DNA from: Scolanthus callimorphus
Lineage: Eukaryota > Cnidaria > Anthozoa > Actiniaria > Edwardsiidae
Reading direction: 5' to 3'
Length of the DNA stretch: 64,000 bases
Assembly (NCBI GenBank): GCA_033964015.1
Contig: CM066919.1
Span: 13,991,646 to 14,055,645, forward strand
The position numbers and the translations under genes were made by a program. Position 1 is the first letter of the stretch. The number at the start of each line of letters is the position of its first letter. Below, in pieces: positions 1 through 64,000 of this stretch. The notes under the pieces are model-generated. The model was not told the origin of the DNA. It made no database searches and was given only the letters and a program-made list of their open reading frames with translations.

Positions 1-52
1 GGCCACAACAACTGAATTTACAAACATAAAAACGGCTGATTTCCATGTGGGG

Positions 53-203
53 CGTCCTGGGGCCGGTTCCTGAAGGGTTGGATAAAGTTATCCACAGATA
101 AAAGTTATCTGTTGTATAGGTTTTGTTCAGGATTTATCCGTTGGATAAGCGTTTATCCACCGATAACTCTTAACTGGTCTTCTAGGAACCTGCCCCTGTC
201 CTA
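53..203. repeat. Foldback (palindromic) MITE-like repeat
   Basis: The left arm (starting GTCCTGGGGCCGGTTCCT) pairs with the reverse complement of the right arm (GGACAGGGGCAGGTTCCT). Inside, GGATAAAGTTATCC and GGATAAACGCTTATCC modules are repeated in both orientations. The whole ~150 bp can fold on itself. No coding capacity is seen. It is probably a small non-autonomous DNA element; a target duplication was not identified. Confidence 0.6.
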
Positions 204-299
204 TAAGTGCCGAAGAACATCAGCAAATAGCTTCCTGTACGCTCTGCGTACCTATGTTTTATTATTGTAGGAACTGACTTCTGGTGTAGTCAAAAAGAG

Positions 300-1686
300 T
301 GGTTACTGAAAGTGACTTCAAGATGTGGAGACCTGAGATATGGAAACACCTGTTTGAAGTGGATATCAGTGAGGATGTCTAAACTGCGGGCATACGGACT
401 GGAGGACCAGACAGCTGATTGGTTCTCTTCTTACCTTGATGAAAGGCAACAGATTGTTTCACTCAGTGGTACGAGCTCCGAACTTGCAGATGTCCACCAC
501 GGGGTACACAAGGCAGTATCCTAGGTCCTTTGTTATTTATTATCTTTATAAATGACCTACCACTTCACGTGCAGTCATCCGAGATAAGCATCGATCTCTA
601 TGCAGACGATACTACACTTTCTGCTTCAACTGATTTCAAAGATGTCCAAAGCTGAAGAGCATGTTGACCTCGGCTGTGAACGATGTAGAGGGTTGGACTA
701 ATAGCAACAAGCTGCCTCTAAATGAGACCAAAAGCAAAACTCTACTAGTCACTGGGAAACGTTTGCAAGTGCCAGCACACTCCCTTTCTGTTACAACTGC
801 CAGCGGAAGTACCTTGGAACAATCAGATTCAGTCAGGCTCTTAGGACTCGAACTAGATGCCAAACTAAGTTTTACAGATCACATAGAGACATTATGCAAG
901 AAAATATCAGCGCGGTTAGGTGTTTTAAATAAAGTTAGGGCGTGCTTGCCCTTAAAACAAAGAATTCTTTTTATAATTCTGTAATAAAGCCACTTTTTAG
1001 CTATGCAAGCGTTGTGTGGGTTTCGGCCAGCTCCAAAGAATGTCTTACACGTATTTTACGGTTACAAAAAAGAGCTGGTCGTATGCTTTTAAATGCAGAG
1101 CCCAGAGCAGCATCAGTTCCTATTTTAACAAACTTGAGTGGTTACCATTTTATATAGAAAGTAGGGTAATGAAGTGCGCGCTGTATTCAAGAGAACTCAA
1201 TTTGAAGTACCTGAATACATGACAGATAAATTACAATTAAATAGTTCTGTAAATAGCCGTAAGACAAGATTTTCTGGTTTAAATTTTTTAACTCCAAGGT
1301 ATAAGCGGATTACTGAAGCAGGTAGAACCTTTACTGTTACTGCAATTCAGGACTGGAACTCCCTACCTGCAAACCTTAAGAAGGAGGCAAACCTTAAATC
1401 TTTTAAAAATGCTTTACGCCGCAAGATTTTTAATGAGCAATTATCTGTCTCACATTTAATCCTTAATGTATATTTTAATTATTTTTGTATATTTTAATTT
1501 TTATATTATTCACTTTTTTATTTCTTCATTTATTGTATATACATAAATATATATATTTTAATGTTACTAGTTTTTAATTAATGTATATAGCTTGTATTTT
1601 TAGTGTTTAGAGGACCACAAGTTTATTAGTACTGTGTACTATTACGTGCCATCCTCTATAAATAAAGTTTCTATCTATCTATCTAG
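300..1686 (+). mobile_element. 5'-truncated CR1/L2-like LINE (reverse transcriptase remnant)
   Basis: The translated pieces give the second half of a non-LTR retrotransposon ORF2. They read LRAYGLEDQTADWFSSYL, then, after a frameshift near 515, LGPLLFIIFINDLP and DLYADDTTLSAS (the YADD catalytic box at about 593-625). The thumb and C-terminal region follows in at least three frames (WTNSNKLPLNETKSKTLL, FYNSVIKPLFSYASVVW, and AIQDWNSLPANLKKEANLKSF near 1350-1400). Several frameshifts make it a dead copy. The 3' UTR is A+T-rich and ends AATAAAG followed by a short (TATC)n tail at about 1671-1686, a typical end for CR1/L2-type LINEs. The endonuclease and 5' part are missing. The tail abuts a putative exon at 1687. 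Confidence 0.85.
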
Positions 1687-2401
1687 GAGGAAACATCTGA
1701 GGAGATTCCTAATGAGAATACAGAGGAGACCTTTGTAGTTGGTGCTCCCATTGAAGAGGCACCCACATCAAAGGAAAAACTAAATGTAAGTGACCAACAA
1801 AATTGAGTAAACAACAATGTTCCTTTGTACTCTTTACTCTCACAAAACTCCTAGTATGTAGGTAAATTGTTCTTCACAGCTGTTGAACAAACGCTGAGAA
1901 CTAGCTTTTCTTTTTACTTTTTACATACTATATTGACAAAAAAAGTTAATTATCGAATTAATAATTTGATATGCTTTTCTTTTTCCAGGACCAACAAAAG
2001 TCATTTGTTCCGACTCTGCAAACTATTGATGAAAAAGTATCACAAATTCTCATGAGCTCCAGAGTGGAACAGCTTCAGCCAGTGAGAGAAAATTTCAAAT
2101 GTACCATCTGCTTTGAGCTGCAGTGCTCAATGATGTATTTCTGCATCAATGGTGTGGAAGATTCTTAGGCTGCCTTCCTTGCTGCTACAGACTCAAGGTA
2201 TGCCCCATATGTAGAAAGAACCTTCCAAATGTTGATTGCAGAAGGCCTCTTCATGTCCCAGGCCTTGCAAAAAGCCCGGGGCAAGAAGAAATCACATTTG
2301 AAGAGCTTGAGCTGCAAATACAAGGTGTTAAAGAAAAGATAAAGGATCAGCCAAATGATGACACTGATGACTCTGATGAGGATCTACGTCCTATGCTTTA
2401 G
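1687..2401 (+). pseudogene. Last two exons of a RING-finger gene, frameshifted inside the RING
   Basis: Exon 1687-1785 encodes an acidic stretch beginning EETSEEIPNENTEETF and ends at a good donor (AAT|GTAAGT). The next exon starts after TTTTTCCAG at 1989, in the same phase (0|0), and reads DQQKSFVPTLQTIDEKV, then a RING-type zinc-binding region: FKCTICFE, then CGRFLGCLPCC, then CPICRKNL. An acidic tail ends in DDTDDSDEDLRPML and a stop at 2399-2401. The RING is broken: the frame carrying CTICFE hits a stop at 2166, while CGRFLGC and CPICR lie in the next frame, so one indel lies near 2150. RING proteins usually act as ubiquitin E3 ligases. The target is unknown, and upstream exons lie outside the window or were displaced by the LINE. 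It could be a live gene with an assembly error rather than a pseudogene. Confidence 0.6.
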
Positions 2402-2927
2402 AATAAGAATGCTTTTAACAGGACATTAATGTAAAAGAAGGTGTCATAGACATTGTGCAAAGTCAGCTCATGCCAAATGTTATCTTTTGTTCATTTTTGG
2501 ATATACATTAAAATAGGAAAACTAATATCAAAGCATATCATATAACTAAGCAAGTGATGCTACAATTTGCATAAAAGAGTTTGAATTATATACATTAGAT
2601 AACAGTAGAATATAGATATTATAGGAATGGATATAGATTAGACATCATGAAGTGTTAGAAATCAACAAGTTTATTGTTTTGTCCTGAAGTTCCCTTTGTG
2701 ACATGGCTCCAAAATAATATAATGCATGTCTTCTTGCACACCCCAAGCAGTGCTACTATGGTCACTGAAAGGTGCTGTTTACAGAGGCAAAAAATTATTG
2801 GAAACATTTTATAAGGGTTTATTTCAAAGCGAGGTTATAAATTCGAAGTATACAAGTCATGTATCTACAGTTTTAGTAAAATCACACTCTACAGGTCTGA
2901 ATTCTCATTGGTTGAGCTAATAATTTT
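2402..2927. other. A+T-rich 3' flank, no gene seen
   Basis: This is the probable 3' UTR and flank of the RING gene (ATTAAAATAGG near 2508 could serve in polyadenylation), followed by unassigned sequence. I see no coding region or repeat I can name. Confidence 0.4.
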
Positions 2928-3128
2928 TAGTATCACCCAACTAGTGAACACCAAGGCTGCATTCTGATTGGCTATGGTACTAGGGCCTATTATCAACAGA
3001 CCATTAGTAGTGAAAGTGCAGATTTTGAACATGAAAACAATGGAAGCCACTTCTGGTTTTGGAGCAGTTTCTGTTTTTTTTAGACAATTCGACTTCCTTT
3101 GTTTTGTCCAACTAGTTGGGTGATACTA
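2928..3128. repeat. 201-bp TIR element (TAGTATCACCCAACTAGT ends)
   Basis: The 18-base end TAGTATCACCCAACTAGT at 2928 is matched exactly by its reverse complement ending at 3128. The interior is non-coding. It is a MITE of unknown superfamily and lies 9 bp from the next MITE. Confidence 0.7.
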
Positions 3129-3137
3129 AAACAATTA

Positions 3138-3390
3138 GAGCGGATTTCACATGACTGTCGTGAAAGCAATTGCAATTGAGCAATCACTAGCCAATCAGAA
3201 GCGAGAGAAATCACCACTTGCTCCTAAATGGCTTTTTTTCTCAGCCAATCACAATCCGAACCAATTACTAAGTAATTACACAATTGTATTTACTAAAGAA
3301 TTTAATTGGCTGAGAAAAACGAGTAGCCAATGAGAACGCAAAGCAATCGCAATTACATAACGAGTGTTGACAGTCATGTGAAATCCGCTC
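3138..3390. repeat. TA-flanked MITE, GAGCGGATTTC family, copy 1
   Basis: The left end GAGCGGATTTCACATGACTG at 3138 is the inverse of the right end ending at 3390. TA dinucleotides flank both sides (3136-3137 and 3391-3392), as expected for a Tc1/mariner-type target duplication. The interior is non-coding, with several CCAATCA/CCAATGA boxes. Related copies are at 13317-13447, at 19162-19175 joined to 21742-21905, and near 36465-36773. Confidence 0.8.
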
Positions 3391-4048
3391 TAAACCTTTC
3401 ACCCTCAAGACCAATGTAGCTGATTTAATTTTTTTTGACAAATCCAGATTTAAAACTTGTTTTTGATAATAAAAATTTACCTACTTTTATCATTTTACAA
3501 TCTAGCGTAGACTAAGGGCACTTAACGTTGAGTTGACAAGAGTCTGCTCTGCACAGTCATGATGGCTGCTGCTTGGTTTGAATCTTGTGAGGCAGAAAAT
3601 TCCTTAACTATTGGAGGACCGAGACTCTGAAAATGAAATGCAGGTGGAAAAGCTGACTAGTTTTAGTTACTGAAGTTTTTCATGCTCACAGGATTCAAGT
3701 TTATGTTAATAGTTTCTTTCAAGTGATGATTATAATAAAAACACTATGGAATTTTGTTGTTGTTGTGATGTATAATCCAGTCTTGCTTAGGGGGACTCCC
3801 ATATTGGTTGGGCAGGGATGCTTGTCAAAGACAGACCCTTTTTAGGGGTTAAAATCTGGCCTGTGATCTTTTAGGGGTTAAAATATAAAAGCCAGAAATT
3901 TTTGGGATCTATCTTTTAGGGTGCCCAATCATTAAGCAATTACTTTGCCCTTATTTTAGAATCACTGCAAAAAAACACTGTCAGTTTTGTGGCAATTGTA
4001 TGTGGTGCTCAGGGAAAAAAGATCAATTGACATTTTCCATTTTTTTAA
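3391..4048. other. Unassigned stretch with a relic of the poly-G MITE
   Basis: At 3788-3945 the text GGGGGACTCCCATATTGGTT followed by repeats of TTTTAGGGGTTAAAAT is a decayed, unilateral copy of the poly-G-ended element that is complete at 48981-49458. Nothing else is recognised. Confidence 0.5.
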
Positions 4049-5374
4049 TAGCGGAACTCCCGTGCCGAAGGCACGGAGTGGAGCCCCATACGTATCATTC
4101 AACGTCACATGAGAAAGCAACCCATCCAAGACAAAACGATACGTTCAGCGGCTTACGAAAACATCGCGGGCTCTTATTTACGCATGCGCACTTGCGTTAG
4201 TGGCGACCCGTGTACACAGCCAATCACAGTCTGTCTTGGATCACTGGAGCGTGTGCGTCATTTTGTCCTCCAGCGCCGACAGCGCCGCGGGTAGAGGACA
4301 CGGACCGGAAGTCGCTCCTTCATTTTCCCGCCGAAAAAAACTCACAAAACACGCGCCCGCGTCGGCTCACTCGAGTTCATTCAGACGAAATTTTTGTTGA
4401 GTCAAACTGAGACAAACTCGTGGGTGCGAACCACGCCAAATTTGCTCAAACGAATTCTCTAATGATTGTCAAAATACTTCGGATTTGATTCCTTCGCCGA
4501 TATTTCATAATGTTGTTCAGTCAGGAGAAACTATGAGGGAGTTGCAAAAGATTCAAAGGCTAGATTGCAGAATACCCGGCCCACGGCGAAGCAAGGCTTC
4601 GTCTGAAGAAAAACAACAGTTTCTTTCGTAAAAGCTGCAAACGACGTGTTCTTCGAATACTCATATGAGATCTACAAAAGGGAGCCAGAACTGGATTGAA
4701 CAGGATTGACAATAACAGAAAATTTCAATGGTTTTAGCCGAATAATATATTTAGGAAAATTGGCTTTGTGCAAATAAAGCTAAGAATGAATTCAACTCAA
4801 CACGACGGAGACTTTCGAGGAAAGAAACGACTTCACTATCAGTTAACGGTAAGCACAAAGCTTGAAATTGCTTCTTATGCTATTTATATTTTTAGCTTCA
4901 AAGTTTATTGCATTCCTGATGAGAAAATTCTGACTTTACATGTAACTTTTACGTTTTGCTGCTTTGGTTGGCTCCCTCAAGGTTTCTTTTTCTCCGGCTA
5001 ATAGTTTTGAGTAAGCTTGACTTTTTTTGGCCTGCTTTGCCTTATGTAAACAGGTCATTTCTGATATTCTAGCCTTGATTTCCTTTGTCACATGTTAGAT
5101 TTAGTTAGTACAATGAGACAAATACTATGTCAGGTATTCTTGTTGTGGATTTCGCTGAAAATCTTATTTTTCATTTTTATTTCAAGGAGATTATCTTTTG
5201 TCGGTCGTGAACTGCGACTTGTTAGCATATCAGAACGCGCTAATACTATCATTGCGATATAATGGTAACATGAATTTTCTTGATTTAAACTGTAAAGTTG
5301 AGCTCCCTGTGAGTATAAACGTGGGGTGTGTATGATTGGAGTTCCGCTTTTAGGCATTGCCTAAATCTATATAT
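4049..5374 (-). mobile_element. Helitron-like element H1 (non-autonomous, divergent)
   Basis: Read on the minus strand it begins ATATATAGATTTAGG at 5374, with a hairpin (stem TTTAGGC/GCCTAAA, loop AAT), then AGCGGAACTCC. It ends at 4049 with a hairpin (stem CCGTGCC/GGCACGG, loop TTC), GGAGTTCCGCTA. Both ends match H3, H4 and H6 below but carry paired substitutions that keep the stems and the subterminal inverted repeat. The host junction is A|T without a target duplication. No replication initiator/helicase gene is present, so it would depend on another element. Unlike the other copies it lacks the CRE satellite; its interior instead resembles a copied gene start (next entry). Confidence 0.75.
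4181..4848 (+). promoter_or_regulatory. Possible captured promoter and first exon inside H1
   Basis: Within H1, antisense to it, lies a CpG-rich block with sites typical of housekeeping promoters. These are CGCATGCGCA (NRF1-like, 4181-4190), CCAATCACAG (CCAAT box, 4220-4229) and ACCGGAAGT (ETS-like, 4304-4312). About 470 bp downstream an ATG at 4786 opens 21 codons that end exactly at a consensus donor, ACG|GTAAGC, at 4848/4849. Helitrons are known to pick up gene 5' ends. Capture is my inference, and the source gene was not identified. Confidence 0.35.
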
Positions 5375-5725
5375 TAAGTATCTTTTAGGGTTATTCTGAA
5401 GCTCGTATGGGTGGTCACACCAATTCTGTTTTTTTAACAGGATTTTTTGTGCCTAGAGAATTTGAAATTTGATTTCCTCAATAAGCATCCCTGTCTGAAA
5501 AATAATAATTAATGGGACTAGTCCCCCCCTTGATTAAACTTTGACCTTGCTACTATGCCTATTTGGGATAACACGAAAAGATGGGAACACAGCCACTATT
5601 ATACAATAGTTTTTCGCATTCTGTGAAGTTTTTCAGGAAGAACAAAACAAAAGTCGAATTTAAAGGAACATCCTGAGTGTGTTCCTTGCATAAGAATGTG
5701 TTCTCATACTTTTTGTTTCATAATG
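5375..5725. other. Non-coding flank
   Basis: This lies between H1 and the last exon of the integrase gene. It is the likely 3' flank of that gene. I see no recognisable element. Confidence 0.4.
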
Positions 5726-6045
5726 TTAATTAGGGATCAGCTCATATGTCAAATCTATAAACAAATGAATTGCTGTTGCAAGAGATGAACCATCTTCATG
5801 CACAACATCTGAGAAAATATTGGAGAATGAGTCTATTTGATGATGGAATCTTTGCTTCCTTAACTCCACCAGGTCATGGCTCTGGGCCAATGGATCATAC
5901 CCAAAGTCTGATTGCCAAGTTAGCTGGCCACCTCTAATTTCATACATTCTAACTGCTTCAGCTGTTGTTGGGATAAGCTCTTCAGGGATTACAGCTGTTC
6001 TGCACGTTTCTTCCATTTTATTTACTGGAATGCAACCTCGCCTCC
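5726..6045 (-). CDS. Integrase-core gene, last exon
   Basis: The exon opens after TTTAACAG on the minus strand at 6045 and ends in TAA at 5726-5728. It reads GRRGCIPVNKMEETCRTAVI, then PEELIPTTAEAVRMYEIRGG, SDFGYDPLAQSHDLVELRKQ and a C-terminal block ending LFIDLTYELIPN. Joined to the exon at 8463-8815 it restores a clean codon (phase 1 to 2), giving HRIPG followed by RRGC. The product resembles the animal integrase-core proteins found in multi-copy families in cnidarians, where a retrovirus-like rve domain is followed by this C-terminal block. Whether this copy is a transposon gene or a domesticated one cannot be told. Coding frame and splice phases look intact in the two exons seen. Confidence 0.65.
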
Positions 6046-7216
6046 CTGTTAAACATAAAATCATGTTTGGTGGTTCATTTTTAAATTGCCAGCTATGAAT
6101 CTAAAGGAGGGATGGGATAAACCTGTGCTTTTCTAAAGGACCAGGTTAGCAAAGAACCATAAACTGACCAAATTAACAAGACCAAATTATAGTCATTAGT
6201 TTTGGTTATCAAAAAGACTAATATTTTGTCTTCAGGAAGTGTCATATATGTACTGCAGCCAGACTCTTCCTTTTATGTAGCCAAAGCACAGGAAATAAAA
6301 ATACTTTGCCTCTCTAAACAATACAAAATAATTATTTTTGTGTCCAATTTACATGTAGGCAAACGCCTAGCCTGTGAGCCTTGTGGCAATTTCAGACATG
6401 CTTTGCATGCTGTGTCTCGCATGTTGTGCCTGGCCAGCTTGGCTTGTTCGATTTTCCAGGTACTTCTGCTAGCGGCTTTTGAGCAGCAGGCATAGCAAAT
6501 ACCCCATAGGGCTCCTGTAACCTGAGACTCTGCCCATGAAGATGGCTGGGCATTGGCCTCTATGATTTTTTGACACACACACACACAAGGTAAACAACCA
6601 AAGTACAGTTGTTCAGGTTTCATTAATTGATTTTCATTTAAATTAATGAGTAATAATATTAGTTTGGGTTGGAATTTTCAGACTTCAACTATTTTGATAT
6701 TTATAACGTCTTTCCACAAAACGACTAACTAGTCAAGGCAGATCAGTCATATTAGTCATTTAATTTGTGATTTTTTGGAACAAAAGAAAAGCTTAAAAAG
6801 AACATTCTTTTGATTCAGGAAAAAGGAAATTAAGGTATGGGGTTAAATGGTTCTCATTTTGTATTATATATCATAATTAAAGCTTTTGAAGAGTAGGAAA
6901 CAAACAATATTTTCATAACTATTAATAAATAATCAATAAAATCAATAATTATTTGTCAGAAACTGTCTGTAAAATTGGAACAAAGAGGCATTGTGTGGTT
7001 CCAGAAAATATCCATCCCCCCTCCCACGGAAGGGTGTTGAAATGACCCCCAACCCCCTGGAATTTCTGTTTGTGACCCCCATCCCCACACCCCCACCCCT
7101 CTGGAATTTTTTTTGTAGCCCACCTTTGGGTCACACTTCAGTCCTAACCCAGGAAAAGGATTATAAAAAAAAAACAGAATCAAGCCCTCGACCGATAGGA
7201 ATAATAATATTAGAAA
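6046..7216. other. Intron of the integrase gene, part 1
   Basis: Intronic sequence holding a (CA)n microsatellite at 6576-6589, and at about 6995-7110 a decayed G/C-rich repeat (TGACCCCCAACCCCCTGGAA and similar). The latter belongs to the GGAATTTCC repeat family seen near 42.2 and 46.0 kb. No gene is seen. Confidence 0.5.
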
Positions 7217-8388
7217 CAGGGCCCGTGGTTTGATGCGCTGGTGCGGAAACGCATAATTTGGCTTTCTCCGCATAATGCGCATAATCCGTCAAATCGCGCA
7301 TAATTTCCCAAACTTTTGTGAAAAACATCAAAAAGCCATCATTACTTTGGTGAATTTCAAACTTTCCTATTTTTTCTCACAAAAGTGATACATTTCTTCT
7401 GAAATCGTCTGTCCAACGTCAAAACAACTCGATAGAAATGAGAATAACAAGGCGTCGCACTGGGAACTGATATCGAAAAGCAATAAAACGTGCCTAATTG
7501 GCCAACTAACTAACATTTCCAGCTGAGCAAGATAGATTCAAACACGTTTGCTCTTTGGATATTTTACAAAGTAAAATCAAGGTGGGAAAGAACGCTAACC
7601 GCGATAAAAACGGCTTTATGCAGGTCACATTGATCACATGACATTACGCTTTTTCATGGATCTTTGTTATTGTTACAGTAGCAATTTCATTTCACAAACA
7701 ACAACGCCAAAAATACCAGGCACACCAACAGCTCCCTCGATAACAAAAAAAAACACTGACAGAATAACTTGGCAGGTTTCCGGTTTATAAAAGCTCTTAC
7801 ACTACCTCCGATGATAGCGCCGATCGCTTTCGGGATCAGGATTAATTTTGATAATTACGCGCAGAACGACGGCAAACAAGCGCAACGATGTTTGTGGTAA
7901 TGAGAGATCGTAACGATAGCTCTGTTAGTCTGCGTATAGCTCTCGTGACCGTTCAGTCATGGTTGGATAGGAGTGCGTTGTTACGATCCTTGCGGTATGA
8001 AAAAAGTGTGTGCCTTGGTCTGAGACAAGTAAACGAAAGAAGACCAAACTTACTAATCTTTACTACCGTGTTACGAAGTTACCGGTAGTTGGTAACGCAT
8101 TTTTTTGTAAGAAAGTAATAAGCTTTATTAAAAGCGAAAACACACGTCTCCCTGGAAGAAAACGTAGCAACGTTAGTAAAGCGAAGCGATTGGAACTCAT
8201 CACAGAGCATTCTATAGACAAAAAAAAACAGGTGAAAAGAGCAAATATGTTACGGCACTTGTAAAAAAATATTGCGCAATCCCGCATAATTTCGTATTTT
8301 TAGCGCATACTTTCGAATTTTTAGCGCATAATTTCAGAAAATCGCGCATAATTTCAGAAAAAAATCCCGCATCAAACCACGGGCCCTG
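7217..8388. mobile_element. hAT-like TIR element with GCGCATAATTTC subterminal repeats
   Basis: The left end CAGGGCCCGTGGTTTGATGC at 7217 is the inverse of the right end GCATCAAACCACGGGCCCTG at 8388. The flanks ATTAGAAA and TAGAAAAC share TAGAAA, compatible with a decayed 8-bp hAT target duplication. CAGGG termini are typical of hAT. Just inside both ends the motif GCGCATAATTTC (or variants) is repeated three to four times in the same orientation; such repeats are normally transposase-binding sites. The interior holds short open stretches (for example KRKKTKLTNLYYRVTKLP near 8030-8090) that I do not recognise, and no transposase catalytic block. It is a 1.17-kb non-autonomous copy in the integrase gene intron. 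Confidence 0.75.
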
Positions 8389-8462
8389 TAGAAAACACAA
8401 AGTGCAATTATTATTTTTGACAGCAGTCTGAAATCTGTTCCATAGAGGTTAATTCATTGTAC

Positions 8463-8815
8463 CTGGAATTCTGTGGTGGTTCCACGAGGTGACAAAATTT
8501 TGTGAAGCTACATGACAGACTTGAATGACAACCCATGACACACAAAACTTAGTGATGGGATCTTCCATGTCAAATAGTCCACGCCTCTGCATTTGGATTA
8601 GTGCACGCTTTATTGGATAATTTGCTCTCTGATTTTCCTCTGGCCACATTCTTTCAGCTCTGGTGTTGTGTACAGATCTTGATTGCCGCCATAAAGCTCT
8701 ATCCTGGTTATTTCTGTGATGGGCTAAAAGCTCTTGTACAAAGATACACAGAAAAAATTCTGTACCATGGTCAAGTCGTATTTGATCAAAGATTCCAAAT
8801 TTAAGAAGAATTGGC
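8463..8815 (-). CDS. Integrase-core gene, penultimate exon (rve domain, second half)
   Basis: The exon lies between an acceptor (TTTGTTTCAG at 8816) and a donor (CCAG|GTACAA at 8463). It encodes PILLKFGIFDQIRLDHGTEF, then about 35 residues, then NTRAERMWPEENQRANYPIK and ITKFCVSWVVIQVCHVASQN, ending WNHHRIPG. In the DDE integrase fold this is the second Asp (RLDHGTEF) and the Glu (RAERMW), 38 residues apart, so two of three catalytic positions are present. The first Asp and the zinc-binding N-terminus would be in upstream exons on the minus strand, above 8815, which I could not place. Compared with related proteins as I know them the motif order is normal. It may be a mobile gene of the Ginger/integrase group or a derived host gene. 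Confidence 0.65.
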
Positions 8816-9667
8816 CTGAAACAAAAAAAAACATAAACCATATTAGGGCAGGAGGCAATACGATTTTGAGACGGCCAAATACGTGAACTATTTTCTTCCA
8901 ATGCCATCAATATTTTGTGGTATTAATTTGCTGTCTATATATTTCTGTGATTCAATGAGATTCTTTATACACCGAATTCATAACTCACGCTTTCCAGATA
9001 AGATGAAAGATACTTTTATTTCAGTCAAAAATCATGCTCTTTAAGAGATACTACAAATGTTCTGAAAACTTCATACCATTTGATTGAATATTGACAGAAT
9101 TAAGGAGCTAAACATACAGAGATTTGTATGGAATTTTCGATAGAAGCCTTACTAGCCTTGTTTTGGTGTATTTAGACTACTTCAGATGCTCATATCTCGT
9201 CCATTATTCACTGGTTTCAGTTCAACTCAACAAATCTTTTAGAAGTCATCAAGTGCTTTATAGCTTTAATTTTTCCTTTCAAAATCTCTAATAGCTTTAA
9301 ATTTTTAAAGCCTTATGAGAAGCGGCCATTATGAATAAGGTCTATTATTAATAAGGTCAATAAGCACTCCAGCCCTATCCAACTTATGTTAATATTGTAG
9401 GTCCTTAATAGACTGACAGAATCACATATTATGTTTTATACGTGAACATGTTAGAATCTCATTAAATGGATCATGGACACTTGCTTGCCCTGTTAACCAA
9501 ACAGGCAAAACCAGGTTTTAGACATCAAGGATTCTTAAAATCGTTAGTCTTGTTAGTTACAGGGGATAAATGTGGGTCCTCTCAACCAACTAGACTATCT
9601 TTTAACTGTAACCTACTCCCTGTTAGCTGTAAAATAATAGCAGTCATGCAAGATTATCATTATTGTC
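8816..9667. other. No gene found
   Basis: Upstream exons of the integrase gene are expected in this direction but none with clear splice sites and similarity could be located. The sequence is plain A+T-rich DNA. Confidence 0.35.
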
Positions 9668-9776
9668 AGGGCAGGTACAAAACACTGATCCCCAGTACAT
9701 GGACCCAGTCCCAGTCCATGGACACTCATGGGCTTACTCCATGGATCCCCTAGTCCATGGACCCCTTGATAAAAAT
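9668..9776. repeat. GTCCATGG-rich repeat
   Basis: A ~110-bp block with repeated, self-complementary GTCCATGGAC-like words, bounded by CAGGTACAAAACACTGATCC on the left and GGACCCCTTGATAAAAATGT on the right. A shorter, inverted relative lies at 17036-17092 (TAACAAGGGGTCCACGGACC through TGTTTTGTACCTGCC), so this is an interspersed family. A separate 30-bp perfect hairpin, GTAGAAATAC/GTATTTCTAC, sits at about 9870-9898. Confidence 0.5.
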
Positions 9777-9912
9777 GTGGAAATTGGGAATGTCTTACTT
9801 AGGCTGCATTCATTATGTATACTACTTTATTATACGTATCACGATAATTTTATTGCATAAAGCTCATTTGTAGAAATACATACGCTAGTATTTCTACATG
9901 TGAAAAAAGTTG

Positions 9913-9948
<36 letters not shown>

Positions 9949-10076
9949 GTGTGGAGGTATAACCAATCAGCAGAAGCGTAGACGCTTTTAACCAATCAGA
10001 GTCAAGCACTGAAATGGCTTCCCAGATCTGGCGGCTAATTTTAGGGACGGCGCCTCCAATTTTTTCTGAGAAAATC

Positions 10077-11403
10077 ATGGCGGGGACGAAGGAAACTCTA
10101 GATTTGTGTCGGCTGGTTGCTCTCTAGAAGACTTCGTACAGCAACAAGAAAACAAGAACACTATAAGCAAGACACAGAGAGATGTCTCGTTGTTGAAAAC
10201 TTTTTAGTTTCGTGTAAAAACGAGCTGAGAGAGATAGAAAGTATAGATGTGAAAGAGCTCGACGTGTTGATCGCCAATTTTCTAGTTCAAGTCCGTAAAA
10301 AAGACGGAGAACAATACGAACCCACATCTCTCAGGTCTTTTGTTTCAAGCTTTGATCGTCATCTAAGAAAGAAGGACTACCCTTAAGCATTATGGAAGGA
10401 AAAGAGTTCCGAAAAACAAAAGAAGTGTTAGTCGCGAAGCAAAAAGAACTAAAGAAAGAAGGGAAAGGAAACAAACCAAATGCCGCACGTATGCTAGCAG
10501 ATGAGGAAGTTGACATTCTTTATGGCAAAAGTTTACTTGGCTGCTCTTCTCCTGAGGCTCTCATAAACACAATGTGGTTTGAACAATACGCAGTTCTTTG
10601 GACTGAGGGGCTGTCAAGAACACAGGGACATGAAATGGGGTGATGTTGAGAGAAAAACTGCAGCAGACGGGACAGTTTTTCTGGAGCATAACGAACGTCA
10701 GACTAAGACAAGAACCGGAGCAGATCCTAAAGATTCCCGTCCAGTAAAGGCTAAAATGTTTGCTGTCGAAGGTAGCGAAAGAGATCCCGTCAGGGCGTAT
10801 GACCTATATGCATCTAAAAGGCCAGATCAAATGAAGACTCCGGATAGCCCGTTTTATTTAGCAGTCAATCATACAACAAAAGCCGTAACTACAAAACCAT
10901 GGTTCAAGACAGCTCCGATGGGAGTAAATAAACTCAACTCACTCATGAAAACGATGGCAGAGAAAGCTGGTTTGGATGCTAGAAATCTTACTAATCATAG
11001 CGGGAGGAAAAGAATGATCCAAAAACTGAATGACCAAGGAGTACCTCCTACGCATATTATGCAAGTATCTGGCCACAAGAACGTACAAAGCCTCAACAAC
11101 TACAGCAATTTGTCCGAGCGACAACAGAGAAACATCTCACATATTCTGAGTGGTGACTACCCCGGAGCGCCTGGGTCATCAGGCTACCAAGTAGGTGTTT
11201 CCAATGCTTTGACTCTGAATGAAAGTAAAACAGTACAGGAGTCCACAACACAGCAGCCATTGACTCTTTTCCAAGGCGCCTTGATTCAGGGAGGAACTTT
11301 TAACATTTCTGTAAATGCCGTAAACCAAAGTCCAACTTTGTCATTGCATTCTCCAACTCCTAAAAAGACACGTCGCTTTGTCATAGAATCGGACAGTGAC
11401 TAG
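10077..11403 (+). pseudogene. Crypton-type tyrosine recombinase (DUF3504-like), frameshifted
   Basis: A likely start ATG at 10077 is followed by sequence resembling the catalytic domain shared by Crypton recombinases and the crypton-derived parts of ZMYM2/3/4, QRICH1 and KCTD1. It reads LEDFVQQQENKNTISKTQRD, then VKELDVLIANFLVQVRKKDG, KGNKPNAARMLADEEVDILY, the arginine box FFGLRGCQEHRDMKWGDV, then LTNHSGRKRMIQKL (H-x-x-R), IMQVSGHKNVQSLNNYSNLS (second His and the nucleophile Tyr). The R/H-R/H/Y set is complete. The frame changes near 10110, 10200, 10382 (one C apparently lost in TACCCTTAA) and 10580 (one base extra), so the product as read is broken; from 10579 to 11403 it is open for 274 codons. 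The Ser/Thr-rich tail ends RRFVIESDSD. Cryptons insert by site-specific recombination and have no TIRs, and none is seen here. Confidence 0.75.
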
Positions 11404-11637
11404 ATGAAACTTTATCCTATTTACTGACATCATATTTACATTACTTTTACTAGTGTATTCTTTTTTGCACTATATTTCAAGTATTTGAGGACTTAGGGTC
11501 TTAGATTGAGAACTTAGATCTACTAAGATTATTAAACTATTTGCTAGTAAACTTGCATTTTGGCTTTTTGCCGCTTCATTATTGTGTGAGTTGATCTTTC
11601 CAATTTATGCGTTATTTCAATGAAAATTATCGTGATC
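11404..11637. other. Non-coding spacer
   Basis: A short A+T-rich 3' flank of the recombinase gene, between its stop codon and the LINE tail. Nothing recognised. Confidence 0.4.
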
Positions 11638-13060
11638 ACTTCACTTCACTTCACTTCACTTTATTTTTATTGATACACTTTGCTGTTAGCAATATTTTGT
11701 ATCGCGCAATTGCATTTTTATAATAATTTACAAAAGGGCCTCAAAAGCCGCCACCTTCGGGCTCATGGCAACAACCTCCTCAGGCAAACTGTTCCAGTCC
11801 TCTACGGTCTGTAAGATAAAACTATATTCAGAACGTTTGTTCTTGCAAATGGCTTTCTGAAAAAGCGCGAGTGCATGTGACGAGACTGGCGGAGAGGCCG
11901 TTGTAGAGTGTCTACTTCGGGCAGAGCAGCCAGGCCTTGAAGTCCTTTGTTGAAAAGCGAGAGCCTTGAGCGCTTCCGGCGGTCCTTCAATGGCCTCCAG
12001 TTGAGAGATGTCATCAGAGCGGCAACTGCACCCTCAGAATAGTTGGTGTAATCGGAGCAGACAAATCTAGCGGCCCTCCTCTGAACCTTCTCGACCTCGG
12101 CAGATAGACTAGCCGTGTAGGGATCCCACACTTCACAGGCGTATTCTAGGATAGGTCTCACGAGACCGTTGTACGCAGACTCTTTCACGTCGCGATGACA
12201 GAATGACAGATTTCTCCTTAGCAGCCGAGTACCTGGTTGGCACGTTTGGTTATTATAGCAACATGCCGATTCCACCTTAGATCAGATGTTATAGTTAGAC
12301 CAAGGTACTTAGTCTCAGTGACCGAGTCGAGGGGCGTGCCTTTCAGATGGTATAAGAAAGGGATATTGTTACGTGTCTTACGGGATATCCTCATGGTCTT
12401 ACATTTAGTAGGTTCAAACTTCATGGACCACTGTTCAGCCCATGAGCCGAGCCTAGAGATATCCCTCTGCAGGAGTTCACAGTCAGCACTGGTGCGCACA
12501 GTTCGATAGCAAATGCAATCATCAGCAAATAGGCGTATCTCTGAGTCGATGTCATTTACTATATCATTAATAAAGATATTGAACAATACTGGACCTAGCA
12601 CTGTTCCTTGAGGGACGCCTGATTGTACACGAGACCATTCACTTTTTGCACCGTTCACAAACACCCTTTGAAAGCGATCCCTAGAAATGCGTCTAACCAG
12701 CGGAGGGTTTTCCAGATATTCCGTAGCCTCGCAATTAGACTTCAGACGCTCATGGGGAACACTGTCAAAAGCTTTGGCGAAGTCCAGAATGAACGCGTCG
12801 GTCTGAAAGCCTTTGTCCAAAGCACACGCCCAGTCGTTGATCACATGGCATAACTGTGTCACGCAACTGTGTAGCGCCCTAAATGCATGTTGTCGGTCAG
12901 TAAGAATTTTGTAGTGGTCGATGTGGGCCATCAGATTTGAGCAAACAATGTGCTCAAGCATCTTACAAACAACGCTGGTTAGTGATACAGGGCGGTAATT
13001 GCCGGCGTCGGACCTATTCCCTTTTTAAAGATTGGACATACATTGGCTAATCGCCAGTCC
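11638..13060 (-). mobile_element. 5'-truncated LINE, reverse transcriptase and C-terminal region
   Basis: Read on the minus strand it begins around 13060 in RT domain 0/1 (SDAGNYRPVSLTSVVCKMLE) and continues DAFILDFAKAFDSVPHERLK, SGVPQGTVLGPVLFNIFIND and IRLFADDCICYRT. The catalytic box is therefore FADD rather than YADD. Then come AEQWSMKFEPTKCKTMRISR, TETKYLGLTITSDLRWNRHV and, after a frameshift near 12230, NGLVRPILEYACEVWDPYTA. The last part reads VEDWNSLPEEVVAMSPKVAA. The 3' end lies at about 11638 with a short pentanucleotide tail (AAGTG)n, visible on the plus strand as repeated CACTT. The endonuclease is missing. Frame breaks make it inactive. The architecture fits CR1/L2/Rex-like LINEs; I cannot fix the clade. 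Confidence 0.85.
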
Positions 13061-13316
13061 CTGATAGGTGTAATAAATAGCTCACACCATAGAAAGTGCT
13101 TTGTACGGGATTAATTCACTCGTTGTTTCTATTCTGTGTCATAAAATTGTATTTGGACATATGTTCAAAAAGAAATGGCGTGAAAAAGGAATTTTAAATT
13201 TTTTTGGCGGCCATCTTGGATCCGCCATCTTGGATTTTCAACGTTTTTTAATTAATCGTCCGAAATAACCAGAAAAAGGCTCAAAATGCAAATAAACTTA
13301 TTCAAGATGATTGTAA

Positions 13317-13447
13317 TAGCGGATTTCAGATGACTGTCGTGAGTAATTCGCAATTACTTTGTAATTATCTTATAGGTTTAATTCATTAGAATTGGTGCAA
13401 TTGCTTAGTGCGATTCGTTTCACTACAGGCATGTGAAAACCGCTCTA
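13317..13447. repeat. TA-flanked MITE, GAGCGGATTTC family, short copy 2
   Basis: Ends TAGCGGATTTCAGATGACTG and the inverse of GCATGTGAAAACCGCTCTA match copy 1 at 3138-3390. It is about 130 bp long with no coding capacity, and is nested in the 13131-15742 element. Confidence 0.7.
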
Positions 13448-14427
13448 TATAATAGAGTCTAAACTATTCTAACTAATGCGTTTCTCTTCCTTCGATTATA
13501 GTTCTCAGCTTGATTGCAAGAGAAAACTTGCATCACGCTTTGTTTGTCATTAGTTCCTGAGGTTTATCCGAAAGCTTGTGCCTAAGAAATCAGAGAAAGC
13601 TCGGATTACTATGTTATGTCACCTCCGCCGCGGAATCCAATCTCCTTATTGATGGGCTTTTGTAAGCCAACCCTCTTTTATTAAGAAATACAACTAATAA
13701 TATTCAGCTCTGGAATAGCAGTGACAGTAAATGGCGCGCTTATTGCATCAATTTAGCATTCCATCCCTGACCATTATACAGGTTATAGATATAGAATTTT
13801 GATAGGCGTAATCAAAGGGGGCGCTGGTTCCGATCATTATTTGTTATCGTTCTGGAAAAATGTCCCGGAAAGCCAAGCCAACGGTACACAAATACTAACA
13901 CTACGCAGAAACCCATGATCCAAGGCGCCTATGGATCTTGACTTTGCTGAAGACCATGCTGCAGAGCTGCCGGGACCATATTCAACGACGTCATTTATGG
14001 AGACCTGCAATGGATAACAGGCATGTGGAGCTCCGGTTTCGCGGGCCACTGCTTCTGTCATTTCTTCAAGCCATGTTGTCTTGTGGGAGCAAGCGCCTGG
14101 CTCAGGCCGTCCTGGCCCGCCATCAACAGTGCTGGTGCGCCTGAGGAGTGACACTGTGGCGCCAAATCCTGGCGAGCTTGCACTTTCTCGGCGGATCCGG
14201 AGTCGTCCAAGTAGTCCGGCTACATACTGTATCGTGGAGACTGGGCTACAAGACGTGAAACTTTGCTGAAGGTGCCCATGACAAAATGGACTAAAGTGGT
14301 ATAAGTGAACACTTTGTCTCCCGATAGTATTCAACAGTTTTGCTGCGACGCGCCGGCTGCATCTCAGTGCTTATAGGCCTTCATCGGGCGATGTTTAGAA
14401 TGTCGTGCGACCGTCGTCTGCAGGATT
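13448..14427. other. Unassigned interior sequence
   Basis: A moderately G+C-rich block (about 13830-14430) that keeps open frames on both strands, for example 165 codons on the minus strand at 13837-14334, but with no domain I recognise on either strand. Its base composition differs from the A+T-rich flanks, so it is probably part of a decayed transposon. Confidence 0.4.
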
Positions 14428-14547
14428 CCGTGCAGAGAATGCGACAAAGTGTATATCCGCAAGACAGTAGAGAGGGCGCTAGAAACAACACTGATAGACC
14501 ACGAGCAAGACGTCAATCCACAGGAGGCCAACAGTGGGAGGCTCAAA
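14428..14547 (+). pseudogene. Possible GIY-YIG nuclease remnant (Penelope-like)
   Basis: One frame reads PCRECDKVYIRKTVERALET, then TLIDHEQDVNPQEANSGRLK. This looks like the C-P/C-x2-C-x-KVYIG-x-T-x-R-L-x2-H signature at the start of GIY-YIG endonuclease domains of Penelope-like retroelements and relatives, with the glycine of YIG replaced by Arg. Only ~40 codons remain, so the assignment is weak. No RT domain was found next to it. Confidence 0.35.
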
Positions 14548-14548
14548 C

Positions 14549-14861
14549 CCCGTCCACACTAACGCGTTTTCGTTTGAATCCGTATTTTTTTTTGATACGT
14601 TAGGCCTTTCCGTCCACACTAACACGCTGATAGTTTTCATCGAATCCGTATAAGTTTGAAAACGCTCTCGAAAGTGAATAAAAACGAATCCGTACACATA
14701 TCGTTTTAGTGTAGAGGGTCGAATCCGGAGAAAAATGAAAACGCGATGACGTCAACTGTGCCACTTTTTTTATACTATCCTTGCACACGTCAACATCAAA
14801 TAAAACCTGATTGCTTGTTTGGAACGTTTTGAAGCTAAATCTCCCGTCCACACTAACACGC
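14549..14861. repeat. Cluster of CCGTCCACACTAACRCG repeats
   Basis: Three direct copies of CCGTCCACACTAAC at 14549, 14610 and 14844, each followed within about 10-20 bp by GAATCCGTAT. They are interspersed with inverted pieces (TTTTAGTGTAGA). This appears to be a multimeric or nested copy of one MITE family whose end is this word. Confidence 0.55.
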
Positions 14862-14906
14862 ATCGAATCCGTATAAATTTGAAAAAAGTGGCCAAGGCCT
14901 CATTCG

Positions 14907-15055
14907 CAGTGGCGGATCCAGGATTTTTCTCTCAGAGGGGGGTTTGCACCACTAAGTTGGACTGGATGATCCGTACTGAGTTCAAATAACTACTAATCTA
15001 TCACTCTTATAGGGGGGTTGCGACCCCCACAACCCCAACCCTAGATCCGCCCCGC
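14907..15055. repeat. hAT-like MITE (CAGTGGCGGATCCAGGA end)
   Basis: It starts CAGTGGCGGATCCAGGA and ends with the imperfect inverse (CCTAGATCCGCCCC). The flanks CTCATTCG and CTGATTCG differ by one base, consistent with an aged 8-bp target duplication. The interior is G-run-rich and non-coding. This terminal sequence is typical of widespread hAT MITEs in marine invertebrates. Confidence 0.65.
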
Positions 15056-15742
15056 CCTGATTCGTAAGATATGGCAAGGTGGGGCTAGTATAATGAAAAT
15101 CTTTGAAAACTTGACGAAATGTAGGTAAAGCCCCCAGCCTGGCCGTCCCTGCAATAGCAAAGAAGGACGTGAACATTTTCTAGTTCCTTCCTATTAACAG
15201 GATACAAACATTGAGGGGTTTTATGTAAAATGCAAAGTTATTATTATAACTTTGGCGATCATCGTGGCGTCTTATCCGGGCCCTAATTTAGGCTCGCGCG
15301 AGTCAAACAGCATTCTCAGATGGTCGCCATAAATTCTAAGCTCTCCAAAGTTATAATAATAGTAATGTAGGTGATAGACTGCTTGCAGCCCCTTCTTCGT
15401 CGAACTTACGTTAATCGAGGGAAATGTTTTTTTAACCCGCGGCGCGGACGTTCGCCGATGAAGTTTATGTAGATGATGTTCTGGGCGTAAATATGTTTCC
15501 CAGTCAATTTTAGGAATTTTGCCCATATGTATGCATTAGTTAGAATCCTTTTTTAATGTTTATTTCAAAACAAATCATATTAAATAAGTTTCTCTTTGTT
15601 TTTAGCCATTATGGACGATCAATGAAAAAAGATGCTGAAAATCCAAGATGGCGGATCCAAGATGGCCGCCAAAATTTTTGAATTCCTTTTGACGCCATTT
15701 ATTTTATAAACATATGTCCAAATACAATTTTATGACACAGAA

Positions 15743-16319
15743 TGGACTGCTTATTGTAATCAGTTAATGTTTTATGCAATATCAGATTAATTTGGATTGT
15801 TTTGGCAGTCATTTCAATAAAATCAGCCGCGGGTACCCTGTGGTTTTAGAGGGTGTTCAAAAGTCGCCATAGCAGCTGTCGGTGCAAGTCGCAAAATTGC
15901 CGACAACATTTTTTGAGTTCCTTAAGGTCCCCTTAACACTTCTAGATAGGTGGCTTGTTGTCTTCAAAAAAGCCCACGGGACTTTAAATCGCGACATATG
16001 CTCCCTGACTATACTGGCAAAAAGATACGAGACGAAATTTTGCCAAATTTCGGACACTGTTTAGACGAATTTTCGTGCGAGACTTCGGTGAAAATTCGGT
16101 AGTCCTTATAATTTGATTTACAGCGAATTTTCACTTGGTGAAAATCGCTTCCCGAATTTTCAGACGAAGACTTTGGAGAATAAATGTACGGTTTGCAAAG
16201 CTCTTTGAATAAATTTTCAAAGTCGATGTTGACAAAACGACTGCCACACACACTCCTAAATTTTGAGATCCCCCTCAAAATCCTCTGCCCCCCCTTTAGT
16301 ATACATATTGAATGCAGCC
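15743..16319. other. No gene recognised
   Basis: Unassigned sequence between the 2.6-kb TIR element and the 0.6-kb palindrome. Open frames on both strands at 15857-16374 have no recognisable domain. Confidence 0.35.
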
Positions 16320-16914
16320 TTAAGTCCTTAGATTGCTCTGAGAGTACCATCTGGCGGCTCTCGATGTTCCACAATATGTTGTTGTTAGAAAATCAGATCA
16401 GATTTTTCAGGCAGTCAGAAGAACTTTGCAAATGTACAGTGTATAGCCCTCCTTTCCAATCCTTGGCATCTTTTCTTCGCTTCTTAGAAGGATTGTCATA
16501 GAAACTTACCGATACAATGCATAAAGGCTGATTTAGGGACATTTTCTTGCTTGATTCGAGTTTTGCTTTACTTTTGCATCTGACAAATTCCCAGGCATTT
16601 CTTACAATTACACAGGCAACGAAGTAAGGAATGCCTGGGAGTTTGTGTTTCATGCAAAATGAAAACAAAACTCAAATTGAGCAACAAAATGTCACTAAAT
16701 CAGCTTTTGCATTACAGTATGTTATTCTACTGACAATCCTTAAAGAGCCTAGAAAAGATGCCAAGGATTGAAGGAGGGGTTGTATTTGCAAAGTTCTTTT
16801 GACGGGCTGAAAAATCTGCGAGTAACCGTTTGAATTCTAATTTTATGACAACAACACAGAACATCAAGAGCCACCAAATAGTATACTTTCAGCCAGAGTA
16901 ATCTAAGGTAAGAC
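16320..16914. repeat. Near-perfect 0.6-kb palindrome (foldback element)
   Basis: Nearly the whole segment is self-complementary around about 16607. Left CCTTAGATTGCTCTG pairs with right CAGAGTAATCTAAGG, and central CCCAGGCATTTCTTAC pairs with GTAAGGAATGCCTGGG. There is almost no spacer. Transcripts from either strand would form a long hairpin. Confidence 0.75.
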
Positions 16915-16920
16915 AGTTCC

Positions 16921-17022
16921 TAGCCTCCTTTGCAGCCCCTGGCTTGTCACTCGTTTCACTTTCTCCCCATCAGCGGGGAGAAAGTGAAACGAGCGACACG
17001 CCAGCGGCTGCAAAGGATGCTA
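16921..17022. repeat. 102-bp hairpin
   Basis: Arms of about 48 bp (starting TAGCCTCCTTTGCAGCC) pair with their inverse ending at 17022 with roughly four mismatches. The core CGTTTCACTTTCTCCCC/GGGGAGAAAGTGAAACG is perfect around a loop of about 6 bases. It directly follows the 0.6-kb palindrome. A MITE is more likely than a microRNA precursor because the arms extend to the ends. Confidence 0.7.
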
Positions 17023-17122
17023 AACATTTCCCAATTTTTTAACAAGGGGTCCACGGACCCCAGGGGTCAATGTTTTGTACCTGCCTTATTTATCATGGTA
17101 GTATAATAATCATAGGTTATTT

Positions 17123-17891
17123 ACCTGGGGGGGGTGGAGGAGAAAATGGGGGGCCCTGAAATTTTTTAAGCGAACACAAGGGGGGTCTTGAAAGGCGAAA
17201 ATGGCAGTTAAGGGGGGTCTTGAGAAAAAAATATTTTGTCTTTATCAGCAAAATGTCTAAAAAAAATTCGGCTCGCGCTGCGCGCTCGCCATCTACACAA
17301 TCTTAACACTTCTGATCATTTTAGAGACCCACATACTTCCTTCAGAAGAGGGGGAGGGGGAGGTGACTTGCCATGATATATCCATTGTGGGAGACCTTAT
17401 GTTAGGCCTGGAAATGGGATTGGAGTCACTGGGCCTGGGATTTGGCCAATAGAACTAGAAATGGGGAAAATGTTAAGAAAGGTTAATTTGCCTTTAACTG
17501 AACCAACAATCAATATCAATGTCTGTGAAGAGTGGCTTTAAAAATTTGTGAACTGCTTTTAAAATTTTGCCCTACGACTGCAATACAAACACTCTGTACA
17601 CATGTCTAAAAGTCACTTTTAAACTCTGGGAATTTGAAAACTTTGATTGGGATTTCTGTGAAAAAAAAACTTCAGGACTGGGATCTTGCGAAACTTTTAC
17701 ACCGAGAAATGGGATTTGGACCCCCTTCAGGACCTGTTTGAATAATTTTGACTGACATGGATGGAGGGGAATGGGGGGTCCTGAAATGTTTCAGTCTCTC
17801 AGAGGGGGGCTCCCGAAAACAATCAATGCTATTAGGTGGGGTTCTTGAAATTTTTTTGGATCACAGGTATTTCTCCTCCACCCCCCCTCCG
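17123..17891. mobile_element. TIR element with G-rich ends
   Basis: The left end CCTGGGGGGGGTGGAGGAGA is the inverse of the right end TTTCTCCTCCACCCCCCCTC. Inside both ends runs of GGGGGGTCTTGAAA/GGGTCCTGAAATG recur. The interior contains many TGGGATTTGG words and no recognisable gene. It sits at the point where the 5' part of H2 is missing, so it may have replaced or truncated it. Confidence 0.6.
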
Positions 17892-17929
17892 ACTTAATTA
17901 ATGACCGGTCCCTAAGGTTCATCCCTTCA

Positions 17930-19062
17930 ACGATGTAAACCTTTTCACGTTTGATGACGTCATCAATTACGTCATACCACGTAACCATGCAGTTACACCA
18001 ACCTGCCACTTAGATAACTTCACCCAAGTTTGGTTGTCTGAAGTTCATCCTTCTTGAGATATTTCATTTTTCTCCTATGATGACGTCATCGATGACGTCA
18101 TACCTCAAGATCATGCTGTTGCACCCCCCTTGCCACTTAGATAACTTCACCCAGTTTGGTTGTCTGAGGTTCATCCCTTCTTGAGATATATCATTTTTCT
18201 CCTATGATGACGTCATCAATGACGTCGTACCACGTGACCATGCAGTTGCACCCCCTTGCCACTTAGATAACTTCACCCAAGTTTGGTTGTCTCAGGTTCA
18301 TCCCTTCTGGAGATATATCACTTTTCTCCTATGATGACGTCATCGATGACGTCGTACCACGTGACCATGCAGTTGCACCCCCCTTGCCACTTAGATAACT
18401 TCACCCAAGTTTGGTTGTCTGAGGTTCATCCCTTCTGGAGATATATCACTTTTCTCCTATGATGACGTCATCGATGACGTCATACCACGTGACCATGCAG
18501 TTGCACCCTCCTTGCCCTTAGATAACTTCATCTAAGTTTCGTTGTCTGAGGTTCATCCCTTCTTGAGATATATCATTTTCTCCTATGATGACGTCATCAA
18601 TGACGTCATACCACGTGACCATGCAGTTGCACCCCTTGCCTCTTAGATAACTTCACCCAAGTTTGGTTGTCTGAGGTTCATCCCTTCCTGAGATATATCA
18701 CTTTTCTCCTATGATGACGTCATCAATGACGTCATACCACGTGACCATGCAGTTGCACCCTCCTTGCCACTTAGATAACTTCATCCAAGTTTGGTTGTCT
18801 GAGGTTCATCCCTTCTTGAGATATATCATTTTTCTCCTATGATGACGTCATCAATGACGTCATACCACGTGACCATGCAGTTGCACCCTCCTTGCCACTT
18901 AGATAACTTCATCCAAGTTTGGTTGTCTGAGGTTCATCCCTTCTTGAGATATATCATTTTTCTCCTATGATGACGTCATCAATGACGTCATACCACGTGA
19001 CCATGCAGTTGCACCCCCTTGCCACTTAGATAACTTCATCCAAGTTTGGTTGTCTAAGGTCC
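17930..19062 (+). repeat. Satellite array A: nine ~127-bp units with paired CRE and E-box
   Basis: The word TGATGACGTCA starts at about 17952, 18078, 18205, 18332, 18460, 18586, 18712, 18840 and 18968, a period of 126-128 bp. Each unit has two CRE sites around a dyad (TGACGTCATCGATGACGTCA or the CATCAATGACG variant), then TACCACGTGACCATGCAGTT, then TTAGATAACTTCACCCAAGT and GAGATATATCA. TGACGTCA is the CREB/ATF consensus and CACGTG the core bHLH E-box. Confidence 0.9.
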
Positions 19063-19175
19063 ATCCCTTCCCGAGATTTTTTAATTTTCTTAGTATACCA
19101 CAGGGTTCCCATGAGTTTCCGCGTACGGCGGACGGACGGACGGACGGACGCACGTACCCTAGAGCAGATTTCGTA

Positions 19176-20720
19176 ATATATAGATTTAGCCACTGGCTAA
19201 AAGCGGAGCTCCCGGTTACACATTTTTATAAAAGGTGCGTTTACCTATCTTATTGGGCCGTTGCTAGGGAAAATTATAAGTCCTGCAAAAGATTAATAAT
19301 GTGACGTGTCGCGACATCACTTGCTACAGAAAACAATCTTGTTCTCCCAAGTTTACCCAAGTTTGGTCACCTAGCGATGTTGCCTTCCTGAGATATTCAC
19401 TTTTCTAGTTTTGATGACGTCATGTCACGTGACCTTGATTGTGCACCCCCTTGCCTTCAAAATAACTTTACCCAAGTTTGGTCACCTAGCGATGTTACCT
19501 TCTTGAGATATTGACATTTCTAGTTTTGGTGACGTCATCGATGACGTCATGTCACGTGACCTTGGAAGTGAACTCCCCTTGCCTCCATAATAACTTTGCC
19601 CAAGTTTGGTCACCTAGCGATGTTGCCTTCTTGAGATATTGACTTTTCTAGTTTCGATGACGTCGTCGATGACGTCACGTCACGTGACCTTGGTGGTGCA
19701 CCTCCCTTACCTCCAAAATAACTTTACACAAGTTTGGTCACCTAGCAACGTTGCATTCTCGAGATATAGACTTTTCTAGTTTTGATGACGTCATCGATGA
19801 CGTCATGTCACGTGACCTTGGAGGTGCACTCCCCTTGCCTCCAAAATAACTTTACCCAAGTTTGGTCACCTAGTGATGTTGCCTTCTTGAGATATTGGCT
19901 TTTCTAGTTTTGATAACGTCAACGATGACGTCATGTCACGTGACCTTGGAAGTGAACTCCCCTTGCCTCCAAAATAACTTTGCCCAAGTTTGGTCACCTA
20001 GCGATGTTGCCTTCTTGAGATATTGACTTTTCTAGTTTCGATGACGTCATCGATGACGTCATCGATGACGTCATGTCACGTGACCTTGGTGGTGCACCCC
20101 CTTACCTCCAAAATAACTTTACCCAAGTTTGGTCACCTAGTGATATTGCCTTCTTGAGATATTATTTTTTCTAGTTTTGATGACGTCATCGATGACGTCA
20201 TGTCACGTGACCTTGGTAGTGCACCCCCTTGCCTCCAGAATAACTTTACCCAAGTTTGGTCACCTATCGATGTTGCCTTCTTGAGATATTGACTTTTCTA
20301 GTTTTGATGACGTCATCGATGACGTCATGTCACGTGACCTTGGTAGTGCACCCCCCTTGCCTCCAGAATAACTTTACCCAAGTTTGGTCACCTATCGATG
20401 TTGCCTTCTTGAGATATTGACTTTTCTAGTTTTGATGACGTCATCGATGACGTCATGTCACGTGACCTTGGTAGTGCACCCCCTTGCCTCCAGAATAACT
20501 TTACCCAAGTTTGGTTACCTAGCGATGTTGCCTTCTTGAGATATTGATTTTTCTAGTTTCGATGACGTCATTTCGGACGAACGAACGAACGAACGCACAA
20601 ACCGGAAGTCCATGACAGAATCGTTGGATGCATATACACTTTTTTGTGTTCCTTTTTCTCCTGCATGTAGCTATGGGGCTCCGCTCGCGGGCGCCTTCGG
20701 CGCCCGCGGGAGCTCCGCTA
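19176..20720 (+). mobile_element. Helitron-like element H3
   Basis: It starts ATATATAGATTTAGCC with a hairpin (stem TTTAGCC/GGCTAAA, loop ACT) and the subterminal repeat AGCGGAGCTCCCGG. About ten satellite units (array B, 19380-20565) follow, then a (GAAC)n microsatellite at about 20576-20594. It ends with a 3' hairpin (stem GCGGGCGCC/GGCGCCCGC, loop TTC) and GGAGCTCCGCTA at 20720. The next base begins H4. There are no TIRs and no target duplication, and no Rep/helicase gene. Boundaries are fixed to within one base by the split MITE. Confidence 0.85.
19380..20565 (+). repeat. Satellite array B in H3: ten ~127-bp units
   Basis: TGATGACGTCA-type cores recur at about 19412, 19529, 19658, 19782, 19910, 20040, 20178, 20306, 20434 and 20560. 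Most units read TGACGTCATCGATGACGTCA, GTCACGTGACCTTGG, then TAACTTTACCCAAGTTTGGT and GAGATATTGACTTTTCTAG. Only the CRE dyad, CACGTGACC, CCCAAGTTTGGT and GAGATAT words are shared with array A. One unit near 20040 has three CRE sites in a row. Confidence 0.9.
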
Positions 20721-21741
20721 ATATATAGATTTAGCCACTGGCTAAAAGCGGAGCTCCCGGTTACAATTTTTTTTAACGAGACAAAAAGGTTGCCATTGTA
20801 CATGAATAGATAGCCTTGCACCGTTATACCACGTGACTAAGCACTTGTTCACCCAAGTGTGGTTATCTAAGGTTCATCCCTTCAACGATGCAAACCTTTC
20901 ACGTTTGATGACGTCATCAATTACGTCATACCACGTAACCATGCAGTTACACCCACCTTGCCACTTAGATAACTTCACCCAAGTTTGGTTGTCTGAAGTT
21001 CTTCCTTCTTGAGATATTTCATTTTTCTCCTATGATGACGTCATCGATGACGTCATACCACGTGACCATGCAGTTGCACCCCCTTGCCACTTAGATAACT
21101 TCACCCAAGTTTGGTTGTCTGAGGTTCATCCCTTCTTGAGATATATCATTTTTCTCCTATGATGACGTCATCAATGACGTAATACCACGTGACCAAGCAG
21201 TTGCACCCCCTTGCCACTTAGATAACCACAAATTTTGGTTGTCTGTGGTTCATCCCTTCTTGAGATATATCATTTTTCTCCTATGATGACGTCATCGATG
21301 ACGTCATACCACGTGACCATGCAGTTGCACCCCCCTTGCCACTTAGATAACTTCACCCAAGTTTGGTTGTCTAAGGTCCATCCCTTCCGAGATTTTTTAA
21401 TTTTCTTAGTATACCACAGGGTTCCCATGAGTTTCCGCGTACGGCGGACGGACGGACGGACGGACGGACGTACGCTATACCTTTTATTCAGGAAGAAACA
21501 AAAAAATTCATATCTCAAGAGGAGAACCACCTATGGCAACCAAACTTGGACACATTCATCTATTCGGCGATACCTTTTTAACGCCCTAGTCATTTGACTT
21601 GGCGCCGTCAATAAAGTGAGCAGAATGAGCGAGAAAGCCCATGACGTTTGAAAATCAACTCCATACCTATGCCTGGACGTTATTTCCTTAGGTATGGTGC
21701 TCCGCTTGCGCGGGCCTTCGGCCCGCGCAGGAGCTCCGCTA
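20721..21741 (+). mobile_element. Helitron-like element H4 (complete, head-to-tail with H3)
   Basis: It starts ATATATAGATTTAGCC immediately after the end of H3 and carries the same 5' hairpin and subterminal repeat. It contains four A-type satellite units (cores at about 20906, 21033, 21160, 21286) and a (GGAC)n microsatellite (about 21445-21468). A ~250-bp 3' region with CATTTGACTTGGCGCCGTCA follows. It ends with a hairpin (stem GCGCGGGCC/GGCCCGCGC, loop TTC) and GAGCTCCGCTA at 21741. At 1.02 kb this is the shortest complete copy and shows the whole architecture. Confidence 0.88.
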
Positions 21742-22149
21742 TGACTGTGAAAAGTACCGTGACACGGCGCGGTACTGTCGCGGTGGCGGTACGGAACCTG
21801 GCCTGCTGTAGATACCGAACGAAACCGCGTAGTGGCGGTACGGTCGCGGTCGCGGCGCGGTACAACTCTTTCGCGGTACTTTTCACAGTCATACGAAATC
21901 TGCTCTATACCTTTAATACCAGGAAGAAATAAAAAAAATCAAACTTGGACACATTAATCTTTTGGGCGATGCCATTCCAACGCCCTAATCATTTGACTTG
22001 GCGCCGTCAATAACGTAAGCAAAATGAGCAAGAAAGCCCGTGACGTTTGAAAATCAACTCCATAGTTATGCGAGACGTTATTTCCTTAGGTATGATGCTC
22101 CGCTTGCGCGGGCCTTCGGCCCGCGCAGCAGCTCCGCTATAACCTCAAG

Positions 22150-22731
22150 ATTATTAAATGTTTAGATGGAGAGGCTGGTTTAAAGCAGCACTTTCGAGCG
22201 AAACATCCAGTATATCCTGTATCAGATAAAAAAAAACATGCCCGATGCAAGAAAGCCCATGTACTTGTTACACGGAACGAAACACTGGAGCATTTGAAAC
22301 TGATCTCTTCTGAGCGAGAGTCCCAGGTAACTGTGTTTTACGGGGTTCGGATTACGGCGAAAAATGATCATGTGAGTTTGTCCCGCATCATTCCACGACG
22401 AAAATCCTCATCGACTTTTTCAAGCGTCTCACGGGTCCTGAAGTCAGCTAGAAGTCCTGAAGTCACCTTGACACTCCTTGCTATTCCCACAGCTATCAGC
22501 ATATTATAGAAATGTCTTGCCGTTTTTAAAGTTTAAAAAAATTTGAGGAAATTCTTTCATAATCACTCTCATAGCTATTGTACCCTGTGACAAGAATGAT
22601 AACATTTTGCTCGTTTCATTTTTCTGATTAGCCAAACATCTTCAAGAAATATCTTGTAAGAACCTCTTATGAAGCATGCCGTGCCCTGGAGATAAGAGCC
22701 AGAGACCCAGAAGAGGGTGCTAAACTAGTCG
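22150..22731 (+). CDS. Two exons of an unrecognised gene
   Basis: Exon 22150-22326 is open for 59 codons (starting IIKCLDGEAGLKQHFRAKHP) and ends at CAG|GTAACT. Exon 22632-22731 follows CTGATTAG and reads PNIFKKYLVRTSYEACRALE, IRARDPEEGAKLVG, ending at a donor GTATGC. Phases are 0|0 and then 1. The GLKQHF-x-AKH piece with an upstream Cys could be half of a C2H2-type finger, but this is weak. The first exon begins 10 bp after the end of H2. The rest of the gene is not visible; a BEL element follows within about 130 bp. I do not recognise the product. Confidence 0.4.
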
Positions 22732-22857
22732 GTATGCTGTATTGCACTATGGTCACCTAAACCGATATGGAAGTGGCGGAGAGCCAGAAATGATAAAAGT
22801 AGAGGAGCCAGGATTAGAAGTTCATTTCAATGTTTGGCATTCTGAAGCAGTCTCAGA

Positions 22858-25800
22858 AAGTGTAATTCCTGCTCCAAAGCATCTCGGGGTATTCACTTCC
22901 TTAACATCCGATAACTCCGTCTTCCACTGAGACCATTGTTTCTCAAGGTCCTCTTCTAGTGGATCATTCCATTGAAGCCCTCTTCGCCATAATTCTTGGA
23001 GGAGAATCTTTGCCCTGATTGTGAAGGGTGTGATAAGTCCTAAGGGATCGAATACTTTCGACGCTAAACTCAAAACAGTTCTCTTAGTCAACTCTTCCTC
23101 GGAGGCGATGATACCTTTTGGTTCGACGAAGCAGAAAGTGTCACTTGCTGGGTCCCATGATACTCCTAGCGCTTTCAATGTGCTGCTCGACTCGAATTCT
23201 CTTAGTGTCGCCGATCTCTTCTCTGGTTCCGTGTTACTCATCACAAGCTCTGAATTGCTTGCCCACTTCGTGAGGTTAAATGCTGCCGTGCTCATGACTT
23301 CCGTCAGTTCCTGTTGCAGTTTACAAGCAGACTCCGCATCTTCAGCACCGGTCAAACAGTCATCCACATACATGTTAGTCAGGATTACGGTTGCTGCTCT
23401 GGGAAATCTCGAAATAAACTTTTAGCATGAGCATGAACTACAGCGATAGCAAGAAACGGACTAGAGTTTACACCGAATGTCAATCTCTGCATTCTATAAA
23501 TCTTCGGTGGCTCTTCTGCTTTAAAATCTCTCCACAGGTAACGATGAACATCACGATCTCCTTTTGCAAGCTTGACTTGCAAAAACATCTTCTCAACGTC
23601 GGCCATTATTCCAACTCTGTGGGTGCGAAAACGTATGAGTACTGATGCTAGATTCGGTTGTAGAGCGGGACCTTGTAGTACACAATCGTTAAGGGACGCA
23701 CCATTTTTTCCCTTTTCGGACGCGTTAAAAACGACTCTACACTTTGTTGTACCTGTATCTTTGAACACTGCATGATGGGATAGATATCTACACTTGCCGT
23801 CTTCTGTTGGCTTTGCGGTGTCTACCAGCTCTGCATACCCTTTCTCGACGTACTGGCTTATTGCCTCTTGCCTGCTTTCGCTGGATCACGGCTTATCCTT
23901 CTCTCGATACCTTCTAGACGTTTCACTGCTTGATGATAGTTGTTTTCCAGTTTGGGGTGCTGCTCTTTCCATGGCAACGGTACTTCATAGTTATGACCAT
24001 CAAATTTCAGTTCTCGATTAAATGTCTCAACTGCCAGCTCTTCGCTCCTAGACATGACCGGTTCTTCTTTCTCCTTGATTCCAATCGATTCTAGCTCCCA
24101 GAAACTTCTCAGACACTCAAGAATCTCTCCATTGTCACTGATAGTTAGCATGGCTGTTGTGTGCTGTGATGAACCTGCCATTGGGCCAGTCAGTATCCAA
24201 CCGAGATGTGACTCCACTGCAACGAAGGGCTCTTCGCCTAGACAAGTAACCGATCCTGTAACAAATTTATAGTAATAATCCGTGCCGATAAGAATGTCAA
24301 CATGCACAGAATCTCTAGGATAGTTATCCGCCAAGTCTAATCCGCGTAAAATTGGATCCTGCATATTCAGTTTCACGGGTGCCAATGGATTACAAATCTT
24401 TGGTATAGCTAGTGCTTCCATCTCTATGACCTTATTACCCTCCCCTCTCAAAGAAGACAGGGAAAACTGAACCCTTTGTAACTTCTTCGACTCACTTGTT
24501 TGCCCTCCCAATGTAGTTACACTCAATGTTTCTGTGGGACCCGTCATACCCATGGATTCTACAATGTTCTTTCTTATGTATGACCGCTGACTACCACTGT
24601 CCAGTAAACAACGCACAACAACATCTCCTCCCCACCGACAGACATTTTTGCTACGGCTGTCTGTAAAAGGGTGTCCCTTACAGTCTTACTGGCTGCCAAA
24701 CCACTCATGGTGTGACTGGCAGGGTAACTGGGGGCCTGGGTACTAGTGGTAGGAACCTGGGGTGTGTATACTGGCATGGGTGCAGGTGCTTGGTGTGCTG
24801 GGTAACCTCCCTGGATCATGGGTGTAGGTACTTGTGATATAAGTGCAGGCACTCGGGGAATGGGTGTGGTCACTTGGGGTATGGGCGCAGGCGCACGGGG
24901 TGTAGGTGTAGGAGGTGGGGTTAAAGGGGAACCCTTTTGTGGAATACCATGTAATAGCTTGTGGTGCTTTCTGCCACAACCCACCACCCAACATTTGGGT
25001 TGTCTACAAATTTTTGAGAAGTGCTTGTGAGATGTTGGTCTCAAACAATTGAAGCATAATTTATTCTCTTGTACCAAATTCCAACGCTCATTTCCTGATT
25101 TTGAATGAAGCATGGGACAATCTGACACTTCATGATTTGCCTTACAAATTCCACAGACCGCTTGCTGTGTCTCACCGAGCAATGCAGTAGCTGTTGAAAC
25201 TTTCTCGTGACCCAACCCTTTTTTGTCCTGTTTCCCTTTGTTTACATTCTGACTTGGGTTAGAATTTCTTTCCCTTGCCTCTTTAGCAGCTACTTGTTGG
25301 TTTAGAAACTTGAAAAATTAATCGAGATCAATGCTCTCTTCAGAAATGTCTACAAGTTCCAATTCCCACTTTTCGAGCAGGTCTGAAGGCAGCTTTGTCT
25401 CAAATATGGGCAGTAGAATACAACTGTGGTTCACGGGATTCTCACCAAGTGCCTCCAATGAACGGGTTTTATTTTTCAAGACATCATGCAAATCTCTAAG
25501 GGACTTTGCATCTGAATTAGCTTTACCCAAGTTAGTCATAGTTTTCACTAGTGATGACACAACTACACGCCTTTTCCCATATCTGTTCTTTAAACATTCT
25601 ATCGCTGGCTGGTAATTGGCTCCTGTAACCTCAAAACCCTCTATTGATTTCAAGGCACTACCTTTTAGCAGGGAACGCAGGTAAATAAACTTCTGGACTG
25701 GGGGTACCTTGGTATTCGAATGGACTGATGCATCAAACTGATCCCAGAAAGTTGGAAACTCAGAACATCCCTTGATTATATCCCCATCAAAAGTTGGTAA

Positions 25801-26316
25801 TTCAAGTTTGGGTAGCTTGAGATTACTGTTAGACATAAACACTTTACCCGATTCTACTTCAACATTATGGTTGCTTTTGCTCTCAGATGAATAATAATCT
25901 CGACCAAGATCTATTGTGAGATCAATATCTTCCATAATTTGACCCCATTTTGCTATTTCAGATGTAACCATATCTTCTCCTATTTGATTGACTTTTTTGT
26001 CTCTCAAATCTTGACAGGCCTTTCTTAACTCACTTAATCTTTCTACTCGAGCTTCGAGCTTCACTTTATTGTCACTGCTTTGAGTGAGCATGTGCACAGT
26101 TGCAATCAAAGATTGAATATCACTCTTTAATGTTAGTTCTTGTCGCTCCAAAAGCAACGCTTCGTTTTTCTCTGATTGTTTTCGGGCCTGATCTGACTTC
26201 ACTAACCTTTTAATCAAGACCTCTTTCTTACCAGTGTTCATTAGCCCTCTGTCCTGCAATTCCTCTTTTAAATCTTCAAGTGAGAGCTCGTCGTAATCGG
26301 ACAACATGGCCGCCAT
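22858..26316 (-). mobile_element. BEL/Pao-type retrotransposon, decayed, 3'-truncated
   Basis: On the minus strand the order is gag, zinc knuckles, protease and RT. The gag (26316-25318) has an N-terminal SAP-like motif (LSLEDLKEELQDRGLMNTGK, residues ~12-45) and a DUF1759-like core (LKLPKLELPTFDGDIIKGCS; VQKFIYLRSLLKGSALKSIE). A single in-frame TAA at 25318 separates it from CGICKANHEVSDCPML and CFNCLRPTSHKHFSKICRQP. The DUF1758-type aspartic protease has RCLLDSGSQRSYI. The RT has MADVEKMFLQVKLAKGDRDV and MYVDDCLTGAEDAES, with frameshifts near 24630, 23860 and 23380. The sequence stops in the connection region (VNTPRCFGAG) near 22858; RNase H, integrase and LTRs are absent or unrecognised. 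It is inactive. Confidence 0.85.
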
Positions 26317-26842
26317 GTTGTTTCACTGTCACCGAAACACACCGAAACGAAGGCACAACTTTATTTATTTCCACCGACGTACCTTGTTTTCACCGCTTAA
26401 GAGCGGATGTCTGTAATGGTCGACTCTAGGTGGAAAAATGGATTTTGACATTACATGTCAGAATGAAGCCTGTTATCAGCAGATTCTTACGATATATTTT
26501 TTATTTCGTTGCGATCAATATTTTCGGAGAAATCCGGCCGAGTTTAGTGTCGGGTCGAACAAAGGGTTTGGGTAGCCTCCGGAGGCCGTTTTTACCGCAC
26601 CAATAAAACATCAAAAATACAAACAAATGCAAGGCGCTTTGGAAAATTTAAGCTGGCAAAACTGAAGAGCACATAATTCTTATCATTTAAAGCAGTTTTT
26701 TATTCCCCAGCGTTGAAAACTGAATATTTTACGAATTTTTAAAGAATTACACTTTTTTGGAGCTCCAATTTATAAGGTATCTTTGACGTGCTTTATCGGG
26801 AAGATCCATGTACGTTTGACAGCTAAAATTTATTCAGGGTAA
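26317..26842. other. Unassigned 5' flank of the BEL element
   Basis: This may contain part of a 5' LTR or leader, but no second LTR exists to test that. The palindrome CCTCCGGAGG lies at about 26577. No gene seen. Confidence 0.35.
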
Positions 26843-28338
26843 TAGCGGAGCTCCTGCGCGGGCCGAAGGCCCGCGCAAGCGGAGCACCATACCTAAGGGA
26901 AAAACGTATAGTATACTATCGAGTTGATTTTTGAACGTCACGGGCATTATGGATCATTTTGATGACGTCATTGATGACGTAAGGGCACGTGACTTTTGTG
27001 TAGAGTTCCTCTTATGGTCTTTGAAACTTTGTCCAAGTTTGGCTTCTATAGAAGCTTCCCTTCGGGAGATATGATTTTTTCTTTATTTTTCTGGTATTAA
27101 ACCTATAGCGTACGCCGTCCGTCCGTCCGTCGTCCGTCCGTCCGTCCGTGTACACATGGGAACCCTGTGGTATGCAAAGAAAAAATTATATCTCCTCAAG
27201 GGAACATGCTAAGACAACCATACTTGGAATATTTTGTCTATGCCACAAGGGGGGTGCTGTAACACGGACACGTGATGTGACGTCATCGATGACGTCATCT
27301 ATGCTTGAAAAATCAATATCTCGTGAAGGCGAAGACTCTAAGACAACAAAACTTGGGTAGTGTAGTCTAGGCCACCAGATGAGCAAAATGAGGTGGTCAC
27401 GTGATATGACGTCATCGATGGCGTCATTTATGCTTGAAAAATCAATATCTTGTGAAGGGAAGACTCTAAAGCAACCAAACTTTGGTAATGTAATCCAGGT
27501 CACCAGATGAGCGAAATGAAGTGGTCACGTGATATGACGTTATCGATGACGTCATCTACTCTGGAAAAATCGATATTTCATGAAAGGAAGACTCTAAACC
27601 AACCAAACTTGGGTAATGTAATCCAGTTCACCAGATGAGCGAAATGAAGTGGTCACGTGATGTGACGTCATCGATGACGTCATCTATGCTTGAAAAATCA
27701 ATATCTCGTGAAGGGAAGACTCTAAGACAACAAAACTTGGGTAGTGTAGTCTAGGCCACCAGATGAGCAAAATGAGGTGGTCACGTGATATGACGTCATC
27801 GATGACGTCATTTATGCTTGAAAAATCAATATCTTGTGAAGGGAAGACTCTAAAGCAACCAAACTTGGGTAATGTAATCCAGGTCAACAGATGAGCGAAA
27901 TGAAGTGGTCACGTGATATGACGTCATCGATGACGTCATCTACTCTTGAAAAATCAATATCTCATGAAAGGAAGACTCTAAACCAACCAAACTTGGGTAA
28001 TGTAATCCAGTTCACCAGATGAGCGAAATGAAGTGGTCACGTTATGTGACGTCATCGATGACGTCATCTATGCTTGAAAAATTAATATCTCGTGAAGGGA
28101 ATACTCTAAAAGAACCAAATTTTGGTAGTGTAGTCTAGGTCATTAGATGAGCGAAAGGAAGTGGTCACGTAATATGACGTCATCGATGATGTCATTTATG
28201 CTTGAAAAATTAATATCTCGTGAAGGGAAGACTCTAAAGTAACCATGTAAACCATGTACACATGGGAATCCCTTTCATTCACACAGAAAATTTTATAACC
28301 AAGAGCTCCGCTTTTAGCCAGTGGCTAAATCTATATAT
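26843..28338 (-). mobile_element. Helitron-like element H6 (complete, minus orientation)
   Basis: Read on the minus strand it starts ATATATAGATTTAGCC at 28338 with the 5' hairpin and AGCGGAGCTC. It carries eight satellite units in reverse and a (GGAC)n-type microsatellite (about 27115-27150, GTCC on the plus strand). It ends at 26843 with a hairpin (stem GCGCGGGCC/GGCCCGCGC) and GGAGCTCCGCTA. Host junctions are A|T on both sides without duplication. A single extra CRE dyad lies near 26965, between the microsatellite and the 3' hairpin. Confidence 0.85.
27250..28240 (-). repeat. Satellite array C in H6: eight ~128-bp units
   Basis: CRE dyads sit at about 27279, 27410, 27536, 27665, 27796, 27919, 28049 and 28176. 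On the plus strand a unit reads GTGGTCACGTGATATGACGT, CATCGATGACGTCAT, then TATGCTTGAAAAATCAATAT and AAACTTGGGTAATGTA. The dyad, the CACGTGA word and GATATTGA/TCAATATC are shared with arrays A and B, while the rest has diverged. Confidence 0.88.
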
Positions 28339-29759
28339 TAGAGCGATGATAGATGTCCACAAATATCAAATAACTTTTGTGGCAAGCTATTTTTGTAATC
28401 AGCAGCAGGCGATAGAATTACCTTACGTGGTGAACCTCACGGCATCTCACTGTTGACTTGACAAGCGTGAAGGGAAAATCTTGCAAAAATCCCTGCTGAA
28501 ACGAGAATAAGAGTCTAACACATATCCTCAGACAGTAATCGAGGTTTTTCGCTTGAGTTTGAATCTGCAGAGATGTAATCAAAGCTCTCGAGTTTCAAAA
28601 TTGTTGTTTACATCCCGAAACACTAGAGCCATGTGTTAACTTGACCTCGCTAAACAAACACAAAAATCCACTTTTCGTTGGTAAACGAGCTCTATTTTCC
28701 GTTAAGCAAAGATAAATACCTCCGGAATATCCAAGAACATACCTTGCAAGCCATATTAGATAAGATTCAGGCCATTTTAGTGGAGAACACGAGAATCTCT
28801 TCTCCGAACCCGTCAGTTCGGTAAGCATTGCGTGACGCTGGTCACGTGGAAAACAACCAAGTGAGCACAGGTAGCCCGTAAAATGGAATACGGCGTTCGA
28901 CGGCATAAGAACGGGATATACGATTTTGTCTATTATTAACTCCTTCAAATACTAATAAATAATAAATTCCCTCTTGAGCAACGAATGCTTCGCATATTCA
29001 TTTTACCTGTAAATAAAAACCTTGCGCAAGTAAAATAGGATTAGAACCTGGGGGGGGGGGGGGGGGGGGGGGACGGCCTACCTTTTTTGACGGCCCGGGT
29101 ATGGCGGGGGGCGGGGGGATTTTTTTTAGCACGCAAACCTTTTTTTTTCAGTTTTCTGTTTGCCCGTGCAAAAAATAAATTTGTTGTCTGTAAACAATGT
29201 ATTTTCTGAATACAATTATTTTAATACGCCATAACTTCTGCAAAACTTAATTTTTCAAATTCTCAACACTTCTCCCCCCGTCAAAACCAATAATGGTCCG
29301 TCTCTAACTAGTAGTCACTCGCGAAGTTGTGCCATTTCTGACACTCAATATATCTCAAAGAGAACAGCGCATTGTTCTCTAAGAATTGCGGAAACGGTAT
29401 TTTCGACATGACCCTTTTGCAGTTATTCCGTGACGCGGGTCGCGTGAAAAACAGACCGAAGTGAACACAGGCAGCCCGCAAACTGAGATACGAATTTGCT
29501 TAGTTCTTTATTTTTAACTATAATAATTCATAAACATCAGTAATCAGATCTTGATATTTCCATTCTCACTTTGGAGATAGTGTGAAAGACCAGAAGCAGA
29601 ATTTGGGTTCTGGACTTGGTTTGGTAATGTTGGTTAAAAATAATTTACGCGCTTATAATGTTTTGCCTGGTGATCGTCTTGGGCGCATGAGTGTTAACTC
29701 AAATTAAACAGAGAACAAGTAAGCGTGCGTACTTAAGCAAAAACAAAATAGTCCTAAAG
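28339..29759. other. Unassigned sequence with a duplicated block and a G homopolymer
   Basis: A 23-base G run is at 29050-29072, followed by GACGGCCCGGGTATGGCGGG. The block CGTGACGCTGGTCACGTGGA to GCACAGGTAGCCCGTAAA (28830-28882) recurs diverged at 29430-29490, so an element copy may span both. No gene was recognised. Confidence 0.45.
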
Positions 29760-29869
29760 CCCAGTAGGGTTTCCCAAGTCCTCCTACCAACATGATTTGT
29801 ATTTTTTTTTGATAAAAAATGATTGTAATTATGGAATGGTGAATAAACTGACTGACTGACTGATAGCGG
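29760..29869 (+). mobile_element. 3' end of a LINE (UTR and (TGAC)n tail)
   Basis: GTATTTTTTTTTGATAAAA, ATGGAATGGTGAATAAA and four copies of CTGA/TGAC at about 29850-29868 form a typical severely truncated LINE 3' end. The ORF is absent. Confidence 0.55.
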
Positions 29870-30149
29870 CGATCACGCGCGTGAGGAAGCGTAAAAAACT
29901 TTTGAATAAGGAACCGTTCTTAGAAAAGTTATATATTATCAGCCTTGGTTGGCGCACGTTTTGGTATAGATATATCTACGTAGTTTAAATCTCCTACTAC
30001 AATGTAAACTTAGACGGAAAGAACGATTTTAATTGAAAATTGAAAGGCGACATTCATTCGGTCTCTGATCTAGTGAAGTTAAAGAACCAGACTGGTTCAA
30101 TGAAATGGGCAGAACCACATGAGCAGTCGTAGCTCGCATGACTCCCAGC

Positions 30150-31093
30150 TTACATCAAACAGCTACACGATTTTAGGGTTGCCTGGACGACCGAGATATA
30201 GGGTGCCTTGAACCGGCATGCCGCAGGGACATCGCTAGTGTTCAAATCAAAGTTCGCGCAGATCATGCGCAGCATAGCCACGGTTAGCTTGTCCAACTTC
30301 CCCTTCTTGTAGAGATCGCATAGATTGATCGAGTCGTATACAACAGGGTGGGTCAGCTGGCACTGGATCAGTATTACATTGCGGGCTTCAGAATAGCTTG
30401 CCTTCTCCTGAGCAGCGACCCCGTCTTCCTGGACTTCAGCTGGAACGCCGCGCCTGTCTTTTGACGCCAGTCGAGAGAAAAAGGCTTGAATCTGCGGAGT
30501 GGTCAGGAACTCTTCAATTGCGAATCTACGGTTGCCAGATAGATCTTTTGCGTAGCGCATTTGCTGGGCGACGGTTGCTGGATCTTCCTTGTTTCCCGTC
30601 TCTCGACCTCTATTGAACGCTTCTGTCAAAATTCAACCTGGTTGTCGTTGAATCTGCCTCCCTTTTTAGGCTCTTTTAGCGCCCATCCTCGACCTAAGGG
30701 CTCACTTGCAACAGTTTCTTCTAGAAGTCTTGCAGGGATGTGCGGCTGCTTACTAGCTCCTGCCACAAGTTTCTCGGTGTAGAGCACTTTCGCTCGATCT
30801 AGCAAGCTTTCCCTTTCCGGGGACAGTTTGCAGTTGCCCTGCTCCAAATGAGCTTCTAAAGCATAGTGCCTCTGGTAGGTCTTGGTACAGCCATCGTGCG
30901 GGCAAGGGAACAGGTGCAGAGTATTCTCCGCTGCCTCTAGGCGGGACGCGACCGGTACCTCACTGCTGATCTGCACTTGCTCGGGGTCTGCTGACGGCGG
31001 CTTTCTCGTCCCCTTGAGGTCAACAAAATTGCCTTCGCTTAATTCGGCGGAGAACTTTGAAATTTCCAATTTCTTGGAGGCTAGCCGATGCAC
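30150..31093 (-). CDS. Transposase-derived gene, C-terminal exon(s): C2H2-like finger and FSRLA block
   Basis: Minus strand. The segment 31093-30626 encodes a linker, then a finger LFPCPHDGCTKTYQRHYALE with AHLEQGNC (Cys/His ligands), ending in GRFNDNQVEF. A stop follows in this frame. The continuation LTEAFNRGRETGNKEDP, RRFAIEEFLTTPQIQAFFSR lies in the next frame from 30629. One T appears missing from a four-T run (TTTTGACAG) at about 30626, so this is either a one-base deletion or a base-calling error. The last part reads VVYDSINLCDLYKKGKLDKL, TVAMLRMICANFDLN and ends at TAA near 30150. The KGKLDKLTVAML stretch resembles a C-terminal SAP-like helix pair. The same module occurs alone at 43311-43583. 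Confidence 0.55.
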
Positions 31094-31202
31094 GCTTGTT
31101 TTACTCGCAAATAAATCGCATTTTCTTAACCCATTAAAGGAAAAAACCTAATTGGCGCGACATTACCTAGGGATAATGTCAGAGCACCATTATGTGTTTT
31201 AC

Positions 31203-32155
31203 CTTTCAGGTTCGACCACGGGATCTTCTTTCCCTCGCCAATGTTGTAAGCTTTCCAACAGGTAAGCTCATTCTTGCCCAAATGGAAGTTGCTGTACGTG
31301 CTGATACCCTCCAGTTTCACATGCGGGAATACGGGCAAGTGTTTGGCGTCCACCAAAGCCACACGAACTCCGTCGATTCCACTGCGAGAGGTAATGGCAT
31401 CGCGTAGGTCTGCGGCGGTTTGGACGTCGTGACCCTCGTTGATGTGGCGTCGGACGTGCTGTTTGATGTTGCCAGCTTTACGGTCACAAGAGCCTTTACC
31501 ATCCTGGGGGTCACTAAAATCAACTCTTTCAACCTGAAATACAATAAAGGCAGCACATCAGTCGCTTCTGTTTTGAGCAATATTTAATTTTTGCCTTCTA
31601 GCTTTCTTGCTGGTCATCCTAGCTATCCTCGACGGCGGTGCTATCCTGGGAGCAGTTCTCGATGACGTGCACGAACGTCTGGTGCTGTAAGGTCCCACTA
31701 AATGTTCTTCTCACCGCGACAGAGATGTGCCATGATATACCCCGTTTACCGAACCAGTCGGCTTGGGCCTCGCGGTATTTCTGGGGTAGAAGCTTCATGG
31801 CCCAGTCTTGCGTGATCAAGACATTATCTGGAGTAAGCTCCCTCAGCGCCTTCAGACGTGGTTTGTCCTGTTGGATACTGCGCAGTTGATGCGCCTTCCA
31901 TGCGTTAACTGCGTCTACTGCTTGGCGGCAAGTGAAAGCCAAGCTGTCGCACTCAACGGCTCCAGAGACAACCCTGTCCATGGCGTTGACAGATTCAACG
32001 ATATCCCTTAGAACATGTGTCAGCTCCTCGCAAGAGGAGCACGCCATGTCGTGTTGGTGGCCTTGGCATGATGCGGCGAATGGTGCCTGCTTTGCATCGC
32101 TCAGAGCATGGGTGATGCAATGGTCTGCCACGGGGCTATTATTACAAACATGAAC
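31203..32155 (-). CDS. Transposase-derived gene, catalytic-core exons (part apparently missing)
   Basis: Exon 32155 starts after TTTCCGTAG (phase 0) and reads HVCNNSPVADHCITHALSDA, then PDNVLITQDWAMKLLPQKYR and WFGKRGISWHISVAVRR, up to HVIENCSQDSTAVEDS and a stop at 31619. Exon 31533-31203 starts after TTGTATTTCAG with VERVDFSDPQDGKGSCDRKA, GNIKQHVRRHINEGHDVQTA, ending at a GTAAAA donor. In related transposase-like proteins as I know them, an RNase H-like core runs from the DWAM-K block through a segment with a second Asp (SDNAG-like) to the GK-x2-CDRK block. That middle segment is absent here and no donor is seen at 31620, so a deletion is likely. The superfamily is not determined. Confidence 0.5.
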
Positions 32156-32403
32156 CTACGGAAAGAACAAAAAAAAAATTGATTGCGGAACCATGGAACC
32201 ATGGCAACCGTCCGAGGGAAATCCTTGGGATGGGACCCTGTGATAGCGATAGAGTAGAAAAATCCTCCCTACGTCTGACAAATCAATAATAATAGTATGC
32301 CGTTTTTGTTGCCGTTTTGGACAGAGTATTGGAATAAAAGATTATTGTCGGACTATAGCTTGACGTCCCAGCACTGGGTATTGGAATTATCATTGTTACT
32401 CAC

Positions 32404-33479
32404 CTTGAAATCGGTTTTGATGTATTGCCGTCCTTGTTTTAGCTGAAACTCACAATAGTCAGCCCAGTCATTTGTCCGACAGCCGCTGTTTTCCACCTTC
32501 GTGACAACCTCTGCTAAGTCATCAAATGCCTTGGCTCCTTCGGCGGCAATATAATCGAAGCCCTGTAGGGACTTTCGAACCGAGGCGGAGCAAACCGATA
32601 GGATTCGCGTCATGGTAGATGGAATGAATGGTCGGAAACCCGTCTCCTCACAGAAGGCTTGGTACTGATGGCAGATTCGTCTGGGGACCATGGTGCGAAT
32701 CACGTTCGGTGTTTCAAGAACTTTTCCGCCGGTGAGCGTCAGGTACTTCTGACCAAAAGGCAAATCCTGTACGATGTGAGGGCTTGTTATGAAACATAGG
32801 AAGTGGTCCAGCTGTTTCTCGTCAACCCGGAATCTGCAGTTCTTGTTAATGGGAACCGCCACCCCGCGCCCATGCTTCATGATGTGTAGTCTGGCGATCT
32901 TGAATCGGTATTCTGTCAGTTTGGGGATGTACTGTCGCAGCTCCTTCAGGGAGACCAGGTCGGCCATGATAGCCAGTACTTGGCGTCTTGTATCCCAGCT
33001 GCTGGCGTTCATGTACGTCTCGGCCAGGGCGGCTAGGTACCTGTGATTGGCCGGCGATACTACACCAAGTGCCTCATCCACTGCGTGGGAGTCCTGTACG
33101 GCCTGCCACAGACTGCCAGCATCATTGGGGTTGATGACCTTTAGCGACTCCACTATCACGGCACTTGCTCTGGACACGTGTATCTGTCTGGCCTTGTTTC
33201 CGATGTCGTCCCACCTCTTGTTTGGTGCGCCGACAACACGTTCTGGACTCCGACACGCTTGCATGAATTCGTTGAGCTTTTCACGCCGCACTTCCAAGCC
33301 AGAAACGTCAGAGCCAGAGGAGTCTGTACTTATGGGGCTTACCGTGCCCGCAGTCTCGTTAAGCGCAAAACTGCGATCGTCAGCTATTGTGAGCTTGGCC
33401 ATGCTCTCAGCGATGACGGCCTCCTCTTCTAATCTACGGCGCTCTGAAGTCAACTTTTCTCGGCAACGCCTACAAATGG
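32404..33479 (-). CDS. Transposase-derived gene, large central exon
   Basis: A 1,076-bp exon lies between TCTCATTGACAG (acceptor, 33480) and AAG|GTGAGT (donor, 32404) and is open throughout (~358 codons). It begins PICRRCREKLTSERRRLEEE, continues SRASAVIVESLKVINPNDAG, LPFGQKYLTLTGGKVLETPN, VIRTMVPRRICHQYQAFCEE and FIPSTMTRILSVCSASVRKS, and ends QGRQYIKTDFK. The CRRC pair may bind zinc with cysteines of the preceding exon. The conserved IPSTMTRIL-like helix suggests a DNA-binding or helical domain, but I do not know a function. Splice phase into 31619-32155 is 0. This is the best-preserved long reading frame in the window. Confidence 0.65.
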
Positions 33480-33995
33480 CTGTCAATGAGAAAAGAAAAG
33501 ATATGGGCATGTGTCTTTCGGCCGATGTAAATACAAAATTGAATATCGAAATAGGTGCAATGGTGCAAAACAAAGAGCTTCCATAAACTCCCTTACTTAT
33601 ATCTACTCCCCTCTCGAAAATTTACCGTCTGCCCTCCACTACCCTTGATTTACGCAAAAAACCTTTGTCAAAAAAGTATGCTAACTCCTTACTCACAACC
33701 ATACTTCTTCTATCTGCCTTGTACCCAGGCGCGTTCTATTGATATTCGAGCCGAGAGCGACTGGGAACGAACTAGCGGAAAAGGCCTCATGGGGCGAAGA
33801 AAATAACGCACTGGAAAGCGCTGTCTCTTTCGCTCGTTTGAGCCTTCCCTTGATCCTTTGCGTCAACGAACAGTTCCAAAGCTTCATTGCGCACACGCTA
33901 CCAGACTTGTACACTCGCTAGGTTTCGCGCTGTGGCGACCTCTCTCTGGGTTGTGTTATAAATAAATCGCCGTATACATGTGATCATAGACTTAC

Positions 33996-34500
33996 GAAAT
34001 CCGATCTGTACGACTTCGCCGGTGACTTGGTGCAATTCTAAAGCTTGGGTGAAAGTTACAAAGCGATCACCCTTGACCGCGGTTTTGCCATGCGGGGCCC
34101 ACTCAATTGGGACGAAACAGTTAGATTTGCCAGTTCTCCACTTCACCCCAAAGTCATCTCTATGCTTCTTGCAAATTGTAAGCAAGAGGAGTTCAGTGGA
34201 ACTATCAAACAGTCCTAAAAAGTAACAGAAAAAAACGTCTTATCCGTGCTTATTTGACTTCCGATACTTAGATAGACAATGTAAAGTAACGCCGCTCTTC
34301 TATTGACTTCTATTGCGAGATTTCACGCCACGTGTGCTCTAGCGATTTCAACTTATCGTAAAACGGGACGTAAAGCAATTCGTGATTTAGAATTTCAATA
34401 ATGATAGAATAATTAGTACCTGCTCTAGCCAGAAGAAGAGAGAATTCGTCTTCTATTATCCCGTCGTTAGCCTTGATCGATTGAACTTGAGAAGTCACCG
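33996..34500 (-). CDS. Transposase-derived gene, N-terminal exons
   Basis: Exon 34214-33996 follows GTTACTTTTTAG and ends at TTTC|GTAAGT. It encodes LFDSSTELLLLTICKKHRDD, FGVKWRTGKSNCFVPIEWAP and FTQALELHQVTGEVVQIGF. The preceding exon, ending at GCAG|GTACTA (34420), reads TSQVQSIKANDGIIEDEFSL, LLARA. Both junctions are phase 1 and join correctly, the second to PICRRC at 33479. The C-x2-H and single C residues could form a zinc site. The initiator Met was not found; the frame stays open to about 34500. The promoter should lie upstream, towards 34.6-35.0 kb. Confidence 0.55.
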
Positions 34501-34599
34501 TTTTCTTGCACTCCCAAGAACGAGCTCAACGCCGGCGCATTTCCCTTTACATATGCGGAATAACCACAAGAGGTCATGTCGAAAATACAGCTTTCAATT

Positions 34600-35262
34600 G
34601 CGGGTGTTCTCCTTGTTTCTGAGAGCGCGGTGGATCGAAAGTCCAAGATCTTGTGAAGGTGTTTGTTCCTGACCAGTTGAAAGCGTTCTATAGCTTGTGT
34701 TCACTTTTAGAGGAAGCTTGCGCAATTCTTAGAGAACAATACTCTTTCCTTTTAGGTAAGGAATTTAGATGCTGCGAGCGCTAAAGTGATAATTGAGTGT
34801 GAGAAATGCCACACCTTTGCGCGTGATTTGGTCGGCGTTACTTTGTCAAGTTTTGCTTGCGCAAGGTTCACTTCTACAGGTAAAATGAATATGCGTATGC
34901 AGCATCCCCCCGACCACCCACCCCTCCCCCTCACTACCACACCGCCATGCTGTGACGTCATGAGCGCGCGCCACCACCCCTCCCCCCGTCACTGGCTCGC
35001 CGCCATGTTGTGACGTCATGACCACACGACTGCGAAGGAGACTAGATGCATCAAAGCGGCTGCGAAAGGTGCAGGCTTCACCGTCCGGCGCGGGAAATTA
35101 CCTTGGATGACCTTCGACGTTCAAAAATCACTTCGATCCCTTTGCGCGATATTGCCGCATGTGAGGTTTTGGGTACCCTGTGGATTTCTTACATTCGCAC
35201 TATTTGCGATCATTGGACTCGTACCGTACCATTTGGATTTGTTTTTTGACGCTTTTTTCTTA
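34600..35262. promoter_or_regulatory. Candidate bidirectional promoter region with two CRE sites
   Basis: Between the minus-strand gene and the H7 fragment lies a CpG- and C-rich block with a ~60-bp tandem duplication. Each copy reads CCACCCCTCCCCC, then CCGCCATGCTGTGACGTCAT or CCGCCATGTTGTGACGTCAT (CRE near 34951 and 35013). On the plus strand an open stretch NLDAASAKVIIECEKCHTFA at about 34756-34880, between TCCTTTTAG and ACAG|GTAAAA, could be an exon. Both calls are tentative. Confidence 0.35.
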
Positions 35263-35310
35263 GGTATGGCGCTCCGCTCTGCGGCCTTCGGCCGCAAAGG
35301 AGCTCCGCTA
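35263..35310 (+). mobile_element. 3' end of a Helitron-like element (H7)
   Basis: GGTATGGCGCTCCGCT, a hairpin (stem TGCGGCC/GGCCGCA, loop TTC) and GGAGCTCCGCTA match the 3' ends of H1-H6, with a third version of the stem. The 5' end was not found. It directly abuts the inverted satellite arm starting at about 35311. Confidence 0.7.
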
Positions 35311-35690
35311 AAAACGAGTTTTTATTTGTTTTGAACCGAAACATAGTGATTTATACTAAATCAAGCATTCTGAATCTGACAATGTATCTTTTAAAGTCAG
35401 CTCTTTAATTCTCGGTCATCAAACGTGACGTCATCTGCCATATAAGGTAAAAACATTATTTTATTGAGTTTATACAGGCTTCAAGTGAAACATAGTTTAG
35501 TGATTTAAACTATATGCTATAAATTCGAGTACTTGGATGTCGAAAACCAAAGTTGCTAACACCAATCTGATGACGTCATTCACCAAAAAAGGTCAAATCA
35601 CTCTTTTATCGTTGTTCTACTTGAAAGTTTTGTTGTTTAAACGTAGACATTCTCGGTCATCAGTGGTGACATATTTGGGTTCCTAAGACG
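35311..35690 (-). repeat. CRE-bearing satellite, left inverted arm (two units)
   Basis: Units contain ACCGAAACATAGTGATTTAT, CTAAATCAAGCATTCTGAAT, TCTCGGTCATCAAACGTGAC and GTCATCTGCCATATAAGGTA. They are inverted relative to the array at 37290-37960; for example TTTGAACCGAAAC, ACTAAATCAAGCAT and CTCGGTCATCA occur in both in opposite orientation. TGACGTCAT sites lie at about 35426 and 35572. Confidence 0.7.
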
Positions 35691-36464
35691 TTTACGCGCA
35701 CAGCCATATGTTTTTTGGAAGTTGCACACAATACGCCAGCAAGAGAAACAACATGGTCGTGTCAAGCAAACTACTCAAACCCATTTCTTCTAGAACAGAC
35801 TTCTTCCGGTCGATTATCCAAAGAGTGCCACATGCCGCATGTGGCAGAGCATTTTTACCCTCACCTATCCACTGGAGAAGATCATGGTGCTGAGTGGAAT
35901 AGTTGCCAGGTCGTCCTTTTGGAAAGCCCAGAGACACAGGAAGTGCTGCCGCATTCAATGAGGGAAGTAATGAACTCCAAGAATCCTCTGGTAGATGACT
36001 CGAATCCTGACTCCACATGTTTGGGTTTCTAAGACATTCACGCCCACGGCCATGCGCGTTTATGGAAGTTGCGCAAATGCGCCAGCAAGACTAACAACAC
36101 GGTCCTGTCTCGCCAAGAACCTATGACAAACTCAATGAGCCAATTGAGATACACTCATGCAGTAAAATCCTGATGTCCGAGATTCCTGGTTGCAGTGCTG
36201 TAACATCGGGGTTTGAGGCTCGAACATACTGATCTTCTGATAGAAGACCACCGAAAACCACTAGCGTTATACCTTTTCAGGAGTTCAATAAATTCAAATG
36301 TTTCAAATTCAAGTATTTTCCAGGTTTTCCATGACCCGAAGAACTCTGTGAAGGGACTCGCAATCTGCGATTCACATTCAATGGATGAACGATTGGTGAA
36401 CAAATGAAAATACGTCATGCATCTGTAGTACATTACATTTCGCGTCTAGTTGTTCTTCTCTTTT
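35691..36464. other. Unassigned, with a ~95-bp direct duplication
   Basis: The block GGTTCCTAAGACGTTTACGC to CGCCAGCAAGAGAAACAAC (35675-35757) recurs at 36025-36108 (GTTTCTAAGACATTCACGCC to CGCCAGCAAGACTAACAAC). A CCACATGCCGCATGTGG palindrome lies near 35829. No gene recognised. Confidence 0.45.
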
Positions 36465-36773
36465 TGCAGCTTTAACATGACTGTCGATTAGTTCGCAACA
36501 GACCTCCTCGGCTATGGCGTAATGTTTTGCCCATTTCAGATCACGTGGCATTCCCATGAGTATTCTCTCTTTGTTTGGAATTCTTCCATATTTCATATAT
36601 CCTTCGCTGCGTAGCAGAAAAAGAAAGAGAGAATACTCATGGGAATGCCACTTGATCTGAAATGGGAAAACATTACGCCCAAGCCAATGAGGTCTATTAC
36701 TGCAATAGGTTTTATTCAAATTTGGTGTAATTACTTTGCGATTGGTTTTACGACAGTCATATGAAAAGCGCTC
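36465..36773. repeat. Foldback MITE related to the GAGCGGATTTC family
   Basis: The right end ACGACAGTCATATGAAAAGC/GCTC and the left ACATGACTGTCG match the family TIR, though the left end is degenerate. The interior is a strong hairpin: GGCATTCCCATGAGTATTCT at 36549 and its inverse near 36640, with GCGTAATGTTTTGCCCATTT likewise inverted. Confidence 0.6.
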
Positions 36774-37289
36774 TATATGCATTTAGGCTATTAAACAGCT
36801 ACAATAGGCAAAAACGCAGCAAAGTCACGCGGCAATTGTGTACATTTTGTTTCACGCATTGTTTCAGATTACCGAGAAGGCGCGTAGGCAGACATTTTTA
36901 CGAGGTACGCACTGCATTGTTTTCATAGCTTAACTCCCATTTTGTGTTTTTTTTTTGTATTTTTAGGGCTTCACGAAGTACACATGCGTATTGCCATACA
37001 GGTAGCTACGCGCCTGCCTAGCCTTGTAGTGAGTTATAGATTTTTTCATTTGCAGGTCGTAGATGGAATGAATAAAGCCCCTTTTCAATGATAATTTACT
37101 TTTGTTTGAACAAAAATTGTTGTTTTCAAAGTTTCCCGTATTAAAGGGGCACTGTCACCATTTCACACGATTTTAGGGTTAATTTAGGTAGCTTAAATGC
37201 AGTCAGATTCACAAGAACTGAACAAAATAATCGTCTAGGTTTGTTTAATAACCTTTCAGCTACAAGATGAGTACAAATTTGGAGTATTT
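36774..37289. other. Non-coding, short inverted repeat and MITE-like start
   Basis: GCGCGTAGGCAG at 36869 has its inverse near 37003-37017 (CTACGCGCCTGCC). At 37143 AAAGGGGCACTGTCACCATT looks like a MITE end, but its partner was not found. No gene seen. Confidence 0.4.
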
Positions 37290-37960
37290 TCGGCATATTC
37301 GAATGATCAAAATCACTTTGTTTCACCTAAAATCGCATCAAAATAAGAAAAAAATAATATTTTAACCTAATATGGCAGTTGACGTCATAATTGATGACTG
37401 AAAATACCACGTTAACATCAACTGACTTTAGAGCTATGCATTTAGAGAGTGGGATGCTGGATTTGGTAACCCAATCGCTTTGTTTCAGGTTAAAAAATTT
37501 CATATTGTTTTAACCTTAATTGGTGGATGGCGTCATCTCTGATGACCGGAAACACCATATTATCACAACAAGTGGTTTTGGCAACATTGATTTTCGACAT
37601 CCGAGTACTCGAATTAGTATAAAACACTATGTTTCACTCAAAGCCTGTTTAAATACTATAAAATAACGTTTTTACCTTATTTGGTAGATGACGTCACACA
37701 TGATGACCGAGAGCACCATAGTAATTTAGGAAACACATATTGTCAGATTCAGAGGATGCTTGATTTAGTACAAAACGCCTGGTTTCGGTTCAAAACAGAT
37801 AAAATAACGTTTTTACCTTATTTGGCAGATGACGTCATCTTTAATGGCCGAAAACACCATGTTAACACACGAATCAACTTTGGCAACATTGGTTTTTGAA
37901 ATCAGCGCCCTCGAATTAGTCAAAGAAGCTATGTTGCCAAATTTCAGAACGAAATGCCCG
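37290..37960 (+). repeat. CRE-bearing satellite, right arm (four ~140-155-bp units)
   Basis: Units repeat TTGTTTCACCTAAAATCGCA, TTTTTACCTTATTTGGTAGA, TGACGTCA (at about 37383, 37531, 37688 and 37828), GATGACCGAAAACACCATGT and AACTTTGGCAACATTGGTTT. Together with 35311-35690, which is inverted, this suggests a ~2.6-kb element with satellite-bearing inverted arms. The sequence is unrelated to arrays A-C except for the CRE word. Confidence 0.75.
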
Positions 37961-38540
37961 TAGGTGTCGCATTTCGGGCTCCTGTGCACCTGACCATATA
38001 TTTAATCGCGCATTTTGTCTGTTGAAATTTTGGGAGGACCCAGAACGAGTGAAGTAATGGTGTCTGGATGATGTTCGAGAAAACATGTTTAATATTTTTT
38101 TAGCGCAATATTTTGATAAACATCGTACATAAGATTCGCAACAGATTCATAATATAAGAAGTTAATTGGTAGAATGCCAGCATCAACAAAAAGGGGGATA
38201 GAATGCTCTTTCCTATCAGTAAAGTGGATTAGTCGTAGAGCACGCTCAGGTATATTAAGAGCGCCTCCGCGTAAATATCGACTGGGGTCGTGCAAGATAG
38301 TAAAACCCGAAACGTTCAAATTTTGCTCAAATAATACCTTTGGGTCACTGATAACAAAAATATAAATTAAACGTTGATTGGTTAAATATTTATTTTTTAA
38401 GACGACCTAAACCGTCGAGACCAGATCGCCCCGGGAAAATCGGCTAAAATCTAACGTCGTACTTTTAAGCTGTTTCCCGGAAAACCATAACATAATCCTT
38501 GCAACAAACTTACTCCCGCTAATCTGTCATGTCTATTGTC

Positions 38541-39790
38541 GAGTTTGACTAATGGTCGTGGGTCGTGGGTAGCGGGTACGAAGTCGTGGGTAGCGGGTAC
38601 GAAGTCGTGGGTGTGGGTAAGAAGTCGTGGGTAGGAATTTTTCGGATTTTTTTTTTGTGAAATGCGGAATTTTTTTTAAGTATAATTCATATGAGTTCAA
38701 GTTTTTTTTTTAGTATAATTCATTTAAATCTTTTTCATTCAATTGATCAAACGACATATAAAAGGACACAGGGTTTCGGTTTGGGCTTCCCTGGTGTTTA
38801 TTTAAAATTAGATATATGACCAGATGTATGTTTATGTATGTGTACATGTTTACATTCGAGTAAAGAAACCTTCCAACACTTGAATTACACAAATATGTTA
38901 CCAGGGATAGTAAAAGCAAGTTTTATTTTTGCTCCCATTCTTTGAGTTTGCATTGTATCGGACTCAAATTTGGGCTTTCTACTAAACTCAATATGCTCTT
39001 TTCATCTCTGAGCATCATTTGGGTGAAGCTGCTCATTTTAAGGGTGACCGGGTCACGTGACCTGATTGTTTTCATTTGCTTTTCTGTTTGAAATGATTTC
39101 ACTGACGTTTTGGGGCATTTTAAACTACAAACCGAACATTTTTTAACAATCACATAAGATGTTATCAAATACAGCTGGATGTCTGGTTTTATAACTAATT
39201 TGAGCCAATCAAAATCTCGTCCACAACTTTGGTGCCAAATTCACTGAATTCGCATTATATTAATTGCATTACCTTCTTAGTTAGAATGTTATCAAAGTGA
39301 ACATGATGACTGCGCATAGGCTCCCGACATCAAGCTTCAAGGATGTCATTCTCGAACACAGAGCTCCACGGCTTGTCTGCTCGCAGGAGAGACTCTGGGG
39401 ACATCCATTTGAGGGGATGTTGGGAGAACTGATCAAAACTTGAAAGGCACGTGCGTGCGTTGCGTGACAATCGTGTTTCTCAGGTCTCTTACAAACACGC
39501 CTTTTAACCAATCAGAATGCGCACATTCACAATACAACATAGGTGTTATTTTCTAAACCATAATATAAATGATGTGTCAATATTTTGCTGTTTAAAAGCA
39601 TCGGGATGGTTAAAAAAAGAGCTTAAAAAAGAGAACTAAAACAACCCTTAACGCGAATTTTCAAAATCTCAAAAGTCTCTTGAACTCATACGAATTATAC
39701 TTTTAAAAAATTCCGCATTTCACAAAAAAAAAAAATCCGAAAAATTCCTACCCACGACTTCTTACCCACACCCACGACTTCGTACCCGCT

Positions 39791-39820
<30 letters not shown>
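38541..39820. mobile_element. 1.28-kb TIR element with 8-bp target duplication (hAT-like)
   Basis: The ends GAGTTTGACTAATGGTCGTG and the inverse of CACGACCATTAGTCAAACTC are followed by ~130 bp of inverted sequence. That sequence contains tandem GTCGTGGGTAGCGGGTACGA words. The target CTATTGTC is duplicated exactly (38533-38540 and 39821-39828). The uninterrupted site, CATGTCTATTGTCTATCTC, survives in the opposite arm of the host element, proving the insertion. An 8-bp duplication fits hAT. No transposase recognised. Confidence 0.85.
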
Positions 39821-39821
<1 letters not shown>

Positions 39822-41694
39822 TATTGTCTATCTCAACTTAATTTCAAGCTCCCTCAAGTATAAACAAATTTTTGACAGCTTTCTGAAATGTGATCTCCAA
39901 CGCTTTCGTTTACCGAGACCAGATTTTGAGTAGTTTTGAGGTGCTCGAAATCGCATTTGCTACAACTCGGGTGATTAAATATTTTCAATCATTAGAAAGA
40001 ACAATATTTACTCTACAAAACCGTGAAATAAAATTTTGGTTATCTTTTATTCCGCGCCGCTGAGGGATCCCAACGCCGAAGCCACTTGAGCGCTAAATTG
40101 ACCTTTTGACACAAGCAGGACAACAAGCCGTAACAGCACAAAGACAAAGCGTTCACTCACGAGAGTTATCGACTGAAATCGAATGAAAAGGAAATAATTA
40201 CATAACTATAGAACACGGAATTACTGTTCAAATAGCTCATTAAGGCAGTTATTTTAGGTTAGAATGGGCATTTGTAGGTATCTTAGCATGCGACTGAATC
40301 AATCGCTGCGGCAGAATATTTGCTGGGCAAACAAACTTCCATGAGCACAATTATAATAGCATAAACAGATTTCACACATGCTAAACAACACAAGAGTTCA
40401 TTTCTATTTAAATTTTACCTTGATTTGGCATTTCCTTACCGCAAAAGCCTAATTTGTAGTCCTATCGAACGCGAACTGAAGCGTGTTTTGATAGCTATAA
40501 AACCACGTGCAACGACGGTCACACAATCGCGTGACCACAGGCAACCCGTATGCAGCTCAACATCCACACTCACTTAGAGAAAACTATTGCCGGTACGTTA
40601 AAAGATTATTTGGGGGTTGCGATTTAGGGGGGTGGGGTATGACCCGAAACACCAAACTATTTTCAAAGAAAAGGGCCAATTTTTACTGCAAATCGTACTC
40701 CACACGAGGCAGTTTAGTTAGCATCACTGTAAATATAAAATATACTAGAAGTATCTACAGATAGGGAAATGCTCGGATTTTAAGTGCAAATGATTTGAAG
40801 CAAGAAAATCATCTATAGAACAATTGCCCCGTTCGCACTGCGCAAATTTGGTACTTGAGTATTTGTTTTGCAAAAATATTTGTCACCGGGAGCCGTGAAT
40901 ACCATTACCATTACCATTGTCTCAAATATTTTGGTGTTCCAACCGATAAAAATTTCGTATATTTACCCCCAAATCTTGTTAAAAACAATCCTTTGTACTC
41001 TGACAGCTAACTGATAGACATCATTCGCAGTTGTCAAACTTGATGAGCGAGACCCACAGAGGTCAAACATATTATTTAAGAGAAGGTCCGTTGTAGCTCA
41101 TGTTCTCTCCACCATTTCGCAATGAATCCCAAGTAGAACAGACCTCGCACTACTTTATCTGAAAATATTCTTTGCAAAGAGGCATATGGCGGCTTCCCGG
41201 CATACAATTATTACGGATCAAAACTCTTTCCTTTGATTAATCAATCGAGTGCAAACACGGGTGAATTTTATCATCCATTCTAGCTGAACACGAACAATAA
41301 CTTTAGCGCACGAAAAGAAGAAGAAAAAAGCAAAGCAGTGCTAACATATTTCTCGAGAATATTGTAGTCATTGATTCAGTCTTGCACAAGTTGTGAACAC
41401 CAGATTGGCATTTAGGATATTGTCGGTTGCAGTGCGATCTTCTCAACAAATTTTAGTGACGCCGTGTAATTGTCACTCGAACGTTGTTCGTAATAACCGG
41501 AAATGCCCCGAATGGTCCCGAGTGTGATCCAAACACCAAAAAGTTCTTCCCCTATTATAATCTCACGCATGTGCGATGCCATATTTCCGCTGAAGCAAGA
41601 ACAAATGCCGATTTCGTTCGTAAAAACACGATAATGCACCGAAAATGACCCGAGCACACGAAATGCACCAAAAACGACGGAAGTCACTATATCC

Positions 41695-42060
41695 CAATGG
41701 TTGAAACCAGAACGGGCCCAAATACTTAGATTTTTTCAGAAAACTTCAAAGAAAAAAAGCTTATAAAAATTATTGCTGATTCGATCCTGGACCAACATTA
41801 TTATAAACCAGAGACTCTAACCACTAGGCTACGAGGGAGTTTGCTGGTCAGGTCACTAATTTTATGGCATTTTATGTAATTTATCATATATAGAACGAGG
41901 AATATACAGTAAAAATCATATCTAAAACAAACCAAAACCCATCCTTACTCTAATCCCTAACAAAATACTGTTTTAGGACAGTTCTTCTCATTTCTTGAAT
42001 AAAACGAAGTATGATAAAAGATTGATATAGATTTCTGGTTTCAACCATTGGGATATAGTG
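41695..42060. repeat. 366-bp TIR element containing a tRNA-like sequence
   Basis: The ends CACTATATCCCAATGGTTGA and the inverse at 42060 (28-bp TIR reaching ACCAGAA) enclose a non-coding interior. The flanks carry direct repeats of GATCCAAACACSAAAA. The tRNA-like part is listed separately. Confidence 0.65.
41772..41842 (-). other. tRNA-like sequence (SINE head or tRNA pseudogene)
   Basis: The minus strand has a good A box (TAGCCTAGTGGTTAGAG) and, about 35 bases on, a near-consensus B box (GGATCGAATC for GGTTCGANNCC). The 5' acceptor strand (ACTCCCT) has no matching 3' strand, so it is not a functional tRNA. It may be the Pol III promoter head of a SINE. Confidence 0.4.
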
Positions 42061-42194
42061 ATTTCCAAAAACGACCCGGCAGTGATCCAAACACGAAAAT
42101 CGTTGTCTAATCAGAGAAAACAAATCCGCTGTGACCAAATTAGACTTGCTCTCCGTTCGCTGCGCTCACTCCGAGCAAAAATTTGTATTTATGC

Positions 42195-42216
42195 AATGGC
42201 TTTTTAAACCGCACCG

Positions 42217-42254
<38 letters not shown>

Positions 42255-42420
42255 GTTGGACTCTGGAAATTCCACGGGAGGGTGTGTGTCTGACTGGAAT
42301 TACAAGGGGGAGGGGTAAAAGTGACTTTCCAGGGACATTTTATCAAAAACAGTTTTTCCAGGGTATTTTTGCCAGAAAATGGAAATTCCAGGGGAATCAC
42401 GTGACCACAGGCACTTTAAT
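42195..42420. repeat. G-homopolymer repeat of the GGAATTTCC family
   Basis: ATGCAATGGCTTTTTAAACC, then a 33-base G run (42220-42252), then words such as CTCTGGAAATTCCACGGGAG, GACTTTCCAGGGACATTTTA and GGAAATTCCAGGGG. A fuller relative with inverted ends lies at 46019-46350. Confidence 0.6.
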
Positions 42421-42499
42421 AAAGGCCAACGGCTCAAGATGTTACCAAAAGGAAATTGCATGATATAATACATTGACAGGCTAAAAAAAACTGCACTTA

Positions 42500-42676
42500 G
42501 GCTGCTTGCAGTCCCTTTTTGGGTAAACATCCGTGAAAACGAGCGCCGATGGCTTGAGTACCGAAGGCTCGAGCGAGAGCCAAAGGCGCGAAAACTCGCG
42601 CCTTCGGCGCTCCTCTGGCTTTACACGCGCTCGGTTTCACTCGCACGTTCGCCAAAGAAGGGACTGTAAACAGTCT
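42500..42676. repeat. MITE with GACTGTAAACAG-type ends
   Basis: The left GGCTGCTTGCAGTCCCTTTT and the right inverse (AGACTGTTTACAGTCCCTTC) form TIRs. The interior is G+C-rich with the hairpin GGCGCGAAAACTCGCGCC and CCAAAGGCGCG/CGCCTTCGGCG. Non-coding. Confidence 0.6.
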
Positions 42677-43310
42677 AAAAGTACAGTTTACCGAAGATCA
42701 AGTCAGCCAGAAAGGTATAAGTTCTCGTAGGCAGACTTCGAATAAGTTTTGGACTCATTTCTACTCTATTCCGGCGAAGCACTTATTGCATGGAGTGCAG
42801 TTACTGTATGGAGTGCGGTAACAGCTACGCGGTTTGAGAGTCGTGTGACGCGAGCCGCGTTAATCCACGTTTGCTTCAGTTCATTTATCGTAGAGTGCAA
42901 CAAATACATGAAAGGATATCTTCGCGCCATCAAAGTCTTTGACACCACGATAACTTCGGAGGGTATATTCCTGCTGGCTCTTGCTGGTATTTGATTGCTT
43001 ATATCGATCATAATCTATAGGCTAACTAGATCTGAACGTTATAACCCTACTATCAGAGGCCTCTTTTCTCTACATTTCTCTGAATCAGCGAAAATACAGA
43101 GAAACCAGGCCTCTGCTAGCAGGGTAAAACGTTGTCTGTTATGCCGGCGTAGTACCCATATTCATGCAACGCGCACACGCATTAAAGCCAGCTGAAATAG
43201 AATACTCGATATTGTAATGTGGAACCAAATGTGCAATAAATTCTTTATTTTATCAGTATAGTATTTTCTAGCTCAGCCATTCCAGACCATCTTTAACAAG
43301 AGGTTCTCTT

Positions 43311-43583
43311 ATGATTCATCCGCCAAATTCCGCCAACAGCGCGCTGGTTTTTATAGAAAACGATGAGAACGCCGCCAGTGAGGTAGAGGCATATACTGTC
43401 GTACGTGCGTCTATTGTGCGCGACATTGGCCTACAGCACCCGATCACGCACAATCACTACAATTTGAGCGAGTTATTCCGCCAAGAAAGGCTCACTAGGT
43501 TTAGTGTCACTTTAGTATTATTTGCAAGGCGTTTGACATTGACTGCAGTGGCATTACAGGGTTCCGTATATAAAGCCTACTAG
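43311..43583 (+). pseudogene. C-terminal fragment related to the 30-34 kb transposase-derived gene
   Basis: An open frame reads ASEVEAYTVVRASIVRDIGL, then QHPITHNHYNLSELFRQERL and TRFSVTLVLFARRLTL. It aligns by eye with THPVVYDSINLCDLYKKGKL, DKLTVAMLRMICANFDL at the end of the minus-strand gene: the HP, N-L-x-x-L, K/R-L and F/L-V positions match. Only this module remains. It lies inside the TTAA element, which hints that this gene family may be the one mobilised by such elements. Confidence 0.4.
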
Positions 43584-44044
43584 AACTGGGCATTCTTAGA
43601 TTCTGTAGCTGTCAAAGCAGCTGAATAGATAATGGTCTTATTCTCATACATCTATTTGAATAAAGGTAGTTGGGCGGTCTACGCGGTCTTGGTCTACGCG
43701 CCTACTTCCAGCGGCAGCATGTAGAAAAAACTGTCCTATTTTGATGTTATCTGACAGGTCTGATTACTAAAACACAGCTGTTTTTAAAGCCAGTCTCAAG
43801 CAAATTTGCGGTCTGGCCTCATACGGCCCCCGAACGAGGTTTTCTGAAATAGCTATATACAAAGGTCTCTTATGTCGTACCCGAGCTTCCCGGCTCGTCG
43901 CATCGCCACAGGGCCGACGCTCTGGTGACATCTATTTGAGGGCTTTCGCTGATTGGCTGAAACGGCGCGCACGCGTACATCTAACTGCAATGCGGGACAA
44001 AATTTTCGTTTTCAGTAAACAGGGGTTCTATGTACCGCTACCCC

Positions 44045-44045
<1 letters not shown>

Positions 44046-44090
<45 letters not shown>
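44046..44090. repeat. 45-base C homopolymer
   Basis: An uninterrupted C run preceded by CTACCCCTC and followed by GGCACAATTTTATTTGCCGC. It is the longest of seven G/C runs of 15 bases or more in the window. Confidence 0.9.
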
Positions 44091-44092
<2 letters not shown>

Positions 44093-44395
44093 CACAATTT
44101 TATTTGCCGCGGGCTTTCTTCCTCGCAATGCACTGGTACCTCCAACATTGAAATGGGGGAAAGGGGATTTCCAGTGATATTGGAAGAAACACATTTTACT
44201 AGTGATGGGTGACCAAAAATCGGCTATTTTTGATGCACGCGACAACTAATTTTGTCCGGCATTGTGGCTAAATCTCGCTTTAGCAAAAAAAGGCAGTTAA
44301 AAACCACCATTTTCTTTTAGGCGCATGCTTGGGACGAAGTACCCCTCCCCACCACCTACTGAATTTTCAACGGTTATTTTCTCAAATGCTTATAT

Positions 44396-45999
44396 AGACT
44401 AGACGAAATATCAGAAAATTGCAATATTTAAGGCGCATGAGGCATTTTTTAGTAAAAGCTGGCAACAAGAGTTTTCTTATGTCATTTTTCACGCTGAATC
44501 CGAATTTTCTTGTTGCCATCCCTGATTTTGCATTTTAATGGGTGAAAATGACGTCATCATGATTGACAGCTGTTCACGAACCCCTTAAAATAGTTTTGTC
44601 GCTATATTTCAAATTCGAACGAATATTTAACTTGAACAGGATAGTTTAGAATGTTCTATACGAAAAATTGTCGTATTATTCGGATATGGCGCTGCTGTGA
44701 TATTCAAAATGGCGGATCCAAGATGGCCGCCATATCGTCAAATTTGATTTTTAGAAACTATCAGTCTGGTAGTCAAAAAAGACATGGAAATAAATACCTG
44801 ACAATGAATTCAAGGTATCACAGTATGAAATGCAGTGCTGCTGGTCGAATGAAGCCATATTAAATATATAAAAGGCAAATCAATATGAAAAGGTGAATCA
44901 GATTCACCGCCGCTTGATTTTACGATCTAAACGATATCACCATTTTTCGATTATCATCCTCAGTCCCGGCAACAAAACTGTGCCTTTGAAGTCCTTATAT
45001 CAAGAGCTCGTTCAAAACGATCATGCAATCTGCTGCCCCCGTGGCATAATCGAAAAATAGCGGAAACCTCAGGATCAGCAGAAAACCTCAAAAGGAAACC
45101 TCAGACAAGAAAGGGGTTGGAATAGGAAAGGGCTTTAAAGCATAGAGAGGAGAGCTACTCCGAGGACAAATTAAAGTCTTACATTCGCTACTTTTGCTTA
45201 GAAGTTCAAAGTTGCTACCAACAGGCTATAAAAAAAATTCGGAAAGGGCTGGAGCAACGCCTAAATTGCCATAGAATGATTTCCACCTTTATCCCTGCTT
45301 TTTCTTATCATTATTATTCCTGTCAGTGTGTGTGTGCAAGAGGAATATTCTGCATGCATTTAAAACAATAGTCGTAGATGTAGTTGACTCAGTGACACGC
45401 TTTGGAATCAATAGTCACAGTGAGAACTTTTACAGTAGGGACGACTAACTTGCTATAATTTTGTGGATTGCGCTTCCTACCTAAATTCACTAACAACAAT
45501 CATATATTTACCTATATATTATTCTCTTTCCACCATAATCGTCAGTTGCTACTTTTTATGTATTGCAGAATCGTTTAAGTTTTGTCTTTTATTTTTTTTA
45601 AGTTTAGCCTTTGAACGTGATGGCCTCAAACAATCAACAGATATCCAAAATGGCGGCACGGCGGCCATCTTGGATCCGCCATTTTGGATGACGTTCTACG
45701 CCCATCAATCACTCTATCCCATAATATAGATGCATTTTTTTGAATATCACATTGCCACTTATACATTTGAATTTCACTGGTTGTTAAAATTTGAAAAGAA
45801 AAATCGGCGAAAAATTCATTGTAGAGGTTTGTGTGACAGCTGTCAATCATGACGTCATTTTACCTCTTAAAATGCAAAATCTGCGTTGGCAACAAAAAAT
45901 TCGGATTCAGCGTAAAATTTCGCATAAGATGGCACTTGTTGCCAGCTTTTACTAAAAAATGCCTCATGAAGTACGATTTTCCGAAAGTTCGTCTAGTCT
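44396..45999. mobile_element. 1.6-kb TIR element with YY1-like palindromes in its arms
   Basis: The ends AGACTAGACGAA and their inverse bound ~340-bp inverted arms. These include GCATGAGGCATTTTTTAGTA, GTAAAAGCTGGCAACAAG, AATGACGTCATCATGATTGA and, at the inner end, AAAATGGCGGATCCAAGATG/GCCGCC. The arms are partly diverged. The interior, 44740-45640, has no recognised gene. The inner-arm motif is shared with the element at 13131-15742. Confidence 0.7.
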
Positions 46000-46018
46000 A
46001 ATATAGGGGTACCAGATT

Positions 46019-46350
46019 TTATTGGCTGATTGCATTTTTAAACCACACCGGGGGGTTTAGGACCTCCCTTAAATTCCACTCCTTAAACAGACCCCCCTCC
46101 CTGGAATTTCCAGCCTCATAAAGGACCCTTCCCCTGGAATTTCTATTTTTTCTGAAAAAAAAAAACCCTTTAGCCTCTATTTCCAGCCGTTGATAGGCGT
46201 CCGGTCGTGCGTCGAGCCTAAATACCCCTGGAAAATCTATTTTTTGATAAAATGTCCCTGGAAAGTCACCTTTTTTACCCCTGCCCCTTGGAATTTCCAG
46301 TCTCCAGACACACAAAATTTTCCATTTTTTGCGGTTTAAAAATGCAATCA
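46019..46350. repeat. GGAATTTCC-family TIR repeat
   Basis: Ends TTGGCTGATTGCATTTTTAA and the inverse of TTAAAAATGCAATCAGCCA. The interior has several TGGAATTTCCAG/CCCTGGAAAG words and a decayed GGGGGG tract at the left end in place of the long G run of the 42.2-kb copy. Confidence 0.6.
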
Positions 46351-47684
46351 GCCATTGCATAAATGAATTTGCCTCGTGTAGTACGATAGTGTGATATATT
46401 TGCAGTAAAAATTGGACTTTTCTTTGATAATAGGTTGGTGGTTTCGGGTCATACCCCACCCCCTAAATCGCAACCCCCCCTAGAGTACAATTGTTTTGAC
46501 CACTCCCCGACCAATAATCTATTAGCGTACCGGCAATAGATAGTTTTCTCTCCGTGAGTGTTGATGTTGAGCTGCATACGGGTTGCCTGTGGTCACGCGA
46601 TTGTGTGACCGTCGTTTTGCACGTGGTTTTATAGCTGTCAAAACACGCTTCAGTTCGCGTTCGATAGGACTACAAATTGGGCTTTTGCGGTAAGGAAATG
46701 CCAAATCAAGGTAAAATTTAAATAGAAATGAACTCTTGTGTTGTTTAGCATGTGTGAAATCTGTTTATGCTATTATAATTGTGCTCATGGAAGTTTGTTT
46801 GCCCAGCAAATATTCTGCCGCAGCGATTGATTCAGTCGCATGCTAAGATACCTACAAATGCCCATTCTAACCTAAAATAACTGCCTCAATGAGCTATTTG
46901 AACAGTAATTCCGTGTTCTATAGTTATGTAATTAATTCCTTTTCGTTCGATTTCAGTCGATAACTCTCGTGAGTGAACGCTTTGTCTTTGTGCTGTTACG
47001 GCTTGTTGTCCTGCTTGTGTCAAAAGGTCAATTTAGCGCTCAAGTGGCTTCGGCGTTGGGATCCCTCAGCGGCGCGGAATAAAAGATAACCAAAATTTTA
47101 TTTCACGGTTTTGTAGAGTAAATATTGTTCTTTCTAATGATTAAAATATTTAATCACCCGAGTTGTAGCAAATGCGATTTCGAGCACCTCAAAACTACTC
47201 AAAATCTGGTCTCGGTAAACGAAAGCGTTGGAGATCACATTTCAAAAAGCTGTCAAAAATTTGTTTATACTTGAGGGAGCTTGAAATTAAGTTGAGATAG
47301 ACAATAGACATGACAGATTAGCGGGAGTAAGTTTGTTGCAAGGATTATGTTATGGTTTTCCGGGAAACAGCTTAAAAGTACGACGTTAGGTTTTAGCCGA
47401 TTTTCCCGGGGCGATCTGGTCTCGACGGTTTAGGTCGTCTTAAAAAATAAATATTTAACCAATCAACGTTTAATTTATATTTTTGTTATCAGTGACCCAA
47501 AGGTATTATTTGAGCAAAATTTGAAAGTTTCGGGTTTTACTATCTTGCACGACCCCAGTCGATATTTACGCGGAGCCGCTCTTAAGGCATGGGTGTTTTT
47601 AAAAAAAATGCGAAAAATACTGAAAAAAATTCTCTAGGGTAGATAAAATGTCTTCTGTAGAATGTTTTTCGTTAAGGTTGGTAC

Positions 47685-48135
47685 ACCCGGTAAGACGTTT
47701 CATTTGATGTATTTGGTTACCATGTCAACGGGTTGCGTGACTTGTAAGAGCGTGACAAAGGCACAATTTTCTTTCAGTCCTCTGCATTCGATGGGTGTCA
47801 TACCAATGGTTTCCCAATGGGTCTTATTATGACCAGTGACGGGCGTATATTACCATTCCAACGAGGATGGGTGTCCAAGTTATCCACATTTTAAGAAAAG
47901 GAGAGGTATCATATTACATCATCACAAATAAAGCTATCCTAAAAAACATTTCCAGCCATCCTCGTTGGATCAATAATCTACACTATACAACAAACACTAC
48001 AATGCACTCTGGGGAACGATTTCACTTTTCCCCATTGAATGCAGAGGCCATTTTCCTAGAAATTAAATTTAAGGTCAGAGGTCATGCATTTGTTGCCATA
48101 GAGACCTACATTGGTAAAAATGATTGAGAACGATC
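47685..48135. repeat. Foldback repeat
   Basis: The left CTCTGCATTCGATGGG (47779) and CCAACGAGGATGGGTG (47858) have inverses at 48032-48048 (CCATTGAATGCAGAGG) and 47957-47970 (CATCCTCGTTGG). The arms are diverged. Non-coding. Confidence 0.5.
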
Positions 48136-48980
48136 AAAGGTATTCAAATGTAGATTGCTTGGATCCCTCAGAGGCATTGGTTTTGGATGGACTACCCCCC
48201 TCAGTTTTACGTCCGCCATTTTGGATCGGGCTTCCGCCCAGGCCTTAAGTTACCTGAGCGTTTTTGAAGTGAAGATATAATGCTCGGTATGCTGTTACCG
48301 GTACGTAGAAGTGCAGGTCTTGAAGATGAGTTTTTTTTACAATAATGCGCAAGAATGTGCAAACTTCAAATATAAATCTATCGCCCGAGCACAAAGTGCA
48401 CTGGACAGAGGCAATATCAATTTATCAGAACATGTTAGAAGAGGTAAACCGCGAGAAGCAGCGGGCATGTCTAAATAAAGGGCCATACAAACTGCCCCGG
48501 AGCACAGTAACCTAGTCAAAACAAATCTTCAGTGGTCTAAGATGACAGAGTCACAAAGAAAGCGGCATTTAACGAAAGTAGATAAACCATGCAAAAGCAT
48601 TGCGCAAGATATCAATCCTTCTACGTCATCCACATCAACCTCTACAGTCTCGACAAGCTCGGCGACGTCTTGTACGTCAACCTGTACCAATCCATCTTTC
48701 GAGCAACCGCAAAGAAGAATAGGGGACTTCGAATATGTTAGGCTCCCTGAGTTCCTGAGGGGCTCGTGGGAAAACCCAAACAAAATAGTAGACCTAGAAG
48801 GAGTGGGTAGCTTCCCAAACAACCCCATAGAAGGACTGTAATTTCAATGACAAGTCCAACTGTCCACACTGTGTACATCAGTAGAAATAAGTTTACATGT
48901 GACAGCACCTGCCTTCGCTTCAAGGACGTCGGCATATGCGCACACACTATTGCAGTGGCATACACAGTGGGAAAACTAGC

Positions 48981-49017
<37 letters not shown>

Positions 49018-49458
49018 CCATATTTTTTGGTCGGGGATGATCGTCGGAAGTTTTCCGTTTCACCCCTAAAAGATACCAAACATGGCGGGCCATAGCGTGG
49101 CTCGAAAAAATTATTACCCTAAAAGATACCCTAAAAGATGAGGTCTTATGTGCCAAGTAGGCGCGAAGGACACAGGTAACAGGGGAAAAATACCCATGAA
49201 AACATTTCCGTGTTTGTTTCTAATTCATCGTCTTCTCATCGAATAATCTCTCTTTCTTACACGGTTTTTAGAAGCACCATCATGAGAAAAAGCTATTTGG
49301 ACACAGTTTCGGCCCTTAAAGATATCAATCTGCCTAACATTTATTGAAGATCAAGATCACCCCTAAAAGAGACCAAGCCAACGTGATTTTAACCCCTAAA
49401 AGATACGACGATCATCCCAGAACAAAAAATATGGGAGTCCCCCCCCCCCCCCCCCCGG
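48981..49458. mobile_element. 478-bp MITE with poly-G/poly-C ends and 10-bp target duplication
   Basis: The ends are CCGGGG with a 31-base G run and the inverse 18-base C run then CCGG. Next to them GACTCCCATATTTTTTGGTC and GAACAAAAAATATGGGAGTC are inverted, as are several CACCCCTAAAAGATACC words. GAAAACTAGC flanks both sides (48971-48980 and 49459-49468). It is inserted in the SWIM coding sequence. Relics of the same family lie at 3788 and at 50926-51045. Confidence 0.8.
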
Positions 49459-49508
49459 GAAAACTAGCTCTCATTATTGAAGCGAAAACTAGCTCTCATT
49501 ATTGAAGC
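49459..49508 (+). repeat. 25-bp tandem duplication next to the MITE
   Basis: The 25-bp unit beginning GAAAACTAGCTCTCATTATT occurs at 49459-49483 and again at 49484-49508. It starts with the MITE target duplication, so it probably arose during or after the insertion. It shifts the SWIM reading frame by one base. Confidence 0.8.
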
Positions 49509-50020
49509 ATACGAGGTGCCGTTAGAACGAATGATACAAGCAACAGTTCCTACGACATCAGGAAAGAAAAACGAGACAAGTAGAAAACGTAAGCGAGCAA
49601 ATCAACGTACTCTACGTGACGTGTCAAACTACGGAGATCGTGTAACGGTGAAAGATGAGGTACCGATTGACGACCGTTACGAAGTGGTCTTTGTTGAGTC
49701 GACGACGGCCATGATTTTGCTATGGATGCAAAGGACGCGTCAGAGACACACGGTCAGCTCCTGCTCCTTCCCAGGCACCTCTAGATCTTTTTATTAAACA
49801 TAAGGAAAGAAGAATCTATAACCGTCCCGGAGAAAGGAAAATAAGGCTTAGTCCTTATCCCGAGAATGTATATTTCTATCCATACCGAAGCTGCTGCAAT
49901 CTAAGTAATAACGACGTGAAAGACGGAAAACTTTTTATTTGCGACGATGTAAAGGCAAATCTCAAACCGTCACACAAGAATCATCATCACAGAGAGTTTG
50001 GATTAGTCCTTTCCGATTGA

Positions 50021-51618
50021 GCGGAATAATAGAGGAACAGGGTAGAATATTCCACGGCCCTATACTTTCTTGTCTTGTATCGCGATTCTTTAAGATTGTC
50101 TAAATAAATCTTACAGTCAAAATACATGAAGCGTCCCACCTAGAGTTGAATATTCATTAAGTATTCCATTATTACTTTCATTATTCAATCCAAAACTGCA
50201 TTTTTTCAATTCAATATTAATATGTTATAGCTGTTGCAAATCGAAACTCGTTTTTTTGTTTACGATTCCATGGCAACGCACGTTCTCTTTCACATTTTAG
50301 CGCCTGTGTGTCTGCTCAACAGAGGAGTATTTTGCACATGCCATGCGCAAGAACCGCTGCTGTCCATGTTTACATTGCAGACTCAACTCAGGAAAAGCAC
50401 TATGAGTATCGCGAATTTGTAATCAAATAGCGCGCTATTTCTATTTCTCGTTTGTTTTGCTTCTTTTATTTTGAAAGCGGGAAGGATAAAATAAAGGGCT
50501 TATTCAGCTGCCTGTGTAGTGCAACTAAACTTGTTTGATTTGAGGATCTGTGGACCTTCATCTGCGACTGTTTAAACTGATTCAGACTGAAATTCAGACT
50601 GCAAGAACCGGAAAAAAGACGATGTTTAGCTATAGTAAGGATTTCATTTTTTATCCTATCAGTTTTAATACCCTGATATTTCGGGGCCTTCCAGTTGGGT
50701 TTAGATAATAGCTTTGGGTTGAAAAATATAAGTTGACCCATTGTTCTGCACATAGATTTTGCTGGAAAACTCCAACCACTTTACATATCAAAATGAGCAT
50801 CATTCAGTGTACTTTGACTGACCTGTTAGTAGTAATGAAAAAACTACAATCAAAGGCATGCCATAGGCTAACTCGTGGCTGTTTTCCTTTAAAAAAACTT
50901 TTGGAAATTAGTTGTTTAAAAGAGACCCCCCCCCCCCCCCAACAGACAAGGTGGAAGGCTCCCATATTTAGTGCTCAACGAGAAAATTAATTTTACCCCT
51001 AACTGACACCAAAACTATGTAAGCCTCTAAAGATACCATGAAGAAAAAAAAATTGGAACATATGTTACGCTAATCGTATAAGTAAAGATTTTTGAGATAC
51101 ACTGTTTTTGTAATTCTTTGTCAACTTGATTTCTGACATATCTCTTCTTTTCTTTTAGACAACAAATGCATTGCTGCAGTATTTGACAATAAATTATGTA
51201 TTAGCTTGAGTTACAACTACCTGAATGTTTTCCCTGTTGCTATCTATTAGAATGATCGACTACAAAGTAGCATATATTATTTATTGTCAAGTGTTTCACA
51301 ATGGGTCAGATGGACACCTTAAAGCAATATATTATTGTCATTAGATAACACTGTACATCATTAATTTTGCAGCAACTCCCATGCATGTTATGCAGGCATT
51401 TGCAATTATACAGTTTAGTTCTCATTAACAGTGTTATTTAAAGCAAACCAACAATGTACATTGTTAGCCAATCAAGCTTGAATTGTGTTTGGCTTTTGGT
51501 AGAATTTGCTGTAAAAAATCCTGGATATACATCAATATTGCCTTTATTTAAAGTAACAGTCTTGTATTTTGGCAAATTTGGTGACTGATTCAGATAGTTA
51601 AGTAAAATTTGTTTACAC
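50021..51618. other. Mostly unassigned; one poly-G MITE relic
   Basis: At 50926-51045 a C run (15 bases), GGCTCCCATATTTAGTGCTC and TTTTACCCCTAACTGACACC form a decayed half of the 48981 element family. The rest is A+T-rich and shows no gene I recognise. Confidence 0.45.
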
Positions 51619-52420
51619 TGGTACCTCTATTAAGCAGCCACCTATTAAGCAACCACCCTCTATTAAGGGACTGGTCATCAATTAGAGGGGAGGGCTGGTG
51701 CATTTTTATTTTGGTCAACATGTTTTTGAGAAACCCTCCCCTGACAAGATGCATGAAAAATGTTGGCCCTCCCAAATGCTACAAAGACATTTTTAATATT
51801 GCAAGATTTGATATGTGTTTCGTACCCGAAAGTTACTTCATCTGTGCGTGTTTTATTAGACATGTAAATTAAGTCGCTTAAATCCCAGATAAAAATTATC
51901 TTGCCAGGTGAGTATTATTTGCATTGTTATTGGGAAATCTATAGGTCCTATTACAGGGTCCTAAAGCAAGCCTCAAAAAATCAAAAACTGGGTGGGGGGC
52001 CACAGCATATCAACAACCCAAGTCAGCTATTGGGGAAAGTTGAAATTCTCTAGCACACCAGAAATTTAGAGCCCAGCATGTGAAATTGTGGGCTGCAAAC
52101 TCGGGAGTTTTTAAGGATTGACTGGGGAAAAAGTGTGGGAAATACAGGGTACAGGACCCTATAAGTGCTACAGCCCTGTATTACCCTAACAATGTTTGCA
52201 TAAACAAACAATGGCCCTCCCTTTATCATTTATACCAAATTTTTTAACACTCGCTTTTTCAACTGCATTAAAATAAGAGGCCCTCTCCATCATTTTTGCA
52301 CCAGCCCTCCCTCCTCTAATTATGACCTATGCAGCAAAGTACAGTCCTAAAGTACTCTGTATTTGTACATACCTGCATTAAGCAGCAGATCCCAAAGATG
52401 GCTGCTTAATAGAGTTACCA
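51619..52420. mobile_element. Nested TIR elements (TATTAAGCAGCC outside, CAGCCCTCC inside)
   Basis: The outer ends TGGTACCTCTATTAAGCAGC and the inverse GGCTGCTTAATAGAGTTACC define an ~800-bp element. Just inside, GGTCATCAATTAGAGGGGAG and GGGCTGGTGCA at 51673-51703 is the inverse of TGCACCAGCCCTCCCTCCTC and TAATTATGACC near 52295-52329, marking a second, inner TIR pair. The interior is non-coding. Confidence 0.6.
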
Positions 52421-52820
52421 CTTTCATTTTTATATAGGATATTACATGTAAATAGAGTCGTGAAGACATGAGTACAGCAAGTGTAATTTTCCTTTTAGTA
52501 TATCACATGGCGCCCAAGCTCATGATCCTTGTATCTGTTTGCATTTGTATTGAGATACACAACTTGTATGATACCCGATGGTAATACTCCATAAAATGCC
52601 CAAAATTGCTGATCCAATACGATGGTTGACAACGAATCGTGCCTACCTTTCTTCTGCTGTCTCTGCAGTGTGATTTCAAGGATTCTAATAGTGCTATCCG
52701 TAGCTTTTATAGGCGATAAAATAGTTTCGGCATCGCTTCTGCTTTCAAACTCTCCTCAGAAGTAAATTAACTGTGAAATTATCTTAGCTTGCTAAAGTAC
52801 GTCTTTCTGTTTTTGTCCAA

Positions 52821-55705
52821 ACTGCAAACACGATCAGATCCATTTGATAATATCGCTTTTGAGTTCACGAGCGTGGACTTTGGCTATTCATTCTTTGGAT
52901 ATTTCGGGAAAATAACCATCATAATCAGTCGAATTTCCGCGAAAAGAACGAACAATCACATCGAAATACACATTCTGGAACCCAGACCTCCCCCGCTATA
53001 TACTGCTAGATTTGGGTTCCCTGTGGTATAGCAGAAGGGTTTAGGGGGGAGCTAGTTGGTCGTTAGTCCTTGTTTTTACCACGAACTGGTGCCCCAAACA
53101 GGAGACCAGCGCGTTGTATTTTCTTTTTGCTGTTGAGTTGCCTCGGTGGAATGGGGCTTCTATTTTCGTGTGCAGATTATGCACTGAAATTGGACTTGGA
53201 TTTCTGGGAAATGGGAATTAGAGACCCCCCATGCATTCATAACGCTGCTCTAGGTACGTTGGCTTTGCTTCATGAAGGTCCTCGTTAAATGTAGGTTTTA
53301 AAATAACTAGACAGTAACGTTTTAAACCAATTAGATCTTTGCGCATGCGCTAATGGCGTCATTTTGTATTTTTCATTTTCCCACGTTTTGCAACCCCCTG
53401 CACCTGGATTTGCACGGATCAAAATCCTTACACAGTGTAGGTTTTGAGGTGACTTAAAAAGTACCGATTTGAAACAAACTATTTTTTTCTGCAAAGATAG
53501 GTAACAACCCACATGGAGAAATTTAGTGGCAATGAGACCTATATATACGTTGGCGAAGGTACAGAGGTAACAGGAAGTTCAGTTGAGTTTTAGTCACGCC
53601 ATGTCCCGCAGATAGTCACGCCATGTCCCGCAGATAGCTCGTATGGTCCCGCACCTCGAGGGTCCCGTTGGATGGATGACTTCAGCATAAATTATGCTAA
53701 TATCGTGCTAACGTAGGAGTGAGTGAGTGAGTGACATCGAGTCCCCACGATAACTCTTTGGCTGTTGCTACGCAACCAGCCACGAGTTAAAAACTACAAT
53801 ATGTCATGGTGACCAAACAAACATGGTGATTAGGGCGTGTGTTTGTGTCAGAACCTTAGAAAATGTCTGGACAAGCTTCACCATCCAGCCCCCCCCCCCA
53901 ATCAGGTACCATTCCTTCAGATGGTACCTCGAGGTGCTGGATTTGAATCGCCTATCCTGGAATTAAATTTCTTTGACTACAAAAATTTACAAACCCGGAT
54001 TTTGTATCTAGCCAAGCTGGGAATTTGTCAACGATTTTTAAATACCTAGCCTGAAGGCTGTGAAGGGTACCCACCCTGGAGATACAAGCTCCATTTTCAC
54101 TCTTCCCTCGGATTCAATGATGGATTACGCCCAAAAAAATATTGAAACACCATATTGTCAACAATTTATTATGCTATTTATTACTAGCAGAGTATTCTGA
54201 CAAGTTCTGTAAACTGCAATCCAATTTAGAGAAAATTGGGCAGTTGACAAAACTTCCACCTATTGAAAATATTGGATTTTGAGGTGGCAAATAAAAGGGG
54301 ATTTTGATACAGCACTGTGATGTTCTACTGAGCACTAAACTATCTGTAGTGAAAACTCTTGAATAGTCTCTACTCCCCAGAAAGGGAACTCTTTTAGGTA
54401 TAGTTCTCTCTTAGGTATAGTTGTACTTAATTGATGAAATGCTGTAGTGGTTATCTAACATGTTGCATCTCTGAACCACCAGCACTTGTCCTAGGAAGTG
54501 GTCTTTGGTTTCATTTGGATGCAGGGTACAATTGTTTTTGTGGTCGTCCATCCAAAAATGGCATTATCCCTTTGTGAATTTGATATATAAATGAACACCC
54601 ACACCTTCTGAACCTGCAACAAACAATGCACAGCAAGTTACTACTGAATTACCTACTCTGCATTATATATTTTATTATGCTTCTAAACATATTTCCTTTT
54701 TAACTCGTGGGTTACTATGGTAACCCCGAGTTGTAGTGGGGACCCGATGTGACTCACTCCGGTGTGAGCTCATTAGCTCGACATTAGCATAATTTATGTT
54801 GATTGTTTGTTAATTTATGTGTTCATTTTTATCCACCCCTGCCTCGATACATACGATTATCCTTTCCCTCCCCCTCTCGAGCTTTCTGCGGGACTTCGCG
54901 TGTCTAAAACTCTTGGCATCTCTCTGTTACCTCTATCCCTCCGCCAAATTATATATAGGTCAAATTGGCACTTAAACTTCTCCATGTGGGGTGCTACCTA
55001 TTTTTGCCCAAAAACTGGTTTGTTTAAATTCGGTAATTTTTTAGTCATCTCACAGACTACACTGTGTAAGGACTTTGATCCGTGCAAAGCCAGGTGTAGG
55101 GAGTTACAAAACGTGGGAAAATGACAAGTACACTACCAATGACGTCATTAGCGCATGCGCAAAACCCTAATTGTTTTAAAACGCTACTTTTTAGTTATTT
55201 TAAAACCTACACTTAACGAGTAACTTCAACAAGCAAATCCAAGTTACCGAATACAGGGTTATCAATGCAGGGGGGTGTCGACTAATTCCCATTTCCCAGA
55301 AATCCCATAATCGGCCGAAAATAGAAATTCCCCAGAGGCATCTCAAAGCAAGAAGACAATATAATGCGCGGGTCTTCTGCTTAGGGGCACAAATTCGTGG
55401 TAAAACAAGGACAAACACAAACAATCGACCTGTTCCCCCCCCCCCCCCCCCTGCCTCGTCTATACCACAGGGAACCCAAATCTAGTAATAAATAGCGGAG
55501 AAGATCTGGGTTCGAGAGTGTTAGGATATCACAATATTTCGATGGCTCAGTCCGTAGCTTGGATAATGAGGGATGTTCATCGCCTTGTGTCTTCTTCTTT
55601 TTGCGGAAATTCGACTGAATAATGGTTGTTAATATCCAAAGAAGGAATAACCAACTCCACACTCGTGAACTCGGGATATTGTCAAGCGGATCTGAATCGT
55701 GTTTA
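52821..55705. repeat. 2.9-kb imperfect palindrome with ~0.95-kb arms
   Basis: Arms 52821-53793 and 54698-55705 are inverted copies. Examples are GATTTGGGTTCCCTGTGGTA at 52995 and its inverse near 55470, GCGCATGCGCTAATG at 53342 and its inverse at 55140, and CCACGAGTTAAAAA at 53781 against TTTTTAACTCGTGG at 54698. The arms differ by small indels and by a 19-base C run in the right arm only. The central 53794-54697 is unpaired and has no gene I recognise. Small tandem repeats, (GAGT)n at 53717 and a 22-bp unit TAGTCACGCCATGTCCCGCA at 53591, are in the left arm. Confidence 0.7.
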
Positions 55706-55736
55706 CAGGTGAGTTTATAAAGGGGCTATGTCACGG

Positions 55737-56912
55737 TTGTTTCAAGGGGGGGGTGAATAGGGGTCCTCAAATCCGTCGATCCGTTCAATTTTTCATGAAA
55801 ATCCGCCGATCCGCACAAATTTTCGCCTAAATCCGAATCCGCAACGTTTGACTTATGGAAACAATTGATAATTAGAAAAAAGCATCGCTATATACACGAA
55901 CTTCTCTTACTGAGGGACGTGTAATTATTTAGCGGGGTTTTCGTGATACCCCGTCCCCTATTGACCTAGTAGAAGACATTTTACAGAAAGAGGGGGTTAC
56001 ATGTTTCTTTCGTTGCGCGCGAAGCGCGCCCACATTTTGATAAACGCATTTCATCAAGCCTCACAGAAAGGGTAGATAAACGTTGAAATACGCTACCTCA
56101 ACTGTGTATGAAAGCTCCTATTGATGGGTTACGTTATTCATGCGCGCCGAAAATTTATTGATGACGAAATTATTATTATGCTCATGTGCGTGAAGCGCGG
56201 CCCAAATGACGACTTTCTATACTTGTAACGTCGAACTCACGCTTACTACCATTTTAGTTCAAACCTAAAGCGTGGCGATTTTTTTCGCGTAGGTTTACGT
56301 TTCAAACGTGCACACTTTGACGAGAAGTTGTCGCGTTTCTCGCTCGCTGTTTGGCTGCTGTTTTGACCGTTATTTTTCAGTCAATCAGCGAGCAAGAAAC
56401 GCGACAACTTCACGACAAAACATGCACGTTTGAAATGAAACCTACGCAAAAAATGGTCAAGCTTCAGGGTTAAACGAAAATGGAAGTATCTAAGGGGTCT
56501 TCTTCAATCATAGTGACTTTACTGCAGGGCATTTTTGGGAGACTTAATTTTTCCTCGTCAAGATACACATGTTCTATAAATGGCGCGGGGGTAGTGTAAT
56601 TGTTTATGCGCGCGTAGCGCGCCGAAATTTTTATTAGGTTTGCGAAATTAAGTATGTGAAATACTAAAGCATATTAACGGCCTACAAATTCGAACATCCA
56701 GGGCTATTTGTCTACAGACCCTACAGTCAACAATCCGTAGTTGCGATTATCAGAATCCGAAATCCGAAGTCGAATTTTCAATAGATCCGCGATCCGGTAC
56801 GTTTTGAGAATCCGAAAATCCGCTCGAGTTTTTCTTAAAATCCGTAATCCGTGTGCTATTTAGGCCCAAATCCGCCGATCCGCAAACCTATTCACCTCCC
56901 CCTTTCAACAAA
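55737..56912. mobile_element. TIR element with subterminal ATCCG repeats
   Basis: The left TTGTTTCAAGGGGGGGGTGA and the right inverse TTGTTGAAAGGGGGAGGTGA form TIRs. About 100-170 bp at each end is crowded with AATCCG/AAATCCGCCGATCCG words. Such arrays usually bind the transposase. A second, palindromic MITE is nested at about 56250-56490. No transposase was recognised. Confidence 0.65.
56250..56490. repeat. Nested palindromic MITE
   Basis: GCGTAGGTTTACGTTTCAAA, AAGTTGTCGCGTTTC and TCGCTCGCTG on the left pair with CAGCGAGCAAGAAACGCGAC and TTTGAAATGAAACCTACGC on the right. The arms are nearly continuous, and the element lies inside 55737-56912. Confidence 0.65.
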
Positions 56913-57139
56913 ATGTTATAAAATATGACCAGTGATCCACAAAACAACTCAGAATCCTACATTATATTATTATTGAGTGTTACAAAGAAAAAGGAGGAAT
57001 TGAAACTTTATATTATAAAGCCGTTTGTACGTAAGATTTTATAGCTTTCGCTGGTTTGAAAACTGTTTAGCCTGGTAAGAAATCCAAAATGCCTTTTCGT
57101 AATCCAATTCAATCCGCTCTATAACACACGAATATACAA

Positions 57140-60100
57140 ATAATAATAATAAATAATAATAATAATAAAATAAATTTTGATATAGCGCCATTTCTACTAA
57201 AAATCCAATAGCGCTTTACAATAATTGTTCTACTAAATAAAATAAAATTAACTAAAAATATAAAAAATAAAAATGAAAAAACAAAAAGATAAAAATGCTT
57301 ACAGTGTGATAAAAACTATAAAACAATGAAAACTCTACAATTTATATGTTAAAAACGCGCCTAAATAGTAATGTTTTGATGGCTGACTTAAAAACACTCA
57401 GTGATTTAATGTCACGTATTTCATCCGGCAGGGCGTTCCAAATGGAGGGAGCTGTATAAGAGAATGCCCTTTGGCCATAAGTCTTAAGTTTGCATTTTGG
57501 TCTAGTAAGGAGTGACTTGGACGAGGAACGTAGTGTTCTAGTTGGGATATAGGGTTTTAAAAGATCAAACAAGTAAAATGGTCCCTTATTATTCAATGCC
57601 TTAAAAGTCAAAAGTAAAACTTTATAGTTGATCCGCTCAGATATCGGTAGCCAGTGTAGCTCTTGCAAAATAGGGGTGATATGGTAGTTCTTGCGAGACC
57701 CAGTCAGGAGACGCGCAGCACTATTCTGAACATGTTGTAGTTTCTGTATCTGGGTTTTAGGTATAAAAGGGAATTACAATAATCAAGTTTAGAGGTTACA
57801 AAGGCATGGATCAGAGTTTCACAATTCTTAAAGGAAATACATTTTCTTATTTTGGCAATGTTGTAGAGGTGATAGTAAGCGGATTTACAAATAGTAGTAA
57901 CTTGCTTGTCCATGGACATTGCATTGTCGAACCAGGCGCCCGTTTCTCGAAACGCCCGAGAATTCTCGGGCCCGAGAAGTTTGTTTTGAAATGTTTATGG
58001 ATTTATCAAAACGTTTTTCGTTTTCTTTTCTACCCTGCTGATTTGAATAGTCTATAACTCCCTTTTCGTGGTTATTTCTATTCTATAGTATTTATAGAAT
58101 TACGTTAGTCTAAACCGAACTTTTCAGGCACCCGAAAAACTCGGATGAAAAACAATGGAAAGTTTTCGGGAGCAACTGACCTCCCGAGACTTTTCGGGTG
58201 ATTTTTCGTCGATTTGAGGGTTTGAATGAAATCAAAAATTTCGTTTTTGAGACGTAAACAGTATACATATTCACGGATAGGAAGTTGTAGACAATTTAAT
58301 TCATCAGGGTAAAAAAGAAAACGAAAAACTTTGGGATCAATATTAAAATTTCAAAACAAACTTTTCGGGCCCGATAATTCTCGGGCGTTTCGAGAAAGGG
58401 CCCCCAGGCCCCAATATTTTTGGCAGACGAAGAGCAATACACCCGTTCAGACCCTACGGAGAGGGAGTTGAGCATGGGCGATGGGCGGTGGCGAGCTGAA
58501 ATGACAAGAAGTTCGGATTTATCATTATTAAGCTTTAGCTTATTGGCAGTCATCCATTCTTCGATATCTCTAATGCAGTGTTCCATGCGCAATATGGAAG
58601 AATCTGGCTCACCGCGTGCAGATGGACGAAAGGACATGTATATCTGGGTGTCATCGGCATAGAAATGATAAGACAAACCGTGCCTTCGTATAACTTCCCC
58701 AAGAGGAGCTGTATACATTGTGTATAGGATAGGTCCCAGCACAGACCCTGCGGTACGCCACAAGGAAGCTTACGAGTAGATGATCTCACATTGTCAATAC
58801 AGACAAACTGGGTTCTCTACGAAAGATAGGACCTGAACCAGGCGAGTGCTTTACCCTTTATGTTAAAGTATTTTTCAAGTCTGTTTAGCAGGATTTTGTG
58901 ATCAACCGTGTCGAATGCAGCTGAGAGGTCCAAAAGAACGAGAACCGCACACCCACCTTCATCAATTGAACACAGGATGTCATTGTGTACTCGGGTGAGT
59001 GCGTCTCAGTGCTGTGACCTATTTGATATGCAGACTGAAAAAGCTCTTTCATGTTGCCCTTCACTAGATGAGAGTCTTATCGCGCAGCAGCAACTCTCTC
59101 TGTTGCCTTAGAAACAAATTGAAGGTTCGAGATTGGCCGAAAATTCGGGAAAAGTTGGTGGTCAAGAGAATCTTTTTTGAGACCAGGAAAGATTGCAGCC
59201 TCCTTGTGATTAGTGGGCACAGTTGAAGTATCTAGAGAAAGGTTAACAATTTTGGTAATTACAGGGAGCAGATGATCAAAGCAGTCGTTCAGTAAAGCCC
59301 CCGGTATCGGATCCAACAGACAGGACTTCCCAGCCTTAGCTCTTATAAGGGATGACAGTTCATGAGGGTCTGTTGGGGCAAGCTCCGTGAGCTCATGGGA
59401 GCATCGGCGACAAGTGTCCACAAGATCTGGGTTACTGGCTGGTACTAGGTTACTCCTAATATTTTGGACTTTTTCCACAAAGAAATCAGCAAACTTGTTA
59501 GCCAAGTCTAGGGGATTGTCATGAGTTGGCAGTTTGCGCTCAGCCTTAAGATGCATCAACTTGGTGAAGGTTGTGAATAAGACCCTTTGATTGGAGGCGT
59601 TATTCTCAATTAGCTCAGCATAGAATTGCATTCTAGACTCGTATAAGAGCATGTTTACGAGATTACATTGGGTCACAAACATTTCCTTGTGAATGGTTAA
59701 GCGGGTCTTACGCCATAAGCGCTCAAGTTTCCTTCTCTTTCTTTTTTCGTCAGCAATGTGATCATTATACCATGGTGCCTTGGTTACTATTTGTTTCTTA
59801 GTTGGTGCATGAGAATCGAGCAGAGATGAAAGTATGGTGTTGCAACGCTCAGCAAGATCCGTGACGTTGCCAAAATATTTGAAAGAATTTAGCTCGGAGT
59901 TCTCAATATCTTGGATGAAAACGTTCCTATCAACAGACCGCAGCTTCCGATAGGAAACTTCTCTCCGCTCAAAATTTGGTTTCTTCATTGACAGTTTGCA
60001 AGTAACTGCTGCATGATCTGATATTTTTAACGAACTCATCCTGTGATCTGGTTATTACTAGATCCAAGGTATGTCCATTTTTGTGAGTGGCTTCATGAAC

Positions 60101-61036
60101 ATGCTGAGAAAGGTTGAAGTCATGGAGTAAGTTAGAAAAACGATTTGCAGCCCGATCTTCAGGACAGTCTAGATGAAAATTAAAGTCTCCAACAATGATG
60201 AGTGGTTCAGTGGAGACAGATAATTTCGCAAGCAATGTACCAAAATCGTGTAGAAACATCGACACATTTAGTCGATTCTTTTTAGATGGAGGGGGTCTAT
60301 ACACTACAACAAGTCTGACACTCAGATTAGAATAGCTTATCATGGAATCTGTGAATTCAAATGATTTAAATGATACAACAGGGGAAAGTTTTTTTAGTTT
60401 AAAGCATTTCCTGTAAAGGAGGGTAACTCCGCCGCCCCTGGAAACTGTACGTGGTAAATGATGAAAAGCATACCCCGCAGGGCACAAGCCATTGATAGTA
60501 TTTTGATTGATGTCAGACCGAAGCCATGTTTCGGTGATCGCCAGAATGTCAATGTGGCTATCCACAACAAAATCCTTCACAACAAAAGATTTGTTTTTAA
60601 CAGATCTTGTGTTAAGTAGACCCAAGTCAACTGACTTAGAAAATAGTGTCGCAGAGGGGAGAGGTGTAAGGGGAATAGTTATAAAGTAAGTTGGAGAGCG
60701 AGAACGATTACTTTGACCAGGTTCTCTTTCAGGGCGTACATTCCAGTATGTATGGATGGAATAAGGGCCAGGATTCAGTGAGATGTCCCCACTCAAAACA
60801 AGTAGGCGAAGAGCAAGAGAGCCTGTGCAACAGGATGGAGAGACAAATTTCATACGAGTCTTATTGTCGTCAACCAAAAGGCTTGCTTCATTCAGGCCTA
60901 TTTGAAACATTGATGGCCAAATGATAAAGTTATCAAGACTGCAAGATTTGAAGGGTACATCATACTTCTCCCGAAGCATATTATGTAGGTATAGAGAGGA
61001 GTAAAAGTTTGAATGGAGTCGTGAAACCACCAGCCA
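57140..61036 (-). mobile_element. Nearly full-length CR1/L2-like LINE with endonuclease, RT and 2A-like motif
   Basis: Minus strand. ORF2 begins by 61030 and includes LLVLSGDISLNPGP (2A-like, 60764-60805). The AP endonuclease follows (GLLNTRSVKNKS, ITETWLRSDI, EPLIIVGDFNFHLD, TLDLVITRSQDEF), then, after a frameshift near 60035, SDHAAVTCKL. The linker has KAPWYNDHIADEKRKRRKLE. The RT has FRPISNLQFVSK, VPQG-like remnants, [13 protein letters not shown] (YADD near 58655) and [20 protein letters not shown]. The C-terminal region has LHWLPISERINYKVLLLTFK and SIWNALPDEIRDIKSLSVFK. The 3' end is a (TAA/ATT)n tail at about 57137-57175. At least four frameshifts and a MITE (57937-58404) disable it. 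At ~3.4 kb without the MITE it lacks little but the 5' end. Confidence 0.88.
57937..58404. repeat. 468-bp MITE inside the LINE
   Basis: TIRs contain CGTTTCTCGAAACGCCCGAG and AATTCTCGGGCCCGA, plus inner inverted AAACGTTTTTCGTTTTCTTT. CCAGG borders both sides, a possible 5-bp target duplication. It splits the LINE between its RT and C-terminal regions and is non-coding. Confidence 0.75.
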
Positions 61037-61189
61037 TGATATTTCAAATAAAGAAGCTTTGTTTATGTTCTATTATTTTCCTTTAATATTGAAGCCCTTT
61101 ATTCCCATTAACTTCCCTTTTATTTTTCTCACCCCTTACTCTATATAAATAGTACGGGAGCTGATTCCCAAAAAGTGCTCTAGAAAACG

Positions 61190-62340
61190 AGTTGGTTCAA
61201 CTTGCATTACATACAAGAACTGACTGTTGTTTTTGACCGACGGATAACTGTAGATTATCGCCAGATAGTTAGTACATTCAAATTGTGGTATCAGTTTCGA
61301 GCTACAGCCAGATTTTTCAGGGGGGTGGGGGGTCTTTTCAGCCACGAAATTCTAGCATTTTTGGCGTGTTGCAAAACATCAAATCAACATATCTTTTGTC
61401 TATGCAGTGCAAATGGATTGATATTCGGATATCATCTGTTATCCATGGAGTTCTTTCTTTTGCACTTGTCTTATGTGGGGTTTATCGTAACCATGACAAC
61501 GGTTGCCAGGGAAACGAATGTTTGTGGCTTAGGCAAATATTCATGCTAATAACGATTTTCAACATGCACGTTTGCATGCTTTGTGTACTCAAAAATAAGT
61601 AAGTCGTAATATTCCAAGTTTGGCGTGCCCCAAAGAGTAAAATATAATGACATAGGGCGTTTTGAGTATTGCGCCACCTTTCAGTGGAAATTGAAAGTTG
61701 CTAGAGTTGTTCAAAACGCCATTTTTTTATCTCTGTTAAAGTGAACTATAAAGAAATTTATATCTTTTGACCATGTGATGGAAATCAAATGATATTTCAC
61801 TATCGTAAGAAATTTGTGGAGTTCTTTCTTTGCACTAGTCTTATGTTGGTTTTTCGTAACCATGACAACGGTTGCCAGGGAGATTAAATTTGGTGGGTTT
61901 CTGTAAATATTTGCGCGAAACATTGCTTTTGTAATTGCATTTTCGCACGTTTCAAAAGTCATAAAACATGTAAGTCATGTTACTCCAAGTGTAGATGACC
62001 CTAAAGAGTAACCCATTACGAAATAGGACATTTTAAGCATTGCGCCACCTTGTGTGATGAAAATCGAAAGTTGCTAGAATTGTACAAAACGTACAAAACG
62101 CCACTTATTTATGTCTCCTATAATGGAAACAATAAAAGTATACAATCTTCTGACCAGTCGTCATGTACATTTGTTGATATTTCATTATGGTAAGGAAATT
62201 ATTGAGCTATTCCTTTAAGTTGGTTCTCGGCCGGTAACTATGACAATGAAGTTGTGTAAACATTTGCCCTGAATAGTGATTTTTTAACGCATTTTCGAAA
62301 TTCATAAAACATGTTAGTTCAAGTGTAGGTGACCACATAT
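61190..62340 (+). repeat. Tandem repeat, three units of ~370 bp
   Basis: GGAGTTCTTTCTTTTGCACT at 61449 recurs at 61817 and, diverged, near 62190. CGTAACCATGACAACGGTTG recurs at 61488 and 61856, and ATTGCGCCACCTT at 61668 and 62039. Units decay from left to right. No coding function is evident. Confidence 0.7.
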
Positions 62341-64000
62341 CAAAGACACTAGCTAGATTTCAAATATATTTGCTTATTCCTCTCACCTTCTTACTATGTA
62401 TAATTCCGATGTGTCTACACTATGACAATGCCGCTAACTCGATTGTTTGTAAAGCCTCGCTTTCGTGCCGCGCTCTCTTTGAAAACAAGCTCGCTTTTGG
62501 AAAAGGTTTGGAGTTCATCGCGCGATTTTACGCCTTGCTGTTTGGTCTTTCTACAAAAGTTGACTTAGAGTTGTTTATTTGTTCCTGTAAGAATGTGATC
62601 TCGTTGAAGAAAAAGCGACTGACTTAAAAAGTCTACATGACTGGTAAAGGTAAGCTGAAATGCCTTTTTAGCTTGCATGAATCAACTGCCTGTGATAATG
62701 ATGGCTTTTCACTTTATTTCTTTAATACGTGCAAATTATTTGTTTATCGATTTATTATAGCTATCACGGAAATAATTTGTTACAAATATATAATTTACAT
62801 ATTAATGTCTATTAGAATTCTTTGGTGTCCTTGCGGGCGAACCAGTACAAGACAAGGCCTTCGTTGATCACCGAGTTTAGAGGTAAAAGTCAACTCATAA
62901 AAATAAACTGAACCTTCAGTATAAAGAGTTTTAGTAAGTTATTTGTTTCGAATGTATCGTCTGAATTTCATTTGCATAACATAAATAACTACAGACTTTA
63001 TCTACACTTTCCTAGTCTGTTCACTTTACTCGAAAAGAGTGCTTTTAAAATTACTTTTAATTTCAAAGCTTAATCTACAATATAGTTTTTGTATTGTTCG
63101 TTTTCAGAAATGTTTTTCGGGGTGGCGTTCTAGAACAAAACAATATTGTTCAAGTGTACCTAAACTCTTCTAATTCTAATATTACACGTATACATTTAGT
63201 CTACGTTAAAGCCTAAATTGCAAAAGCTTCAAGGGCAAACACACTACAAATCCAGCAGTGTTTGTAACTATGGAAACCACATAAAAGGATAAAGTTTGGC
63301 TAAAATATTATATTACAATAGATTCCGAAAATATTTATTCCGTCGTTGCATTTTACGGCATTCGAATGTCACAGAGAACGCGCATACAATACGGCTTCAA
63401 CGGCTTAGCCTCGTGTCTTAAATAACACACAGTTTCTTCCAAAATTACAGATAAGCTTTTTTTCAGAGTCTGTTAAGGAATTAACTTTAATATTCTAAAC
63501 TTCATAAGGACTATAGATTCATGTAAAAAGAATCTAATGTTTACAAACCTTTCTTGTCGGACTCCTCTCAAGCAGCTGAATGTAATGGGCCAGTCCCATG
63601 TTTTCTTGTTATTAAAACACTTGAAGAAGTTGCTGTGTTGTTATTAATCCACATAGCATTGTAGCACTTTTCTCGCACGAAATATGTACAGTAAGTTACT
63701 TTTAAGTAACTATAAAGCAGCGAAACGTGCAACAGCCATCGCTCAAGTTTCACGTAAGCATAATATTTTCTCTCTCTTCAAATCCCCACTAGTCGCCTTT
63801 GTACTATCCTCGGAAGAGGCAAGAAATCCGTTCCCAGCATCTAAATAATCAATGTTGGTATTTTCCATCAGTTCCAGCCGGTAATTTCCAATGGATAGAC
63901 AAGTTCTTGACACACAAAACAAGAGAGAAAAATTCAATGATGGAGAATCAATTCCAAGTCTAGCCACTCTCACTGTTTACCCTTCTTTTTGTCCATGTTA
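62341..64000. other. A+T-rich sequence without a recognised gene
   Basis: Two open stretches were considered: 62370-62627 on the plus strand (hydrophobic start PLTFLLCIIPMCLHYDNAAN) and 63743-63973 on the minus strand (MENTNIDYLDAGNGF and following). Neither shows a known domain or convincing splice sites. The second could be an exon of a gene extending beyond the window. Confidence 0.35.

Follow-up and report, generated by a model that had tools for sequence, protein, structure and literature searches.

Helitron2 transposons, as set out in the portions of Bao and Jurka (2013; PMC3627910) drawn on here, carry a 5′ ATIR 0–2 bp from the end and within a 5′ hairpin, and a 3′ ATIR 20–30 bp from the 3′ end with a hairpin directly after it; they are described there as lacking TC and CTRR ends, encoding a RepHel protein and showing compensatory changes, and a Chlamydomonas member inserts after TTTT and before T or C. 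For FoHeli1, FoHeli2 and their Fusarium and Chaetomium relatives, the text of PMC5148889 places insertion between TNAT and A, while a figure legend of the same paper prints T in place of A, and tandem cases and joined ends are reported. HINE and DINE-1 elements (PMC4067079) and the oyster Cg_HINE (PMC7492417) are reported to use TT or T-rich insertion sites, and the Helentron RepHel has a C-terminal endonuclease. The authors of the oyster study could not connect Cg_HINE to autonomous elements.

The locus described here lies in a 64,000-nt stretch of the Scolanthus callimorphus genome (the window; assembly GCA_033964015.1, contig CM066919.1, positions 13,991,646 to 14,055,645) and consists of elements nested as follows (the bar in T|A marks the junction):

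17912..19159, minus strand: left part of H2, HINE-like, without a 3′ end, with a 128-bp repeat array of ~8.9 units
19160..19174, no strand: left piece of the MITE if the cut is read as T|A, made up of TA at 19160-19161 plus the first 13 bp of the TIR
19175..20719, minus strand: H3, non-autonomous Helitron2-type element of 1,545 bp, its ends matching those of a 17.1-kb RepHel element
20720..21740, minus strand: H4, non-autonomous element of 1,021 bp and of another subfamily than H3, its 3′ end seamlessly abutting the H3 5′ end
21741..21907, no strand: right piece of the MITE under the T|A reading, with TA 21906-21907 at its end; removal of the insert restores the 32-bp TIR
21908..22138, minus strand: right part of H2, which includes the 5′ end (AGCGGAGCTGC..., with a single ATIR change)

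With high confidence we assign H2, H3 and H4 to a rolling-circle family of Helitron2 type, as HINE-like, satellite-carrying members that are not autonomous and would be moved by the RepHel of full-length relatives. Excision of 2,566 bp (19175-21740, equivalent to 19176-21741) leaves a 178-bp MITE with perfect 32-bp TIRs and TA on each side, whereas with the insert in place the TIRs have just 14 matching bases. The MITE sits within H2, H4 can be aligned with H2 across it and has a single TA at that point, and the boundary between H3 and H4 has zero spacer. A 34-nt stretch of uninterrupted MITE arm that crosses the insertion point has 3,189 + 3,219 = 6,408 matches genome-wide (≤3 mismatches; control 0), and the empty site is therefore real. 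Together these comparisons bear out the main claims of an earlier sequence-only reading: the TA-flanked MITE as the only break between H2 and H4, its TIRs regained on removal of the insert, the spacer-free joining of H3 and H4 and the insert-free MITE it proposed to search for. The nesting is genuine, and its order, H2, then MITE, then H3/H4, is right. The exact ends claimed for the insert stand as junctions, but the placement of the cut is ambiguous by 2 bp, because TA occurs both in the flank and at the end of the insert; at this one verified empty site, a bare T|A insertion and a TA duplication give identical sequence. Of the four levels proposed, the nesting itself holds, and we infer that H3 and H4 are two distinct levels. 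The direction assigned to the elements was reversed, their biological orientation being the minus strand with the 5′ end on the right. That the stack is an artefact of assembly has next to no probability: the region is repetitive, but the exactness of the MITE junctions speaks against it, as do 112 seamless junctions of this type spread over many contigs of the 302-contig, 597-Mb assembly.

The ends and interiors of H3 and H4 are organised as follows, all on the minus strand:

20675..20719, minus strand: H3 5′ end, ATIR AGCGGAGCTCC at 20709-20719, partly paired in a predicted 5′ hairpin (z −4.1)
19413..20571, minus strand: H3 repeat array, ~9 tandem copies of a 128-bp unit that carry TGACGTCA and CACGTG motifs
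19175..19212, minus strand: H3 3′ end, ATIR GGAGCTCCGCT at 19202-19212, hairpin TTTAGCCAGTGGCTAAA, terminal TCTATATATT
21696..21740, minus strand: H4 5′ end, ATIR at 21730-21740, partly paired in a predicted 5′ hairpin (z −5.0)
21441..21474, minus strand: H4 (GTCC)n microsatellite, between the 5′ end and the repeat array
20848..21387, minus strand: H4 repeat array, 4.3 tandem copies of a 127-bp unit
20720..20757, minus strand: H4 3′ end, ATIR at 20747-20757, hairpin, terminal TCTATATATT, finishing in a target-like TATT|A

The 5′ ATIR AGCGGAGCTCC stands at the very 5′ end and the 3′ ATIR GGAGCTCCGCT is followed by 27 nt to the 3′ end, which agrees with the Helitron2 arrangement of an 8–15 bp 5′ ATIR 0–2 bp from the end and a 3′ ATIR ~20–30 bp from the end. 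Hairpins are predicted in all six sequences folded, with z-scores of −2.4 to −5.0 for four 5′ ends and modest values of −2.1 and −2.2 for two 3′ ends; as in Helitron2, the predicted 5′ hairpin involves the 5′ ATIR and the predicted 3′ hairpin directly follows the 3′ ATIR. H4 runs from 5′ subTIR through microsatellite and tandem repeats to 3′ subTIR and palindrome, the Helentron/HINE order, and H3 has, by eye, a short GTTC-like run at most as a microsatellite. None of the canonical Helitron1 features (5′ TC, 3′ CTRR, A|T insertion) is found at these ends. The sequence-only reading noted that they differ from TC and CTRR; they are ordinary Helitron2-type ends rather than aberrant canonical ones. 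In aligned columns H3 and H4 are 82.6% identical over the first 150 nt (46 gap positions) and 90.4% over the last 150 nt (49 gap positions), with repeat arrays at ~72–75%; by sequence comparison they are different subfamilies and not copies of one another.

Three further related elements occur in the window:

26844..28339, plus strand: H5, a single and complete copy flanked by GTAAT | A
4050..5375, plus strand: H0, divergent copy with both ends present
35265..35309, minus strand: 5′ end of a related element

H0 has matched changes in its ATIR pair (AGCGGAACTCC / GGAGTTCCGCT) and in its 3′ hairpin (TTTAGGC/GCCTAAA). No 3′ end for the related element was detected between 33001 and 35330 (≤6 mismatches).

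A full-length relative of 17,136 bp (G000:C1:4565676-4582811) has ends matching those of the family. H3 resembles it at 88.6% over 132 aligned columns of the 5′ end and 96.2% over 52 columns of the 3′ end. Its open 1,645-aa Rep-helicase frame includes HUH, YxxxY and PIF1, the HUH and YxxxY residues being invariant in 8/8 aligned proteins, and the RepHel coding capacity of Helitron2 (HUH, two tyrosines, PIF1 helicase) is thus present on an element with these ends. A Pfam scan of two pieces covering the frame returned no endonuclease family, and a search of solved structures with this RepHel matched in the PIF1 helicase part only. The family 3′ end lies 8.2 kb downstream of the Rep domain; the 5′ end, absent from the 8 kb upstream of Rep, was located in the next 3.5 kb. 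For a Rep match of equal score on contig C5, the 3′ end was predicted at the C1 offset and then found there, the two 3′ regions showing no mismatch across 301 aligned nt, a single 1-nt gap aside, and diverging immediately past the end. A 40-nt subterminal pattern derived from the C1 copy has 46 matches, four of which are on the strand of, and within 13 kb downstream of, a PF14214 match among the 150 listed and scored out of 327 candidates (0.08 expected), a distance limit chosen after the matches were seen; two of the four are the C1 copy that supplied the pattern and the C5 copy used as the test, and the other 42/46 lie away from any of the 150 listed. The 17.1-kb RepHel element is a likely driver of H3/H4, judging from the shared ends. 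The sequence-only reading was right that these are elements of rolling-circle, Helitron type.

The 29-nt 3′ end has 10,350 copies genome-wide (≤3 mismatches; control 0), and a recognisable 5′ end was found for 8/20 further 3′ ends in ~4 kb of inspected element side, which means that truncated, divergent or longer copies are numerous. Among 5′ junctions that have an exact 31-nt core in common, TNNT|A is present in 1,731/1,746, the exceptions being six VNNT and nine with a non-T at −1; besides A, position −2 is also T, G or C. The base after the 3′ end is A in 59/59 unique ends of a sample drawn largely from the initial 4 Mb of C1, with the T preceding that A absent in 2/59; exact 3′ ends with a non-A next base number 163, an absolute count. 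The constant flanks are TNNT ahead of the 5′ end and, in sampled copies, A past the 3′ end. The sequence-only reading had expected constant A and T flanks and insertion at A|T without duplication; a duplication is indeed not required, but the right-hand T varies among copies and TNNT|A, not A|T, is the rule. With TNNT|A in 1,731/1,746, insertion here does not follow the TT rule of Helentron/HINE elements. Helitron2 is published as preferring T as the 5′ base, which is here an ambiguous (T)A. An empty site has been verified for the MITE insertion only: when the flanks of 19 paired copies were joined and compared with sampled loci and the window, no others emerged, and three spanning matches were read as a tandem pair matching its own parts and a related 5′ end at another locus (L015).

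Two other classifications were weighed. If the family were canonical Helitron1 with unusual ends and A|T insertion, as first read, the RepHel, the dispensable duplication and a MITE site readable as A|T would all be accommodated, but TC and CTRR ends are absent, a terminal 5′ ATIR with its 5′ hairpin is present, the base past the originally proposed right end is variable and TNNT|A is obeyed, making this very unlikely. A TA-duplicating, mariner-like cut-and-paste element is extremely unlikely: a 2-bp TA duplication is another way of writing the junctions, but the exact ends do not both have terminal inverted repeats, T at −4 of the 5′ flank is strict, hairpins and near-identical seamless tandems are present, and matching ends occur on a RepHel-coding element.

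Seamless tandems number 112 genome-wide against 4.5–11 expected from random insertion on TNNTA/TWWTA sites. In both triple arrays examined (L088, L089) neighbours' ends are 98.7–100% identical, and these arrays look, by sequence, like rolling-circle concatemers; like also pairs with like at the 77 typable of 100 junctions listed (59/7/2/9; Fisher p 3e-6). At C1:12447672 the neighbours' 5′ hairpins differ by one letter, so not every tandem consists of identical copies. An array at C1:403-408 kb was rejected as a concatemer, since the same short flank separates the copies each time, indicating duplication of element plus flank. The roughly tenfold or greater excess of tandems, the two triple arrays and the like-with-like pairing would favour joint insertion of H3 and H4 in a single rolling-circle product, whether composite or formed by read-through. 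We consider this less likely than not, as H3 and H4 are unlike (5′ 82.6%, 3′ 90.4% with long gaps, arrays ~72–75%), a composite requires read-through beyond an intact H4 3′ end, and the C1:12447672 neighbours also differ. Since H3 and H4 belong to different subfamilies and the element 3′ end, TATT|A, recreates a target, the pair is probably two successive insertions. The head-to-tail by-products that the sequence-only reading expected of rolling-circle elements thus find no evidence in H3/H4, but do in the two other tandems.

The anatomy, ends, insertion motif, full-length relative with matching ends and seamless tandems are directly observed, and the favoured explanation adds proposed enzymatic steps to them. 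An HUH/two-tyrosine Rep would nick TNNT|A at the 5′ end, where the flank reads TNNT | AGCGG, and either a displaced strand or a circle would form. A second nick, made at TATT|A beyond the 3′ hairpin, would let the element be joined into a TNNT|A target with zero net duplication. The 3′ boundary of an intact copy, which ends in TATT|A, would again be a target, and a different element could insert seamlessly beside it, the likely source of H3/H4; repeated rounds on a circle would give identical tandem copies. More tentatively, at somewhat less than even chances, we suggest that one signal, TNNT|A, is nicked in three places, namely the 5′ junction, the TATT|A with which the element itself ends, and the target, that insertions rebuild their landing site, that seamless arrays arise by concatemer formation plus self-targeting, and that TGACGTCA-rich satellite-like blocks are thereby spread genome-wide. 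Short oligonucleotides and purified Rep now put the nick-site question within direct experimental reach.

Compared with Helitron2 as presented in those portions of PMC3627910, the family shares ATIR placement, hairpins, absence of TC/CTRR and a RepHel, and similar compensatory changes are found here; in contrast to the Chlamydomonas member its site is TNNT|A, and unlike Helitron2 there, its copies carry satellite-like arrays. With FoHeli1/FoHeli2, as far as PMC5148889 describes them, it has in common Helitron2-like ends, the same T|A ambiguity and tandems, whereas those elements are fungal with other end sequences, and here −2 is also T, G or C and 3′-end copies run to thousands. A TNAT|A-type rule described for fungal Helitron2-like elements is thus nearly exception-free at 1,746 junctions of an animal family. 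HINE and DINE-1 of Drosophila (PMC4067079) and Cg_HINE (PMC7492417), in the features those sources present, match it in having a 5′ subTIR and its hairpin, a microsatellite of GTCC-like tetranucleotides, a core of tandem repeats, a 3′ subTIR and a palindrome and, for DINE-1, in high copy number; those sources report no duplication, and none is required here. They differ from it in the strict TNNT|A found here and in the endonuclease, which was not detected in the 1,645-aa frame. Finally, unlike the oyster elements, for which such a link is unresolved in the account given in PMC7492417, a satellite-carrying HINE-like element is here tied to a full-length RepHel element by both ends, those of H3.

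By the structural features tested, the elements H0, H2, H3, H4 and H5 belong to a Helitron2-type family with HINE-like passengers, and the family works like one too. The features of the window are listed here.

4050-5375: H0, with matched changes in both inverted repeats (a short repeat at the 5′ end and its inverted partner near the 3′ end) and likewise in the two arms of its 3′ hairpin
10579-11403 (+): an ORF with DUF3504 and Phage_integrase matches, presumably Crypton-like
17912-22139 and 26844-28339: the spans of H2-H5
22822-26316 (-): pieces of a BEL/Pao-like retrotransposon (Peptidase_A17, DUF1759)

A MITE sits in H2, and H3 and H4 sit in the MITE. Excising 2,566 bp leaves a MITE body of 178 bp whose TIRs are perfect over 32 bp, compared with 14 matching bases when the insert is left in, which bears out the nested stack proposed by the sequence-only reading. 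The MITE is bordered by TA at each end; in H4, which is related to H2, the corresponding stretch has a single TA. The same reading had suggested looking for the MITE without its insert, and the uninterrupted arm over the insertion point was indeed found 6,408 times (≤3 mismatches; two arms per MITE) in the 597-Mb assembly (302 contigs, containing the window). The empty site in the MITE is TCAT|A.

The direction of the elements had been read in reverse. Read the other way, every two-ended element starts with AGCGGAGCTCC (variant AGCGGAACTCC in H0), followed by a 5′ hairpin that includes part of this start and, in H4 and H2, by a GTCC tetranucleotide microsatellite; H3 has a GTTC-like run (judged by eye). 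Next come, in H2-H5, tandem repeats with a 127-128-bp unit; repeat-finder output for the window contains no 128-bp array in H0. The 3′ end runs from GGAGCTCCGCT through the hairpin TTTAGCCAGTGGCTAAA to TCTATATATT, with one change in the 3′ repeat of H5, and has been lost from H2. DNA folding of six end sequences gave z-scores of -2.1 to -5.0. TGACGTCA, which we take to be a CRE-like motif, and CACGTG are abundant in the 128-bp arrays (52/63 and 27/38 window occurrences, respectively, lie inside H2-H5), and the arrays may spread transcription-factor-like sites.

Flanks were tabulated for 81 sources, namely the window and 80 loci. Most of these loci lie within the first 4 Mb of contig C1, and they were picked because they carry an exact 3′ end or a MITE arm. 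T directly follows CTATATAT at 57 of 59 unique 3′ ends and A comes next at all 59, while all 25 unique 5′ ends have T at -1 and -4. Genome-wide, TNNT precedes 1,731 of the 1,746 copies counted for a single exact 31-nt 5′ core, different from that of H3, the exceptions comprising six with non-T at -4 and nine with non-T at -1; a count of exact 3′-end copies with a non-A next base gave 163. Judged on sequence alone, T|A insertion without duplication is indistinguishable from TA duplication.

Seamless element-element junctions occur 53 + 59 times in the genome (≤2 mismatches), against 4.5 or 11 expected by random insertion at TNNTA or TWWTA sites at the site density of the window alone. Among 100 listed of the 112, 77 were typed at both sides by one subfamily letter per side and fall into 59/7/2/9, like pairing with like (p 3e-6, local duplicates not corrected for); the other 23, dropped for other mismatches, include some that would count as unlike pairs. 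Within two triple arrays, picked for having two junctions close together, the neighbours' 150-nt ends are 100%/100% and 98.7%/100% identical (≤1 gap), whereas for sampled ends paired at random the median identity is 86% (3′) and 89% (5′) and the 90th percentile 94.5% (3′) and 97.3% (5′). At the C1:12447672 junction the neighbours' 5′ hairpins differ by one letter. Since H4 and H3 are clearly unlike each other whereas triple-array neighbours are near-identical, we infer that the H4/H3 pair arose by a second insertion into the target rebuilt by the first, and that the homotypic arrays are concatemers or later duplications of concatemers. The head-to-tail by-product of rolling-circle transposition, proposed earlier for H4/H3, would apply to homotypic arrays elsewhere and probably not to this pair. 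C1:403-408 kb (L005-L008) was rejected as a seamless array, as element and flank are duplicated together: the same short flank follows three of its four consecutive 3′ ends.

A Helitron_like_N search of the genome (150 of 327 candidates scored; 150 matches listed) gave a match on C1 with an H3/H4-type 3′ end 8.2 kb downstream. For an equally scoring match on contig C5, a 3′ end was predicted beforehand at the same offset and then found there. It is identical to that on C1 across 301 aligned nt apart from a single 1-nt gap; the sequences diverge past the element end. Searching the genome for a 40-nt subterminal pattern of the C1 copy gave 46 matches, of which 4 lie ≤13 kb downstream of a listed Helitron_like_N match on the same strand (expected 0.08). 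Two of the 4 are the source copy on C1 and the test case on C5, and the 13-kb limit was chosen after the matches were seen. The 5′ end of the C1 element lies at 4582811, preceded by TTGT, making it 17,136 bp (4565676-4582811); it contains a stop-to-stop frame of 1,645 aa. The element matches H3 at 88.6% over the first 130 bp (132 columns) and 96.2% at the 3′ end (52 columns), H4 at 83.0% (5′, 53 columns) and 96.2% (3′, 52 columns), and H5 at 83.0% (5′, 53 columns) and 86.3% (3′, 80 columns). Repeated stretches of roughly 120-540 bp lie upstream of the Rep frame at C1:4576100-4580500 (L082, L084); they are absent from the tandem-array output, and blastn does not match them to any of H0 and H2-H5.

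The frame encodes a Rep-helicase with DUF6570, Helitron_like_N and PIF1 domains, and no endonuclease family is among its domain matches. HWH and YxxxY residues are invariant across eight aligned proteins. Its closest relatives stand at 83-78%; among named ones stony corals come first (Oculina patagonica 76-77%, Porites 72-73%, over parts), followed by bivalves and Nematostella, a ranking that by itself would point to a coral as the probable host. Among the matches listed, further Helitron_like_N groups score higher; their open frames measure about 2,050-2,270 aa, which suggests more than one Rep lineage in the genome.

The family differs from Helentrons in that neither their endonuclease (looked for in the frame of the C1 element) nor their TT target was found here. 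The spacing of the YxxxY tyrosines is that of Y727 and Y731 in Helraiser. The TNNT|A rule is not new in kind, because a Fusarium study reports TNAT|A for two Helitron2-like groups, with the same T|A ambiguity (PMC5148889). Finally, the matched repeat and hairpin changes of H0 are the same kind of compensation at element ends as is reported for Helitron2 (PMC3627910).
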